NCBI GenBank assembly: GCA_015064555.1
Contig: SVRZ01000013.1
Location: forward strand, 1-58,567
Direction: 5' to 3'
DNA from: Oscillospiraceae bacterium
GTDB lineage: Bacteria > Bacillota > Clostridia > Oscillospirales > CAG-272
Length of the DNA: 58,567 nt
In this document: in pieces, positions 1 to 58,567 of the stretch
Position numbering within the stretch: the stretch's first letter is position 1
How the letters are laid out: each line of letters begins with the position of its first letter
The notes under the pieces: generated by a model
Told to the model about the DNA's origin: nothing
The model's database searches: none
The model's input: only the letters and a program-made list of their open reading frames with translations
Program-made: the position numbers and the translations under genes

Positions 1-163
1 CGTAAGCCCTATATTTTCGCATGTTTTCGCTGTGACGGAAAAAGAAAAAACTGTTTTCTTTTTGGCAAATGAAAGCGGTATAGGCAAGTATCATATTTGG
101 TCTTTTTCTGATAAAGTTGTGAAAAAACTGCGTGAACATAAAAATCTGCGAGTTGAAAAGTGA
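1..163 (+). CDS. C-terminal end of an unknown protein (partial)
   Basis: An open frame runs from the left edge (first complete codon at base 2) to a TGA at 161-163 and gives about 53 residues ending in LRVEK. The beginning lies outside the window. The visible part is mixed hydrophobic and charged, with no motif I recognise. Right after the stop the sequence passes into the first hairpin array. It could be the tail of a real gene or of a decayed one; nothing here decides that. Confidence 0.45.
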   Translation, partial: VSPIFSHVFAVTEKEKTVFFLANESGIGKYHIWSFSDKVVKKLREHKNLRVEK

Positions 164-175
164 GACTTTAAGGTA

Positions 176-464
176 TTACAACCCCCATTTTCCAACAACT
201 AAGTTTGCCCCCAGGGGCAAGTGAAGTTGCCTTCGGCAGTGAAGTTCACTGCGTGAGTGAAGTTTCGCCTGACGGCGAAGTGGAGCGAACTTAACTTCAC
301 TTTGCAAGCATAGCGAGCAAAACTTCACTGTGAGGAAATTTGCAGAGCAATTTGACGAACAACTTCACTACGAGCGAGAGCGAGTAACTTCACCTTATCA
401 GGGACAAATAATGATTTCGAGCGAAACTCGAAACTTCAATTTACATCTGTTTGGTATAACATAT
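176..464. repeat. Word-and-hairpin array 1 (word GTGAAGTT / AACTTCAC)
   Basis: This stretch fills the gap between the stop at 163 and the gene at 496. It starts with TTACAACCCCC at 176-186. The 8-mer GTGAAGTT occurs at 221, 239 and 257, exactly 18 nt apart, and then in the opposite orientation as AACTTCAC at 293, 321, 361 and 386, with a degenerate copy at 432. Between words lie hairpins such as TTGCCCCCAGGGGCAA (205-220), TGCCTTCGGCA (228-238), TCACTGCGTGA (246-256) and TTCGCCTGACGGCGAA (264-279). The right half is more degenerate. It ends with a 25-nt module (440-464, starting TTTACATCTG and ending ATAACATAT) that is also found at 1484-1508. Open frames here are not convincing as genes. Confidence 0.85.
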
Positions 465-495
465 CGAATATGCAATCATGAAAAGGAGGTAATAA

Positions 496-1197
496 ATGCG
501 ATATTTCAAGTATAAAAACACTAAGAAAAATATGAACAATGCTTTGAAAGAGCAATACTTGACTTTGACAAAAGACGAAAAACGCACTGTTAGAAAAGAA
601 AAACTTTGTCGAAGATGCAGTAGCATGGTTGCATTTATAATCTTTTTCTCCTGTATGTTCGCTTCCATATATCTTCTCAAAATAATCCCCCATCCAAGCA
701 ATCAGTGGTTAGAGGTTCTCGTTGTTTTAGGAAAAGTAATCACTGGATTTATCTTGCTCTTAGTTAGTGGATTTTTGACCTACGGAATAACATATCCTTT
801 GTGGAAAAAGGTTGAGTCATTTAGTATTCCTTTAATTAAAAAAGAAATTTTTTCAAAAGCATGTGCCCATTTGCGAGATTACTATGGACTGCAAGATCCA
901 TACATTATAACGAAATGCTATGATTCGACTGATGGAAATTTCAAAAATCATGATGTGTGTATATTTGTCGTTAATGATGAACTTCGCATTACTACCGACT
1001 TGATCCGAGGATTTCTTCATGGGCATAGAGATTTAGGATGCTACATATTCAAACGAGATGAAATAGTAATTTCAAAGAAACGCGAAAATAATCTTTTGAT
1101 TGTCGAACTTAAAGCAGAAGATACCATTTTTCTGTTGGGATACCGAGCAAAAAGGTTTGTAGAAAATAGTTTTTTAACAAGAACAGATGATAAATAA
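496..1197 (+). CDS. Unknown two-helix membrane protein
   Basis: A 233-residue protein starts at an ATG behind a strong AAAAGGAGG at 480-488. The first 45 residues are basic and rich in Lys/Arg. Two hydrophobic helices follow at about 44-63 and 73-99. The remaining soluble part (about 135 residues) probably faces the cytoplasm, judging from the positive N-terminus. I see no catalytic motif and do not recognise the family. The gene is visibly more AT-rich than the enzymes after 6000, and it sits between two hairpin arrays that share their end modules, so it may have travelled with them. It could be a membrane sensor or an accessory protein; that is speculation. Confidence 0.75.
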   Translation: MRYFKYKNTKKNMNNALKEQYLTLTKDEKRTVRKEKLCRRCSSMVAFIIFFSCMFASIYLLKIIPHPSNQWLEVLVVLGKVITGFILLLVSGFLTYGITYPLWKKVESFSIPLIKKEIFSKACAHLRDYYGLQDPYIITKCYDSTDGNFKNHDVCIFVVNDELRITTDLIRGFLHGHRDLGCYIFKRDEIVISKKRENNLLIVELKAEDTIFLLGYRAKRFVENSFLTRTDDK

Positions 1198-1212
1198 ATA
1201 TACCTTTTGGCT

Positions 1213-1508
1213 TTACAACCCCCGTTTTTGACAGGGCACGTCGAGTCCGTCGTGTGTCTCACACGTCGGCTCGACGTCGATATGCGCCGCTGACGCGTCG
1301 CTCGATATGTCTGCGACTCGATATGGCGCTAAAGCGCTCGATATGCCCTGCGGGGCGAGGAGAAAAGGCGCAATCGACACTCGTTGCCACAGGCAACATA
1401 TCGAATTTCGAGCAAAGCGAGAAATATATCGAATGGTCGCAAAGCGACCATATATCGAGTTGCGTAGCAACATATCGACAAATTTTACATCTGTTTGGTA
1501 TAACATAT
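1213..1508. repeat. Word-and-hairpin array 2 (word TCGATATG / CATATCGA)
   Basis: It begins with the same TTACAACCCCC as array 1 (1213-1223), 15 nt after the stop of the previous gene. A long hairpin (about 1238-1276) comes first. TCGATATG follows at 1277, 1302, 1318 and 1338, then the complementary ATATCGA at 1398, 1426, 1452 and 1472, giving four copies each way. Hairpins between words include GCGCTAAAGCGC, CCCTGCGGG, GTTGCCACAGGCAAC, TGGTCGCAAAGCGACCA and GTTGCGTAGCAAC. The end module at 1484-1508 is identical to 440-464 of array 1. Several short open frames cross the region but are products of the repeats. Confidence 0.88.
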
Positions 1509-1640
1509 GCTCCCTGCGAGCCACGCCTCATGCGAGGCGGTGCTACGCACCCTGCTTCGGCACACCGAAGCGCTCGCGGAGCAATCCATGCCGCCGTCCT
1601 TGCAAGCGTTTCTTGCAGATACGGGGCTCGATCATCTAAG
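1509..1640. repeat. Run of short hairpins without a constant word
   Basis: Directly after array 2 comes a string of short inverted repeats: GCTCCCTGCGAGC, CCTCATGCGAGG, GGTGCTACGCACC, GCTTCGGCACACCGAAGC and TGCAAGCGTTTCTTGCA. They resemble the hairpins of the array but no repeated word separates them. The run stops just before the ribosome binding site of the gene at 1655. It may be an eroded neighbouring array. Confidence 0.6.
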
Positions 1641-1654
1641 AAAGGAGCAATGCC

Positions 1655-2710
1655 TTGGAGGAACCAAAGAAGAGTGTTATAGAAGTAATATCAAAGACGA
1701 TTGCGAATGAGGTTGAGGACGAAAACTTTTCTCCTTCGCTTGCGGATATGCAAGCCGATTCTTCATGCTCGGATGAAATCAATCGTGCTTATGTCGAAGA
1801 GATCAAGGCGTATCAGGCTAATCCCACTTCGCCTTGCAATAAAGCCACTGCACTTAAACTATTAAAGCGCTTTGCACGTATGGAATTTCACGATTTTTGG
1901 ATTACTCCTGTCAGAGAATATTTTCCTGCAGTCAGCGAGGGCACGATGAAGTTATGCGAACGCGTTTATCCGCACGACGAGGCGATCCGATATGCTAAAG
2001 AATTAATTTTAACGCTTTCGGTTAAAGAATTGGCAAAGGATTTTCTTTACGGTGTCGCACATAATGCTCCGGAATATCGAACTGCTCTCGCTTGCTATTA
2101 CTACGTAAAAAATCTTCCCGAGCACGAGTTCAAGAAGTGCTGGGTGGGTCAATCACCGGGTAAAAACGGTCAGATGATTGACCGATATAACGAAACCGCC
2201 TGTGAGGTATGCGGATATAATTATTCGGTGAGTAAAGAGGCAAAGATGCAGTTTTATTGGGCAAACACAGAAATGGGGAAATTTTATTTTGACGGAATAA
2301 TGAATCGCTCCTATCTTAACACGGCAATCATCTTTCTCGAGGAATATAAGCGTCTTAACCGCCCTGTACACTCGGTGGGCGATTACGAGCATTTTATGAG
2401 GATCGTAGATGCTATCGAAAGCACTCCTGACAATATGACCTCGGGTAAGCTTCGACGTGAATTAAAAAAGTCCGGTCTTTTATCAATGACTCTTGACGAG
2501 ATAGCGGTATTTATTGATATGCTCGGTTATCTGGATATTCTTCACCCCGAGGATTCTCACGGTATGCTATATACTCATACGCAAACTAAAGATATGCTCC
2601 ATCCCTTGAGTGCGTGGGGCAATGCAGAGCATCCCGTAAACCGCTGGACGGGAAAAAACGGTATTGACTACGATAGCATTTCAATGCTTTTTGATGGGAT
2701 TTACGACTGA
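1655..2710 (+). CDS. Unknown 351-residue soluble protein
   Basis: The frame starts at a TTG preceded by AAAGGAG at 1641-1647, a well spaced site, so TTG is the likely start. The protein is acidic and mostly helical by eye, with no signal peptide or membrane helix. A CEVCGY cysteine pair occurs near residue 190 in a stretch with aromatic residues, possibly half of a zinc site. The C-terminal third has a helix-turn-helix-like stretch (SGKLRRELKKSGLLSMTLDEIAVFIDMLGYLDIL) suggestive of a winged-helix fold, but this is a weak reading. I do not recognise the family. It lies alone between a hairpin array and a serine hydrolase gene. Confidence 0.75.
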   Translation: MEEPKKSVIEVISKTIANEVEDENFSPSLADMQADSSCSDEINRAYVEEIKAYQANPTSPCNKATALKLLKRFARMEFHDFWITPVREYFPAVSEGTMKLCERVYPHDEAIRYAKELILTLSVKELAKDFLYGVAHNAPEYRTALACYYYVKNLPEHEFKKCWVGQSPGKNGQMIDRYNETACEVCGYNYSVSKEAKMQFYWANTEMGKFYFDGIMNRSYLNTAIIFLEEYKRLNRPVHSVGDYEHFMRIVDAIESTPDNMTSGKLRRELKKSGLLSMTLDEIAVFIDMLGYLDILHPEDSHGMLYTHTQTKDMLHPLSAWGNAEHPVNRWTGKNGIDYDSISMLFDGIYD

Positions 2711-2812
2711 AAATATACTGTTTGGAGATTTGACAACTGTTATTTTTGAGCAAACCTCAAAAGTTTGTTTTACAGTAATAATAATTAACATATCAAAGGA
2801 GAACTTACGTAA

Positions 2813-3829
2813 ATGCGACATTTAGAGAATTGTGTAAAAAAGTTGATTGAGGATAAAACTGTTGAGAATATCATCGTCAGGGTAGGACGAGGAGATGACA
2901 TTGTTTTTGAAATTAAGAGCTCTGCATCGAACAGGGTGCTTACCGATCAGACGTTGTTTGATATGGCATCGGTAACTAAAATTGTTGTAACAACCTCATT
3001 GGCACTGATTGCTATCGATAAAGGTATGCTTTCTCCGGACGATTTGGTGAGCAAATTTTTCCCTGTGCCCGAAGATAAGAAAAATCTTACGGTTCAACAT
3101 TTGCTGACACACACGATTGGAATCGGGCACAAGTCTCTCCTTGGAAGCAACGGCGCACTTGAGACTATTCAAGAATACATATTAGGTATTCCGTCCGATA
3201 TTCCTATTGGTACAAATGTACGGTACAGTTGTCCGGGATTTATTTTGCTTGGTCGTATATTGGAGACCATCTTTAAAAAAGGCCTTGATGAGGCTTTTTA
3301 TGAATACGTTGCAATACCGATTGGAATGAATGCGTCGGTTTTTTTGCCGGATAAACTAAATGATATTGTCAATTCCAATTTGCACGAAGACCAAAAGGGA
3401 ATCGTCAATGATTATAACTGCCGTTATCTTGGCGGCGTCTGCGGCAATGCGGGCCTTTTCTCTGATCTTACGGATATGACGATTTACGCAAAATTTTTGC
3501 TTGCACACGGTGACCCGTTGGTATCCAAGAATACTTTTGAATTAGCTGTGAAAAACCACACCGAAGGTATGGATGAAGCGCGCGGATTGGGTTATTTGTA
3601 TGTTGATGACCGTTATTCGCAGACGGGAGGTCTCTTCCCGACGGGAAGCATTGGCCATTGCGGTCACACAGGTCAATCAATATTTGTCGATTTCAAGAGC
3701 GGGTTATATGTAATCATTTTATCTGATGCTACCGTGAGTACAATTAAAAAATATGGCAAAGAAAATTATGGAGAAGTCATGCAAATGCGCCACGATATTC
3801 ATGCTGCAATTAAGGCAGCTCTGGATTGA
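2813..3829 (+). CDS. Serine hydrolase of the class C beta-lactamase fold
   Basis: A 338-residue enzyme of the beta-lactamase/D-alanyl-D-alanine carboxypeptidase/EstB superfamily. The SxxK motif is SVTK (Ser53, Lys56), and the third motif is HTG at 285-287, the usual variant of KTG. The second motif reads YSC (138-140) where YAN or YSN is usual. No signal peptide is visible, so a cytoplasmic esterase or peptidase role is more likely than antibiotic resistance; the substrate cannot be told. The start ATG has AAAGGAG about 11 nt upstream. It is followed by a small hairpin array rather than an obvious terminator. Confidence 0.88.
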   Translation: MRHLENCVKKLIEDKTVENIIVRVGRGDDIVFEIKSSASNRVLTDQTLFDMASVTKIVVTTSLALIAIDKGMLSPDDLVSKFFPVPEDKKNLTVQHLLTHTIGIGHKSLLGSNGALETIQEYILGIPSDIPIGTNVRYSCPGFILLGRILETIFKKGLDEAFYEYVAIPIGMNASVFLPDKLNDIVNSNLHEDQKGIVNDYNCRYLGGVCGNAGLFSDLTDMTIYAKFLLAHGDPLVSKNTFELAVKNHTEGMDEARGLGYLYVDDRYSQTGGLFPTGSIGHCGHTGQSIFVDFKSGLYVIILSDATVSTIKKYGKENYGEVMQMRHDIHAAIKAALD

Positions 3830-3841
3830 TGCCTTAATTAT

Positions 3842-4040
3842 ACTTTGGTCTTATGACGCACGTCGAAAGCGACGTGATATACACCTGTCGGTGCGTGATA
3901 TGGCTTTGCGGAGCCGTAAGGAATTTTTGCGCGATGCGTTCCGCGCGCACAAAGTGCGCATAGACGCTCTCAAGCTTGCCCGGGAAGAAGCAAGCGAAAC
4001 CAAAACTTGGCTTCACTTTTTTAAAGAGCAATAACTTCAC
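3842..4040. repeat. Word-and-hairpin array 3 (word GTGATAT), short
   Basis: This is the gap between the serine hydrolase and the membrane protein at 4057. The word GTGATAT occurs at 3874 and 3895. Hairpins CGTCGAAAGCGACG (3861-3874), CACCTGTCGGTG (3882-3893) and GGCTTTGCGGAGCC (3902-3915) alternate with it, and a further perfect hairpin GCGCACAAAGTGCGC sits at 3947-3961. After that the pattern fades, though an AACTTCAC like the word of array 1 lies at 4033-4040. No inverted half is visible, so this looks like a partial or eroded array. Confidence 0.65.
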
Positions 4041-4056
4041 AGAAGGGATAAACAAT

Positions 4057-4617
4057 ATGAAAGATTCCGAATTACGCAAGATGGCAAAAGAGCTTACATT
4101 GCCAACGGAAAAAGCAGTAGTGCAGAAGCAGGATAAAGCAGACCGCTTTGAAATCAAAAACCCGAGATGGGCTTTGTGGTTTTGTACCGTTGTCGCGGCA
4201 GGATTCTTTATAGCCTTTTGCATCCTCTTGAATTTAACGATGCGGCATAAGATTCCCTTCGAAAATATATATCTTGGCTACATAGCCTTATGCGTGTCGC
4301 TCATAGGCGCGGTGGGGGTATGGATCTGCGCTTATGAAAGACTTGCGTATGCTGACGGAGTTTACACCTACCGTCCGCCATTCGGAAAAGCAAGTGTTGC
4401 GAGAGCCGAGGATATAAAGAAGGTAAAGATTTTGAAAATCTATACCTTGGGCAAATGCGGAATTCACAAGAAAATAAGAGTTATCTTTTATGATAAGAGC
4501 AAAAACGTTTTGATTAAAATAATAGATGACGGAACGATTGATAAGAGCGAAGTATTTGAAAAATCGTTAAAAGTAAATCATATAAAGCTTTCACGTGTAG
4601 AGGAGCATAGGTATTGA
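4057..4617 (+). CDS. Unknown membrane protein with two helices, possibly PH-like
   Basis: The ATG at 4057 follows AGAAGGGATA at 4041-4050 and gives 186 residues; an in-frame start further upstream would read through repeat sequence and is less likely. A charged N-terminal 45 residues leads into two hydrophobic helices around 48-68 and 78-98. A C-terminal part follows with beta-strand-like alternation (DGVYTYRPPFGKASVARAED, then KIRVIFYDKSKNVLIKI). This order is typical of small bacterial membrane proteins with a PH-like (bPH) domain, but I cannot confirm that. No neighbour suggests a role. Confidence 0.7.
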   Translation: MKDSELRKMAKELTLPTEKAVVQKQDKADRFEIKNPRWALWFCTVVAAGFFIAFCILLNLTMRHKIPFENIYLGYIALCVSLIGAVGVWICAYERLAYADGVYTYRPPFGKASVARAEDIKKVKILKIYTLGKCGIHKKIRVIFYDKSKNVLIKIIDDGTIDKSEVFEKSLKVNHIKLSRVEEHRY

Positions 4618-4664
4618 TCTGCAGCTCTGATGCAACCCTTTGACGGTGAAAAAGGAGGATAAAT

Positions 4665-4766
4665 ATGAAGCCGATAAGCATAAAGAATTTTCATAAAGTT
4701 CCTGTTTTGATGAATTTGTTGTTATTGATCGGTATTCCGATTTGCATTTGTATCTACGTCGTTTAA
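4665..4766 (+). CDS. Small membrane peptide, 33 residues
   Basis: ATG at 4665 is preceded by an excellent AAAGGAGG (4651-4658). The ORF encodes 33 residues and ends with TAA at 4764-4766. The first 11 residues are basic and polar (MKPISIKNFHK); the rest is one hydrophobic stretch (VPVLMNLLLLIGIPICICIYVV), enough for a single membrane helix. Strong translation signals and amphipathic layout support a real micropeptide, perhaps regulatory or toxin-like. The family is unknown to me. Confidence 0.5.
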   Translation: MKPISIKNFHKVPVLMNLLLLIGIPICICIYVV

Positions 4767-4834
4767 TTAAATGACGATGCTGTGCATCACCGTCCAAGCG
4801 ATAGAGTATGCTCAGATCACCGAAAGGAGAAAAA

Positions 4835-4918
4835 ATGATTCTATATCGTCCAATAGGAGAAAAGGAAAATATCCGGTACGGTAAAGAATTCGGAAGAGAG
4901 GATTTATTGTGGAATTAA
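4835..4918 (+). CDS. Very small ORF overlapping the next gene
   Basis: ATG at 4835 follows CGAAAGGAG and encodes 27 residues, beginning MILYRPIGEKE. Its stop overlaps the GTG start of the acyltransferase by 10 nt. The opening resembles the N-terminus of a known family of proteins beginning LYRPVG.KE, so it may be the remnant of a deleted gene. It could equally act as a leader peptide that couples translation to the acyltransferase. Confidence 0.35.
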   Translation: MILYRPIGEKENIRYGKEFGREDLLWN

Positions 4919-5976
4919 GAAAAAGTGCAGGTAGCAACAGACTGGATTATGTAGACGTTTACAGAGCATTAGGAATTATTCTTATGGTTATGGGACACAT
5001 CGGATTCGGCGATATCTTTGACCATTTCATTCACGCTTTTCATATGCCGATGTTTTTTATACTTTCCGGATTCCTGTATAACACCGAAAAAAACGCAACG
5101 ATCTCAATTAAACAATTTGTAAAAAAGAAAGCGAAGGCTTTGCTTATCCCATATCTTGCTTTTTCTTTGATACATATTCCTGTATGGCTTATATTGGAAG
5201 GTTTTAGCTATGAGCCGTTGCTTAATTTGCTGCTTTTCAGCACCAAGGAACTTCCGGTCGCTGATGCACTGTGGTTTCTGGTTGCACTTTTTGTTGCAGA
5301 TATTACATATTTTTTGTTAAGAAGGTTCATAAAAAATAAATTTATTTTTCACGGATGTGTTGTAGTTATCTCCGTGACGGGTTGTCTGATTAAGCCTTTG
5401 CTTTCTGTTGTTCTTCCGTTTGCTTTAGGACCTGCGATGGTTGGACTGGGCTTATTTGATATCGGATGCTCGATACGTAGTGCGAAAAACAAATGGATAT
5501 TCCCAAAATTGCTCGATCTTAAATGGTATTTTTGGATTGTACTCACATTAGGTACGTCCGCTTTGATCTTTTTGAACGGCTATATTAATATGCGTTCAGA
5601 GAAATATGCAATTGTGCCGTTGTTCTTTGTGGTTTCCATGTTATCATTCTTTGTTTTGATAACACTTTCCAAATTTATCTGTAAAATTTTCGGAAAGACA
5701 ATTATATGCAGTTGGTTAAAATCGATAGGCGAGAATTCTATCGTATACGTATGCACAAATCAAGTTGTGATAATCGTAGTCAGATATCTGACTTCATTTC
5801 TTCCGGAAACGAGCACCGTGATGCTATTGGTAAAGCTATTATTCACACTTGTTCTTTCCCTGACGTTCCTATGGTGCATATCTTTATTCATAGCAAAAAC
5901 ACCGGCGCGTACGTTGATAGGACGCTTTAATACGGATAGTACAAAAAACAAACGCGAAGTCGGAGTAGGCGCATAA
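4909..5976 (+). CDS. Acyltransferase family 3 membrane protein
   Basis: A 355-residue integral membrane protein with about ten hydrophobic helices. The N-terminal signature (RLDYVDVYRALGIILMVMGH, then HAFHMPMFFILSGFLY) is that of acyltransferase family 3 (OafA/NodX/fucose O-acetylase type), with the family's conserved Arg and His in the first segment. Such enzymes move acetyl or other acyl groups onto sugars of surface polysaccharides across the membrane. The start is a GTG at 4909 with AGAGAGG at 4895-4901; a short ORF overlaps it. The acceptor cannot be inferred, as no polysaccharide cluster surrounds it. Confidence 0.88.
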   Translation: MELRKSAGSNRLDYVDVYRALGIILMVMGHIGFGDIFDHFIHAFHMPMFFILSGFLYNTEKNATISIKQFVKKKAKALLIPYLAFSLIHIPVWLILEGFSYEPLLNLLLFSTKELPVADALWFLVALFVADITYFLLRRFIKNKFIFHGCVVVISVTGCLIKPLLSVVLPFALGPAMVGLGLFDIGCSIRSAKNKWIFPKLLDLKWYFWIVLTLGTSALIFLNGYINMRSEKYAIVPLFFVVSMLSFFVLITLSKFICKIFGKTIICSWLKSIGENSIVYVCTNQVVIIVVRYLTSFLPETSTVMLLVKLLFTLVLSLTFLWCISLFIAKTPARTLIGRFNTDSTKNKREVGVGA

Positions 5977-6012
5977 GCTTTATTCCGAGAAGAGCTATTG
6001 ATAGGAGTCACT

Positions 6013-7401
6013 ATGTACGATATACAAAGCAGATGGAGGCTTGACGGGGCGAATCTCAGATATTACGGCTTGCGAAATCAGCCGCATATGTTTAAGAATA
6101 CCGTGAGGCTTACGCGAGCGCAGAAAAGAATAATTGAAAAGCTCCCCTCTCGCCTCACCGAGGAAGAGTTAGGCATACTTAAGGGGCTTATCGGTGTGCA
6201 GATAGTGAAGGCCGAGGAAAAAAGGATAATACCATCCGGACTTGATGATGCAAGATTTTGCACGACCTGTATAGCAAACGATTTTATGATCCCCGGGATT
6301 GAATTTGACGGGGAGGGCAGATGCCCTATCTGTCAATCTGCAGATAAAACGAAGGATCTCAGAAGCGTTGTTCCGATTATGAACAGCTTTCCCCCGGCAA
6401 AGAGGTCGCGCTTTGACGTTGCCTTGTTTTACACGGGAGGCAAGGATTCGACCTATCTGCTCTATTACCTCGCGAAGGTGCTGAAGCTTCGCGTTCTTGC
6501 GCTTACCTGGGAGATCCCATTTATGTCCAAATGCGCGAGGGAAAGTATCGACAATGCGAAGAAATATTTACATTCTGTAGAGTTTATCTCCAGAAAGGCT
6601 TCGGATGACGATCTTAAAAAGATATACCGCAGATTATATTCGCTGAGCGAAAACGCCTGTGCCTGTCCCTCTCTTGCGTACGTTCTCTTTTATCCCGAGC
6701 TTGTTGCAAACAGGGTTCCGTACTTTGTGGCGGGTAACGAGCCGGCGCAGCTTATAGGCTTATATTTTAACCATATGGCGCCGCGGATAGCATATACCTT
6801 TCCTCGGAATAAGGCACTGAATCTCTTGATCAATATCGGCAGAATACTGACTCTTCATCCACCCTTCAGAAGCGGACAATTCCATACACTTGCCACTATG
6901 AAGCAGCTTGCATACGGAGATAATAAAATAAAGAATATGGTGGGCTATTCGAATGAGCTTGTGTATAACGTGTGCGAGGCGATAAAGGAGGCACCGGGTA
7001 TTTTAGCTCCCCTGAAAAGAGCGATCCGCTCATCCTCTCGGTCGGGCAACATTCCCGCATTCGTGCAGGTCGATCTTGACGAAATATGCGATGGCAATTA
7101 TGAATGGAGAAGCATCAAGGATACCATAATCCGTGAGTGCGGATGGGTTCCTCCGGAGGAGGACGATAAGGGATTACATACGAGCTGTCAGATAGAAAGA
7201 TGCAAGGAGCATTCTCAATTCGTGAGATTTTACCATATGCGAAGCAGTATGATCCCATTCAGCGCGCTTGAGATAGCAATCGCAAGCCGCAATAAAAATC
7301 TGACACGCGATGAGGCGCTCGGAGAGCTGAGAGCCTCCCTCGGATTCTCGCTTGACGAGGTGCCCGAATGTGCAATTATGAGGGAGTATCTTAAGAAATG
7401 A
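6013..7401 (+). CDS. PP-loop ATPase with zinc ribbon (N-acetyl sugar amidotransferase-like)
   Basis: The ATG at 6013, just after ATAGGAGTCACT, is preferred over an upstream TTG and gives 462 residues. Two cysteine pairs (C83/C86 and C104/C107) frame a segment IPGIEFDGEGRC like the zinc knuckle of WbpG/PseA-type amidotransferases. The PP-loop follows as YTGGKDS (140-146), which binds ATP to adenylate a substrate. The C-terminal part has further cysteines (SCQIERC). Likely roles are amidation or thiolation of a small molecule or sugar. It overlaps the next gene by ATGA, so the two proteins are translationally coupled; that partner is a flavodoxin-ferredoxin, suggesting that the reaction needs electrons or sulfur. 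The substrate is unknown. Confidence 0.8.
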   Translation: MYDIQSRWRLDGANLRYYGLRNQPHMFKNTVRLTRAQKRIIEKLPSRLTEEELGILKGLIGVQIVKAEEKRIIPSGLDDARFCTTCIANDFMIPGIEFDGEGRCPICQSADKTKDLRSVVPIMNSFPPAKRSRFDVALFYTGGKDSTYLLYYLAKVLKLRVLALTWEIPFMSKCARESIDNAKKYLHSVEFISRKASDDDLKKIYRRLYSLSENACACPSLAYVLFYPELVANRVPYFVAGNEPAQLIGLYFNHMAPRIAYTFPRNKALNLLINIGRILTLHPPFRSGQFHTLATMKQLAYGDNKIKNMVGYSNELVYNVCEAIKEAPGILAPLKRAIRSSSRSGNIPAFVQVDLDEICDGNYEWRSIKDTIIRECGWVPPEEDDKGLHTSCQIERCKEHSQFVRFYHMRSSMIPFSALEIAIASRNKNLTRDEALGELRASLGFSLDEVPECAIMREYLKK

Positions 7402-8081
7402 ATGCGGTAGCCTTCTATTCCAATACAGGTCACAGCAGAGCTATAGCGGAATATTTTGCGGATAAGCTTCGGTATCCGCTTCTCGATATAGAGTCGTGCG
7501 GCATCGATAATTATCAGAACCTGGTGCTGGTATTCCCGGTGCATTGCCAGAATATCCCCCGTGCGGTCAAGACGTTTCTAAAATGCTCCGCATCCGAGAG
7601 CCTGACGGTCATTGCCACCTATGGCAGGATGTGTCCCGGGAACGTGCTGTATGAAATTCAAAGGAAATATGAGCATAGCATTGTTGCGGGGGCGTATATT
7701 CCGACAGGGCATTCTTACATCGAGGGAGACGATGAATTTTCCGATTTTGATAAGCTGACTGTTATTCTTGATAAAATAGTAAACCCATCCGAAATACGTC
7801 TGCCGAGGCTATACAAAAATCCTTTGGCAAATATTTTCCCGGGTCTAAGAAGCAGACTTGGGCTTAAGATCATGGTGAGTAACGATTGTGACGGATGCGG
7901 CATCTGCACCAACATCTGTCCGCGCGGAGCAATAAGCGGCGGAAAAACAAATCGTCGATGCATGCGATGCTTGCGATGCGTGGGCGGTTGCCCCGCTCGG
8001 GCATTGAGTGTTAAGCTCGGTCTGCCGATGCGACTGTATCTTTCTAAAAAGAGAATTGAAAAAATCATCATTTATGTCTGA
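7398..8081 (+). CDS. Flavodoxin-ferredoxin fusion (EFR1-type)
   Basis: 227 residues. The N-terminal part is flavodoxin-like, with FMN-loop residues in YSNTGHSRAIAEYFADKL. The C-terminal part carries two [4Fe-4S] cluster motifs: CDGCGICTNICP, then CMRCLRCVGGCP. This order is that of EFR1-family proteins, which pass electrons between flavin and iron-sulfur clusters in anaerobes. The start ATG overlaps the stop of the PP-loop ATPase by 4 nt (ATGA), so the two are made together and the electron carrier probably serves that enzyme. The last 25 residues are basic and hydrophobic, perhaps for membrane contact. Confidence 0.87.
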   Translation: MNAVAFYSNTGHSRAIAEYFADKLRYPLLDIESCGIDNYQNLVLVFPVHCQNIPRAVKTFLKCSASESLTVIATYGRMCPGNVLYEIQRKYEHSIVAGAYIPTGHSYIEGDDEFSDFDKLTVILDKIVNPSEIRLPRLYKNPLANIFPGLRSRLGLKIMVSNDCDGCGICTNICPRGAISGGKTNRRCMRCLRCVGGCPARALSVKLGLPMRLYLSKKRIEKIIIYV

Positions 8082-8096
8082 AAAGGAACAAATGCT

Positions 8097-9746
8097 ATGA
8101 AAGAAACAAGTAAAATGAAGGTATGCGTCATTCAACCGGAATATTCATTGGATGACAAGGATTTAGATGAATGCTTTGAGGATTTTCTCGTACTTATCGA
8201 TAAGTGCGATGAGAGTCTTGATATTATAGTTCTTCCCGAATATAGCGACGTTCTTGCTGCCGTTCGCGGTGAGGATAAATTTTACAGAGCATACGAAAAA
8301 TACAATAGCGTGATACTCGAGAAGGCTCAGAGCACGGCAAAAAGATGCCACTCGATAGTTTTCGTGAATGCGGGATACATGACCGAAAACGGCATCCGCA
8401 ACACGACCTACGCCATCGACAGAAACGGTAATATAGCCGGCAAATATTTCAAGGCACATCCCGCGCCCAGCGAGGTAAGGACCGGAGCCGAGGGCGGTAA
8501 CGGTCTTGACGTTGCATACAGCTATGAGGCGGCAGCGCCGTACGTGCTTGAGCTTGAGGGCCTCCGCTTTGGCTTTATGACATGCTATGATTTCTATTTC
8601 TATGAGAATTTTGCACGCCTTGCCCGTGAGAGAGTGGACTTCATAATCGGTTGCTCGCATCAGAGAACCGATACGCACGATGCCCTTGAAGTGATAAACA
8701 GATTCCTCTCGTATAATACGAATGCATACCTTCTCAGGTCTGCGGTATCGCTTGGAGAGGATAAAGTGATCTGCGGATGCAGTACGGTTGTTTCTCCCGC
8801 AGGAAAGGTACTTCTGAATATGAAGAGCGAGGTCGGTCTTGGCATCTGCGAGGTCGATCCTCACGAAAAATACTATAAGCCCGCAGGACATAAAGGGCCG
8901 CTGAAGGCTCATTATGAGTATATAGAGGACGGCCGCAGACCGTGGCTCTACCGAAACGGCGGTGCTTCCGTTGTCCCCTTTGATCCGGTTATGAAATATC
9001 CCCGCCTGTGCGCGCATCGCGGCTTTAATGCGGTAGCACCGGAGAACAGTATGCCCGCCTTCGGCGCGGCGGTTGCTCTGGGAGCAGAGGAGATAGAATT
9101 CGATCTTTGGTCTACCAAGGACAGAGTTCTCGTTTCCTGCCATGACGAAACGCTTGATCGCGTGAGCACAGGTAAGGGCAGGATATGCGAGCATACCTAT
9201 GAGGAGCTGCTTCAGCTTGATTTCGGAATCAAGCACGGCGATAAATTCCGAGGTCTACGCATCACAACTTTTGAACAGATATTGCAGAAATTTGCAGGAC
9301 GTGTTATAATGAATATACACGTTAAAATATGGGACCATGAGTATGACGATCCTATGATAGAGGAAATAGTGTCGCTTATCCGCAAATATGATTGCGAGAG
9401 GCATATTTATTTTATGACCGCGAGCGACAGGATGATAAGGAGAGTTATGGAGTATGCGCCCGACCTCAGAGTATGCGTCGGCTGGGATGGCAATCGAGAT
9501 CCGATGTCTATAGTTGACCGCGCGATTGCCCTCGGTGCGTATAAGGTTCAGCTCTTCAAGCCCTATTTCAATCAGGCGAGTGTGGATAAGGCACACGCTA
9601 ACGGAATACTCTGTAACGTATTCTGGGCGGACGATCCCGCCGAGGCAAGACGTTATCTTGAGATGGGAATAGACACCGTCCTGACTAACGACTATCTCGC
9701 AGTGTATAATGCGGTAGAGGATATTCTTTCCGCTAATAAATGGTAA
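8097..9746 (+). CDS. Fusion of a carbon-nitrogen hydrolase and a glycerophosphodiester phosphodiesterase
   Basis: 549 residues in two enzyme domains. Residues 8-260 are a nitrilase-superfamily amidohydrolase with the Glu-Lys-Cys triad visible: E48 in VLPEYS, K119 in YFKAHP, and C163 in MTCYDF. Residues 303-545 are a GDPD domain: HRG (307-309), PEN (315-317), EFD (334-336) and HD (349-350), all in the expected order, with a TIM-barrel-like C-terminus. The frame is continuous through both, with no internal start that would suggest two genes. The domains could act in sequence on an amide-containing phosphodiester lipid such as an N-acylated glycerophospholipid. It begins 15 nt after the flavodoxin gene and is in the same operon. 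Confidence 0.88.
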   Translation: MKETSKMKVCVIQPEYSLDDKDLDECFEDFLVLIDKCDESLDIIVLPEYSDVLAAVRGEDKFYRAYEKYNSVILEKAQSTAKRCHSIVFVNAGYMTENGIRNTTYAIDRNGNIAGKYFKAHPAPSEVRTGAEGGNGLDVAYSYEAAAPYVLELEGLRFGFMTCYDFYFYENFARLARERVDFIIGCSHQRTDTHDALEVINRFLSYNTNAYLLRSAVSLGEDKVICGCSTVVSPAGKVLLNMKSEVGLGICEVDPHEKYYKPAGHKGPLKAHYEYIEDGRRPWLYRNGGASVVPFDPVMKYPRLCAHRGFNAVAPENSMPAFGAAVALGAEEIEFDLWSTKDRVLVSCHDETLDRVSTGKGRICEHTYEELLQLDFGIKHGDKFRGLRITTFEQILQKFAGRVIMNIHVKIWDHEYDDPMIEEIVSLIRKYDCERHIYFMTASDRMIRRVMEYAPDLRVCVGWDGNRDPMSIVDRAIALGAYKVQLFKPYFNQASVDKAHANGILCNVFWADDPAEARRYLEMGIDTVLTNDYLAVYNAVEDILSANKW

Positions 9747-9764
9747 AGGAGTGTATCAAGCTTT

Positions 9765-10481
9765 ATGAAACCTGTGATCGCAATTCTCGCAGAGCTGGAT
9801 GACAAGCTTAACTCAAACTTGAGGAATACTTATGTTAAGGCTATCGAAAAAAGCGGAGGCGTGCCGATCCTGCTCCCTTACGTTGAGTCGCGGGAAACGA
9901 TAGAGGAACTTGCCGGACGGGTGGACGGATTCTTGTTCAGCGGCGGATGCGATATAGATCCCATAAGATACGGTGAAGAAAAATCGCCATCTTGCGGCAG
10001 AGTGGACAGAAACCGCGATGCGCTGGAATTCAAGGCATTCGACCTTGTGATGAGCACCTCGAAGCCCATTCTCGGAATATGCCGCGGTGCACAGCTTATC
10101 AACGTTGCTCTCGGCGGAACACTCTATCAGGACATAGCGAGCGAGGTCGAGCGGCATGTCTGCCACGAGCAGACAGAGCCAAGGGATATGCCCTCGCACG
10201 AGGTTAAGCTGATTCCCGATACACCTCTTTCATCCCTGATGGGGGCAGAGCGGATACCGGCGAACAGCTTTCACCATCAGGCGGTGAAGAGGATAGGAGA
10301 GGGACTTGACGTAATGGCGACAGCAGATGACGGTATAATTGAGGCATTCTATATGCCCTCGCACGTATATCTCAGAGCCTACCAATGGCATCCCGAGCGC
10401 CTTTTTTCATCCGACAAATATAATCCGAGAATATTCGGTGACTTTATAGAGGCATGCAGGATATGCCAGAATAAGGAGTGA
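9765..10481 (+). CDS. Peptidase C26 / gamma-glutamyl-GABA hydrolase-like class I amidotransferase
   Basis: 238 residues, normal for PuuD-type hydrolases. The nucleophile is Cys106 in GICRGAQ, and the His-Glu pair is H209/E211 in QWHPER. The FSGGCDIDP segment (58-66) is the usual oxyanion/glycine motif. These enzymes cleave gamma-glutamyl amides in polyamine or glutamine-conjugate breakdown. The gene starts 18 nt after the nitrilase-GDPD fusion, so two amide hydrolases stand side by side and may belong to one salvage route. No putrescine genes are near, so the true substrate is open. Confidence 0.88.
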   Translation: MKPVIAILAELDDKLNSNLRNTYVKAIEKSGGVPILLPYVESRETIEELAGRVDGFLFSGGCDIDPIRYGEEKSPSCGRVDRNRDALEFKAFDLVMSTSKPILGICRGAQLINVALGGTLYQDIASEVERHVCHEQTEPRDMPSHEVKLIPDTPLSSLMGAERIPANSFHHQAVKRIGEGLDVMATADDGIIEAFYMPSHVYLRAYQWHPERLFSSDKYNPRIFGDFIEACRICQNKE

Positions 10482-10490
10482 TATTGCTTT

Positions 10491-11210
10491 ATGAGAAGAA
10501 AGATATTTGATATAGTGGAAAAATCTACGGGCGGTAATGTTCCCAGCGCGATATATGACATTTTTATGATGATAATCATAGTCTTAAGCCTTCTGCCGCT
10601 TACAAGCAAGACAACAAACAAGTTCTTCGTGATAGTCGAGATAATAACCACTGCGGTATTTATCATAGATTACATTATCAGGTGGTCTACGGCAGATCTC
10701 AAGCTCGCAAAGGGGAAAAGGTCATTCTTGTTATATCCCTTCAGCGCGATGGCTATCATAGATATAGTTTCAATACTTCCGTCAATCTTTATGCTGAACA
10801 GCGCATTCAAGGCGCTGAAGGCATTCAGACTGATAAGAGCCATGCGCGTTTTCAGGTTCCTGAAGAGCTTCAGGTATTCAAAGAACATAGAGATTATCGC
10901 ATCGGTCTTCAAAAAGCAGAAGCGCTCACTCGTAGCAGTCGGCGGACTTGCTGTAGGCTACATACTCATCTCGGCTATGATAGTATTTAACGTTGAGCAG
11001 GATACCTTTGAAACATTTTTCGATGCTGTGTACTGGGCAACCGTTTCGCTGACTACCGTGGGATACGGAGATATATATGCGATATCGCCCATCGGTAAGG
11101 CTATCACTATGATATCCGCGCTGCTTGGAGTAGCGATAGTTGCCCTTCCTGCAGGCATTGTAACAGCAGGCTATATGAAGGAAATAGAGAAGGAAAACGA
11201 GGAAATATAA
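10491..11210 (+). CDS. Voltage-gated potassium channel (ion transport family)
   Basis: 239 residues with six membrane segments. The S4-like helix carries evenly spaced arginines and lysines (about 107-130, FRLIRAMRVFRFLKSFRYS), the voltage sensor. The selectivity filter TTVGYGD is at 188-194, followed by the pore helix S6. Length and layout match the compact bacterial Kv channels. It probably sets or senses membrane potential. It follows the C26 hydrolase by 9 nt with AAGGAG ahead, so it is in the same transcription unit. Confidence 0.92.
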   Translation: MRRKIFDIVEKSTGGNVPSAIYDIFMMIIIVLSLLPLTSKTTNKFFVIVEIITTAVFIIDYIIRWSTADLKLAKGKRSFLLYPFSAMAIIDIVSILPSIFMLNSAFKALKAFRLIRAMRVFRFLKSFRYSKNIEIIASVFKKQKRSLVAVGGLAVGYILISAMIVFNVEQDTFETFFDAVYWATVSLTTVGYGDIYAISPIGKAITMISALLGVAIVALPAGIVTAGYMKEIEKENEEI

Positions 11211-11256
11211 TATATAAAGATTTGATATCAGCGAACTTAAACCCGGAGAATAAAAA

Positions 11257-12117
11257 ATGAAGAATATATTCAAAAAAAGCGACCTGCCTCTTATAGATAA
11301 GGCGGTACATAGCAAAGATGCTTACAGAGATCAGGTGGATCTTTATTATAAGATACGCGTTGAGGACGGATTCGTCCGCCATATAGCAACAGAGGTGATG
11401 CTTCTTGAGCGTGCCGCTGTGATGGGCGACGGATACGCCGTCTGGGAGCTGGCACAGCATTATTACTACGATGAGTCGGTCAGGTGTATTCCTATTGCGC
11501 TTTCCTGGTGGAAAAGGGCTATACTTATGGGAAATACCGCCGCGTGTGACAGATACCGCGAGCACAGGGAGTATATACTTTCCATGATCAATAGCTACAG
11601 CGAGGGGATGTCGGACTATGCCGATCTCGAGCTTCGTCTTGCTATGCTTGCGGAGATATATCTTTTCGAGCTTGGAACGGTTGATTGGAAAAGGATCGCA
11701 GACAGCGAGCGTCTTGACCGTGTAAGGAGGCTGGCGGATGCATGCGTACCGCTTCTCGGAGTTAAATTTACCGGCATCGAGGCGATAAGCAATCTGACCT
11801 TTGCCGAACCCGGCGGGAAGCCATATATTGTACACGCCCTGGCATATCCCGATCATCATATAGCTCTCTGCCGCGAGATGATGGCGGATGCGGAGCGCCT
11901 TGTCGCGGTAATATTCCATGAGCTCGGGCACTTCGTATGCTTCCGCGCCATGGGCGACTCTGCATACGCGGAAAAATGGGGGCTCACTCCCGAGCGCATA
12001 GCAAGCTGGCACAGAGGCGATATGGGATATGAGGTGAAAACCAGCGAGGAGGATCCCGATACTCTTTCTTATGGCGTTTACACCCACTGGGCAATACTGT
12101 TTGCCGAGAAAAAATAG
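11257..12117 (+). CDS. Unknown protein with HExxH motif and Sel1-like N-terminus
   Basis: 286 residues. The first 100 residues contain a pattern like a Sel1/TPR repeat (LLERAAVMGDGYAVWELAQHYYYD, then ALSWWKRAILMGNTAACDRY). Later, HELGHF at 221-226 is a zinc-metallopeptidase HExxH helix. No signal peptide is seen, so it acts inside the cell. I do not recognise the family; the third zinc ligand is not obvious, though a Glu-rich segment (YEVKTSEEDPD) lies 40 residues downstream. It uses a TAG stop. It may be a protease of an intracellular response, or a regulator that kept the fold. Confidence 0.75.
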   Translation: MKNIFKKSDLPLIDKAVHSKDAYRDQVDLYYKIRVEDGFVRHIATEVMLLERAAVMGDGYAVWELAQHYYYDESVRCIPIALSWWKRAILMGNTAACDRYREHREYILSMINSYSEGMSDYADLELRLAMLAEIYLFELGTVDWKRIADSERLDRVRRLADACVPLLGVKFTGIEAISNLTFAEPGGKPYIVHALAYPDHHIALCREMMADAERLVAVIFHELGHFVCFRAMGDSAYAEKWGLTPERIASWHRGDMGYEVKTSEEDPDTLSYGVYTHWAILFAEKK

Positions 12118-12154
12118 TTTCAAGAAAACATTTGTTTACAAAAGGGGGATCAAA

Positions 12155-12508
12155 ATGACTTATTCTGAGGCACTGTCACTTGTCGGAAGCGAGTTCGAAT
12201 TACTAAAGGATTCGGATCATTCTTGCGTTATCAGAACCGGACTTACCTATGACGGATGTAACGGATTTTGTGTGGTTATATATAAGAAAAACGACGGAAA
12301 AGTTGTCCTGACCGATATGGGAGAGACCAAGGAGATATTTGACGAGGTCTCCGAGGAGGAATGGAATCGGATGTGCGAGTCGCACGGATTTGAATTCAAT
12401 CACTGGAGAATAGAGCATAGCCTTGATTCTATGGAGGACGTGTATAATTACATAAACTTCATTGATTGGATATCCGATAAATACTTTACACTTGGCGACG
12501 AGGATTGA
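12155..12508 (+). CDS. Small protein resembling DUF1828
   Basis: 117 residues from the ATG at 12155, which has AAAGGGGGAT just upstream; an earlier in-frame start overlaps the preceding gene and is unlikely. The segment VVIYKKNDGKVVLTDMGETKEIFDE resembles the DUF1828 fold (a strand then a conserved Thr-Asp-x-Gly), found in small cytoplasmic proteins often linked to phage or toxin-antitoxin DNA. The protein is acidic and has no membrane part. It stands directly before an APH-like kinase gene. Function is unknown. Confidence 0.65.
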   Translation: MTYSEALSLVGSEFELLKDSDHSCVIRTGLTYDGCNGFCVVIYKKNDGKVVLTDMGETKEIFDEVSEEEWNRMCESHGFEFNHWRIEHSLDSMEDVYNYINFIDWISDKYFTLGDED

Positions 12509-12509
12509 A

Positions 12510-13295
12510 ATGAAGAAAACACTTATTTCTTCCGTCCCCGCAGATATCCCACGCGAGCTTTTACCTTACATAAAGGATTCAAGGATTTTTGATAGCTCAT
12601 CCTCGCCCGAGGCAAGAGTCTATTACGTGGAGCGCGGTGGGTATTACCTCAAGCGCGCTGTGGGCGGAAGTCTTGAAAAAGAGGCGCTTATGACCGAGTA
12701 CTTTCATTCGAAGGGGCTCGGCACCGAGGTGCTTGAATATCTGACGAGCGGAGGAGAGGATTTTCTTCTTACCGCAAAAATGAGGGGCGAGGATTGCACG
12801 TCGGACATCTTTCTTACGTCGCCGGAGCGGCTCTGTGACACTATTGCAGAGGAGCTGAGAATTCTGCACGGATTGGACTATAGCGGCTGCCCGATAATGA
12901 ACAGAACAGAGGTCTATATAAAGACCGCCCTTGAAAATTATAAAAGCGGAAATTATGACAGCTCGCATTTTCCCGATAGCTTCGGATATTCCTCGGCAGA
13001 GGAGGCGATAGCCGTGCTTCGCGAGGGAAGGGACGTTCTGAGATCCGATACTCTCATACACGGGGACTACTGTCTGCCTAATATAATCCTGGACGGATGG
13101 GGGCTTGCGGGCTTTATCGACCTTGGAAATGCGGGTGTCGCAGATCGGCACATAGACCTTTTCTGGGGCGCGTGGACTCTTGGCTTCAATCTCGGTACCG
13201 ATAAATACCGCGAGAGATTTTTTGATGCATACGGCAGGGACCGTGTCGATAAATATGCACTCAAGGTCGTTGCGGCGGCAGAGGTTTTCGGATAA
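12510..13295 (+). CDS. Aminoglycoside 3'-phosphotransferase-like kinase
   Basis: 261 residues from an ATG at 12510 that directly follows the previous stop, with GAGG in the upstream coding sequence. The APH/choline-kinase fold is clear: Lys48 in YYLKRA, Brenner motif HGDYCLPN (184-191) with catalytic Asp186, and metal-binding FIDLGNAGVADRHID (202-216). The pattern HGD.CLPN and GVADR is specific to the APH(3') branch. It could phosphorylate aminoglycosides or a natural small molecule; resistance is not proved by sequence. No mobile element is next to it. Confidence 0.87.
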   Translation: MKKTLISSVPADIPRELLPYIKDSRIFDSSSSPEARVYYVERGGYYLKRAVGGSLEKEALMTEYFHSKGLGTEVLEYLTSGGEDFLLTAKMRGEDCTSDIFLTSPERLCDTIAEELRILHGLDYSGCPIMNRTEVYIKTALENYKSGNYDSSHFPDSFGYSSAEEAIAVLREGRDVLRSDTLIHGDYCLPNIILDGWGLAGFIDLGNAGVADRHIDLFWGAWTLGFNLGTDKYRERFFDAYGRDRVDKYALKVVAAAEVFG

Positions 13296-13324
13296 AAAAG
13301 CTTTTGTTCAAAAAGGAGATAACT

Positions 13325-14119
13325 ATGAAATTCAGCGATAAAAATAATGCGATCGAGCTCTTGTTTCTCGGCACGTGTGCTTGCGAGTTCGGAGAAAGAC
13401 TCAAGACCGATCTAAAATGCAAGTTTGACAAGGACGTGCGCCGCTCGTCGGCTATGCTCATTGACGGCAGATTTTTAGTTGATTGCGGTGTGCATACAGA
13501 GGAGTCGCTTGCTATAGCGGGTGTAGACGTGCTCGGTATAACCGACGTTTTTGTCACCCATCTTCATATGGACCATTACAACCCCGATAGCATTCAGAGC
13601 CTGGCACGTGGCAGATCCGAGCCGCTTCGCCTCTGGGTGCGCGAGGGTGCTGAGGTTCCCGAGCTCGAGAACGTGCGCGTTATGCATATGACTCTGTTTG
13701 AAGAATATCCGATAGACGGAGGCAGTGTTGTTTCGATACCCGCAAATCACGATCCAAAAGCACATCCGCAGCACTATATATTTGATATTGGCGGTAAGCG
13801 GATATTCTATGGCTGTGACGGTGCCTGGTTTGTAAACGAGAGCTTTATATTTATGAGGAAGATGAACCTCTCGGCGGCGGTGCTCGATTGCACTGTTGGA
13901 GATTACGTAGGCGATTTCAGGCTCGGAGAGCATAACAGTATTCCGATGCTCAGATTGATGCTTCCATCAATGATGAACGTAGGAATGATATCGAAGGATA
14001 CGAAAATAATATTCTCGCATCTTGCCCCATCGCTTCACAAATCGCACGAAGAAACCGAAAGAATCGCCGAAGGACTCGGAGCAACCGTGGCATACGACGG
14101 TATGCGCGTGAGCATCTGA
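13325..14119 (+). CDS. Metallo-beta-lactamase-fold hydrolase
   Basis: 264 residues from an ATG at 13325 with AAAGGAG ahead. The metal motif is THLHMDH (78-84). A second HxD site (NHDPKAHPQHY) and a late SHLAPSLHKSH follow. The N-terminal TCACEFGERL resembles the PhnP/cyclic phosphodiesterase branch, in which a loop after the first strand shapes the substrate pocket. A phosphodiesterase acting on cyclic phosphates or nucleotides is the best guess. It sits 29 nt downstream of the APH-like kinase. Confidence 0.85.
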   Translation: MKFSDKNNAIELLFLGTCACEFGERLKTDLKCKFDKDVRRSSAMLIDGRFLVDCGVHTEESLAIAGVDVLGITDVFVTHLHMDHYNPDSIQSLARGRSEPLRLWVREGAEVPELENVRVMHMTLFEEYPIDGGSVVSIPANHDPKAHPQHYIFDIGGKRIFYGCDGAWFVNESFIFMRKMNLSAAVLDCTVGDYVGDFRLGEHNSIPMLRLMLPSMMNVGMISKDTKIIFSHLAPSLHKSHEETERIAEGLGATVAYDGMRVSI

Positions 14120-14141
14120 GACAGAAAAAGAGGGATATGAT

Positions 14142-15230
14142 ATGAATATCACAAAAATAGTTATTACGGGTGGGCCGTGTGCAGGTAAGTCAACAGCTAT
14201 GAGCTGGATACAGAACGCATTTACGCAAAAGGGCTATAAGGTGCTTTTCGTTCCCGAGACGGCAACCGAGCTTATAACCGGCGGCGTTGCCCCCTGGACG
14301 TGCGGAACGAATGCCGATTATCAGATAGGTCAGATGATACTCCAGCTTGAAAAGGAGAAGGTATTCGAGATGGCGGCGCGCACTATGCCTGCCGAGAATA
14401 TACTCATCGTGTGCGACAGAGGCACGCTTGATAACAAGGCATATATGACACCCGAGGAATATGTTGGCGTCCTTATGCGCCTTGGCATGAATGAGGTCGA
14501 GCTCCGCGACAGGTACGATGCTGTCTTTCACCTTGTCACCGCGGCTAAGGGTGCTGAGAAATTTTACACCACGGCAAACAATGCCGCAAGGACCGAGAGT
14601 GTTGAGGAGGCGGTAAGCCTTGACAATAAGCTCATAGCCGCATGGACGGGACATCCTCACTTCCGCGTTATAGATAACGACCGTGAATTTGAAAATAAGA
14701 TGAAGGCACTTCTGTCCGAGATATCATCATTCCTCGGAGAGCCCGAGCCTCTTGAGATAGAGCGCAAATTCCTTATAGAATATCCGGATATAGAGTGGCT
14801 GGAGTCCATACCGAGCTGCAACCGCATAGAGATAATACAGACCTATCTTCACAGCCGCGATGGAGTTGAGCGGCGCGTACGTCAGCGCGGCATCGGCGAT
14901 CATTATATATACTTCCTCACCGAGAAGCAGACGCTTACCGGTATGAAACGGGTGGAAACCGAAAAGAGGCTGTCGCAGGATGAATATATAGCCCTTCTTA
15001 TGGAGGCGGATACCGACCGCCATCAGATAAGGAAGACGCGCTATTGCCTGACCTATGAGAGTCAGTATTTCGAGATAGACGTATATCCCTTCTGGAGTGA
15101 CAGAGCCATACTTGAAATAGAGCTCTGCAGTGAGGATGCCGAGATAAGCCTTCCGCCCGAGATTAAAATAATCAGAGAGGTAACAGACGAGGGAGAGTAT
15201 AAGAACTCATCCCTTGCAAAGCGAAGCTGA
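14142..15230 (+). CDS. Fusion of a P-loop nucleoside kinase and a CYTH (triphosphate tunnel) domain
   Basis: 362 residues. Residues 1-195 are a P-loop ATPase of the AAA_28/NadR-like type, with Walker A GGPCAGKST (10-18) and an acidic DRG (92-94). From 204 the CYTH signature EIERK (205-209, the ExExK motif) starts a triphosphate tunnel domain, followed by charged beta-strands (HSRDGVERRVRQRG, RKTRYCL, EIDVYPF, ILEIELC) that line the tunnel. The kinase-then-CYTH order is like plant TTM1/TTM2. Such a protein would bind or cleave nucleotide triphosphates or polyphosphate. The next gene starts one base after its stop. Confidence 0.88.
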   Translation: MNITKIVITGGPCAGKSTAMSWIQNAFTQKGYKVLFVPETATELITGGVAPWTCGTNADYQIGQMILQLEKEKVFEMAARTMPAENILIVCDRGTLDNKAYMTPEEYVGVLMRLGMNEVELRDRYDAVFHLVTAAKGAEKFYTTANNAARTESVEEAVSLDNKLIAAWTGHPHFRVIDNDREFENKMKALLSEISSFLGEPEPLEIERKFLIEYPDIEWLESIPSCNRIEIIQTYLHSRDGVERRVRQRGIGDHYIYFLTEKQTLTGMKRVETEKRLSQDEYIALLMEADTDRHQIRKTRYCLTYESQYFEIDVYPFWSDRAILEIELCSEDAEISLPPEIKIIREVTDEGEYKNSSLAKRS

Positions 15231-15231
15231 G

Positions 15232-16158
15232 ATGAAAAAAGCAGCATTTATATACATAGTTATTGCAGGGATATTCTGGGGTACGTCCGGAATATTCGTT
15301 AATCTCCTTGCCCCGTACGGCTTTTCATCCTTTCAGATGACCGCCGTAAGAGCGCTCGTTTCATTCTCTGCAATGGCGATATATACGCTTATCACCGACA
15401 GGCGGCTGTTCCGTCTGAAGCTTGCCGAGCTTCCGTTTTACCTGTTGCTCGGGCTTTCGCTCTTCGGAACTGCGGTATGCTATTATTCATCAATGCAGAT
15501 GGCATCCGTGTCGGTCGCGGTGGTGCTTATGTATACCGCACCGATATACGTTATGATATTTTCGGTGGCATTTCTCGGCGAAAAAATATCGCCGATGAAG
15601 CTTATATCGGTAGTCCTGATGCTTATCGGCTGCTGCCTGGTATCGGGTATAATAGGCGGCATGCGCTTCCATATAGGTGGCATACTCATAGGTGCGCTTT
15701 CAGGTATCATATACGCGCTTTATAACATAACTGCAAAAATATCCTTCCGCAGAGAGAGCCATCCACAGACGGCAACTCTCTATGCCTTTCTCACGATGAC
15801 GGTAGTGGCGGCATTCTTTTCCGAGCCGATAACACTTTCACAGAGAGTGGCGGTAGCCCCGGCAGAAACGATCGCTCTCTTCATAGGGCTCGGAATATGT
15901 ACCTTCGTCATTCCGTATTTCCTCTATAATCTTGCGATGAAGGAGCTCCCTGCGGGGACCGCATCCGCACTCGGGATAATAGAGCCGATGTCGGCAACGA
16001 TCTTCAGCGTCTTGATCTTTAAAGAGGAGATCGGTTGGCTTTCGTTTTCGGGTATAATTATGATACTCGTTGCGGTGGTGCTTCTCGGTCTTTCGGAAAA
16101 CCGACGTAACGAAAGCACCTCGCAAGAGTCTGACGATCGCGAAGAAGCGAAGGCGTGA
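15232..16158 (+). CDS. EamA/DMT-family transporter
   Basis: 308 residues with ten hydrophobic helices in two homologous halves (about 1-140 and 145-300), the EamA arrangement. The N-terminal FWGTSGIFVNLLAPYG and later SALGIIEPMSATIFSVLIFKEEI are typical. It exports or imports small metabolites in the drug/metabolite transporter superfamily. The start at 15232 follows the previous stop by one base with only a weak purine tract, so it may depend on translational coupling. The last 25 residues are charged and cytoplasmic. Confidence 0.9.
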   Translation: MKKAAFIYIVIAGIFWGTSGIFVNLLAPYGFSSFQMTAVRALVSFSAMAIYTLITDRRLFRLKLAELPFYLLLGLSLFGTAVCYYSSMQMASVSVAVVLMYTAPIYVMIFSVAFLGEKISPMKLISVVLMLIGCCLVSGIIGGMRFHIGGILIGALSGIIYALYNITAKISFRRESHPQTATLYAFLTMTVVAAFFSEPITLSQRVAVAPAETIALFIGLGICTFVIPYFLYNLAMKELPAGTASALGIIEPMSATIFSVLIFKEEIGWLSFSGIIMILVAVVLLGLSENRRNESTSQESDDREEAKA

Positions 16159-16190
16159 TTTAAAATAAATGAACTGAGGAGCAGTTTTAT

Positions 16191-16634
16191 ATGATATATA
16201 CCAAATTAACGAAGAAAGCGCTCAGGATATGCTTTGATGCTCACAAGGATCAGGTCGATAAGACGGGAATGCCGTACGTATTTCATCCAATCCATCTGGC
16301 AGAGTCTATGAAGGACGAATATACCACCGTTTTAGCTCTTCTTCATGACGTTGTTGAGGATACTGACCGCACTATAGACGATCTGCGCGCCGAGGGCTTC
16401 CCGGACGAGGTGCTGGAGGCGCTTTCGCTCCTGACACACGATCCTGCCGTTGATTACATGGACTACGTTCGCGAAATCGGGAAAAACCAACTGGCAAGGG
16501 CGGTAAAGATCGCAGATCTTCGGCATAACAGTGATCTTTCGCGTATGGATGAGAGCATGATAGACGAGCACGTCCTCGGGCGTTGCGAGAAATACAAAAA
16601 GGCGCTGAAGCTTTTGGGAGCCGAGGAATCTTAA
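16191..16634 (+). CDS. HD-domain phosphohydrolase (SpoT-like)
   Basis: 147 residues. The HD-domain ligands are visible: His18, H52-D53 in LLHDVVED, and D..N in KIADLRHNSD near 110. The layout is that of the small SpoT/HD4 hydrolases that degrade (p)ppGpp or related nucleotides, without synthetase or regulatory domains. The start ATG has GAGGAG upstream. It lies in a row of unrelated small enzymes on the same strand, so neighbours give no clue to the substrate. Confidence 0.87.
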   Translation: MIYTKLTKKALRICFDAHKDQVDKTGMPYVFHPIHLAESMKDEYTTVLALLHDVVEDTDRTIDDLRAEGFPDEVLEALSLLTHDPAVDYMDYVREIGKNQLARAVKIADLRHNSDLSRMDESMIDEHVLGRCEKYKKALKLLGAEES

Positions 16635-16687
16635 CCGATAAAAGCACCCGCGACCTCTTATAAATATTTTTTAGAACGGAGATCTTT

Positions 16688-17200
16688 ATGAAAATTGCTG
16701 TTATAGGCTATAGCGGAAGCGGAAAGTCTACTCTGGCGGCATCTCTTGCGAGAAAGTATTTTCTGCCGCTTATGCATCTGGACAGAGTGCATTTCCTACC
16801 CGGATGGAAGGAGAGGGAAATAGAGGATGAGGTGCGTATTGTAGGCGAATTCCTCGATTCCAACTCATCCTGGGTAATAGACGGAAATTATAACAAGCTT
16901 CATTTCGATAGGCGTATGCAGGAGGCTGATCGTATAATTCTTATGTGCTTCAACCGCTTCTCATCGCTTTACCGTGTCTTGCGCCGCTATCACAGATATA
17001 AAGGCAGAGCAAGAAGCTCGGTCGCAGACGGATGCGAGGAAAAAATAGATAGGGAATTTCTTTTCTGGGTGCTCTACAAGGGCAGAACAGGGAAGCGAAG
17101 GGCGGTATACCGATCGGTTCGCCGTAAGTACAGTGAAAAGGTGACTGTTATAAACAATCAGCGCGCCCTCGATGAATTTTACAAGGAGAACATTGGTTGA
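16688..17200 (+). CDS. P-loop kinase of the DNA topology modulation (FlaR) type
   Basis: 170 residues, the normal family length. Walker A is GYSGSGKST (7-15). The HLDRVHFLPGW segment and VIDGNYNK match the FlaR/AAA_17 family, which resembles adenylate kinases but whose substrate is not settled. The basic tail (RRKYSEKVTVINNQRALDEF) is usual. Good ribosome binding site ACGGAGATC. Its stop overlaps the start of the next gene. Confidence 0.87.
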   Translation: MKIAVIGYSGSGKSTLAASLARKYFLPLMHLDRVHFLPGWKEREIEDEVRIVGEFLDSNSSWVIDGNYNKLHFDRRMQEADRIILMCFNRFSSLYRVLRRYHRYKGRARSSVADGCEEKIDREFLFWVLYKGRTGKRRAVYRSVRRKYSEKVTVINNQRALDEFYKENIG

Positions 17201-18189
17201 TGAGCGATCTTTTGTATACCGTAAATGCGGTAATGCCGATAATCATAATGGTAGCTATCGGTTATTTTTTGAAAAAAAGCGGCATTCTGAATGACAGTGC
17301 TGTGGCGTGTATGAATAAGCTTGTATTTAAGCTGCTTCTTCCCATTATGCTTTTCGTTAACGTATATCGGGTCGAGGATATAAATGCGGTGAAGCCGGGG
17401 TACATACTTTTTGTAGCTGCCGTAGTAGCCGTCCTGGCGGTTGCAGCGATCCCGCTCGCCTCTGCGGTGACAAAGGACAGGCGCAGAATACCGATACTTA
17501 TACAGGCGGCATTCAGGTCTAATTTTGCACTTATAGGCATACCGCTTGCCACCTCCCTTTTCGGAGATGAGGGGGCTCTCGCGGCGACACTTTTGTCGGC
17601 AGTAACCATTCCGCTCTTCAATATAATAGCAGTGACGGCACTCACCGTGTATGCCGATGACACCGAGGAAAAGCATATAGATGTCTTAAAGATAGTCAAG
17701 GGTATTGTCAGCAATCCGCTTATCGTCGGTATCGCAATCGGTCTTCTCGCACAGCTGGTCCGTGCGCTGTTTGTTCGCACGGGTGTACAGTTCCGCCTCT
17801 CGGATATCGATTTCCTGTATAGCGGAGTTCTTACCAAGCTTTCTGCTACCGCAACGCCGATCGCGCTTATTGCGCTTGGCGCGGAATTTGAATTCTCCGA
17901 GATCAAGGATATGAAGACGGAAATAATATTAGGATCGGCGATCAGATGCTTTGTCGCACCAATCATAGGAATAGGACTTGCTCTTATTCTCGGATGCTTC
18001 AGCGGTGTGCACTTTGCCTCATTCGTCTCGGTGTTCGGAACTCCTATGGCGGTCTCCACTGTTCCGATGGCATATGCCTCGGGCGCCGATCATAAGCTGG
18101 CAGGGCAGATAGTGGTATTCAGTACCTTATTTTCTGCCGTCGGACTTTTCATCATGATATATCTTTTGCGAGTGATCGGAATATTTTAA
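17200..18189 (+). CDS. AEC-family transporter (auxin efflux carrier-like permease)
   Basis: 329 residues with about ten helices. The opening (MSDLLYTVNAVMPIIIMVAIGYFLKKSGILND) and the middle FRSNFALIGIPLATSLFG are typical of AEC permeases for organic acids such as malate. I chose the ATG at 17200, which overlaps the previous stop as TGATG; a TTG one codon earlier has better spacing to AAGGAG. It closes the long plus-strand run that began at 6013, and a strong terminator follows. Confidence 0.9.
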   Translation: MSDLLYTVNAVMPIIIMVAIGYFLKKSGILNDSAVACMNKLVFKLLLPIMLFVNVYRVEDINAVKPGYILFVAAVVAVLAVAAIPLASAVTKDRRRIPILIQAAFRSNFALIGIPLATSLFGDEGALAATLLSAVTIPLFNIIAVTALTVYADDTEEKHIDVLKIVKGIVSNPLIVGIAIGLLAQLVRALFVRTGVQFRLSDIDFLYSGVLTKLSATATPIALIALGAEFEFSEIKDMKTEIILGSAIRCFVAPIIGIGLALILGCFSGVHFASFVSVFGTPMAVSTVPMAYASGADHKLAGQIVVFSTLFSAVGLFIMIYLLRVIGIF

Positions 18190-18190
18190 T

Positions 18191-18238
18191 AAAAAGATGC
18201 CAAGCTCCGCATCGCGGATGGGCTTGGCATCTTTTTTT
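18191..18238. terminator. Bidirectional intrinsic terminator
   Basis: A perfect 10-bp stem, GATGCCAAGC / GCTTGGCATC, with an inner CCGCATCGCGG, is flanked by five A's on the left (18191-18195) and seven T's on the right. It would stop transcription from the AEC gene and also from the convergent acyltransferase gene at 18315. Confidence 0.93.
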
Positions 18239-18314
18239 GTTATAAAAGCTTAAAATGTAAATGATTATTATGATTTTGCGCTGTTTGGTTTAGATAATTC
18301 ATTAATTTCATGGA

Positions 18315-19649
18315 TTATTTTGTCGCATTTTGACATTCGCGTTTTTGCATTTTTTGATCGTTTTCGAAATTCTCGTTATGTATTTCGTAAAACACCTTGG
18401 TCATATTTATATATTTCATAACGATCCTTCCGTCCTCGGGATAGCAGCGCAGAGTCTTATCATTATGCTGTATCTCGATATACTTGCCGGGCTTGAAGGG
18501 CAGAGAGGCGAAATTGGCTATCGGAATAGTCATATCGGTGCTCTCGCCGTGTATATCGCCGACGAGTCGGAAGCATTCCTCGGAGAGTGTAACCGTGGCA
18601 TCTCCGCATTTTTCATACCTGCGCTTGCCGGGTATAAGCTCATGGATCTCACAGGTAGAAACTATTGCGGTATCCTCGCCCTTGGCAATTCTTTCGCGGA
18701 GATCATCGTGTATAAACCTGCCCCATTCGGAAATGTGGCGTATCTCGCGTCCTATGCCACCCGTGCTATGTAAGAAGGCATATTCATCCGATCTCTCCTC
18801 AAATCCGCACGCTCCGCAACGTATAGTATCTATGCCGCTCACGTGCATATCGAACTCAGTCTTGCAATTCGGGCACATATAGAGTACATTCTCAAGTCCG
18901 CGTATATCGTTTCCATGCCTGAACTTGACCAGGAGCTTTTCCTGCTCGGCATATGCATCGAAGCCGAGAGCCTCCTCTACCTTTGCGCGGATATCCGAAA
19001 CCTCGGTTGTCGCAAGCGCGTCCTTGTCGAAGAGCTTGTAAATATCTATGTAGGTCCTTCCGCGGCGTATACCGCCAACGCGCCATTTTGGCATTGAGAA
19101 ATAGGTGCCATAGCTTCTTGCAACGTAGATATCTGCTTTGATAAGCTTAAGGAAATGATATGTAGCGGCAGGAGTCGGTGTCGGATTCCCGTCCTCGGAC
19201 ATAAGTCCTGCGGGATAAAAGGCAAGTATCTTACCATCTGTCAGCGTCGATTTCATTCTGTGAATATCCTTAAGGCTTGTCTGGAACTGCTGCTTGGGTA
19301 TCATTCCCAAGCGTGAAACTATCGGGCGGCAGGGGAGCGTGTTGTAGAACGAATTGCTTATAACAAAGGTTATAGGACGGCGGGTTGCACCTATAAGATT
19401 GACGAAATCAAGTGCTGCCTCGTGATTTGCAATAATGACAAACGGGCCTTTTTTACCCTTGATCTCGTTCCTTATGAATTTTCTCTTGAACATAAATACC
19501 GATACGGCATTCGCCAATCCGCGGATCATTCTGTATACAAAGACGTTTTGCTTTATATCGTTATCGTGGTGTGCGTGAACGGAATGCTTTTCGCAATTAT
19601 GCGAGGAGCAGGAATGGTTTTCGCACAAGTTGTTATTGTCAATTGTCAT
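18315..19649 (-). CDS. PlsC-like acyltransferase with zinc ribbon and His/Cys-rich N-terminus
   Basis: 444 residues from an ATG at 19649 behind AAAGGAT; upstream starts are not supported. The NHEAALD motif (75-81, H76 and D81) is the HX4D site of 1-acylglycerol-3-phosphate acyltransferases, and YPAGLMSEDG stands for the usual FPEGTRS. Residues 9-28 are packed with Cys and His (C9, H12, C14, H17, C19, H22, H25, H27, H28). A zinc ribbon CPNC...CGAC follows the acyltransferase domain near 270. The enzyme likely acylates a lipid precursor at the membrane. The extra metal-binding parts are unusual for a plain PlsC. Confidence 0.87.
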   Translation of the reverse strand: MTIDNNNLCENHSCSSHNCEKHSVHAHHDNDIKQNVFVYRMIRGLANAVSVFMFKRKFIRNEIKGKKGPFVIIANHEAALDFVNLIGATRRPITFVISNSFYNTLPCRPIVSRLGMIPKQQFQTSLKDIHRMKSTLTDGKILAFYPAGLMSEDGNPTPTPAATYHFLKLIKADIYVARSYGTYFSMPKWRVGGIRRGRTYIDIYKLFDKDALATTEVSDIRAKVEEALGFDAYAEQEKLLVKFRHGNDIRGLENVLYMCPNCKTEFDMHVSGIDTIRCGACGFEERSDEYAFLHSTGGIGREIRHISEWGRFIHDDLRERIAKGEDTAIVSTCEIHELIPGKRRYEKCGDATVTLSEECFRLVGDIHGESTDMTIPIANFASLPFKPGKYIEIQHNDKTLRCYPEDGRIVMKYINMTKVFYEIHNENFENDQKMQKRECQNATK

Positions 19650-19683
19650 GGGAAATCCTTTCTGTGTTATACCGACCTCTCTT

Positions 19684-19712
19684 ATTATAACATAAAAAAC
19701 GGCAAAAATCAA
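19684..19712 (-). promoter_or_regulatory. SigA promoter of the PlsC-like gene, inside the terminator
   Basis: On the minus strand, TTGATT (19712-19707) is followed after 17 nt by TATAAT (19689-19684). The -35 hexamer lies in the loop of the terminator that ends the ThrE operon, and the U-tract of that terminator forms the promoter spacer. Confidence 0.85.
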
Positions 19713-19726
19713 GTTCTGCCGTTTTT
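19694..19726 (-). terminator. Terminator of the ThrE-type operon
   Basis: On the minus strand a 10-bp stem AAAAACGGCA / TGCCGTTTTT closes the operon that ends at 19755, followed by a run of U's. The stem is A/T at the base, so the mirror strand could also work weakly. Confidence 0.85.
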
Positions 19727-19754
19727 ATATATTAAAATTCGTGATTTGCTGTAG

Positions 19755-20240
19755 TTATTTCTTCTGCTCGCGGCAGCTTTTTTTCTTTCTGAAGCTCCTT
19801 ACAGCATCGAGCGTCATACCGAAAATAATAGAGGTGGCAACCGTTCCTCCCGCAATTCCGAGACCTACCTCAAGCGCCGTTGTGAAATTCTTCAGCGCAA
19901 GGCTGACGTCGCTTAAAAGCAGATAGCGCATAGCATAGTAAAGATTTCCTCCGGGGACAGTCGGGATAACTCCGGGGAGAAGGAAAACTATCGCAGGCGC
20001 GCGCTTCAGACGAGCCATGACCTCGGAGAAGAGTGCCGCAAATGCCGTGGAAATGAATGCGGCAACAAAGAGTGGGCCGCCGAAAAATTCGATAATGTAA
20101 TAAATTATAAAAGTGACTGCCGCAGAAAATACACCGTAAGCTAAGTGGCGGCGGTCTATTTTGAACATCATTGCAAAGCCGAGCGATGCTATCGCGGCGG
20201 TAATGACCTTGACGAAGAAGGAAAGCGTGAAGAATGTCAT
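19755..20240 (-). CDS. Threonine/serine exporter subunit, ThrE_2/YjjB type
   Basis: 161 residues, all within four to five membrane helices. The segment FLLPGVIPTVPGGNLYYAMRYLL is the family signature of DUF3815/ThrE_2, the short partner of the split exporter. The ATG at 20240 overlaps the stop of its partner by 4 nt, so both subunits are made in step. Together they export threonine and serine or related small acids. The basic tail RSFRKKKSCREQKK faces the cytoplasm. Confidence 0.9.
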   Translation of the reverse strand: MTFFTLSFFVKVITAAIASLGFAMMFKIDRRHLAYGVFSAAVTFIIYYIIEFFGGPLFVAAFISTAFAALFSEVMARLKRAPAIVFLLPGVIPTVPGGNLYYAMRYLLLSDVSLALKNFTTALEVGLGIAGGTVATSIIFGMTLDAVRSFRKKKSCREQKK

Positions 20241-21025
20241 ACTGCACCTCCCAGCACGGTTATTGCCAGCATATAGCCAAATGCTATCATAAGCGCGGCA
20301 AGGCATGACTGCATAGTTCTCATAGTTCCTGCAAGGATATCTCCGCAGAGAAGGTCCTTGAGTGCCGTACCGAAGGACACTCCGGGCACAAGGAGCATTA
20401 TTACGCCTATGATTATATAGTCGCTTGTGACGTTTGCTCCGAGCATCACCGCAGCTGTGGCTATAAACGATGCTATGAATGATGAGACGACCGTCTTTGC
20501 CATGGCATTGAGCCTTGGGGACGGCAGATTGTCGATAAACCATATCATCAGTCCGAGCGCGACTGCTATCAGGACATCGAGGATGCCGCCGCCGAAAAAG
20601 GCGGTGAAGGCACCCACTGCAAGGGAGGGAGCGAGAAGCTCTGCCCAAAGCGGGTATGCCGATCCCTTTTTGATCTTCTTTATCTGCGAGTCTATCTCAG
20701 TGTAATCCGGAGTGTCGCGGCAGATGCGGCGCGAGAGGTCGTTGAGCCGCTCAAGCTTACCGAGATTCATCCCCGTGCTCTTTACTCTGCGCATCTGTGA
20801 GGAGTAGCTTCCGTCCTTCAGTCTTATCGCCGCATGTATGACGGATATGATTGTGAATACCTCAACGTGAGCGGCACCATATGCATAGCAGATGCGCTCG
20901 ATAGTGTCCTCAACCCTGCTTATCTCGCCTCCGTTGCGAAGCATACCCTCGCCTATATCGAGAGCCAGACGCAAGAGTAGGTCTGCAGGATCCTCCGAGT
21001 GCCTGCCTTGCTTTATTTCATCCAT
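20237..21025 (-). CDS. Threonine/serine exporter subunit, ThrE/YjjP type (DUF1212)
   Basis: 262 residues. The N-terminal 110 residues are soluble and carry the conserved GEMLRNGGEISRVEDTIERIC motif of DUF1212; the remainder has five hydrophobic helices ending in LVPGVSFGTALKDLLCGDILAG. This is the long subunit of the split YjjP/YjjB exporter. The start has AAGGAG ahead. The stop overlaps the next gene by 4 nt, and a small membrane protein gene lies 12 nt upstream. Confidence 0.92.
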   Translation of the reverse strand: MDEIKQGRHSEDPADLLLRLALDIGEGMLRNGGEISRVEDTIERICYAYGAAHVEVFTIISVIHAAIRLKDGSYSSQMRRVKSTGMNLGKLERLNDLSRRICRDTPDYTEIDSQIKKIKKGSAYPLWAELLAPSLAVGAFTAFFGGGILDVLIAVALGLMIWFIDNLPSPRLNAMAKTVVSSFIASFIATAAVMLGANVTSDYIIIGVIMLLVPGVSFGTALKDLLCGDILAGTMRTMQSCLAALMIAFGYMLAITVLGGAV

Positions 21026-21037
21026 TGGATAATCTCC

Positions 21038-21466
21038 TTATTCTCTTTTACCGAGAGCAAGACATATTGCGCTCACAGTAAGAGCCGAGAGTCCTGCGCC
21101 GAGTCCCATATAACTGCTGATCTTGAAGAATCCCGCGATAAGCAGTACGATCGTAGCAATGGAAAATACCGTCAGTGCGAGAATGATTACAGCGTCCAGC
21201 ACGGTCTGATTCACCTCATCGTTTTTGCTCTGAAAAATTATAACGAAGAAAACTCCGAAATACCAAAGCGCGAGAATTATCGGCGCGGCTATAAGCATTT
21301 TGCCGAGCTCCGCGACATCCGAGGTAAAATAAAAGAGAACAAGCTCGAGAAGCGCCGGTGCCAGAGGGATGAGCACAAGAGGCAATCCAACGTCGGCTAT
21401 ATAATCAAGCAAACGTCTGCCTGCCCAATCGGGATTATATTCCCGTTTTTTTCTTCCGAAATTCAT
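21038..21466 (-). CDS. Unknown four-helix membrane protein
   Basis: 142 residues with a basic N-terminus (MNFGRKKREYNPDW) and four hydrophobic helices (about 25-48, 58-80, 92-113 and 118-138). Good Shine-Dalgarno TGGAGAAA. It is the first gene of the unit that includes the two ThrE-type subunits, 12 nt before the second, so it may belong to the exporter, though I know no such third subunit. A stable hairpin stands just in front of it. Confidence 0.7.
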   Translation of the reverse strand: MNFGRKKREYNPDWAGRRLLDYIADVGLPLVLIPLAPALLELVLFYFTSDVAELGKMLIAAPIILALWYFGVFFVIIFQSKNDEVNQTVLDAVIILALTVFSIATIVLLIAGFFKISSYMGLGAGLSALTVSAICLALGKRE

Positions 21467-21492
21467 AAAATTTCTCCATTGAACAATGATAT

Positions 21493-21528
21493 AGCCGTGA
21501 AAACAGCCCGAAGGCTGCGGTCACGGCT
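21493..21528 (-). other. Stable hairpin with UUCG tetraloop in a 5' leader
   Basis: AGCCGTGA pairs with TCACGGCT, and inside it CAGCC pairs with GGCTG. On the minus strand the loop is UUCG closed by C-G, one of the most stable RNA tetraloops. No U-tract follows on either strand, so it is not a standard terminator. It lies between the flavodiiron gene and the small membrane protein gene, and may protect or regulate that mRNA. Confidence 0.65.
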
Positions 21529-21609
21529 AGATTATAGCACAAATTTTTGCGCGTGTAAATAGGTTGGATATAATTTGTCGTATTTTATGAGAATGTAATG
21601 CTCCTTATT

Positions 21610-22770
21610 TTAACCGAGCGAAAGAAGCTCCTTGGCAAGGGCATCTGCCACGATCTCGTTTTCCTTCGAAAAAGCCGACATTATTCTTATATTGTTTTCG
21701 GTAAATTTAAGGTTCTTTGATCCGTCGAGCATAGCTCTCATCACCTTTTCCGCCATGGGCGCCCAGCTTCCGTTCTCAATGAAGGCTACCGTTCTGTTCT
21801 TATATCCTCTTTCGGTCAGTCCCTCTATGAAGTGACGCATATGTGGGAATATATCCGCGTTGTAGGTGGTGGTGGCGAGAACCAGCCTGTCATATCTGAA
21901 GGCATCCTCTATTGCTTCCGCCATATCCGAGCGTGCAAGATCTGTGAGCACCACTCTTTCGCATCCAAGCTCGCGAAGCTTGTCGGCAAGATATTCCGCC
22001 GCGCGTGCGGTGTTACCGTATACCGAGGTGTAAGCGATAAGAACACCGCTGTCCTCCGGGCGGTAGGATGACCAGGTATCATAGAGCGAGATATATCTTC
22101 TGATATCCTCGGTCAGCACAGGACCATGCAGAGGACATATAGTTTTTATATCGAGTGCGCTTGCCTTTTTAAGAAGCGACTGCACCTGTGCGCCGTATTT
22201 ACCGACTATTCCGAAGTAGTAGCGCCTCGCCTCACAATCCCATTCGTCCTCGATGTCGAGTGCGCCGAATTTTCCGAATGCGTCGGCAGAGAAGAGTATT
22301 CCGTCGGTCTTGTCGTAGCTCATAATGACCTCGGGCCAATGCACCATAGGCGCGGTAACGAAAAGAAGCTCGTGAGTGCCGAGCGCGAGAGTATCGCCGT
22401 CGGATACGACTATACGTCTGTGTTCGAAATCGGTGCCGATGAAATTCTTCATCATACCGAATGCCTTAGCTGATGAAACGATAACCGCACCGGGATACTC
22501 GTTCGCAAAATCCTTTATGAGAGCCGAGTGATCCGGCTCCATATGATGCACTATCAGGTAGTCGGGCAGTCTGCCGCCGAGCGCCTCCGAAAGGTTTTTG
22601 AACCATTCGTCCCTGAACGCCGCATCCACCGTGTCGGTGACGGCTACCTTTTCGTCGAGTATAAGATATGAGTTGTATGACATCCCCAGCGGAACGTCGT
22701 ACTGTCCCTCGAAGAGGTCAATATCGTGATCGTTTACACCAATATATTTTATGTCCTTGTTTATATGCAT
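21610..22770 (-). CDS. fprA: Flavodiiron protein (FprA-type oxygen/NO reductase)
   Basis: 386 residues. The N-terminal MBL-like diiron domain holds HHMEPDH (H76, E78, D80, H81), with further ligands in a VHW segment and CPLHGP. From about 245 a flavodoxin domain follows, with the FMN loop TSVYGNTARAAEYLAD. These enzymes reduce oxygen or nitric oxide and protect anaerobes. The usual rubredoxin partner is not adjacent. Ribosome binding site GAGGTGAAGAA precedes the ATG. Confidence 0.95.
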   Translation of the reverse strand: MHINKDIKYIGVNDHDIDLFEGQYDVPLGMSYNSYLILDEKVAVTDTVDAAFRDEWFKNLSEALGGRLPDYLIVHHMEPDHSALIKDFANEYPGAVIVSSAKAFGMMKNFIGTDFEHRRIVVSDGDTLALGTHELLFVTAPMVHWPEVIMSYDKTDGILFSADAFGKFGALDIEDEWDCEARRYYFGIVGKYGAQVQSLLKKASALDIKTICPLHGPVLTEDIRRYISLYDTWSSYRPEDSGVLIAYTSVYGNTARAAEYLADKLRELGCERVVLTDLARSDMAEAIEDAFRYDRLVLATTTYNADIFPHMRHFIEGLTERGYKNRTVAFIENGSWAPMAEKVMRAMLDGSKNLKFTENNIRIMSAFSKENEIVADALAKELLSLG

Positions 22771-22821
22771 TTCTTCACCTCAGGCTGTGTTTTTTGTCCC
22801 GATTATAATTTGGGCGTATTC

Positions 22822-22830
22822 ATTATATCA
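22822..22830 (-). promoter_or_regulatory. Extended -10 promoter of the flavodiiron gene
   Basis: On the minus strand TGATATAAT forms an extended -10 element about 55 nt upstream of the ATG at 22770. The region at -35 (CATACT) is poor, in line with an extended -10 promoter. Confidence 0.5.
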
Positions 22831-22931
22831 TGTTTTTTTACTTAAGTATGTTGAATTTTCAACTTTTTAAAAAGCACCGTAATGGTAAAAAACAAATAAA
22901 TACAGATGATTTTACGTGGTGAAAATGTATT

Positions 22932-24896
22932 TTACTCGGTGAGCATCCATACCGCCATCTTGCTTTCCGTGCTCCAGGTCTTGCCCGCGGAGGAATAATC
23001 GGTAACGGTGATGCTCTTTCCGTTTGTGAGAGGTATTTCGGCCTCAAGTATGCATTTGTAAGGTGATTTGCCATCCGTAAGCCTTACGTCAACGTATCCG
23101 TCAGGCTCTACCAGAACGTCAATAGGATCGTCAACGCTGTAGCCGAGTCGGTTCTCCTCGGCAAGCATTACGGGACCGCGGCGAAGCGCGATATGACGTG
23201 CCGCCATAGGATCCTCTCTGTCAAAGGTAGGGATCATATAGTTCGCGCCCCATATAACCTCGTTTATAAGTATCTGCTCACCGTATGGGATGGGCAGTAT
23301 AGCCTGAGTTCTCATATCGAGGGTAAGCTCTATCGTATCGCCGTCCCTGAACTCGCGCGTGATAGTGGTATAGCCCCGAGATACCTCGGACGGCTCACCG
23401 CAGACCGTGAGAGCGGTTCTGTGGCTCCATTCGGGTATTCTTAAGGAGAGTGCGAAGCTCTCCGCGGCTTCCAGCCCGATAGTTATTTTAACCGTGCCGA
23501 GCTTCGGATATTCGGTCTGAACGTCAAGCGTCACAGGGCGTCCCGAAGGCGTCGATGCGGAAATTTTTCCGTTGACATAAAGGTTCATAACTATTCCGTC
23601 TTCGGTCAGCAATGTACCTATCTTCGGTACAAGACCGATGCCTGCCGCGCCGATGCAGGCACAGCAGCCGTAATAGTGCTTATCGGACATTACCTTCAGA
23701 CCTCCGATCCTGTTTCCTCGCGTTCCGGCGGTGAGAGGACTGTAGCTGTCGAAGGGGAGCGGCTCAAATATCCAATCGGGATTTTCAATCGGAAGAGAGG
23801 GCTCTATGACCTTTTCTGTATTTATCGAGCCGAGATATGCGTTGTACAGCGATATTTCAAACGCATCTGCATATTTTGAATCGCCTGTCAGAATATTTAG
23901 CTGGTAGAAGAATTTCATAAGCGTTACTGTAACGCAGGTTTCCTGCATAACGCTTCCGTTCGTGGTATTGGCTTGTCGGACTGTAGAATGATCGAAAAGC
24001 TCGTGAGTACATCCGCAACAGCCGATCACGGTAAAATCGGTCTCAAGTATTTTGTCGGCAAAGTTTATTATCGCTGTTTTGTATTTTTCAATGCCGGTAA
24101 TGCGGTAAAATTCGAGAAGTCCCTCAAAGCAGGAGGTCATCTCATATGCCTTGGTGACGGGGTATTGATATGGGCTGAAATCGTTTTTGTAAGCAAGCTC
24201 GAATATGTTTACAACGTCGGTTCCACCCTCGCTGACTATATATTCGGCAAAGTCGAAATACTTCTTATCCTTCGTGAGACTGTACAGTCTGACTATAGGC
24301 TCGAGTAGGGAGGACGAGTTGAGTCCCCGCCAGTGATGGCTCGCTTTAGTTATTGGCTTTTTTCCGTCCTTGCGGCTGCCGATGCTTGCTATTATACAGT
24401 CTGCCTGTGTCTTCATAGAAGCGATTATATCACGCGAGAGCTCTTCATCCTCGCATATTTCAAGGAAGTATTGCATTCCGAGCATAACGTATTTTCTTGA
24501 CCAGATATCCCAGTGGCAGAATTCGTGGCTCTTTGCGTAGCTGCTTATCCTTCCACCCTCGCTCGCCCTGCCGCTTGCAATCATATCACGTACGGTTTTC
24601 TCAAGTACAGAATAAAGCTCGGGATTTTTTGTGTAGGAGTAGACGAACGCGGCTCCGCGCATGCACTTGCCCCAGTATTCGCCTCTCCAGCCTCCTTCAT
24701 AGTCGGCATCCTCCTCGCGGAATTGGTTAACGAACCTTTCCCACATTGTCGGGTTAAGGAGCTGAAAATCCTCTATAAAGCGGAATGCCTCGTCAATGAA
24801 GCCATGATATCTGTAACCGTTATTGAAATCGACGAAGAAGGCATCCGTGTTAAGTCTTGGCGCGTTCATCGGGTTGTTTGAGTAAAGGTTATTCAT
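22932..24896 (-). CDS. Beta-L-arabinofuranosidase-like glycoside hydrolase (GH127/DUF1680)
   Basis: 654 residues without a signal peptide. The first 400 residues are an alpha/alpha-barrel with WRGEYWGKCMRGAAFVYSYTK and a VMQETCVTVT segment; then YYGCCACIGAAGIG (about 418) corresponds to the cysteine-rich region that carries the zinc-bound nucleophile in GH127. Beta-sandwich domains make up the C-terminus. Its likely task is releasing L-arabinose or a related sugar from short oligosaccharides inside the cell. It is the second gene of a unit with an SGNH hydrolase, 54 nt apart. Confidence 0.8.
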   Translation of the reverse strand: MNNLYSNNPMNAPRLNTDAFFVDFNNGYRYHGFIDEAFRFIEDFQLLNPTMWERFVNQFREEDADYEGGWRGEYWGKCMRGAAFVYSYTKNPELYSVLEKTVRDMIASGRASEGGRISSYAKSHEFCHWDIWSRKYVMLGMQYFLEICEDEELSRDIIASMKTQADCIIASIGSRKDGKKPITKASHHWRGLNSSSLLEPIVRLYSLTKDKKYFDFAEYIVSEGGTDVVNIFELAYKNDFSPYQYPVTKAYEMTSCFEGLLEFYRITGIEKYKTAIINFADKILETDFTVIGCCGCTHELFDHSTVRQANTTNGSVMQETCVTVTLMKFFYQLNILTGDSKYADAFEISLYNAYLGSINTEKVIEPSLPIENPDWIFEPLPFDSYSPLTAGTRGNRIGGLKVMSDKHYYGCCACIGAAGIGLVPKIGTLLTEDGIVMNLYVNGKISASTPSGRPVTLDVQTEYPKLGTVKITIGLEAAESFALSLRIPEWSHRTALTVCGEPSEVSRGYTTITREFRDGDTIELTLDMRTQAILPIPYGEQILINEVIWGANYMIPTFDREDPMAARHIALRRGPVMLAEENRLGYSVDDPIDVLVEPDGYVDVRLTDGKSPYKCILEAEIPLTNGKSITVTDYSSAGKTWSTESKMAVWMLTE

Positions 24897-24950
24897 CTTA
24901 AAACTTTCTCCATTTAAATAATGTATCCGTATTTGTATATTGGTATGTGC

Positions 24951-26024
24951 TCAGGCAAGCACGTCAGGTCGAGCCGCTATTATCTCGCTTATCCGATGGA
25001 TGAGCGGCTGTGCCATAGAATAGAATCCGAAGGAGGTTGGATGCGTGCCATCCACCGAGCCGTCATTTTTGCAAATTGCCATAAGCTCGCGCCCGGTGAT
25101 AAGATAAACGTTTTTATCCCCCCGCGCTATAGCTCTTTCGTAGGTTTCCTTTATGATGGCAAGTCTTGCCGCGGTGTCGGGCGTTATATTGTATCTCGGT
25201 CGGCTCATCATAATGATCGGCAGGTCAGGATGCTTTTCTCTTATAGTGAGAAACATCCTCTCGTGAGTTTCCTTGAGATATTCGGGCGAAGGAGCATTAT
25301 GGTCATAATCGTAAACAAATATTGACATATCCAGGCTACTTATGTAATCTGCCATGCTTTTCTCGGCTCTTGCATTCCCGGAAAATCCGAGATTGATATA
25401 ATCAAGATTGAGTGCTCTTGATATTATAGCCTGATAGCTGTCGCCCGGCTTGGAGGCGCAGCCGCCCTGTGTGATGGACGAGCCGTAAAACACCATCGGG
25501 CGCGAATTTCTGTAGCTTTCCGGCGGCAGGAGCTGTGCCTCGGGATCTATACCGATGAACACCTCGTATACGCCTGAATAGAGAGGCATATTGAGAGTGT
25601 ATGAGCGCATGCCGACATCTCCTACCGAGATCACGGCGGTCAGGCTGTCCTGTATATCAAAGCGCGGCTGACAGGTACCGACATAATCGGCGCCTCCCTC
25701 TTCCTCCAGGTAAAGGTCGAAGCCGGCGGAACCGGTCAGAGCGAAGTGCGGCATTTTTCCTATGCTGCGCATTTTTGCCGCCACGGCGATCCTTTTACTG
25801 TCGGTCTTAAATCTTATTCTGCCGCCTGCCGTGTGAAGATTCAGCGCGTCAATTTTTTCGCTGACCGCCCTTGCCGCAGATCTCGGCATACGGACGAGCA
25901 TGCCGTCCTCACGCATAAGGCCGTACATCCGTATCGGTGCCGCCTCGGCATTGAAAAAGGTAAATTCGGAAAGGGTAGGGGTGTTGACCGCGAAGTTTTT
26001 ATCTATATCTGCAATGTTGAGCAT
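24951..26024 (-). CDS. SGNH/GDSL hydrolase with N-terminal beta-sandwich
   Basis: 357 residues. An N-terminal beta-rich domain (about 1-165) is followed by an SGNH domain: GSSITQGG (181-188, nucleophile Ser183), a Gly-Asn block (GFSGNARAE), MMSRP, and DGTHPT with the catalytic Asp-His near 333-336. This layout is known in acetyl-esterases that deacylate plant polysaccharides. No signal peptide, so it handles imported oligosaccharides. It has GGAGG ahead and comes before the GH127-like gene on the same mRNA. Confidence 0.85.
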   Translation of the reverse strand: MLNIADIDKNFAVNTPTLSEFTFFNAEAAPIRMYGLMREDGMLVRMPRSAARAVSEKIDALNLHTAGGRIRFKTDSKRIAVAAKMRSIGKMPHFALTGSAGFDLYLEEEGGADYVGTCQPRFDIQDSLTAVISVGDVGMRSYTLNMPLYSGVYEVFIGIDPEAQLLPPESYRNSRPMVFYGSSITQGGCASKPGDSYQAIISRALNLDYINLGFSGNARAEKSMADYISSLDMSIFVYDYDHNAPSPEYLKETHERMFLTIREKHPDLPIIMMSRPRYNITPDTAARLAIIKETYERAIARGDKNVYLITGRELMAICKNDGSVDGTHPTSFGFYSMAQPLIHRISEIIAARPDVLA

Positions 26025-26047
26025 ATACGACCTCCGTCTTTTTTTCT

Positions 26048-26076
26048 AGTATATATTCCCGCGCGCGAAAAGTCAA
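26048..26076 (-). promoter_or_regulatory. SigA promoter for the SGNH-GH127 unit
   Basis: On the minus strand TTGACT (26076-26071) and TATACT (26053-26048) are separated by exactly 17 nt. The spacer carries the alternating CGCGCGCG. Confidence 0.85.
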
Positions 26077-26163
26077 TACATATACTGCAAAAAATCAAGC
26101 TTACAGTGACAAGTTGCACAAATGCGGTGCCGTATTTTTTACATACTACTTTCAAATAACGTC

Positions 26164-26192
26164 TTGATTTGAGGCGCGCAATATTATATAAT
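26164..26192 (+). promoter_or_regulatory. SigA promoter for the GH3 gene
   Basis: TTGATT at 26164 and TATAAT at 26187 with a 17-nt spacer that again contains GGCGCGC. It is back-to-back with the SGNH-GH127 promoter, about 90 nt apart. Confidence 0.9.
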
Positions 26193-26232
26193 AACATTAA
26201 AGCTCAGTAATCACTTAAAAAGGAGACTAATT

Positions 26233-28392
26233 ATGAATAACGTAGAAAAGATTATAGAAGGAATGACTCCTCTGCAAAAGCTTTCCGAGATGACTCAGCT
26301 GAATGGGGCATTCGTATCCGCATCCGATGCGGAGATCACCGGTCTTGCGGCAGACTTCGGTCTTAACCGTGAGAATATAGCCTCTATCGGTACGGTACTC
26401 AATTTTACCGATGCAAAGGAGATGAAGAGGATTCAGGACACGCATCTTGCGGAGTCTCCCAATAAGCTCCCATTGTTATTTATGATGGACGTTATACACG
26501 GCTACAGGACGATATATCCTATCCCCCTCGGACTCGGAGCATCCTTCGATACCGAGCTTGTGAAAAAATGCTCGGCTCTCGCAGCGCGCGAGGCAACTGC
26601 GGACGGTGTTCAGGTGACCTTCACCCCAATGGTTGACCTTGTCCGCGATGCAAGATGGGGCAGATGCATGGAGAGCACAGGTGAGGACACCTATCTCAAC
26701 TGCCTTATGGCACGCGCTCAGATTGAGGGCTTCAGCAAGGGGAATCCCGAGCCGGGCAGAAATCTTGCGACCTGTGTTAAGCATTACGCGGCGTACGGCG
26801 CAGCAGAGGCGGGCAGAGATTACAATACAGTTGATATGAGTGAGCATACCCTCCGCGAATATTACCTTCCCGCATACCGCGCGGCGGTGGATGCCGGTGT
26901 AGACATGGTCATGACCTCGTTCAACCTTCTGAACGGTGTGCCGGCAGCTGTCAATAAATGGACTATAAATGATATACTCAGGAAGGAATGGGGATTTGAC
27001 GGTGTTGTTATAACCGACTATAATTCCTTCAGAGAAACGGTTGCTCATGGATATTCTAAGGATACAGAGCACTGCGCGCGCCTTGCATTTGAAACCGAGA
27101 CCGATATAGAAATGATGTCGCCCTGCTTTATCAAGCACGGAAAGAAGCTCCTTGATACAGGTGTGATAGACGAAGAGCGGTTGAATAGGAGCGTGCGCCG
27201 TATACTCGATCTCAAGGAGAAGGTCGGAATGCTTGACAATCCGTACGGTGCTGCCGATGAAGCTCTCGCCGCAGAGCTCTTCCTCTCGGATGAGCACAGA
27301 GCGGTATGCCGCGATGCGGCTGTGCGCTCTGCGGTCCTTCTCAAGAATGACGGTGTTCTTCCTCTTTCCGAGGATATCGGCAAGGTGGCGGTTATAGGTC
27401 CCCACGCAAAGAGCGGTATGATAGGATTCTGGTCCTGCAGAGGAAGGGCGGATGAGGCTGTAAGCGTTTATGATGGAATATCGGCTGTTCTCGGAGAGGA
27501 TAGACTTGTGTATGCAAAGGGTGCAAACGGCGAAGTGCGCGAGAAATCCGATGCAGTGATGATAAAAGAGGCGGCGGACGCGGCAAGTGCGGCTGATGCG
27601 GCTATCCTGTGTCTTGGTGAGACCGCAAAGATGAGCGGCGAGGGAAATTCCAGAGTGGATATCTCACTGACAGATGCAGAGGTCGAGCTTATAAGAGCCG
27701 TTTCGGCGGTCAATAAGAATACGGTCGTAGTTCTCTTTAACGGAAGAGCGCTCGCACTCGGTAACGTTATTGACGATGCTCCGGTATTTATGACTATGTG
27801 GCAGCCCGGAACCGAGGGTGGTTCTGCTGCGGCGGATCTTATCTTCGGCAGGCGTGATTTCACAGCAAGACTTCCCGTGTCATTCCCGTATCATTCTGCT
27901 CAGTGCCCCCTTTACTACAACAGAATGTCTACAGGCAGACCTAAGCCGAAGGACGACAAGCACTATATGTACAAGAGCAATTACATCGACTATCCGAACG
28001 GACCTCTCTTCGCATTCGGACACGGTCTTTGCTATACAGAGTTTGAGTTCTCAGAGCCCGTGCTTTCCTCATCTGTGATGCACACGGGTGGCACTATAGA
28101 GGCATCGGTAAGAATAAAGAACGTGGGAAAAAGGGAAGGCAGCGCGCTTCCTCAGCTCTATATAAGGGACGTTGTTGCATGCCCTGTACGTCCCGTACGC
28201 GAGCTTCGCGGCTTCAGCCGTGTCACCCTTAAGCCCGGCGAGGAGACGACCGTCAGCTTCGAGATAACCGAGGATATGCTTGCATTCCACAGGCCGGACG
28301 GCAGCTTCGGTGCCGATGAGGGCGAGTTCCACGTTTACATATCCCGCGATGGCGAGAGCGGAAGCTATGCTGAGTTTGAGCTTGTAAAGTAA
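26233..28392 (+). CDS. Glycoside hydrolase family 3 (beta-glucosidase/xylosidase-like)
   Basis: 719 residues, full length for a GH3 with C-terminal fibronectin-like domain. The first domain has MDVIHGYRTIYPIPLG and the nucleophile Asp262 in GVVITDYNSF. The second domain includes KNDGVLPL, and the last 120 residues form the FnIII-like domain (LPQLYIRDVVACPVRPVRELRGFSRV). No signal peptide, so it acts on imported oligosaccharides. It is divergent from the GH127/SGNH unit; together they would trim arabinose, acetyl groups and glucose or xylose from plant hemicellulose. Confidence 0.95.
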   Translation: MNNVEKIIEGMTPLQKLSEMTQLNGAFVSASDAEITGLAADFGLNRENIASIGTVLNFTDAKEMKRIQDTHLAESPNKLPLLFMMDVIHGYRTIYPIPLGLGASFDTELVKKCSALAAREATADGVQVTFTPMVDLVRDARWGRCMESTGEDTYLNCLMARAQIEGFSKGNPEPGRNLATCVKHYAAYGAAEAGRDYNTVDMSEHTLREYYLPAYRAAVDAGVDMVMTSFNLLNGVPAAVNKWTINDILRKEWGFDGVVITDYNSFRETVAHGYSKDTEHCARLAFETETDIEMMSPCFIKHGKKLLDTGVIDEERLNRSVRRILDLKEKVGMLDNPYGAADEALAAELFLSDEHRAVCRDAAVRSAVLLKNDGVLPLSEDIGKVAVIGPHAKSGMIGFWSCRGRADEAVSVYDGISAVLGEDRLVYAKGANGEVREKSDAVMIKEAADAASAADAAILCLGETAKMSGEGNSRVDISLTDAEVELIRAVSAVNKNTVVVLFNGRALALGNVIDDAPVFMTMWQPGTEGGSAAADLIFGRRDFTARLPVSFPYHSAQCPLYYNRMSTGRPKPKDDKHYMYKSNYIDYPNGPLFAFGHGLCYTEFEFSEPVLSSSVMHTGGTIEASVRIKNVGKREGSALPQLYIRDVVACPVRPVRELRGFSRVTLKPGEETTVSFEITEDMLAFHRPDGSFGADEGEFHVYISRDGESGSYAEFELVK

Positions 28393-28436
28393 AAAGATAA
28401 ATTGCAAACGGATAAACTGTAAACAGATAAGTTTTA

Positions 28437-28475
28437 AATGGCGCACAGAGCCGAGAGGTATTGTGCGCCATTTTT
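28437..28475 (+). terminator. Intrinsic terminator after GH3
   Basis: A stem AATGGCGCACA / TGTGCGCCATT is followed by T's to 28475. Confidence 0.9.
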
Positions 28476-28539
28476 GTATCATTTTGCAAATAATAGTGCT
28501 CAAAAACCGAATATTTCCTCAAAAACCAATATCTTTTCG

Positions 28540-28568
28540 TTGACGCACGCGAATAAAAAACGTATAAT
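28540..28568 (+). promoter_or_regulatory. SigA promoter of the SleB-like gene
   Basis: TTGACG at 28540 and TATAAT at 28563 are 17 nt apart, 45 nt upstream of the ATG. A vegetative promoter is a bit unexpected for a spore-type enzyme. Confidence 0.85.
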
Positions 28569-28612
28569 TTTACATGGAATTGAATTTCCAAATTTAACGA
28601 AAGGAGAATTGA

Positions 28613-29509
28613 ATGGATCGCACAAAAAAGATTTTCACCTGTCTTCTTTTATCGCTCTTTATTTTTGTCGGCATGGCCGCGATTCCGGCGTATGCGGCAG
28701 AGATAACTATTGATGAAAGAGAGCTTGAGTATTTTAAGAGCATCGGGAGCAAGGATACATATCGCTACCCGTCGGTGCGCCTCTATCTCGGGACGAGCTA
28801 CATACGGGAATCTTCATATCTTATAAATGACACGACTTACATTCCTGTCCGTGCCGTGACAGAGCTTGCGGGCGCTGCGGTGAAATACGATCCCATACTT
28901 CGCCGCGCTACGGTAACCATGAACGGACTTGTAATGACGGTAACTGACGGCTCCTATATCGTTTTCGCAAACGAAAGGGCGCTTCTTTCAAAAACGCCTG
29001 CCGTTATCCTCTCTGATGGTCGTATGTACGTCCCCGTGCGCAGTATTGCCAAGGCTCTTTCGCTCGGCGTGGAATGGCGTCAAGACCGCTCGGTGCTGCT
29101 CAGCGGAGCCGTAAAGCCCATTACACACGCGAATGCCTATTACCGCACTGACGATTTGTACTGGCTCTCGAGAATAATCAGCGCGGAGAGTAGGGGAGAG
29201 CCGCTTATCGGTCAGATAGCGGTGGGCAACGTGGTGCTCAACAGAATGCGCCATAAGGATTATCCCTCTACCATTTACGGTGTTATTTTTGACAAAAAAT
29301 TCGGCATCCAGTTCAGCCCTGTAAAGGACGGAAGCATATATGCCTCCCCAACCTACAGCGCAACCGTTGCCGCTAAGATCTGCCTTGAGGGAGTAAGCGT
29401 TTCGCCCGATATCCTATTTTTCCTGGAGCCGAGTAAGTCGACATCCGCGTGGATACCGCTTAACAGAAAATACGCATTCACGGTTAGGAATCACTATTTC
29501 TTCTATTGA
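28613..29509 (+). CDS. SleB/CwlJ-type cell wall hydrolase with stalk domain
   Basis: 298 residues. A signal peptide (about 1-29, ending AYAA) directs export. Residues 45-165 are a copper-amine-oxidase N-terminal-like stalk domain in two repeats (YLINDTTYIPVRAVTELAGAAVKYD; LSDGRMYVPVRSIAKALSLGVEW). The C-terminus is the Hydrolase_2 domain with SRIISAESRGEPLIGQIAVGNVVLNR, the Glu being catalytic, and the closing RNHYFFY. These enzymes cut peptidoglycan, classically spore cortex during germination. It is a single-gene unit with its own promoter and terminator. Confidence 0.92.
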   Translation: MDRTKKIFTCLLLSLFIFVGMAAIPAYAAEITIDERELEYFKSIGSKDTYRYPSVRLYLGTSYIRESSYLINDTTYIPVRAVTELAGAAVKYDPILRRATVTMNGLVMTVTDGSYIVFANERALLSKTPAVILSDGRMYVPVRSIAKALSLGVEWRQDRSVLLSGAVKPITHANAYYRTDDLYWLSRIISAESRGEPLIGQIAVGNVVLNRMRHKDYPSTIYGVIFDKKFGIQFSPVKDGSIYASPTYSATVAAKICLEGVSVSPDILFFLEPSKSTSAWIPLNRKYAFTVRNHYFFY

Positions 29510-29568
29510 ATGAGAAGGAAGACGTTTATCGCCTTTGGAATACTCAATGTGAATCAATAAGAAAAACA

Positions 29569-29607
29569 GGGGGGCAGGCAGAAGTTGAAAAAACTTCCGC
29601 CTGCCCC
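29569..29607 (+). terminator. Terminator-like hairpin after the SleB-like gene
   Basis: A very strong stem GGGGGCAGGC..GAAGTT / AACTTC..GCCTGCCCCC with a short A-rich loop. T's come only after a short gap, so termination is probable but not textbook. Confidence 0.7.
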
Positions 29608-29608
29608 C

Positions 29609-29637
29609 TTGAAAAAGCTTTTTTATTGTAGTATAAT
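29609..29637 (+). promoter_or_regulatory. SigA promoter of the phosphoribosyltransferase gene
   Basis: TTGAAA at 29609 and TATAAT at 29632, spacer 17 nt, starting immediately after the preceding hairpin. Confidence 0.85.
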
Positions 29638-29697
29638 TGTCAGTGGAGGCGGCAGTTTTCCCCTGCCGTATCAAAAAAAGCTTATTCCGGAGGTAGT

Positions 29698-30249
29698 ATG
29701 ACTTACAAAATCAAGGTTGCGGGCATTGAGAGAGAGCTTCCGCTCTGCCCCATAGGAGATAATCTGAATATTGCTGCTTTTATACTGTTCGGTGATGTTG
29801 AGCTTACCGAGAGGTGTGCGGCGGCACTTTATGAAAAGGCGCCGGAGCACGACGTTATGATAACCGCAGAGTCGAAGGGTATACCGCTTGTCCACGCGAT
29901 GTGCCGTCTTAGCGGTAAGAACCGTTACGTGCTTGCGCGCAAGTCGGTGAAGCTTTATATGAAGGACGTTGTGGCATGTGAAACTCAGTCCATAACAACT
30001 GCCGCAAAGCAGACTCTTTATATAAGCGGTGACGATGCCGAGTATATGAAGGGAAAGCGCGTGCTTATCGTGGATGACGTTATAAGCACAGGCGGCTCGC
30101 TCGAATCGCTTGAAAATCTCGTTACTCTCGCAGGCGGAAAAATAGTCGGAAAGATGACTATCCTTGCCGAGGGCGACGCAATAGGCAGAGCCGATATTAC
30201 ATATCTTGAAAAGCTTCCGCTCTTTGACGGAAGCGGCAATCCGTTGTGA
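29698..30249 (+). CDS. apt: Purine phosphoribosyltransferase, adenine-type
   Basis: 183 residues. The PRPP-binding loop VLIVDDVISTGGSLES (about 121-136) is plain, with an upstream ITAESKGIPLVHAMC and a flexible loop with ACETQSIT. This matches adenine phosphoribosyltransferases, which convert adenine and PRPP to AMP, though members of the same family recycle xanthine or other bases. Strong GGAGG at 29690. It has its own promoter and ends in a long inverted repeat facing prfB. Confidence 0.8.
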   Translation: MTYKIKVAGIERELPLCPIGDNLNIAAFILFGDVELTERCAAALYEKAPEHDVMITAESKGIPLVHAMCRLSGKNRYVLARKSVKLYMKDVVACETQSITTAAKQTLYISGDDAEYMKGKRVLIVDDVISTGGSLESLENLVTLAGGKIVGKMTILAEGDAIGRADITYLEKLPLFDGSGNPL

Positions 30250-30295
30250 CGATCACGCTATATCTTTAAAAAACCAATATAATATCCTGTAAGTA

Positions 30296-30361
30296 GAGTG
30301 AACCCAAGGAAACAGACACGAAACGCCTTTTTATCTCGTGGCTATTTTCTTGGGTTCACTC
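30296..30361. repeat. Long perfect inverted repeat between convergent genes
   Basis: GAGTGAACCCAAG (30296-30308) is a perfect complement of CTTGGGTTCACTC (30349-30361). A second smaller pair, CACGA / TCGTG, lies inside. No U-tract follows, so it may be a factor-aided bidirectional terminator or a remnant of a mobile element. Confidence 0.75.
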
Positions 30362-30386
30362 CATTTCACATTTGAGAGAGCCGGTT

Positions 30387-31502
30387 TTATTCAGCTGTGG
30401 AAGATATATGCTTAAGATATGCGTTTATGAATCCGTCTATCTCACCGTCCATTACCGCACCGATATTACCGTCCTCATAGCCGGTTCTCGTATCCTTGGC
30501 GAGCGTGTAGGGCATAAATACGTAGCTTCGTATCTGGCTGCCCCATTCGATATTGGCCTTGTTGCCCTGTATATCCTCGATCCTGTCAAGCTTCTCGCGC
30601 AGCTTTATTTCAAGGAGCTTTGCCTTCAGCATTTTGATAGCCGTTTCCTTATTCTGAAGCTGGCTTCTCTCGGTTTGACAGCCGACGACTATTCCGGTGG
30701 GCTTGTGGACTATTCTTATTGCCGAGTCGGTCTTGTTGATATGCTGACCACCGGCACCGCTTGAACGGTGAGCGGTTATCTCCATATCCTCGTCCTTAAT
30801 TACTATCGAGTCATCATCCTCAAATTCGGGGAGGACCTCAACCGATGCAAACGACGTATGCCGTCTTCCCGACGAATCGAACGGCGAAACGCGAACGAGT
30901 CTGTGAACTCCGTTTTCGCTCTTGAGATATCCGTAAGCATTGATGCCCTCAACCATTATCGTTGCCGATTTTATTCCTGCCTCATCACCGTCAAGCCAGT
31001 CAACGAGCTTAACGTTGAAGCCGTGCTTCTCGCCCCAGCGCGTATAGAGTCTGTAGAGCATTGACGCCCAGTCCTGAGCCTCCGTGCCGCCTGCTCCGGG
31101 GTGGAATGAAACTATAGCATTATTTTTATCGTAAGGTCCCGAAAGAAGCACCTCGATCCTCTTCTTCTCGGCCTCCTGCTCGATATAAGCCGTCTCGGAA
31201 ATGACCTCATCCACCGAGTCCTCATCGTTCGCCTCGATAGCCATTTCGCAAAGTGTATAGGTATCCTCAAGCTTCATAAGAAGCTCCTCATAGCTTTCAA
31301 CCTTATACTTGAGCTGCTTTATCTCTTGGAGCTTTTTGGAGGATTTATCGGCATCGTTCCAGAAGTCCTGAACCATTGTTTCTCGCTCGAGATCCTGCGC
31401 GCGCTCGGTCGCTTCATCTATTCTCAGCTGATTTCGCAGCTCCGCGAGAATGCTCTCGAGAGCTACCAGCCTTCTTTTTGCATCTTCAAGTGCAACTATC
31501 AT
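30387..31502 (-). CDS. prfB: Peptide chain release factor 2
   Basis: 371 residues from the ATG at 31502, preceded by GGAG. The stop-codon-reading SPF tripeptide (206-208) marks it as RF2, and the peptidyl-tRNA hydrolysis motif GGQ is at 251-253. It ends translation at UGA and UAA. In many bacteria the gene has an in-frame UGA near codon 25 with a programmed +1 shift. Here the equivalent place (LRNQLRIDE) is continuous, so no frameshift is needed and RF2 is not autoregulated that way. Confidence 0.95.
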   Translation of the reverse strand: MIVALEDAKRRLVALESILAELRNQLRIDEATERAQDLERETMVQDFWNDADKSSKKLQEIKQLKYKVESYEELLMKLEDTYTLCEMAIEANDEDSVDEVISETAYIEQEAEKKRIEVLLSGPYDKNNAIVSFHPGAGGTEAQDWASMLYRLYTRWGEKHGFNVKLVDWLDGDEAGIKSATIMVEGINAYGYLKSENGVHRLVRVSPFDSSGRRHTSFASVEVLPEFEDDDSIVIKDEDMEITAHRSSGAGGQHINKTDSAIRIVHKPTGIVVGCQTERSQLQNKETAIKMLKAKLLEIKLREKLDRIEDIQGNKANIEWGSQIRSYVFMPYTLAKDTRTGYEDGNIGAVMDGEIDGFINAYLKHISSTAE

Positions 31503-31537
31503 AACAATCTCCATTCTGTCTGTGTCTGACAATAAGG

Positions 31538-31566
31538 ATTTTACCATATTTAACCCCGTTTGTCAA
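31538..31566 (-). promoter_or_regulatory. SigA promoter of prfB
   Basis: On the minus strand TTGACA (31566-31561) and TAAAAT (31543-31538), spacer 17 nt. Confidence 0.85.
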
Positions 31567-31591
31567 TCATTATTTTTGGCTAAATTAAATG

Positions 31592-31620
31592 TTGACAAGT
31601 AATAATATATATGTTATACT
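31592..31620 (+). promoter_or_regulatory. SigA promoter of the DUF1858-trmK-nif3 unit
   Basis: TTGACA at 31592, then a 17-nt AT-rich spacer, then TATACT at 31615. Confidence 0.88.
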
Positions 31621-31679
31621 TACAATGTTAAATTATGCTACCCGTTTTTGCGGGGGTAAAATGAGAAAGGTTATAAAAA

Positions 31680-31880
31680 ATGAAGGTAACAAAAGACACA
31701 CTTATCGGCGACGTTCTTGACCACAACGTTGAAACCGCCAGATTTTTCTTTGAGATCGGTATGCACTGCCTTGGCTGTCCCCATTCCAGAGGCGAGTCTA
31801 TAGCAGATGCCTGCTCTGTCCACGGCACCGATGCGTATGAGCTTGTAAGAAAGCTTAACGAATTTCTCGGCGAGGCGTGA
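31680..31880 (+). CDS. DUF1858 small protein
   Basis: 66 residues with the DUF1858 signature: an early T.DTLIGDVL and a central GMHCLGCPHSRGESIADACSVHG. The paired cysteines may bind a metal or a cluster, and the family is found next to iron-sulfur and redox proteins. It opens the operon; its TGA overlaps the GTG start of trmK by four bases, so the two are co-translated. Confidence 0.9.
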   Translation: MKVTKDTLIGDVLDHNVETARFFFEIGMHCLGCPHSRGESIADACSVHGTDAYELVRKLNEFLGEA

Positions 31881-32560
31881 AGGCGCCGATAAATGCAAGG
31901 CTTAAGCTCCTTGCAACCCTTATAAGAGATGGTGCGGTTCTGGCAGACGTCGGGACCGACCATGCTTATTTGGCAATTCACCTGCTTCGGGAGGGCAGAA
32001 TAACCTTCGCCCACCTTTCCGATATAAATGCCGAGCCGCTTAACCGTGCGAGGCGGAACGTAGAATTATATGAGCTTTCCGACCGCGTGTCATTCCACCT
32101 GACGAATGGAGCCGCAGAGCTTTTCGACCTTGGTATAACCGACTATGCGATAGCCGGTATGGGTGGCGAGCTCATCGCTGATATAATATCAGCCGCTCCG
32201 CATTTGAAGGCGAAAAATGTAAATCTTGCTTTACAACCGATGACAAAGCCCGAGGTTTTAAGGGCATATCTCTACGATAACGGTTTCGAGATCGTAGATG
32301 AAAAATATGCAAGTGATGAAGGCAAAAACTACGTATGTATCCAAGCGATATACACCTCCGTGTGCTCCCCTTATTCGCTCGCGGATATCCATTTTGGCAA
32401 GGTGCGTACGGGCATACCTGTATGCGGTGCCGAGATGACATATATGCGTGAGCAGCTAAAAAGACTTGAGGGAGTAAGGAGAGGTAAGCGCCTTGGCGGA
32501 ATTGCGACCGATATCGAGGATGAGCTTATTTCTGCTCTTGAAAAAAGACTCGGTCAATAA
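31877..32560 (+). CDS. trmK: tRNA (adenine(22)-N1)-methyltransferase
   Basis: 227 residues starting with GTG in a GTGA overlap. It is a class I SAM enzyme: LADVGTDHAYLAIHLL is the SAM-binding motif I, and AIAGMGGELIADII is the family's catalytic-site region. TrmK methylates A22 in the D-loop of tRNAs. Its pairing with the Nif3-like gene downstream is well conserved in Bacillota. Confidence 0.92.
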   Translation: MKAPINARLKLLATLIRDGAVLADVGTDHAYLAIHLLREGRITFAHLSDINAEPLNRARRNVELYELSDRVSFHLTNGAAELFDLGITDYAIAGMGGELIADIISAAPHLKAKNVNLALQPMTKPEVLRAYLYDNGFEIVDEKYASDEGKNYVCIQAIYTSVCSPYSLADIHFGKVRTGIPVCGAEMTYMREQLKRLEGVRRGKRLGGIATDIEDELISALEKRLGQ

Positions 32561-32598
32561 TATTTTTCTATAAATTTTTCTCTTGAAAGGATTTCTGT

Positions 32599-33360
32599 AT
32601 GACTGTCAGAGAACTCTATAATGCTATATCCGAGCGCATACCGGAGGAGCTTTCCGCTCCGTGGGATAATGACGGTATGATGTGCTGCTCGGACGATTTT
32701 AAGGACGTTGTCCGTGTTCTTGTGACGTTGGACGTCACCGAGGAGGTGGTTGATTATGCTATCCAGAACGGCTTTGACGTTATAGTATCGCATCATCCAC
32801 TGATATTCAAGCCTCTTAAGGCGATAGATCCCGATGACCATATTTCGAGAAAGGTTATAAAGCTTATCTCGGCAGGCGTGTCTGTTTTCTCCTTCCACAC
32901 GAGGGCTGATAAGGTACGCGGCGGAGTAAACGATTGCTTGGCGCGCCTTCTCTGTCTTGAGGACGTAGAGGAGTTCGGTGAGGACGGACTTGGCAGAATA
33001 GGTCATCTTGAGTCCGAGACCAGCCTTGAGGAATTTTCCGCAAGAGTAAAGACCGCGCTCGGAATTGACAGGCTTCTTGTAGCCGATGCCTACACCCCCG
33101 TGTATAATATCGCACTTGTCGGCGGAGACGGTAAGGGATACGTTAAGGAAGCAAAAGATATGTGTGCGGATACATATCTTTCGGGAAGGATCGGCTATAA
33201 TGTTATGGAGGAGGCGTCAGAGCTTGGTATAAATCTTATTGAGGCAGGACATTATGCCACCGAGTTCCCCGTAACTGCTTATTTCTCGGGTATCATCAAG
33301 CGCATAGAGCCGAAGCTTGATGTTGAGATAGTTGGTTCCTACATGCTTAGAGCTATATGA
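32599..33360 (+). CDS. Nif3-like dinuclear metal-centre protein (YqfO type)
   Basis: 253 residues. The metal-binding residues of the family can be seen: VSHHPLIFK (His-His), FHTRADK, and near the end IEAGHYATE. The family includes GTP cyclohydrolase I type 2/NIF3 proteins, often joined to trmK, with activity not settled. The start has AAAGGAT. A weak GC-rich hairpin follows the stop. Confidence 0.92.
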   Translation: MTVRELYNAISERIPEELSAPWDNDGMMCCSDDFKDVVRVLVTLDVTEEVVDYAIQNGFDVIVSHHPLIFKPLKAIDPDDHISRKVIKLISAGVSVFSFHTRADKVRGGVNDCLARLLCLEDVEEFGEDGLGRIGHLESETSLEEFSARVKTALGIDRLLVADAYTPVYNIALVGGDGKGYVKEAKDMCADTYLSGRIGYNVMEEASELGINLIEAGHYATEFPVTAYFSGIIKRIEPKLDVEIVGSYMLRAI

Positions 33361-33366
33361 TATTTT

Positions 33367-33418
33367 GGCGGCGTGAGCGAGGTGTATTCTTAAAATTCCG
33401 CGCATCTGCCGCCTGTTT
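33367..33418 (+). terminator. Possible terminator after nif3
   Basis: GGCGGC (33367-33372) can pair with GCCGCC (33408-33413), followed by TGTTTTG. The loop is long and the U-run interrupted. Confidence 0.35.
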
Positions 33419-33444
33419 TGTTACGTAAATGAAAGGAGAAAGCT

Positions 33445-34947
33445 ATGAAAAAAACGACCTCGAAGATACTCTTTATATTTCTTATCATGTCTATGTCGAT
33501 TTTTCTCTTTGCCTGCAATAAGGATAACGGAAATGGAGACGGTTCGCCTTCGGAGGAGGATAAATACGGATATTCGCGACAGATAGATTCATTCCTCGTG
33601 GAAACACTCATTCTTCCCGATATGCCCGATGACCGTGCAGACTTTTTCGGCAAGGGCGGAGAATCCGGTCTTGCCGGTGAGTGGGCTGTTGAGAATGACG
33701 GTAAGATAAATTATGACGGAGAAAATAACCTCGTAATCCTTATATACGGAAGTATTGAGTACGGCGGCGGATTTCTTGAATTTTCGTTGACGGACGGTGA
33801 AGAGATATATTACGGAAACGAATGCGTTGACGTCGGCTCTCCCCGCATTTACAATGCAGAGGCTGACGTTGATATCAATATGAACGCGGCATCGGTATCG
33901 AGAGTATCCTTTATGCACAAAAGCGGTTTGATGGATACGGGCATGCTTGATTGTGCGGTGATAGTCATTCCCTTTGAAGTGAAAAGAGAGGGCGTTCTCC
34001 GTGCCGACTTCCAGCTCACAAGGTTTGATTACGGAGCGAATGCGGAAGTGAAGGTAGACAGCAATGCAAAGGCATATGCCTATAAGTCCGGCACCACCTC
34101 GCAAAAGGTTGACATATCGGAATTTTCGGTAGGCTACATCAGTGATGCCGACTACAACTGGGGCGATTATTCCGAGTCCGCTATCAAATCGTCGATAGAC
34201 CTTTCCGGCGGAGATAACGGATATCTTGTGCTTGATTTCACTTTTGCTCACGGCAGTAGGAACCACAATGCAGAATACATAAATCTTATTGCGGGCACCT
34301 CGCACAGAGATATAGTAAGCATAACCGTCGAGGAGGCTCCTACCTCTGACATTACCGAAAAGGTTACGGCAAAGGGAACTACACTGCTTACAACCTTCTC
34401 GATACCTGACGAGGGAGAGAAGAGTGTACGTGTTATCATCCGTCTTATGCCGCTTTCGGACGGTGTTTCCGCTATCAATCTTGCACTTTCTGCGAAGGAG
34501 GGGACCATGCTGGAGGGCACTTCTGAGCACACGGCACTCTTCTATGCAGGTCAACCTCTTATGAGCTACACTATCAATGAGGACGGAAAGTCCTACACTC
34601 TCAAGTCTGTGAACGAGTCTATGAAACACGTAGAGATACCGATGCGCCTCTCGGACGGAAAGCCGGTTACGGCTATAGGCGTCGGTGCATTTGCCAAGTG
34701 CCGCGAGCTTGAGTCGGTAACCATTCCCGATACCGTAACCAGGATAGATGTACGTGCCTTTGAGGGCTGCTCCTATCTTTCGAGAGTAGTAATTCCCGAG
34801 TCTGTATCCTACGTCGGAGATTACGCATTCCTCGGTTGCTACAGCATCAAGATATACTGTGCTCATGAATCCGATCCCGGAACCTGGGGCAAGTATTGGA
34901 TGCCCGGAAAGCCGGAGGATATCGTCTGGGGCTACAAGGGCAAATGA
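33445..34947 (+). CDS. Lipoprotein with BspA-like leucine-rich repeats at the C-terminus
   Basis: 500 residues. The signal ends in a lipobox LFAC with Cys24, so it is anchored outside the membrane. The first 370 residues are a beta-rich region that I do not recognise. The last 110 hold BspA-type LRR_5 repeats (FAKCRELESVTIPDTVTRIDVRAFEGCSYLSRVVIPESV) and the closing P.TW...W motif. It is probably a surface binding protein. GAAAGGAG precedes the ATG; it is likely a single gene. Confidence 0.85.
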   Translation: MKKTTSKILFIFLIMSMSIFLFACNKDNGNGDGSPSEEDKYGYSRQIDSFLVETLILPDMPDDRADFFGKGGESGLAGEWAVENDGKINYDGENNLVILIYGSIEYGGGFLEFSLTDGEEIYYGNECVDVGSPRIYNAEADVDINMNAASVSRVSFMHKSGLMDTGMLDCAVIVIPFEVKREGVLRADFQLTRFDYGANAEVKVDSNAKAYAYKSGTTSQKVDISEFSVGYISDADYNWGDYSESAIKSSIDLSGGDNGYLVLDFTFAHGSRNHNAEYINLIAGTSHRDIVSITVEEAPTSDITEKVTAKGTTLLTTFSIPDEGEKSVRVIIRLMPLSDGVSAINLALSAKEGTMLEGTSEHTALFYAGQPLMSYTINEDGKSYTLKSVNESMKHVEIPMRLSDGKPVTAIGVGAFAKCRELESVTIPDTVTRIDVRAFEGCSYLSRVVIPESVSYVGDYAFLGCYSIKIYCAHESDPGTWGKYWMPGKPEDIVWGYKGK

Positions 34948-34960
34948 TTAAGGCATGATA

Positions 34961-34999
34961 TCAGCCGAGCATGCGTCAATGCGTCTGATGCTCGGCTGA
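34961..34999 (+). terminator. Terminator-like hairpin after the lipoprotein gene
   Basis: TCAGCCGAGCAT (34961-34972) pairs perfectly with ATGCTCGGCTGA (34988-34999). The T-tract is missing, so termination may be partial. Confidence 0.55.
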
Positions 35000-35024
35000 A
35001 AATATAAAGCCATCGGAGTTTAAA

Positions 35025-36419
35025 TTGCGAAAAAACATATTAGGGCTTGATGCCCGAATGATGAAAATAATACTTGCACTTGCCTGGCCGACAATGCTCG
35101 AGCAGCTTCTTGCAACCGCAGTGCAGTATATAGATACCGCAATGGTTGGCAGCCTTGGCACCGAGGCTACCGCGGCGGTAGGCTCTACATCTACCGTAAA
35201 CTGGTTGGTGGGAAGCACGGTGTCGGCGCTCGGCGTCGGCTTTCTTTCCTCTATAGCGAAGAGCTTCGGAGAGGGAGATGATGCCAAGGCTCGCCGTATA
35301 TCCGCACAGGCGGTGCTTACGGTATTGGTGTCGGGTGTTGCGATAACCGCCGTAACGCTCGGGCTTTCGCCGCTCATACCTGCGCTTATGAAGGTTGACG
35401 AGCCGATAAGACCGCTTGCATCTACTTATTTCTTCATACTTTACCTGCCTATGCTTTTCAGGTGTGCATCGACCATATTCGGCACCGTTTTGCGCGCCTC
35501 GGGTGACACAGCCTCCCCGATGAAGGTGGGAATACTTATGAACCTCGTGAACGTGACTCTGAACTATTTCCTTATATACGAAACGCGCACCGTAGTCTTC
35601 CGTGGGCATAGCTTAACTCTCCACGGGGCAGGACTTGGAGTTGTCGGTGCGGCTATTGCAAGTGCGATAGCCTATGCTATCGGTGGAATAATAATTACCT
35701 TGATCCTTCTTATGCATCCGCGCGTATCACCCCTTGGATGCTCTGTTCTTCCGGATAAGACTATTCTTCTTCCCTGTATGAAGATAACTCTTCCAAATCT
35801 TCTTCAGCGCTTCGGCACATCTTTCGGGTACGTTGTATTTGCCTCGATGATCAATTCGATCGGATTTGTTGCAACAGCGGCACACACGGTTGCAAACACG
35901 GTTGAATCCGCCTTCTATATTCCGGGATACGGTATGCAGACAGCCGCCGCAACACTTGCCGGAAATGCGCACGGGGCAGGGGATAAGAAGGAGATAAAAC
36001 TGCTGGCGCGCATGTTCATACCCATTGAGATATTCCTTATGATAATATCGGGTATGCTTCTGTTTATCTTTGCCCCCCTCCTGATGTCCCTGTTTTCCGA
36101 TAATCCCGAGGTCATAAAGAGCGGTGCAACCGTTTTGAGAATGGTGGCTCTCTCCGAGCCGTTTTACGGCTTTTCGATCATAATTGAGGGAATGATGATG
36201 GGTGTCGGCAAGACCAGACTGCCCTTCGTATTCAATATCTTGTGTATGTGGCTCATCCGCATACTCGGAACCTTTATAGCGATAACGTTCTTCTCCCCCA
36301 ATCTGGTAAGTGCCTGGGCGTGTATGATATTGCACAATCTATCCCTGTTCGTCATATATCTTATAGTATATAAGAAGGGACTTTGGAATCCCTTGGAGTC
36401 CATGCGTAAAGGGGCATAA
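35025..36419 (+). CDS. MATE-family efflux transporter
   Basis: 464 residues with twelve helices in two repeated halves. The opening (LALAWPTMLEQLLATAVQYIDTAMVGSLGTEATAAVG) is the standard MATE sequence. It expels cations or drugs using an ion gradient. The start is TTG at 35025, supported by CGGAG 8 nt upstream. It is followed by a strong terminator. Confidence 0.93.
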   Translation: MRKNILGLDARMMKIILALAWPTMLEQLLATAVQYIDTAMVGSLGTEATAAVGSTSTVNWLVGSTVSALGVGFLSSIAKSFGEGDDAKARRISAQAVLTVLVSGVAITAVTLGLSPLIPALMKVDEPIRPLASTYFFILYLPMLFRCASTIFGTVLRASGDTASPMKVGILMNLVNVTLNYFLIYETRTVVFRGHSLTLHGAGLGVVGAAIASAIAYAIGGIIITLILLMHPRVSPLGCSVLPDKTILLPCMKITLPNLLQRFGTSFGYVVFASMINSIGFVATAAHTVANTVESAFYIPGYGMQTAAATLAGNAHGAGDKKEIKLLARMFIPIEIFLMIISGMLLFIFAPLLMSLFSDNPEVIKSGATVLRMVALSEPFYGFSIIIEGMMMGVGKTRLPFVFNILCMWLIRILGTFIAITFFSPNLVSAWACMILHNLSLFVIYLIVYKKGLWNPLESMRKGA

Positions 36420-36426
36420 TAAAAAT

Positions 36427-36484
36427 AAGCGACAAAAACACGTTGCCAAAAACGAACGGCAAGCCTGTGTATTTGTCGCTTTTT
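36427..36484 (+). terminator. Intrinsic terminator after the MATE gene
   Basis: AAGCGACAAA pairs with TTTGTCGCTT, with a second inner pair TTGCC / GGCAA, and T's to 36484. It can also serve the convergent dapA. Confidence 0.9.
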
Positions 36485-36535
36485 CTTATATGAAAATCAA
36501 AATATACGCAAATATGCGAACTTTTGTATGCAAAA

Positions 36536-37417
36536 TCAACCTATTGACTCTATTTTTTCAAGCTCGGCGCGTATGATACGTTTTGTCGATTCGTATGGAG
36601 GAGCGAGTGGAAGACGTAGCTCCTCGTTGGAGTAGCCCATGAGCTGCATGGCGTATTTTATCGGTGCGGGATTCGTCTCTAGGAAAAGCGAGCTTATAAA
36701 CGGCATAAGCGAATTTTGCATTCTGAGAGCCTCTCTCGGATCATTTTTATATACCTCGCATATACCCTTGATCTGCTTTGGGATGACATTTGATGCCACC
36801 GATATCACTCCCGCACCGCCCACTGCGAGGCATGCATATATCTGCGAGTCGTTTCCGCTGTAGAGTGTCAGATCATCTCCCATTGCCGCAAGCTGCGTCA
36901 GCCTGTCTATCGAGTCGCCGGCCTCCTTGATCGCAACTATTCTCTCACACTCTGAGAGCCGCTTTATTACAGATATCCCGAGATCAACTCCCGTTCGCTT
37001 CGGCACGTTATAGAGAATAACAGGGACATCAGTCGCATCGGCAACGCTGAGATAGTGCTTTATAAGCCCGTCCTCTGTCCCCTTGTTGTAATAAGGAGTC
37101 ACAACGAGAATTCCATCCGCAAAGAGTCTTTCCGCCTCCTTCGCAAGCCTGACCGTCTGGCGGGTATCGTTAGTGCCTACTCCGAATATCAATGGCAGTC
37201 TGCCTCGCACCCTCCGGTGAGCAAATTCGAAGAGCGATAGTCGCTCCTTTTCCGTAAGCGTGGCAGCCTCTCCCGTCGTTCCCGCTATCACGAGCGCATC
37301 TATGCCGCACTCGATCTGCATATCTATTATTCTCCCTAGAGAATCGAAATCTATATATCCATCCTTGAATGGGGTGATGAGCGCAGTGCATACGCCGCTG
37401 AAAATGATATTTTTCAT
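36536..37417 (-). CDS. dapA: 4-hydroxy-tetrahydrodipicolinate synthase
   Basis: 293 residues starting at the ATG at 37417. Features: TTGE (47-50), Tyr136 in YNVP, and the Schiff-base Lys164 in AIKEAG. It condenses pyruvate with aspartate semialdehyde in lysine and diaminopimelate synthesis; the product also feeds dipicolinate in spores. AAGGGGGTG lies rather far (about 13 nt) upstream. The gene is divergent from queA. No other dap genes are near. Confidence 0.93.
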   Translation of the reverse strand: MKNIIFSGVCTALITPFKDGYIDFDSLGRIIDMQIECGIDALVIAGTTGEAATLTEKERLSLFEFAHRRVRGRLPLIFGVGTNDTRQTVRLAKEAERLFADGILVVTPYYNKGTEDGLIKHYLSVADATDVPVILYNVPKRTGVDLGISVIKRLSECERIVAIKEAGDSIDRLTQLAAMGDDLTLYSGNDSQIYACLAVGGAGVISVASNVIPKQIKGICEVYKNDPREALRMQNSLMPFISSLFLETNPAPIKYAMQLMGYSNEELRLPLAPPYESTKRIIRAELEKIESIG

Positions 37418-37437
37418 AACTAAAAGTTTGCACCCCC

Positions 37438-37474
37438 TTGAAAAATTTAAAATAATCGTGTATAATTTATACAC
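37438..37474 (+). promoter_or_regulatory. SigA promoter of queA with a perfect palindrome over the -10
   Basis: TTGAAA at 37438 and TATAAT at 37461 are 17 nt apart. The -10 lies in a perfect palindrome GTGTATAATTTATACAC (37458-37474). The palindrome may be an operator shared with the divergent dapA or just a symmetric AT-rich -10. Confidence 0.8.
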
Positions 37475-37522
37475 CCGTAATATAATATGCGGAAATGTCG
37501 AAAAAAGTACAAGGAAATATAA

Positions 37523-38617
37523 ATGGGAAATTCGTCAACAAACAATAACGAACTTATAGTAAACGAAAGATTTGCAACCGACCTTAAAACGTCGGATTTT
37601 TATTACGATCTGCCCGAGGAGCTTATCGCGCAGTCGCCAAGCAGCGAGCGCGATAAATGCCGTCTCATGGTCGTATCGAGAGCCGATTCCTCTATTGAGA
37701 ATAAGATCTTTTCGGATATAATAGAATATCTCAATCCCGAGGATATGATCGTTGTAAATTCATCTAAGGTCATACCCGCGCGTCTGCTCGGTAAAACCGA
37801 CAAGACGGGTTCCGATATGGAGCTTCTTCTCCTTCGCGCACTCGAGGACGGTAGCTGGGAAACTCTCGTCCGCCCCGGAAAGAGGGCAAGGGTAGGCGCA
37901 TCCTTCACATTTGGTGATATCCTCAGAGCCACCGTCACCAACGTGGTAGACGGAGGAAACAGAATAGTCAGCTTCGACTACGATAAGCAAAAATATCAAA
38001 ACATATACGAGGTCCTCGATATAATAGGCAATATGCCTCTTCCTCCCTACATAACCAAGAAGCTTGAGCGCAAGGAGGACTACCAGACCGTCTATGCAAA
38101 GGCTGAGGGATCTGCCGCCGCACCGACCGCAGGTCTGCATTTCACAGAGGAGCTTCTTGACCGCATCCGCGCAAAAGGCGTCGGATACGGCGAGGTCACG
38201 CTCCATGTCGGGCTCGGTACCTTCCGCCCCGTAAAGGTAGAGCGTATCGAGGAGCATCTTATGCATGGGGAATATTTCTTCGTTTCAGAGGAGGTTGCCG
38301 CCGAGATAAACCGCCGCCGTAAGGCAGGCGGAAGGATCATAGCCGTAGGTACTACCTCCTGCCGCGTTCTCGAGAGCGCATCGGATGATAGCGGTATAGT
38401 TCATCCAATTTCGGGAGAAACAGGTATATTCATTTACCCCGGCTATAAATTCAAGGCAACAGATGCCCTCATAACAAACTTCCACCTTCCCGAAAGCACC
38501 CTCTTGATGCTCGTCAGCGCACTCGCTACCAAAGAGCTTGTTATGGAGGCTTATCAAAAAGCAGTAGAAGGAAGGTATAGGTTCTTTTCTTTCGGCGATG
38601 CGATGCTGATTGTATAA
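37523..38617 (+). CDS. queA: tRNA preQ1(34) S-adenosylmethionine ribosyltransferase-isomerase
   Basis: 364 residues. The family's core [18 protein letters not shown] begins at residue 21, so it has a 20-residue polar extension; the ATG at 37523 with AAGGA is still the best start. [12 protein letters not shown] and [17 protein letters not shown] are strongly conserved motifs. QueA transfers ribose from SAM to preQ1 in tRNA during queuosine synthesis. The last codons merge with a repetitive element whose left end overlaps the stop. Confidence 0.95.
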
Positions 38618-38744
38618 AATCCGCAATACTGCGTTAAAGCTTCGACTTGTCGCCCTCGACGTAGGTAACTACGCCATCGGGCTTCGCGCTCGCTTTGCCT
38701 TGTCTTGCGAATTTTCTACTAACCAGCATATTTCGTCTTATACA
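38611..38744. repeat. MITE-like intergenic element
   Basis: A 134-nt unit with terminal inverted repeats TGTATAA (38611-38617) and TTATACA (38738-38744). The left end includes the queA stop codon. Inside is a stable hairpin: GCCC, then CGTAG GTAA CTACG, then GGGC (38652-38682). No ORF. This may be a transposon-derived small element. Confidence 0.6.
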
Positions 38745-38758
38745 GCATCAGCTTTGCG

Positions 38759-38953
38759 GATTGCATGCTCATTCAATGAGCATGCAATGAATTGCCCGAT
38801 GGGCATGAATTGGCTGCGCCATGGATTGCACCTGCGGTGCATGAATTGCCTTCGGCGTTGAGAACAGGGCAATTCAAATCATGGAGGAGGCGGAATGCCG
38901 ACGAGAAATCATGATGTGAAGCATCAATTCATGACGGCTCGCCGTCAATTCAT
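38759..38953. repeat. Word-and-hairpin array 4 (word ATGAATTG / CAATTCAT)
   Basis: ATGAATTG occurs at 38787, 38805 and 38841, with the variant ATGGATTG at 38821. The complementary CAATTCAT follows at 38925 and 38946, with CAATTCAA at 38870. Hairpins include GCATGCTCATTCAATGAGCATGC's two arms (38763 on), GCCCGATGGGC, CACCTGCGGTG, GATGTGAAGCATC and ACGGCTCGCCGT. It reaches to 27 nt before the start of the lipoprotein gene. No other gene content is present between queA and 38981. Confidence 0.8.
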
Positions 38954-38980
38954 TTCTGCAATTTCATATAACGAATCAGA

Positions 38981-40243
38981 ATGATGACAAAAAAATATTT
39001 TAAAATCCCAATTATTTTTCTCCTCCTCCTTCTTCTGCTAGCCGGCTGTGAATTCCGTGGTGGGCAAATGCCCGACGGAGCATTTGATGCGACCGAATAT
39101 GGACTGAGCGTCGACAATGAAGGAAAAACCAACAGCGAGGCGCTTCAGGCGCTTATCTGCAGTCTTAGCGAAGATGGCGGAACTATATACATCCCAGCGG
39201 GCGAATATGAGTTTGCCGAGAACGGAGTGCAGACCATTGGCTCGCATTGTATCAGGATGTGCTCGGACGTGAGCATCGTGGGGGACGGTGATACCACCGT
39301 TCTTAAGCCGACCGGCAGCTCATCCTACGGCTTGGATATGTTTTACTTCAATGACTATCTTGATACCGGAAAGGCGGCTTATCTTGAAAATTGCCGCTTT
39401 GAGAATTTTGTAATTGATGCCTCTGCCACATCCTCCGATGTATATACCTCGGCAGGAAAAGGCTTTATGTTCAATCTTTTCAGAAACTGCCATTGGAAAA
39501 ATATAACCGTTATGAACACCGATGCAACAGGCTTCGGAGTTGATTGTCCGATAGACAGTAGTATAACCGCCTGTATGGCGGTAGGCTGCGGAAAGGCGGC
39601 ATCGCCGCAGGGAAGCGGCGCGTCCGGCTTCGGGATCGGATACGGATTTTCCGATGACGAGAGCATTCTGATTTCGGGTTGCACCGCCGAGAACAATAAA
39701 AAATTCGGCTTCTTCTTTGAGCATCAGGGACGCTTTGACGGCGATATGTACAAGGCAGATCCGAAAAGCGGCTTTGCCGTTTACGATTGCCTGGCAAGCG
39801 GTAATTATTACGGCTTCGGAGGGATTTGTGCATCCGGTGTTACTTATGACCGATGCGTTTCCGAATTTTCTCTCAGCTATGGCTTCTTCTTTGAGGATTC
39901 GGCTGATGCCGAGGTCACCGAGTGCAAAAGTGAATATGAAGCAAACGCTTGCTTTGCCGTCGGTCAGACTGCCGATGCCGAATTTTCGTTTGGAAGGATA
40001 TCATTTTTAAAATGCATCGGCGGCGCATCACCTGTCGCCCTTTACGTGGAGGGTGAGGATCCGACCGAGCCTGTGTGCGAGGTATGGATGCAGAGCTGTG
40101 AATTTTCCGACGTTGATCACGCGGTGCAGACCAAGGGAAGGATACAGTCGCTGACCTTGACCGACAATGACGTAACCGTATCCTGCAGCAATAGCTTTTC
40201 CGACGTAGACAACCTTATAGACTGCGATAACAGCTGGAATTGA
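38981..40243 (+). CDS. Lipoprotein with right-handed beta-helix
   Basis: 420 residues. Lipobox LLAG-Cys23 shows membrane anchoring on the outside. The rest looks like a pectate-lyase-type parallel beta-helix: DATEYGLSVDNEGKTNSEALQALI, then GGTIYIPAGEYEF, and many Asn- and Cys-containing turns (CRFENFVI, CTAENNKKFGFFFEHQG, CVSEFSLSYGFFFED). It would bind or act on polysaccharide. There is no clear Shine-Dalgarno before the ATG, perhaps because the repeat array replaced the leader. Confidence 0.85.
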   Translation: MMTKKYFKIPIIFLLLLLLLAGCEFRGGQMPDGAFDATEYGLSVDNEGKTNSEALQALICSLSEDGGTIYIPAGEYEFAENGVQTIGSHCIRMCSDVSIVGDGDTTVLKPTGSSSYGLDMFYFNDYLDTGKAAYLENCRFENFVIDASATSSDVYTSAGKGFMFNLFRNCHWKNITVMNTDATGFGVDCPIDSSITACMAVGCGKAASPQGSGASGFGIGYGFSDDESILISGCTAENNKKFGFFFEHQGRFDGDMYKADPKSGFAVYDCLASGNYYGFGGICASGVTYDRCVSEFSLSYGFFFEDSADAEVTECKSEYEANACFAVGQTADAEFSFGRISFLKCIGGASPVALYVEGEDPTEPVCEVWMQSCEFSDVDHAVQTKGRIQSLTLTDNDVTVSCSNSFSDVDNLIDCDNSWN

Positions 40244-40267
40244 CAAAAATACTGAAAGAGAAATAAA

Positions 40268-41077
40268 ATGATTTTCATCTGCCCTAAATGTAAGGAAAAA
40301 CTGAATATTACCGACAGTGGCACGGCGCGTTGCGCCGGCGGTCATTCCTATGACCGAAGCAGACAAGGCTATTACAACCTCTTGATGTCCGAGCGAGGCG
40401 GCACACATGGTGACAACAGCGAGATGGTAGCCGCAAGGCGAGCCTTTCTGTCGGCGGGGCACTACGAGCCGTTCGCGCGGGAAATAGCGGGAATTTGCCG
40501 CTCTCTTATTCCGGAAGGCGGTATCCTGCTCGATGCCGGCTGCGGAGAGGGATATTATACCGAGCGCGTCAGGCGCGAGCTCGCTAAGAAAAACGCGCGC
40601 GTTGCCGCGTTCGATATATCAAAGGATGCCGTCATACGTGCCGCAAGGCGCTCTGCCGCAGATGAATATGCCGTGGCAGGCTCTTACCATATGCCGCTTG
40701 CCGATGCGAGTGTGGATGTTCTGCTCAATACCTTCTCGCCAATGGCGGCGGAGGAGAGCGCGAGAGTTGTTGCCGATGGGGGATATTTCGTTATGGCTAT
40801 TCCCGGAGAGGAGCATCTTTTCGGTCTGAAGAGCGCAATATACGATGAGCCTTATAAAAACCGTCCCAAGGACACTGCCCTCGAGGGCTTTTCGCTCGTT
40901 GAGAAGCGCGAGCTCAGATACACTCTGACACTTGAAAAGCAGGAGGACATACGCGCTCTCTTTATGATGACACCCTATGCGTACCGCACCGATGATGTAG
41001 GGCGTGAGCGCGTGCTCTCGCTTGCCTCGCTAACTACCGAGGCACACTTCATCATCCTTATCTACAGGAGGCTTTAA
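40268..41077 (+). CDS. rlmA: 23S rRNA (guanine-N1)-methyltransferase RlmA-like
   Basis: 269 residues. An N-terminal zinc finger (CPKC, then CAGGH) precedes a class I SAM domain with LLDAGCGEGYYTERV (about 88-102). The sequence SRQGYYNLLMSE and NTFSPMAAEESARVV are typical of RlmA, which methylates G745/G748 in 23S rRNA, a position that also affects macrolide or tylosin binding. It is closely followed by ruvX. Confidence 0.92.
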   Translation: MIFICPKCKEKLNITDSGTARCAGGHSYDRSRQGYYNLLMSERGGTHGDNSEMVAARRAFLSAGHYEPFAREIAGICRSLIPEGGILLDAGCGEGYYTERVRRELAKKNARVAAFDISKDAVIRAARRSAADEYAVAGSYHMPLADASVDVLLNTFSPMAAEESARVVADGGYFVMAIPGEEHLFGLKSAIYDEPYKNRPKDTALEGFSLVEKRELRYTLTLEKQEDIRALFMMTPYAYRTDDVGRERVLSLASLTTEAHFIILIYRRL

Positions 41078-41078
41078 T

Positions 41079-41516
41079 ATGGACATAACACATGGTAAAT
41101 ATCTTGGAGTTGATTATGGTGATAAGCGCACAGGTCTTGCCGAATGCGATATATCGGGTATGCTTGCAAGCGGCATAACTACCGTCAAGGAGGGCGGAAT
41201 GAGAAACACCGCCGTCCGCGTAGCCAAGGAGGCTAAGGATCGCTCCTGCAAAAAAATAATCATCGGTCTGCCGAAAAATATGGACGGCACGGAGGGACAG
41301 AGAAGTGAGGTCATCCGCGCATTTGCCGAGATACTTGCTACCCTTACCGATATTCCTATTGATTTTTATGATGAAAGAATGAGCACTATGGTCGCATACA
41401 GATATCTTGATGTGACCGAGACATATGGCAAAAAGCGCAAGGATAAGATAGATACTCTCTCTGCGGAAATAATACTGCAGGGATATCTTGACAAAGAGCG
41501 CAATTCTACAAAATGA
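41079..41516 (+). CDS. ruvX: Putative Holliday junction resolvase / pre-16S rRNA nuclease
   Basis: 145 residues, the expected size. The RNase H-like core starts with LGVDYGDKRTGLAECD, and the second motif IIIGLPKNMDGTEG and the third YDERMSTM are present. YqgF/RuvX trims the 5' end of 16S rRNA precursor. CAGGAGG overlaps the end of rlmA; the ATG is one base after its stop. Confidence 0.95.
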   Translation: MDITHGKYLGVDYGDKRTGLAECDISGMLASGITTVKEGGMRNTAVRVAKEAKDRSCKKIIIGLPKNMDGTEGQRSEVIRAFAEILATLTDIPIDFYDERMSTMVAYRYLDVTETYGKKRKDKIDTLSAEIILQGYLDKERNSTK

Positions 41517-41574
41517 CAACGGAAAAATAAACAAAAGTTTACATAAAATAACACTTTACGGATGGAGAAAAATT

Positions 41575-43020
41575 ATGAACAAGCTGAACAATACTCTTTT
41601 ATGCGACTTTTATGAGTTGACTATGGCAAACGGCTATTATGAGCTGGGCAAGGGACAGGAGATCGCCTATTTTGACGTATTCTACAGGAGCGTGCCCGAT
41701 GGCGGCGGATTTGCTATAGCCGCAGGACTTGAGCAGGTAATAGAATATATAAAGGAGCTTCATTTTACCGATGAGGATATAGAATTTCTTAAAGAGAAGA
41801 ATATGTTCTCCGAGGGCTTCCTTGAATATCTGCGCACCTTCCGCTTCACGGGCGATATCTTCGCCGTTCCCGAGGGAACTCCGATATTCCCCGGCGAGCC
41901 ATTTATGATCGTCAGAGCACCTTCTATAGAGGCTCAGTTTATAGAGACCTTTGTTCTCCTTTCGCTCAATCATCAGTCGCTTATAGCCACGAAGGCTAAC
42001 CGCGTTGTACGCGCGGCAGACGGCAGAGCCGTAGCCGAATTCGGCTCGCGCAGAGCACAGGGCGCGGACGGTGCCGTGCTTGGTGCAAGGGCGGCTTATA
42101 TCGGCGGCTGTGCCGCAACCGCCTGCACAATATCCGACAGAGATTATGCGATACCCTCAACGGGTACTATGGCACACTCATGGGTTCAGATGTTTGACAA
42201 CGAGTATGATGCATTCGTATCCTACTGCAAGATATATCCGAACAATGCAACCCTCCTTGTAGATACCTATGACGTTCTGAAGAGCGGCGTGCCGAATGCT
42301 ATCCGCGCATTCAAGGAGGTTCTTCTTCCTAAGGGCATTACCAAGTGCGGTATACGCCTTGACTCGGGAGATATCACTTACCTCAGTAAAAAAGCAAGAA
42401 AGATGCTGGACGAGGCAGGCTTATACGACTGCAAGATAGTCGTTTCCAACTCGCTTGACGAGAACATAATCCGCGATATAATTCAGCAGGGCGCAAGGAT
42501 AGATTCCTTTGGCGTAGGCGAGCGACTCATAACCGCGAAGTCGCACCCCGTGTTTGGCGGAGTATATAAGCTCGTTGCCAAGGAGGAGGGTGACACGGTC
42601 GTTCCCAAGATAAAGATATCCGAGAATCCCGAGAAGATAACCACCCCACATTTCAAGAAGGTATACCGTATCTTCGACAAGGAAACGGGCAGGGCGATTG
42701 CCGACCAGCTTTGCGTATATGACGAGGTAATAGATGAATCACAGCCTCTCGAGCTCTTCGATCCTATCGAAACATGGAAGCGCAAGACGGTTGAAAATTA
42801 CGTTGCCAAGGAGCTTCTTGTTCCTATATTCTTAAACGGTGAGTGCGTTTACGAATCTCCCCGTATATCCGAGATAAGAGAGTATTGCTTATCTCAGGTT
42901 ACAACCCTCTGGGATGAGGTAACCAGATTTGAGAACCCCCATCGCTATTACGTTGACCTTTCCGAAAAGCTCTGGGCAATAAAGCACGAGCTTCTTATGA
43001 ACAGAGGTAAAAGAGTTTAA
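41575..43020 (+). CDS. pncB: Nicotinate phosphoribosyltransferase
   Basis: 481 residues from the ATG at 41575 (TGGAG ahead). LLCDFYELTMANGYY, EFGSRRAQGADGA, the substrate-site SDRDYAIPSTGTMAHSWV and GIRLDSGDITYLSK are conserved landmarks. The enzyme joins nicotinate and PRPP to form nicotinate mononucleotide for NAD salvage. It stands in a loose operon between ruvX and thiI. Confidence 0.95.
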   Translation: MNKLNNTLLCDFYELTMANGYYELGKGQEIAYFDVFYRSVPDGGGFAIAAGLEQVIEYIKELHFTDEDIEFLKEKNMFSEGFLEYLRTFRFTGDIFAVPEGTPIFPGEPFMIVRAPSIEAQFIETFVLLSLNHQSLIATKANRVVRAADGRAVAEFGSRRAQGADGAVLGARAAYIGGCAATACTISDRDYAIPSTGTMAHSWVQMFDNEYDAFVSYCKIYPNNATLLVDTYDVLKSGVPNAIRAFKEVLLPKGITKCGIRLDSGDITYLSKKARKMLDEAGLYDCKIVVSNSLDENIIRDIIQQGARIDSFGVGERLITAKSHPVFGGVYKLVAKEEGDTVVPKIKISENPEKITTPHFKKVYRIFDKETGRAIADQLCVYDEVIDESQPLELFDPIETWKRKTVENYVAKELLVPIFLNGECVYESPRISEIREYCLSQVTTLWDEVTRFENPHRYYVDLSEKLWAIKHELLMNRGKRV

Positions 43021-43095
43021 AAGAAATTATCGCGGTAATGAAAATAAAAGTTTACAAAACAGTCTTTTGAGACAAATAAATAAGGGAAATTGAAC

Positions 43096-44289
43096 ATGAA
43101 CGGTGAAGTAATACTCTGTAAAAACGGAGAAATAGTATTAAAGGGACAGAACAGGCGTAATTTTGAATCAATGCTTATAAAGGAGCTGAGGCGCAGAGCC
43201 TTTCAGCACGGTGCATTCAAGATCTACGCACAGCAGTCCACCATATATATCGAGCCACTTAATGATGAGGCTGATATGGATGCGGTCTACGAGACGGCGA
43301 AGCACGTTTTCGGCATAATAGGCGTTACACGTGCCAAGGCGTGTGAAAAAACGATGGATTCCATCATAGAAACCGCAAAGGCATATCTTTCGGATAAGCT
43401 TGAAGGTAAGCGCACCTTCAAGGTCGAGGCAAAGCGCTCGGATAAGTCCTTCCCTCTGACCTCTCTTGAAATATCCAGAGAGGTCGGCGGAGCTATCCTT
43501 GAGATGATGGGAGGCAGGCTCCGCGTTGACGTCAAGAATCCCGAGGTCGTTATAACTGTCGAGGTCCGCGATACGAATGCATATATCCGCGCAGGTCAGG
43601 AGCCGGGCGCAGGCGGACTTCCCATCCGCTCTGCCGGCAGAGGACTTCTGATGCTTTCGGGCGGTATCGACTCGCCGGTTGCCGGATGTATGATGGCAAA
43701 GCGCGGTCTTGAGATCGAGGCGCTCCACTTTGATTCCTTCCCATATACCTCCGAGCGCGCGCTCGAGAAGGTTATGACTCTTGCGGAGGAGATGTGCGAA
43801 TTCTGCTCGAAGATCCACGTTCACGTCATATCCCTCACTCACATTCAGGAGGAATTACGCGATAAGTGTGAGGAGGATTACTTCACTCTGCTTCTGCGTA
43901 TGTTTATGATGAAGCTTGCCGAGAGGTGTGCAAACGAGTATAAGTGCGGTGCCATAATCACAGGCGAAAGCCTCGGTCAGGTTGCCTCGCAGACGCTTGC
44001 CGCAATAGGCGTTACCGATTCTGCGGTAACAATTCCCGTCCTTCGCCCCTGCATCGGTCTTGATAAGAGCGAGATCGTTATCGAGGCGAGAAAGTACGGC
44101 ACGTTTGAGACCTCCATCCTTCCCTTTGAGGATTGCTGCACGGTATTCACCCCCCGTCACCCGAGAACTCAGCCTAAGCTCGCGGACGTTATGGCGCAGC
44201 TTGACCGTGTTGACTTTGAAGGGCTTCTCGACGAGGCGTATGCAACCCTCCGTACCGAGACAAAGCTTGTATTCCCCGAATACAGATGA
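43096..44289 (+). CDS. thiI: tRNA sulfurtransferase (4-thiouridine synthase)
   Basis: 397 residues. Residues 1-165 are the ferredoxin-like/THUMP RNA-binding part (ILCKNGEIVLKGQNRRNFE). The PP-loop LMLSGGIDSPVAG follows, then EALHFDSFPYTSERALEKV and GESLGQVASQTL. The rhodanese domain seen in Enterobacteria is absent, as is usual in Bacillota, so sulfur comes from a cysteine desulfurase encoded elsewhere. It makes s4U8 in tRNA. Confidence 0.95.
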   Translation: MNGEVILCKNGEIVLKGQNRRNFESMLIKELRRRAFQHGAFKIYAQQSTIYIEPLNDEADMDAVYETAKHVFGIIGVTRAKACEKTMDSIIETAKAYLSDKLEGKRTFKVEAKRSDKSFPLTSLEISREVGGAILEMMGGRLRVDVKNPEVVITVEVRDTNAYIRAGQEPGAGGLPIRSAGRGLLMLSGGIDSPVAGCMMAKRGLEIEALHFDSFPYTSERALEKVMTLAEEMCEFCSKIHVHVISLTHIQEELRDKCEEDYFTLLLRMFMMKLAERCANEYKCGAIITGESLGQVASQTLAAIGVTDSAVTIPVLRPCIGLDKSEIVIEARKYGTFETSILPFEDCCTVFTPRHPRTQPKLADVMAQLDRVDFEGLLDEAYATLRTETKLVFPEYR

Positions 44290-44444
44290 TTTCGGACTGT
44301 TTTTGTTTAAAGCATAGTCAGGTTAATGCCCATCTGATTTTTCGGTGGCATGTAATTTGTATCGCAAAGCCCGGTCGGATCAGCGCATATATTTTGCCGA
44401 GGTGTCTATAAAAAACTGCATAGATTTTCGTCAAAGATCGAAAT

Positions 44445-44492
44445 AGCGCGTAGATTACAGGGCTTGTGTATCACTGTTTCTGCGCGCTTTTT
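44445..44492 (+). terminator. Intrinsic terminator after thiI
   Basis: AGCGCGTAGA..ACAG pairs with CTGT..TCTGCGCGCT, then TTTTT. The leading 150 bases of this gap hold nothing else that I recognise. Confidence 0.8.
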
Positions 44493-44524
44493 ATTTACCT
44501 ATATCACGAAAGTAGATTATACAA

Positions 44525-45838
44525 ATGAAAAAACTATGGATTAAGGCAGTGAGCCTTTTATTGTCTGTACTATTCATATGCACGCAGCTATCCGCCTGCG
44601 GTATAAAAATAACGCATTTTTATGATTGGTGTAAAACCAGCGAGGATGGATTTTACTATTACTATAATGACAATAGTGATCGTGGAGCATATATATTAGA
44701 TATACCGGATACAGAAGAATTGATCATACCAGAGTACATTGATGGGAAAAAAGTGGTAGAATTGGGATATTGGTATATGGGTATAGGATATGGAGATACT
44801 CGACTTTACGATATTTACGGAAAAAATACAAAGAAACTAACCATACAACATGAAGTGAATCTACACCGAGATCAAAACAATGTATATGTTAGTTTCCCGA
44901 ATCTGACTCACCTCACGTTTATAGATTTTTTGTACTGTAATCAACGATTCTCTGAGGAGGAATTGATGGTTCCCCACTATATAGGAGCCAGAAGCTCAAA
45001 TGTTCCGCGAGTAGAGCTTAAGAATTCGGGCAGAGAATTCAGTCTTGAAGAATTCAAGCCTAAGACAATTTTAATTCCTGAGTACGTAGAGGTCATCGAG
45101 GCAGGTGTATTTGACGGCTTAACAGACGTAACTATAAAAACTTCATTTGAAAGCAAACCTGAAGGCTGGGAGGAAGGCTGGAATGGAGATTGCGAGGTCA
45201 TCTGGGGAGAAGAGATAACCTATCTCTATTACAAAGATTGGATAAAAACTACAGAAGATGGCTTCAAGTACTATTACGATGAAAAGACCGGAGAAGGAGC
45301 ATATATTCTTGAAGTTTTTTTCAAAAAAGAAGTAACCATTCCTGAATATATTGATGGTCGTAAGGTTGTTAAGCTTGGCCATATATTTGAGGGGGAGGAA
45401 ACGGAAGATTTTTACCCTGTTTGCTATACACAACAATTAACTATTCAGCATGAATTTATTCTTTCCGAGGAAAAAGTTTCAGATTCAAATGATTATCAAT
45501 ATTTTAGCTTCCCCAAATTAAAAAAACTTGTTTTTATCGACTTTATATACTGTAACTTATCAGTGACTGCGGCTGAACTGACTATTCCGTATTTTGTAGG
45601 CGAAGCGACTAGCAATATACCAATGGTAGAATTAAGAAAATCCGATAGAGAATACAGTAAAGAGGATTTCAAACCCAAGACCATAATCATACCCGAATAC
45701 GTTACAGTAATTGAGGCAGGTGTATTCGATGGATTGACAGACGTTGTTATAAAAACCTCATACGAAAGCAAACCCGAAGGCTGGGAGGACGGCTGGAACG
45801 GAGATTGCGAAGTAATTTGGGGAGCGCAATTTAGTTAA
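44525..45838 (+). CDS. Lipoprotein with two BspA-like repeat modules
   Basis: 437 residues. The signal ends at LSAC with Cys25. Two modules of about 200 residues follow (33-230 and 236-437). Each contains DW.KT.EDGF.YYY, then IPEYIDG.KVV.LG, LTIQHE, FPNL..L.FIDF.YCN, VEL..S.RE.S.E.FKPKTI.IPEYV.VIEAGVFDGLTDV.IKTS.ESKPEGWE.GWNGDCEVIWG. The ending is the same as in BspA-type LRR proteins. The first module is nearly identical in DNA to that of the following gene. The region is AT-rich compared with neighbours. It is probably a surface adhesin. There is no strong ribosome binding site. Confidence 0.85.
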   Translation: MKKLWIKAVSLLLSVLFICTQLSACGIKITHFYDWCKTSEDGFYYYYNDNSDRGAYILDIPDTEELIIPEYIDGKKVVELGYWYMGIGYGDTRLYDIYGKNTKKLTIQHEVNLHRDQNNVYVSFPNLTHLTFIDFLYCNQRFSEEELMVPHYIGARSSNVPRVELKNSGREFSLEEFKPKTILIPEYVEVIEAGVFDGLTDVTIKTSFESKPEGWEEGWNGDCEVIWGEEITYLYYKDWIKTTEDGFKYYYDEKTGEGAYILEVFFKKEVTIPEYIDGRKVVKLGHIFEGEETEDFYPVCYTQQLTIQHEFILSEEKVSDSNDYQYFSFPKLKKLVFIDFIYCNLSVTAAELTIPYFVGEATSNIPMVELRKSDREYSKEDFKPKTIIIPEYVTVIEAGVFDGLTDVVIKTSYESKPEGWEDGWNGDCEVIWGAQFS

Positions 45839-45863
45839 TAAATTAGAAAGGAGATTTTATACA

Positions 45864-47744
45864 ATGAAAAAACTATGGATTAAGGCAGTGAGCCTTTTAT
45901 TGTCTGTACTATTCATATGCACGCAACTATCCGCCTGCGGTATAAAAATAACGCATTTTTATGATTGGTGTAAAACCAGCGAGGATGGATTTTACTATTA
46001 CTATAATGACAATAGTGATCGTGGAGCATATATATTAGATATACCGGATACAGAAGAATTGATCATACCAGAGTACATTGATGGGAAAAAAGTGGTAGAA
46101 TTGGGATATTGGTATATAGGTATAGGATATGGAGATACTCGACTTTACGATATTTACGGAAAAAATACAAAGAAACTAACCTTACAGCATCAAGTAAATG
46201 TTTGTAGCTTTAAAAACAATGTATATGTCCATTTTCCCAATCTTACTCACCTTACGTTTATAGATTTTTTGTACTGTAATCAACGATTCTCTGAGGAGGA
46301 ATTGATGGTTCCCCACTATATAGGAGCCAGAAGCTCAAACGTTCCGCGAGTAGAGCTTAAAAATTCGGGCAGAGAATTCAGTCTTGAAGAATTCAAGCCT
46401 AAGACAATTTTAATTCCCGAATACGTAGAGGTTATCGAGGCAGGTGTATTTGACGGCTTAACAGACGTAACTATAAAAACCTCATTTGAAAGCAAACCCG
46501 AAGGCTGGGAGGAAGGCTGGAACGGAGATTGCGAGGTCATCTGGGGAGAAAATATAACTTATCTTGATTGGATAAAAACTGCTGATGATGGCTTTAAATA
46601 TTATTACGATGCGGAAAGAAATGAAGGTGTATATATTCTGGATATTGTCGACAATGAAAAAATAACAATTCCGGAATATATCAATGGCAATAAAGTTGTG
46701 AAGCTCGGACATCGTTTTGAAGATCCGGAAAGCGATTATTATTTCCGGTGTGCAAATACAAAGGAACTGACTGTTCAACATGAATTTTATATACAGGAAG
46801 GAAAGACTCTGGGACCGGTATATCATTATTATGTAAGTTTTCCAAATTTAACAAAACTTATTTTTATCGACTTTATGTATTGTAATCTTTCGGTTAATGA
46901 AGATGAACTGACTGTTCCGTATTTCATAGGTGAAGATACCGGCAATGTTCCTACGGTTGAATTAAGAAAATCAGATCGTGTATATTCTTTGAATAATTTC
47001 AAACCCAAAGTTATAGTTATACCCGAATACGTTAAAGTTATTGAATAGGGTGTATTTGATGGATTGACAGACGTTGTCATAAAAACCTCATACCAAAACA
47101 AGCCTGAAGGCTGGGAAGATGGATGGAATGGGGATTGTGAGGTCGTTTGGGCCGAAGAGATAGAGGATCCTGACAATGTTAATGATTGGATAAAAAGATC
47201 TGATGATGGTTTTATGTATTATTACAATGATATGACAAATGATGGTGTGTATATTTTAAAGCTTCCTTACAGAGAAAAAGAAGTTATTATTCCCGAATAT
47301 ATAGACGGTCAAAAGGTAATAGAACTTGGTCATTACAAAATACACGATTATAGTGTACATGAACTGACTGTTCAGCATCAGTTTGACGTTTTGGAAGGTG
47401 AAGTTTATTTCTACAATTTAGAAAAATTGATATTTGTTGATTTTTTGTATTGCAACCTATCAACAACGCAGGATACGATAGACGTTCCCAACCGTATAGG
47501 AGAATTTGATAGGATCAAATCAAAAATTCCAAGAGTTGAATTAAGAAAATCAGATCGTGAGTATTCCTTGGACAATTTCAAACCAACAGTCATTATCATT
47601 CCCGAATATGTAACAGTTATAGAAAAGGGAGTGTTTGACGGCCTAACCGGTGTCACAATAAGAACTTCTTACCATAGTAAGCCCGAAGGCTGGGAAGATG
47701 GTTGGAATGGTGATTGCGAGGTAATTTGGGGAGCGCTGTACTAA
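45864..47744 (+). pseudogene. Three-module lipoprotein interrupted by an amber codon
   Basis: The frame would encode 626 residues in three modules, but TAG at 47046-47048 (codon 395) cuts it within module 2, where VIE*GVFDG replaces VIEAGVFDG/VIEKGVFDG. A single A-to-T change from AAG (the codon used in module 3) would explain it. The sequence continues in frame and unaltered after it, with no second lesion, so the break is recent. AAAGGAG precedes the ATG. The N-terminal 270 codons or so are almost the same as in the gene before; a short segment in the middle differs. Whether the truncated 394-residue lipoprotein is still made is open. Confidence 0.85.
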
Positions 47745-47838
47745 ACAAGCGGGAGAGTCAATTATGAATTTAATTAAAACAATTCAATTCACAAACAATT
47801 GATATGTTTTGCAGCTTGTGGAATATTTTTAAAATATA

Positions 47839-47867
47839 TTGACTTTACGTCAAGTTTGTGATAAAAT
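47839..47867 (+). promoter_or_regulatory. SigA promoter of the valS T-box transcript
   Basis: TTGACT at 47839 and TAAAAT at 47862, spacer 17 nt. Bases 47745-47838 are otherwise AT-rich and show nothing more. Confidence 0.88.
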
Positions 47868-47873
47868 ACATTT

Positions 47874-48166
47874 CGTTAGCCGATGATATCGGCACCTCGG
47901 GGAGGAGTAATTCTGCCCGGGCGGTCAAAGAGAGAAGACGGTTGGTGCAAGTCTTTCCGCCCACGGAATGAAGGTAGCCCTGCAGTATCGGGAAGAACGG
48001 TGTATGCCAAGTAGAACCCGACGAAAGCTCGCGTTAAGAGTATAGAGGACGTATCCCGGGATATTTCGGCTTTGCTGTATGGGATATGTTGAATTCGGGT
48101 GGTACCGCGAAAATGTTTTTTCGCCCCGAGGCTTGGTCTATATAAGGACGAGCCTCGGGGCTTTTT
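47874..48166 (+). promoter_or_regulatory. T-box riboswitch (tRNA-Val sensing) upstream of valS
   Basis: The T-box core GGGTGGTACCGCG lies at 48097-48109, and the terminator stem GCCCCGAGGCT / AGCCTCGGGGC with TTTTT at 48123-48166. Stem I precedes with AGAGAGAAGACGG and GGTTGGTGCAAG. A GTA at 47974-47976 is the likely valine specifier, in AAGGTAGCC. Uncharged tRNA-Val would bind and stabilise the antiterminator so that valS is transcribed. Confidence 0.93.
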
Positions 48167-48219
48167 AATTGATACCGCTTCAAACGATCCTGTTAATAAT
48201 TGAAAGGAAATACAGAAAA

Positions 48220-50856
48220 ATGAGAGAAGAGCTCGCAAAAAATTACAACCCCTCTGAATTTGAGGACAGAATCTACAGCCGTTGGTGTGAGCGCGGATAT
48301 TTTGCTCCCGATCCGGATAAAAGCAAGCCCGCGTTTTCAATAGTAATACCTCCGCCAAACGTAACCGGTCAGCTTCATATGGGACACGCCCTTGACCAGA
48401 CGCTTCAGGATATCCTTATCCGTACCAAGCGTATGCAGGGCTTCTCAACCCTCTGGATCCCCGGCACCGACCACGCAGGTATAGCAACTCAGATAAAGGT
48501 TGAGGAAAGCCTCAGGGTAAACGAGGGACTCACCAGATACGATCTCGGCAGAGAGAGATTCCTTGACCGCGTATGGGATTGGAAAAATCAGTACGGCGGA
48601 AGAATTATCAATCAGCTTAAGAAGCTCGGCTCGTCCTGCGATTGGTCGAGAGAGCGCTTCACCATGGATGAGGGCTGCTCAAGAGCGGTAAAGGAGGTAT
48701 TCGTCAACCTCTACAATAAGGGACTCATATACCGCGGCTTCCGTATCATCAACTGGTGCCCCAACTGCCGCACCGCGCTTTCCGATGCAGAGGTAGAGTA
48801 CACCGAGCAGGCAGGCAACTTCTGGCACATCAGATACCCCGTCAAGGATAGCGACGAGTTCGTTACCGTAGCTACCACAAGACCTGAGACTATGCTCGGC
48901 GATACCGCCGTTGCAGTTCATCCCGAGGATGAAAGATACGCGCATCTTGTCGGCAAGATGCTCGTCCTTCCTCTTGTGGGACGTGAGATACCCGTTGTTG
49001 CGGATGAGTACGTTGAGCGCGATTTCGGTACGGGCTGTGTAAAGATAACCCCCGCTCACGATCCTAATGACTTTGAGGTAGGAAAGCGCCATGACCTTGC
49101 CGTTATCAAGGTTATGAACGATGATGCCACCATCAACGAGGAGTTTGGCGGCAAATATGCAGGAATGGACAGATTCGCCGCAAGACGCGAGATAGTAAAG
49201 GATCTCGAGGCAGGCGGATATCTCGTTAAGATCGAGCCCTGCTCGCATAACGTAGGCACCTGCTACAGATGTAAGACCACCGTTGAGCCTATAACCTCCG
49301 ATCAGTGGTTCGTAAAGATGGCACCTCTTGCCGCACCCGCACTTGAGGCTGTCAGAAGCGGTGATATCAAATTCGAGCCCGAAAGATTTACAAAGACCTA
49401 TACCAACTGGATGGAGAATTGCCACGACTGGTGCATCTCGCGTCAGCTCTGGTGGGGACACAGAATCCCCGCATATTACTGCGATGCTTGCGGTCATATG
49501 GAGGTATCCAAGGAGGACGTAACCGTATGTCCTGAGTGCGGAGCACCCACCCGTCACGAGGAGGACGTGCTTGACACCTGGTTCTCGTCGGCACTCTGGC
49601 CCTTCTCAACTATGGGTTGGCCCGACAAGACCGAGGATCTTGAAAGATATTATCCCACGAGCGTTCTTGTAACAGGCTATGACATAATCTTCTTCTGGGT
49701 ATCGAGAATGATATTCTCAGGACTTGAGCATATGGGCAAGAAGCCCTTCTCCACCGTATTCATTCACGGTCTTGTAAGAGATGCACAGGGCAGAAAGATG
49801 TCCAAGTCGCTCGGCAACGGTATCGATCCTCTCAAGATAATAGAGCAGTACGGCGCAGATGCGCTCCGCTTTGCGCTTGCTACGGGCAATGCCCCCGGTA
49901 ACGATATGCGCTTCTCGGATGAGAAGATAGAATCTGCAAGAAACTTTGCAAATAAGCTCTGGAATGCATCGCGCTTCGTTCTTATGAATCTTACGGAGAG
50001 CGATGAGGAGCTTCTGAAGATGCCCTCCGAGAGCGAGCTTGCAATTGAGGATAAGTGGATAATATCCTCCTTCAATAAGCTTGCAAAGAGAGTTAACGAA
50101 AACGTTGATAACTATGAGATAGGAGTAGCACTCGGCGAGATATATTCCTTCACGTGGGATATGTTCTGCGACTGGTATATAGAGATGGCGAAGAGCCGTA
50201 CCTTTGCAGAGGGTACTCCCGAGGCACTCACCGCAAAGCGCGTTCTCGTATATGTGCTCACCGGTATACTCAAGCTCCTTCACCCCTATATGCCCTTCAT
50301 AACCGAGGAGATATATCAGGCACTTCCGCACACGGGTGAGTCGATAATGATAGAAAGCTATCCCACATATGACGAGAGCCTTTCTTATCCCACCGAGGAG
50401 GCAGAGGTCGAGAGGATCATCGGATGCATCAGTGCTATCCGTGCGCGCCGCGCAGAGATGAATATCGCACCCTCCAAGAAGGCAAAGCTCTTCGTTGTTA
50501 CGAAATATAAGAATACCTTCGTTTCGGCAGGTAAGATACTTGAGAAGCTCGCCTCCGTTTCCGAGCTGAATATAGTTGATTCCTACGATTCGGATGATGC
50601 CGTGTCTATTGCTACCGACTCGGGCAACCTATATATCCCTCTTGCCGAGGTGGTTGATTTCGAGAAGGAAAGAGCAAGACTCACCGCGGAATATGAGAAG
50701 AACGAGGGTGAGATTTCCCGTATCGAGAAGAAGCTTTCGAATGAGGGCTTCGTTGCCAAGGCTCCCGCTGCCGTGGTTGAGGGAGAGAGGGCAAAGCTTT
50801 CGAAGTACCTTGCAACCAGAGAGGCACTTAAGGATGCGCTTGCAAAGCTTAAGTAA
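48220..50856 (+). CDS. valS: Valyl-tRNA synthetase
   Basis: 878 residues from the ATG at 48220, with GAAAGGAAA upstream. The class I signature HMGH is at 53-56 and KMSKS at 526-530. The CP1 editing domain lies between, with [17 protein letters not shown], and zinc-binding CDACGHMEV...CPECG follows. The last 80 residues form the coiled-coil arm ([30 protein letters not shown]). Full length and intact. Its expression is controlled by the T-box leader. Confidence 0.97.
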
Positions 50857-50889
50857 TTCCTTTTTTAATCTCTATATTTTGAAATAAGG

Positions 50890-50927
50890 GTTTAGCTGCC
50901 GCATCCGCTCGGGTGTGACAGCTAAAC
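50890..50927 (+). terminator. Hairpin after valS
   Basis: GTTTAGCTG pairs perfectly with CAGCTAAAC, with a smaller inner pairing. No T-tract follows, so it may be a weak or factor-aided terminator. Confidence 0.5.
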
Positions 50928-50969
50928 TGCAATATGTAAATATATATTAGCAAAAACGAGGTATATCTT

Positions 50970-51890
50970 ATGAGATATAATTTTAATCCTACCGATGAGC
51001 AGATAAAAAAGGCAGGCGAGCTGATCATTTATTCGGGCGTTTATGAGGATGTCCCCGAAATATCCGACCTCGTTATCCCGGATGGAGTCGAGGAGATAGC
51101 AGAGAATGCATTCCGCGACTTCAAGGAGCTTCGTACTCTCACTCTTCCCGTGTCGCTTAAGAAAATATCCGCTTGCGCCTTTTCGGGCTGTGACGGTCTT
51201 CGCTCGGTGACCTTTGCCCCCGGTATCTCGGAGATAGGCGATGAGGCATTTGCCTTTTGCTCGTCCTTGCTCTCTGTATCTATGCCCGATACTGTCAAAA
51301 GGATCGGAGAGGGCGCATTCGAGGGCTGTGCATCGCTTTCAAGCCTGCGTATATCCGAGGCGTGTGAAATGATAGGCTCGGGCGCATTTGCATTCTGCTT
51401 CAATCTTCGTGACGTTACCGTGCCCGACAGTGTGACTCTTATTGAGTTTAATGCCTTCGCCTCCTGCTTCTCGCTTGAGGGCGTGCGCCTTTCGCAGTCG
51501 ATGGGTATGATAGATGAGTCGCTATTTGAGGGATGCCGCTCGCTGAAGATAGTGGATATGCCGCCTCGTCTTTATAAAATAGGTAGAAGGGCATTCAAGG
51601 GCTGCTCGTCACTTGAGTCGCTTATCCTTCCGATAACCCTGCGCGAGATAGGCTTCGATGCCTTTGCATCCTGCCAGTCGCTTAAGCGTCTTGCCATTCC
51701 CAAGGGGCTGAAGGATATAGAGGACGGTGAAGCATTCTCCGGATGTGATTCGCTATCCGAGATAACCTACGGCGGCAACCGTGAGGAATGGGAGCGGCTG
51801 AATAAGGGAAGAACGCTTACCGTAAGGCGAAGCGACCTGTCATACACAACACCTAAAATAATTCTTTTGGATCTGAAAAATGAAATATAA
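50970..51890 (+). CDS. Cytoplasmic BspA-like leucine-rich repeat protein
   Basis: 306 residues and no signal peptide. About nine LRR_5 repeats of 23 residues each run from 40 to 260, e.g. FSGCDGLRSVTFAPGISEIGDEAFAFCSSLLSVSMPDTVKRIGEGAF. This repeat is normally found on surface proteins, so a cytosolic version is less usual. It may be a protein-binding scaffold. Its end overlaps the HAD hydrolase start by 11 nt, suggesting a two-gene unit. Confidence 0.88.
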   Translation: MRYNFNPTDEQIKKAGELIIYSGVYEDVPEISDLVIPDGVEEIAENAFRDFKELRTLTLPVSLKKISACAFSGCDGLRSVTFAPGISEIGDEAFAFCSSLLSVSMPDTVKRIGEGAFEGCASLSSLRISEACEMIGSGAFAFCFNLRDVTVPDSVTLIEFNAFASCFSLEGVRLSQSMGMIDESLFEGCRSLKIVDMPPRLYKIGRRAFKGCSSLESLILPITLREIGFDAFASCQSLKRLAIPKGLKDIEDGEAFSGCDSLSEITYGGNREEWERLNKGRTLTVRRSDLSYTTPKIILLDLKNEI

Positions 51891-52539
51891 ATGCTTGATA
51901 CTTGATCACGACGATACCGTCGTAAACAGCACCGCGACTATCCATTACCCAAGCTTTATAGAGTATCTGAAGGTCAGAAGACCGCATACCGTGTCGAATT
52001 ATACCCTTGAGAGCTTTATAAGCAAGAATTTTACCCCCGGTATAGTTTCTCTTTTTCGTGACGAGCTGGGAATGTCGGACGAGGAGATGGCGGAGGAGCA
52101 GAAATTCTGGGAGAGATTTGTAAATACAAGAGTCCCCGTGGCATACGGCGGTATTGCCGAAATAATTGCCGAAATGCGCTCGCGCGGCGGAATAATAGCC
52201 GTTGCCAGCCACTCTATGGGCGAATTTATAAAGCGCGATTATTCAGAGAACGGTCTTTCGCTTCCCGACGAAATATACGGATGGGAGCTTCCGAGAGAGA
52301 AAAGAAAGCCCGCCACCTTTGCGGTGGACGAGCTTATCTCGAAATACGGCTTTGACCGTAAGGAAATATTGATGGTTGATGACCTTAAGCCGGGCTTTGA
52401 TATGGCACGTGCCGCAGGTATAGATTTCGCCGCCGCAGGCTGGGCGTATGATGTGCCCGAGATATCCGACTTTATGCGTAGGCACAGCGACTATTATCTC
52501 TCTGAAGTGAGTGAGCTTTATAAGCTGCTCTTTGATTGA
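51880..52539 (+). CDS. HAD-family hydrolase
   Basis: 219 residues. Motif I is LDHDDTVV (Asp9 and Asp11), motif II ASHSMG, motif III KRKP and motif IV MVDDLKPGFDMA. The long helical cap between 30 and 100 is type C1. It is a phosphatase of the phosphoglycolate-phosphatase type, substrate unknown. It overlaps the end of the LRR gene. Confidence 0.9.
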   Translation: MKYKCLILDHDDTVVNSTATIHYPSFIEYLKVRRPHTVSNYTLESFISKNFTPGIVSLFRDELGMSDEEMAEEQKFWERFVNTRVPVAYGGIAEIIAEMRSRGGIIAVASHSMGEFIKRDYSENGLSLPDEIYGWELPREKRKPATFAVDELISKYGFDRKEILMVDDLKPGFDMARAAGIDFAAAGWAYDVPEISDFMRRHSDYYLSEVSELYKLLFD

Positions 52540-52566
52540 TGTACAGCATGATTGAAAGCAGGATAG

Positions 52567-53193
52567 CTATATCACGGTACTCTGGAATGCGACCGCCTTT
52601 CCGAGAACCTTTATGCTTTCAAGCTCTTCCTTTATATAAACTAAGGGCGCATACTTTGGATTTTCGGGCGAGAGTATGAGCTTTTCCTCATCCGGGTAGA
52701 AATAAACTCGCTTGAGCGTAGCCTCGTCATTTATGATGACGGCGGCTATCTCGCCGTTATCCACAAAGCTCTGCGAGCGGATGAAAACTATATCTCCGTC
52801 AAAAATACGGGCACCCATCATAGAATCGCCGTGAGCGCGTAGGCAGAAGTCGGCATCAAGCGCACCGTCTGCAGCCACGTAGCTCTCAAGGCTCTCCTCG
52901 GCATAGATAGGCTCTCCGCAGGCTATCTCTCCGAGGATAGGCAGGCGCCTGACTTGAATTTCGCTGCCGTCAATCCCGGGGATGATCGTTTGCTTCTCAT
53001 CCCAGCCCATAAGCATTGAGGGAGTTGTTCCGAGTGCATCGGCGAGCGCGAGTATCTTATCGCGCGGTATATTTGCGATAATACCGTTTTCATATCTGTG
53101 TATTGTCTGCTTACTGGTTCCTATAGCTTCTGCAAGCTCCGCGAGAGTCATCTCGCGACTCTTGCGGAGCTCCTTTATTTTATTCTTTACCAT
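52567..53193 (-). CDS. S24/LexA-like repressor with XRE helix-turn-helix
   Basis: 208 residues from the ATG at 53193. An XRE helix-turn-helix (about 6-60: TLAELAEAIGTSKQTIHRYENG) is followed by a peptidase S24 domain: cleavage site Cys92-Gly93 in EIACGEP, Ser124 in GDSMMGA and Lys161 in ATLKRV. It is like phage CI or stress repressors that cut themselves with RecA help. It may therefore respond to DNA damage. Divergent small genes and several GTGAC boxes lie in front. Its stop is TAG. Confidence 0.92.
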   Translation of the reverse strand: MVKNKIKELRKSREMTLAELAEAIGTSKQTIHRYENGIIANIPRDKILALADALGTTPSMLMGWDEKQTIIPGIDGSEIQVRRLPILGEIACGEPIYAEESLESYVAADGALDADFCLRAHGDSMMGARIFDGDIVFIRSQSFVDNGEIAAVIINDEATLKRVYFYPDEEKLILSPENPKYAPLVYIKEELESIKVLGKAVAFQSTVI

Positions 53194-53241
53194 AGCCTTC
53201 ACCGCCTTAAAAAAGGTATTTTTGTTGAACTTTGACGATTT

Positions 53242-53279
53242 GTCACATATAGTGTAACATAAAGTCACTTTTTATGCAA
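53242..53279 (-). promoter_or_regulatory. Promoter of the S24 repressor with operator-like boxes
   Basis: On the minus strand TTGCAT (53279-53274) and TACACT (53256-53251) are 17 nt apart. The spacer contains AGTGACTTT, and the -10 region overlaps the near-palindrome GTCACATATAGTGTAAC (53242-53258), suggesting autoregulation. Confidence 0.7.
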
Positions 53280-53319
53280 TACTTTTTTCAAATTTTATGA
53301 ATATTTTTGAAAAAGTTGC

Positions 53320-53371
53320 TTGACAAGTGACTTTTCTTATGGTATCATAGTCACGTAATAGGTGACTTTTC
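53320..53371 (+). promoter_or_regulatory. SigA promoter of the small-gene unit with GTGAC boxes
   Basis: TTGACA at 53320 and TATCAT at 53343, spacer 17 nt. The box AAGTGACTTTTC starts inside the -35 (53325), GTCAC follows the -10 (53350), and AGGTGACTTTTC lies at 53360. These match the boxes in front of the repressor gene. A nested leader hairpin GCAGACG...CGTCTGC (53398-53432) follows. Confidence 0.8.
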
Positions 53372-53469
53372 CCCGTTAAGTAACCTATCAGGTAACCGCA
53401 GACGTGGGTTATCCCAAACGAAGTGCCGTCTGCATATGAATAATATGAATAAATGAAGGGAGGAGAAAA

Positions 53470-53775
53470 ATGTACCGTTCCTATGACGATGTAAACGGTC
53501 TGCCCCCACGGGTATACCGTGATACAGAAGAAATAAAGGATGACATCAGGTTGGTTGCCCTGAGAATAAACGAGATCAATGAAATGCTCAATATCCGCGA
53601 GCTTGTAGCTGCTCTGGCGATGAACGATATAGATTCCGATCCTGTGCGGTCTGCGGAGGCAGTACGCGAGCTCGCCGACCGTGCGGAGGATGCCATTGCG
53701 GAATTATCCTCGCTGAATGAAAGCCTTGATGCGCTCAGAGCTGAGCTTATTACCGTGCATTCTGCGATAGGTTGA
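53470..53775 (+). CDS. Unknown 101-residue coiled-coil protein
   Basis: The ATG is preceded by AAGGGAGGAG. The protein is acidic and almost entirely helical, with a possible coiled coil at 25-45 and 70-98 (ELADRAEDAIAELSSLNESLDALRAELITVHSAIG). I recognise no family. It is the first gene expressed from the promoter opposite the S24 repressor, so it is likely repressed by it. Confidence 0.65.
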   Translation: MYRSYDDVNGLPPRVYRDTEEIKDDIRLVALRINEINEMLNIRELVAALAMNDIDSDPVRSAEAVRELADRAEDAIAELSSLNESLDALRAELITVHSAIG

Positions 53776-53812
53776 AATCTACCGTGGATCCGAAGGGAGG
53801 GAATATATATAA

Positions 53813-54133
53813 ATGAAGAAAAAAAGCGACAGCGAGTGTCTTGATCGGCTCATAGTAGCCCTCTGCCGCGATTACGACAGACGGAAGCGTGCCATAACGG
53901 CAAGCAGTGTCGGGAAGAGAGTGCGTATGGAATACGCATACCTGAATGCGCGTATCCTTGAGGGTGCAGGCGAGATAACCGGCGGCGCTCTGGCGGAGCA
54001 GATGATAACCGAAATAGGCAATGGCACCGGCTATGCCTACAGCGATCTTGAATGCTTGAGCGAGGCGACGTATAAAAGATATAAGAAGGAGGTGAAGAAA
54101 AATATAGCGCGCAGACTCCATCTGTGCGACTGA
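53813..54133 (+). CDS. Unknown 106-residue basic protein
   Basis: GAAGGGAGGG stands about 14 nt upstream of the ATG. The protein is rich in Lys/Arg (CRDYDRRKRAITASSVGKRVRMEYAYLNARIL) and ends in KEVKKNIARRLHLCD; it could bind nucleic acid. The family is unknown. It follows the 101-residue gene after 37 nt. No promoter or terminator lies between them. It does not look like part of the spoIIA operon that follows, because 150 nt separates them. Confidence 0.65.
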   Translation: MKKKSDSECLDRLIVALCRDYDRRKRAITASSVGKRVRMEYAYLNARILEGAGEITGGALAEQMITEIGNGTGYAYSDLECLSEATYKRYKKEVKKNIARRLHLCD

Positions 54134-54285
54134 CTTTTAAAATAAATTTTCTTACCTACACAGTGTGACAGCTTTTGCAAAAATCTTCTGCTAAAATATA
54201 GAGCGTCAGAGAAAATCCGGCAAAAGGATAAGCGATAGCCTACGGGCTTTTGCGCCGCGCCATCTCTGTTGGAAAGGAAGAAAAA

Positions 54286-54600
54286 ATGAAGGGATTAACC
54301 GTAAAGGAAGACTCAGGCGTGCTTTCTGCATATATCTCGTGCGAGCTGGATCACCATGTAGCTAAGAGCATAAGAGAGGCTATAGATGCCGAGCTGATAA
54401 TAAAGAAGCCCGCGACACTCAGGATAGATTTTTCGGCAGTGGATTTTATGGATAGCTCCGGAATAGGGCTTATCATAGGCAGAGCCGATAAGGCGGCGGC
54501 TCTGGGCGGTACTGTTGAGATATGCGGTCTTTCACCCAGGCTTCGCCGCCTTGTGCGTATGTCAGGCGTGGAAAAGCTTAAAAATCTTAAAATAACCTGA
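54286..54600 (+). CDS. spoIIAA: Anti-anti-sigma factor SpoIIAA
   Basis: 104 residues from the ATG at 54286 (GGAAAGGAAG ahead). A STAS domain with the phosphorylated-serine motif DFMDSSGIGLIIGR; the first Ser is the expected target. When dephosphorylated it frees SigF from SpoIIAB. Gene order AA-AB-sigF is complete and standard. A hairpin leader precedes it. Confidence 0.96.
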   Translation: MKGLTVKEDSGVLSAYISCELDHHVAKSIREAIDAELIIKKPATLRIDFSAVDFMDSSGIGLIIGRADKAAALGGTVEICGLSPRLRRLVRMSGVEKLKNLKIT

Positions 54601-54650
54601 AATTCATTATATTTTTGCACCGTTAAAGACAGGTAACAGAGGAGATCGAA

Positions 54651-55106
54651 ATGAAAAGAATTATAAATGAGATGAAGCTTAGGCTCCCTGCCATAAGCAC
54701 GAATGAGAGCGTATGCCGCTCGGTGATATCCGCCTTCTGCGCGGAGCTTGATCCAACGGCGAGCGAGATAGGAGATATCCGTCTTGCCGTAAGCGAGGCT
54801 GTAACAAATTGCATAGTTCATGCCTATCGTCATCTTCCACCCGATGAGCACGGGCTTATCTACATATCCGTTCGTCTTTACAGCGGCAGAGAGGTATCAA
54901 TTGAGATATCAGATAACGGCTGCGGAATAGAAGATCTCGATGAGGCTATGCGTCCGATGTTTACCACGGGGCGCGAGGGCGAGCGGTGCGGCATGGGCTT
55001 TCTCGTTATGGAAAACTTCACCGATTCCCTCAAGGTAAAATCCAGGGTGGGAAAGGGAACTACCGTCCTTATGCGAAAATTTCTGAAGCCCGATGCAGAA
55101 GGGTAG
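54651..55106 (+). CDS. spoIIAB: Anti-sigma F factor and serine kinase SpoIIAB
   Basis: 151 residues of the GHKL fold. N-box LAVSEAVTNCIVHAY, G1 ISDNGCGIEDL and G2 GMGFLVMENF are present. It binds and inhibits SigF and phosphorylates SpoIIAA. It stops with TAG at 55104-55106, two bases before sigF begins. Confidence 0.96.
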   Translation: MKRIINEMKLRLPAISTNESVCRSVISAFCAELDPTASEIGDIRLAVSEAVTNCIVHAYRHLPPDEHGLIYISVRLYSGREVSIEISDNGCGIEDLDEAMRPMFTTGREGERCGMGFLVMENFTDSLKVKSRVGKGTTVLMRKFLKPDAEG

Positions 55107-55108
55107 CT

Positions 55109-55852
55109 ATGAGTACAGCAGTAAGGCAGGAAAACGGCAGAGCATACGATAAAAATCCCGAGCTTATCGCGCGATACAGAGCAGGAGACAAGGATGCCGG
55201 CGAGGAGATAGTTGTTCTGAACCGTCCGTTAGTCTGCAGTATAGCCTCGCGATTTATCGGCAGAGGAGTTGATATCGAGGATCTTGTTGCAACAGGCAAT
55301 ATAGGGCTTGTAAAGGCGATAAACACCTTCGATTTTTCGAGAGAATGCGCCTTTTCCACCTATGCCGTTCCGCTTATCTTCGGAGAAATACGGAGATTTT
55401 TGCGTGATGACGGTATTATCAAGGTCTCCCGCGAGGAGAAAAAGCTTGCCGCCATAGTTGCGGCAGAGCGCGAGCGCAGGCAGGCGGCAGGCGAATCGCT
55501 CGCCATATCGGCGATAGCCGCGGCAGTCGGTGTGAGTCCTGCCGAGGCGGCATCGGCACTCTCCGCAGGCGCACCCGTGCGCTCGCTTGATGAGAGCGCA
55601 TATAGCGACGATGACTCGGTTTCTCTCGGCAGTATCATTTTTGATGAATATGAGGAGGAGCGCCAGCTTGATAAGCTCAGCCTCGGCTACGCCATAGAAA
55701 GACTCTCCGAATGGCAAAGGCGGCTTATCGTGCTTCGCTATTACCGCGATTATTCTCAGACCGAGACCGCGGCAGTCCTCGGCGTAACTCAGGTGAAGAT
55801 ATCTCGTGAGGAAAAGAAAATACTGAAAATACTGCGAGAGCAGTTATCCTGA
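55109..55852 (+). CDS. sigF: Forespore RNA polymerase sigma-F factor
   Basis: 247 residues. Region 2 (LVCSIASRFIGRGVDIEDLVATGNIGLVKAINTFDFSRECAFSTYAVPLIFGEIRRFLRDDG) and region 4 (LSEWQRRLIVLRYYRDYSQTETAAVLGVTQVKISREEKKILKILRE) are clear. It directs forespore gene expression. The start ATG lies two bases after the spoIIAB stop, so translation is coupled. Confidence 0.96.
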   Translation: MSTAVRQENGRAYDKNPELIARYRAGDKDAGEEIVVLNRPLVCSIASRFIGRGVDIEDLVATGNIGLVKAINTFDFSRECAFSTYAVPLIFGEIRRFLRDDGIIKVSREEKKLAAIVAAERERRQAAGESLAISAIAAAVGVSPAEAASALSAGAPVRSLDESAYSDDDSVSLGSIIFDEYEEERQLDKLSLGYAIERLSEWQRRLIVLRYYRDYSQTETAAVLGVTQVKISREEKKILKILREQLS

Positions 55853-55912
55853 AAGGGATAGTCGAATTCAGATTTGCAAATGTTAATAAATTGTGAAAAA
55901 TCAGGAAAGCTA

Positions 55913-55941
55913 TTGATTTTTCACCGACAGTAGTATAGAAT
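55913..55941 (+). promoter_or_regulatory. SigA promoter of groSL
   Basis: TTGATT at 55913 and TAGAAT at 55936, spacer 17 nt, directly upstream of the CIRCE operator. Confidence 0.88.
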
Positions 55942-55953
55942 ATATCCAGAATA

Positions 55954-55980
55954 TTAGCACTCAAAAAACAAGAGTGCTAA
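55954..55980 (+). promoter_or_regulatory. CIRCE operator (HrcA site)
   Basis: A perfect TTAGCACTC-N9-GAGTGCTAA. It lies between promoter and groS, in the transcribed leader. HrcA binds it and represses the chaperonin operon until heat or unfolded protein inactivates HrcA. Confidence 0.98.
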
Positions 55981-56010
55981 TTGCAAGAAAATAAAACAAC
56001 GGAGGAAATT

Positions 56011-57946
<1,936 letters not shown>

Positions 57947-57962
57947 GATACGTCAATAAATC

Positions 57963-58007
57963 AAAAATGCATCCCGAGTGCTTTAAAAGCGCCCGGGATG
58001 CATTTTT
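57963..58007 (+). terminator. Intrinsic terminator after groL
   Basis: ATGCATCCCG (from 57967) pairs with CGGGATGCAT, followed by TTTTT. Confidence 0.93.
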
Positions 58008-58014
58008 GTCCGGT

Positions 58015-58246
58015 ACGGTTTCGCAACCGTCGGATTTACCAAATACAAGAAGTAGCGTACCTGCCATAGAGCAGGTACGCATCGATATAAATCCGCTAAC
58101 GCGGTTTTTCGATATACGCTAACGCGTTCGATATGTGCTGTCGCACTCGATATGCTCACTGCGTGAGCGCGGATTTATATCATATCGAGCCGAGCAAAGC
58201 GACGGCATATCGACAAAATCAAAATAGCTTCTGTGGACACAGAAGC
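58015..58246. repeat. Word-and-hairpin array 5 (word TCGATAT / ATATCGA)
   Basis: TCGATAT at 58082, 58109, 58128 and 58147, then ATATCGA at 58182 and 58207. Word and orientation switch are as in array 2, 56 kb away. Hairpins between words: CCGCTAACGCGG, ACGCTAACGCGT, GTGCTGTCGCAC, GCTCACTGCGTGAGC and GCCGAGCAAAGCGACGGC. Three further hairpins flank it (ACGGTTTCGCAACCGT 58015-58030; GCGTACCTGC / GCAGGTACGC 58055-58080; GCTTCTGTG / CACAGAAGC 58227-58246). The outer end modules of arrays 1 and 2 are absent. Bases 58247-58328 show nothing more. Confidence 0.85.
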
Positions 58247-58328
58247 AGTGCTTCGTATGCCTTAATTAAAGACATAAGCTTGGTGGTAATCAAATAAAAA
58301 CTCAAGCGGTCTCGCTTTAGAGGATAAT

Positions 58329-58358
58329 AAAAAGCCGATACAAAAGTACCGGCTTTTT
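58329..58358 (-). terminator. Terminator of the right-edge regulator
   Basis: On the minus strand AAAAAGCCGGTAC pairs with GTATCGGCTTTTT; both strands carry A/T tails. It would stop the gene that ends at 58419. Confidence 0.85.
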
Positions 58359-58418
58359 CTCTTTGATATAGAATTGCTGTTTTTAAGCAATAAGCATGAT
58401 CGTGTAACGATTATAGTG

Positions 58419-58567
58419 CTAAGACATGGGGAGTTCTTCGTCCTTTACGTACTCGATAATGTCGCAAATGGAACATCCCAAAGCCGCACATATGCGGTCT
58501 AAAATGTAACTATCGTAACGAACAACACGATTTTTATAGTAACGATCTATCGTTTGAAATTTAACTT
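58419..58567 (-). CDS. XRE-family regulator, C-terminal part (partial)
   Basis: 48 codons are visible before the window edge. The segment YYKNRVVRYDSYILDRICAALGCSICDIIEYVKDEE is typical of the end of small (about 70-residue) Cro/CI-type helix-turn-helix regulators. It ends at TAG (58421-58419). Such short regulators are common near mobile or phage DNA. Confidence 0.8.
   Translation of the reverse strand, partial: VKFQTIDRYYKNRVVRYDSYILDRICAALGCSICDIIEYVKDEELPMS

Follow-up and report, generated by a model that had tools for sequence, protein, structure and literature searches.

A solo inverted array of hairpin-separated words in an Oscillospiraceae genome belongs to a varied family of arrays usually found before four-helix-bundle genes

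Background

REP palindromes carry a GTAG/CGTC-type tag at their foot. Integron gene cassettes are small genes arranged in tandem and separated by folded sites (attC, which has R boxes), with IntI as the integrase, and the 23S rRNA intervening sequences (IVSs) that carry an IVP gene have flanking structure. Avd-like proteins and the four-helix proteins encoded by IVSs are thought to act on RNA; to our knowledge, the 23S-rRNA-IVP/four-helix-bundle proteins are widespread and without a shown function.

The word arrays described here resemble REPIN/RAYT systems (PMC3116915) in having an inverted pair of hairpin-forming repeats, an adjacent protein gene, and solo copies without the gene. They also resemble an element filed as RNA: the consensus of Gut-1 (Rfam RF01706), with four UGAAAU words and three flush hairpins, corresponds to one half of an array. 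In Weinberg et al. 2010 (PMC2864571), Gut-1 is listed as a certain RNA ('Y'), found in human gut only and unaffiliated with mRNAs. We found no paper in the open PMC literature tying Gut-1 to four-helix-bundle genes, and the available sections of a paper on palindromic candidate RNAs (PMC8040213) mention neither Gut-1 nor helix bundles.

The window analyzed here is a stretch of 58,567 nucleotides (contig SVRZ01000013.1) from an Oscillospiraceae bacterium whose genome assembly comprises 2.07 Mb in 44 contigs and is 82% complete. It holds, among others, an element that we call array 2, in which short words on the left are complementary to short words on the right. Array 2 is not unique: it is a member of a large and varied family of arrays, usually located before a gene of the family PF05635 (23S-rRNA-IVP, four-helix-bundle; hereafter 4HB).

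REPINs are the closest functional likeness of these arrays. The trait of two inverted hairpin units is present in 89 deduplicated loci, with several words per half; the arrays usually have three to five words per half as against one REP, the adjacent protein is PF05635 rather than a RAYT, which is a Y1 transposase, and the arrays often lie 3' of tRNA, tmRNA or rlmD genes. None of the consensus words in our list carries the GTAG/CGTC-type tag by eye, and most are TGAWRT-like. The array units share the PF05635 protein family, which has a solved relative in 2rld, with the 23S rRNA IVSs, although array 2 itself has no gene. Unlike IVSs, they occur at tRNA, tmRNA and rlmD 3' ends, and neither the window nor any of 20 array loci yielded an rRNA in Rfam scans. 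The rlmD locus resembles integron cassettes in its tandem small genes with folded sites between them, but here a copied rlmD 3' end forms the site and the array is optional.

Results and discussion

Words and hairpins of array 2

A sequence-only reading of the window had proposed that array 2 contains four words each way. Within 1213-1508 the left word TCGATATG and the right word ATATCGA do each occur four times as exact matches (Table 1), and the 8-letter form CATATCGA occurs at 1397 and 1471 only. The best nested 7-mer score of array 2 is 4. Among 1000 dinucleotide shuffles, 37 scored 0, 961 scored 1 and two scored 2, and none reached three complementary pairs. When the whole window was scanned in 300-nt windows at 50-nt steps, scores of at least 3 were confined to array 2, its sister array 1, and the scan windows starting at 38701-38751. 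The gaps between the words of array 2 are hairpins. The span originally given for the element, 1213..1508, contains the array but is too wide at both ends: 1213-1236 is the tail of a cassette, 1237-1262 is a copy of the rlmD 3' end, and 1484-1508 is a cassette-end motif, common to 440-464, that lies outside the array proper. Equivalents of the boundary hairpin (hp0) with other sequences are present in other rlmD-site arrays.

Table 1. Features of array 2 and positions of the other arrays in the window
Feature	Position	Strand	Basis or remark
Array 1, sister of array 2, word GTGAAGTT/AACTTCAC, same right end	196..464	+	Sequence; nested-score scan
rlmD (23S rRNA m5U1939 methyltransferase) 3'-end copy, the 'core' joining cassette units	1237..1262	+	CACGTCGAGTCCGTCGTGTGTCTCAC
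Boundary hairpin hp0, 5' arm is the rlmD-like core	1240..1275	+	Minimum free energy (MFE) structure
Left word 1, TCGATATG	1277..1284	+	Exact match
Hairpin 1, one C.T mismatch	1284..1301	+	MFE
Left word 2	1302..1309	+	Exact match
Hairpin 2, GTC-TGC-GAC, loop TGC	1309..1317	+	Sequence; forced-ladder fold, not MFE
Left word 3	1318..1325	+	Exact match
Hairpin 3, GCGC-TAAA-GCGC	1326..1337	+	Folds
Left word 4	1338..1345	+	Exact match
Hairpin 4, GCCC-TGCG-GGGC	1345..1356	+	Local fold (words unpaired); not in RNA MFE
Segment partly complementary to word 1 and hairpin 1 5' arm, imperfect	1367..1377	+	GGCGCAATCGA, by eye
Hairpin before first right word, GTTGCC-ACA-GGCAAC	1383..1397	+	Fold
Right word 1, ATATCGA	1398..1404	+	Exact match
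Right hairpin A, internal mismatches	1405..1425	+	Folds
Right word 2	1426..1432	+	Exact match
Right hairpin B, 8 bp, loop AAA	1433..1451	+	Folds
Right word 3	1452..1458	+	Exact match
Right hairpin C, GTTGC-GTA-GCAAC, GNA loop	1459..1471	+	Sequence; local fold
Right word 4	1472..1478	+	Exact match
Cassette-end motif TTTACATCTGTTTGGTATAACATAT, extended -10-like by eye	1484..1508	+	Common to short-leader and array cassettes
Third array, word TGAATTG, solo, no 4HB gene	38756..38953	+	Scan; limits by eye

Directly after the position of right word 4, two related loci (L017 and L004) carry a 4HB gene that is absent at array 2. Array 2 is a solo copy, lacking the 4HB gene that its near relative L017 keeps.

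The third array has a queA-like gene upstream and, on its other side, a gene whose product is beta-helix/pectate-lyase-like. A remnant of a CGTGATAT-type array is visible at 3835-3906, behind a gene that matches Beta-lactamase (PF00144) over 2813-3829, and the remnant gives a weak match to Gut-1 (25.5 bits).

A family of arrays beside four-helix-bundle genes

A Pfam search that was blind to arrays found PF05635 in 88 of the 146 genomes of the window's family. We examined 104 distinct 4HB genes, drawn from 30 loci that the search returned and from 80 additional places, after dropping exact 3'-end duplicates, partial genes, and genes with <200 nt of upstream sequence. A complementary word array with a score of at least 2 lies upstream of 70 of the 104 genes, and 36 have a score of at least 3; in the shuffle control, 5 of 1040 reached the lower score and 0 of 1040 the higher. 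None of the 57 regions downstream of 4HB genes reached a complementary word score of 2. In a set selected by its right end, all 19 of 19 4HB genes score at least 3, as that selection favours.

Because the arrays were found by complementarity, we used a non-circular test in which the repeated word was chosen blind to its complement. The most repeated 7-mer has at least three copies in 87 of the 104 genes; its complement is absent in 19 of the 87, present in 68, and present at least twice in 52, as compared with 3.1 for random 7-mers taken from these sequences. Left and right words therefore covary among the relatives of array 2. Outside the family, a set from elsewhere in the phylum had a repeated 7-mer in 7 of 24 genes, none with the complement twice, and just one of the 24 reached a score of 2 and none 3. 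We rejected the idea that arrays are a general feature of PF05635; they are associated with one 4HB subfamily.

The family statistics exclude array 2, which was removed during deduplication as a near duplicate, most likely of L017. The 89 arrays that were kept, and the later counts wherever the script filters passed them, include mis-parsed ones (for example, L104, which has no right words, and L149) as well as low-complexity hits (L099, L140, L165, L186, L188, L196, L199, L216, L226 and L234). They use 37 different 7-mer seeds, some of them shifted registers of one word, such as TGAATTG, GTGATAT, GCGATAT, TCGATAT, GTGAAAT, GCTAAAT, AATGATG, AATGAAG, GTGAAGT, ATGAAGC, ATGATAT and GTTATGA. In 66 of the 89 there are three to five words on each side, separated by spacers of mostly 9-19 nt. 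Stems of at least three Watson-Crick pairs flush with the words were found in 81 of 209 left and 89 of 239 right spacers, as against about 2% of shuffled spacers. Across the family, the symmetry is genuine and under selection.

A frequent anatomy is the 3' end of a tRNA, tmRNA or rlmD gene, a hairpin, the array, a promoter, the 4HB gene and a passenger gene. Of 72 arrays, 49 have a strong hairpin (stem of at least 8) ahead of their first word (shuffled, 0.9%). In 32 of 74 arrays the first word starts 26-69 nt after the end of a tRNA or tmRNA gene, and these genes include 13 tRNA isotypes besides tmRNA; of the other 42, 17 belong to the set selected by the rlmD-cassette right end, 6 offered too short a sequence, and 19 lack both genes within 130 nt, some of these having a tRNA further off. 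A tRNA lies no more than 450 nt upstream of 8 of the 50 4HB genes that have no array. In 16 of 59 units a near-consensus promoter (score 10-12) separates the array from the 4HB gene (control, 1%), in a scan that starts after the last word and so misses a -35 element overlapping it, as in L125. In 22 of 83 loci the 4HB stop codon is part of an ATGA, and 26 of 66 loci have a further frame of 60 or more codons downstream, overlapping the 4HB stop by 4 nt in 15 of the 26.

The window's own genome, which is incomplete, has just two PF05635 matches. The second of these genes (L149, contig 6) has an array with the word TTGAAAT, and arrays of this type appear to be repeated upstream of the gene and to run on downstream of it.

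We considered and rejected the arrays as parts of phages: the right-end pattern is absent from a viral contig collection. Two unannotated records titled as uncultured human-faecal 'bacteriophage' (L236 and L237) both have a 4HB gene with an array by eye, one of them after a tRNA-Arg. No array was visible at the one 4HB gene viewed, on a Monoglobus plasmid (L238), of 25 matching plasmid records.

Folding of the arrays

Pairing the words of array 2 outermost with outermost had been predicted to give a ladder of four-way junctions. As RNA, array 2 (1238-1481) folds at -110.9 kcal/mol (z -7.36), and as DNA at -66.9 kcal/mol (z -7.02); in both cases, none of 200 shuffles was as stable, and three of the helices in the MFE structure pair word with word. 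Forcing all four rungs of the ladder costs little, at -110.7 kcal/mol as RNA, 0.2 above the optimum, while keeping the words unpaired gives -86.8 kcal/mol, 24 kcal/mol worse than the optimum. At least two word-word helices occur in the MFE structures of 68 of 79 family arrays as RNA and 73 of 79 as DNA. The predicted pairing between words thus held up, since the folds go beyond local hairpins and the left and right words covary.

The predicted order found no such support. Across 10, 58 and 73 informative arrays, nested pairing was no better than permuted pairing (P 0.31, 0.70 and 0.22), in a test that is weak because the words within one array hardly differ. Given this lack of excess for outermost-with-outermost pairing, we do not claim the order of the rungs; the ladder is the favoured fold, but its nested order is unproven.

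A second conserved helix competes with the ladder in most families. In it, the first left word and the 5' arm of hairpin 1 pair with a segment before the innermost right word, which excludes hairpin 1 and the outermost rung. This helix has at least nine consecutive complementary bases in 55 of 80 arrays, as against 0.6% of shuffled segments and 10 of 230 later left units; the search stretch is longer for the first unit, and the shuffled control uses the identical stretch. The sequences involved differ between families, so that the helix covaries. It is weak in L017, the near relative of array 2 (itself outside the tested set), where just six exact bases match, and energy models seldom choose it (7 of 79 optima as RNA and 3 of 79 as DNA).

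DNA or RNA

The branched shape had been suggested for either RNA or DNA. Evidence on this point comes from the hairpin loops. On the + strand, left-half loops comprise 138 TNC, 3 GNA and 50 others, and right-half loops 87 GNA, 4 TNC and 88 others, so that 88 of 179 right-hand loops are neither type (Fisher's test, left versus right, 1e-54). The GNA and TNC loops are nearly all 3 or 4 nt long with a C-G closing pair, giving C(TNC)G in left hairpins and C(GNA)G in right ones. This polarity means that the halves are inverted at the DNA level, the right half being the reverse complement of the left in style. The strand running 5' to 3' outward from the array center carries C(GNA)G and C(GNNA)G, and GNA and GNNA loops on G-C stems are described as extraordinarily stable DNA minihairpins (PMC4686876). 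Among the tetraloops are GTCA, GTTA and GACA, none of them of the GNRA type.

Mismatches in the stems point the same way. We counted 12 GT and 20 AC on the left and 25 GT and 18 AC on the right; the + strand has no G.U excess (37 GT versus 38 AC), and the asymmetry in wobbles that outward strands should show, 45 versus 30, is not significant (P 0.10). Loops and mismatch counts together favour DNA without excluding RNA.

The chief alternative, which we regard as somewhat unlikely, is that the array is a structured noncoding RNA, a larger Gut-1 with two halves, which would arise when transcription of the upstream tRNA or rlmD gene reads through, and to which the 4HB protein would bind. Array 2 folds strongly as RNA, many units stand directly behind stable-RNA genes, and Rfam and PMC2864571 treat one half as an RNA. 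The conserved long-range helix, which has different sequences in each family, would not be expected from binding sites alone and argues for an intramolecular single-strand fold, possibly RNA. Against this alternative, there is no G.U excess, the dominant 3-nt loops and the GNNA loops without GNRA restriction fit DNA, and in many units the array stands behind a hairpin resembling a terminator and ahead of a promoter.

Matches to Gut-1 bear on the same question. Gut-1 scored above threshold in 5 of 20 array loci (L205, L222, L106, L114 and L113), and at E<=0.5 it matched in 8 of 12 loci, of which 6 show an inverted pair with one match on each strand. Hence no single transcript can have the same loops in both halves. 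In the window, the left half of array 1 matches Gut-1 at 196-268 with 46.4 bits, below the cut-off of 50, and array 2 has no match to the Gut-1 covariance model at E<=5. Unlike Gut-1 as filed, the arrays are inverted pairs, usually beside PF05635 genes, and use many other words; they occur in gut metagenome-assembled genomes (MAGs) largely of ruminants, whereas Gut-1 is described from human gut only. We take Gut-1 to be one word class of half-arrays. These comparisons suggest that the catalogued Gut-1 RNA is half of a DNA element, which, if true, is a caution for RNA discovery from structure alone.

In L114 the Gut-1 pair belongs to a second GTGAAAT-type array (1415-1618) and not to the one beside the 4HB gene. 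This second array lies downstream of the 4HB gene, before promoter-like sequence and another gene.

Recognition by the four-helix-bundle protein

Our best reading, which we hold tentatively, is that array 2 represents, as a solo copy, a DNA structure that a cognate 4HB protein recognises in the manner of REPINs, built of two inverted half-arrays of four 7-8 bp words each. In the family, the array normally makes up a unit with the 4HB gene and, in many cases, a passenger gene, immediately 3' of a tRNA, tmRNA or rlmD gene. We infer that an oligomer of the cognate 4HB protein binds its own array of words and hairpins in DNA, much as RAYTs presumably act on REPINs; recognition would be specific to the word and to hairpin-bearing DNA. 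The hairpins may be extruded by supercoiling or exposed on the strand that runs outward from the center, and pairing between the halves, as in the ladder, could hold both ends in one complex. Binding would serve the movement or maintenance of the unit, possibly with control of the promoter.

Word similarity rises with 4HB identity (r 0.43 for 81 elements, using pairs below 85% identity), and the maximum of 999 permutations was 0.16. Among 73 pairs of 4HB proteins at least 85% identical, 93% have a word score of at least 6. This agreement may stem from shared descent alone. The word GTGAAGT occurs with two distinct 4HB types by eye. The roughly 80 natural protein-word pairs among these 81 elements make a binding test of 4HB proteins direct.

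The same covariation of words with the protein would also be expected if the words were ordinary double-stranded operators, through which the 4HB protein or another regulator controls a 4HB-passenger operon, with the hairpins as by-products. The promoters adjoining the array in 16 units and the downstream frames described above, with their 4-nt overlaps, fit such an arrangement. Operators, however, need neither hairpins flush with the words, which occur far above chance, nor conserved loop types, and solo arrays persist without a 4HB gene; we consider this explanation unlikely.

Cassettes, rlmD sites and mobility

The right-end motif TTTACATCTGTTTGGTATAACATAT is common to arrays 1 and 2 and recurs on another contig (C7) of the genome. 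C7 ends, by eye, in the sequence that opens the window, and the two contigs therefore probably adjoin. The arrays on C7 start at the 3' end of rlmD, the gene there (L001) being identified as RlmD by NCBIfam TIGR00479 with 380 bits against a cut-off of 184; rlmD-type cores also lie, by eye, at the 3' ends of rlmD-like genes in L005, L009 and L028. A first search with the right end matched 22 of 295 genomes, chance hits included, and among the loci viewed we rejected L003, L010, L011 and L022 as chance hits with no unit by eye. Among named genomes, 66 stretches carry the right-end pattern, nearly all titled Clostridia or Oscillospiraceae MAGs, the exceptions being one Clostridiales and one 'uncultured bacterium'.

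From 1 to 5976 in the window, and in L001, tandem gene cassettes follow rlmD and are joined at copies of its 3' end in an integron-like manner. We collected 87 cassette units: 34 have a short leader (about 170-205 nt) and 24 exceed 215 nt; the rest comprise 4 short forms of other kinds, 4 truncated units, and 21 whose core was missing from the search or out of range. Word arrays were seen by eye in 18 of the 22 longer units viewed. Units of about 600-720 nt hold a reading frame between the array and the right end; the one tested is PF05635, and the others were found by a home-made profile. Short leaders (for example, L016, L043 and L070) have TTTGTC..GACAAA ends, an imperfect long hairpin and an extra-helical G, reminiscent of attC by eye, and some carry a GTAGGGGCG inverted repeat. 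In L006, a gene for a large serine recombinase (PF07508; 1688-2992, minus strand) runs into an rlmD-like core recognized by eye, and this recombinase is a candidate source of the enzyme that joins the cassettes.

On this evidence the array could be an integron-like recombination site that replaces the attC-like leader between rlmD-anchored cassettes and serves, folded as a single strand, as the substrate of a recombinase supplied in trans. The tandem units of reading frame, rlmD core, and leader or array would fit, as would the recurrence of one passenger start behind arrays that differ (L001, L038 and L059) and the presence of TTTGTC..GACAAA, which resembles the rlmD core, in the boundary hairpin of 15 of 72 arrays, as against 0.05 expected; the rlmD hairpin finder penalises mismatches, so that stems are under-reported. 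But the 34 units with a short leader have no array, so cassettes can be joined without one; many arrays are found away from rlmD, and among the loci viewed a recombinase was seen at L006 alone. We judge this explanation quite improbable.

In the AATGATG family the boundary hairpin is near-identical at different sites (L115, L125, L157 and L168) while the preceding sequence differs; L115 and L157 come from one genome and are 79% identical over 650 nt, and L125 and L168 come from another and are 86% identical over 634 nt. A constant hairpin next to a variable flank suggests that the hairpin is part of the array unit and that the unit moves.

If the arrays are indeed recognition structures for their 4HB proteins, it is possible, though doubtful, that they define a new class of mobile unit, in which a 4HB protein and a word-specific inverted hairpin array that can fold into a chain of flush four-way DNA junctions install themselves and a passenger gene 3' of tRNA, tmRNA or rlmD, the words evolving with the protein. 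Were this so, the Gut-1 'RNA' would be one end of a DNA element rather than an RNA, and a first function would be known for PF05635 proteins. If they form as DNA, such chains of flush junctions, whose halves are self-complementary, would be an unusual recognition architecture, here in the service of a gene-carrying mobile unit in gut Clostridia.

Finally, a passive relic without function, left by inverted duplication of word-hairpin units through replication slippage, would suit the remnant at 3835-3906 and the absence of a 4HB gene from array 2 and several rlmD-site arrays, and may hold for the array 2 copy alone, but it is hard to hold for the family and scarcely credible overall, as many words complementary on both sides, one shared plan and a lasting loop polarity need selection.

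Immediately beyond the cassette-end motif of array 2, a hairpin-rich stretch (1509-1640) is shared, by eye, with the copy on C7 (L001, about 300-360, minus strand), and parts of the array seem to have been exchanged or lost there.
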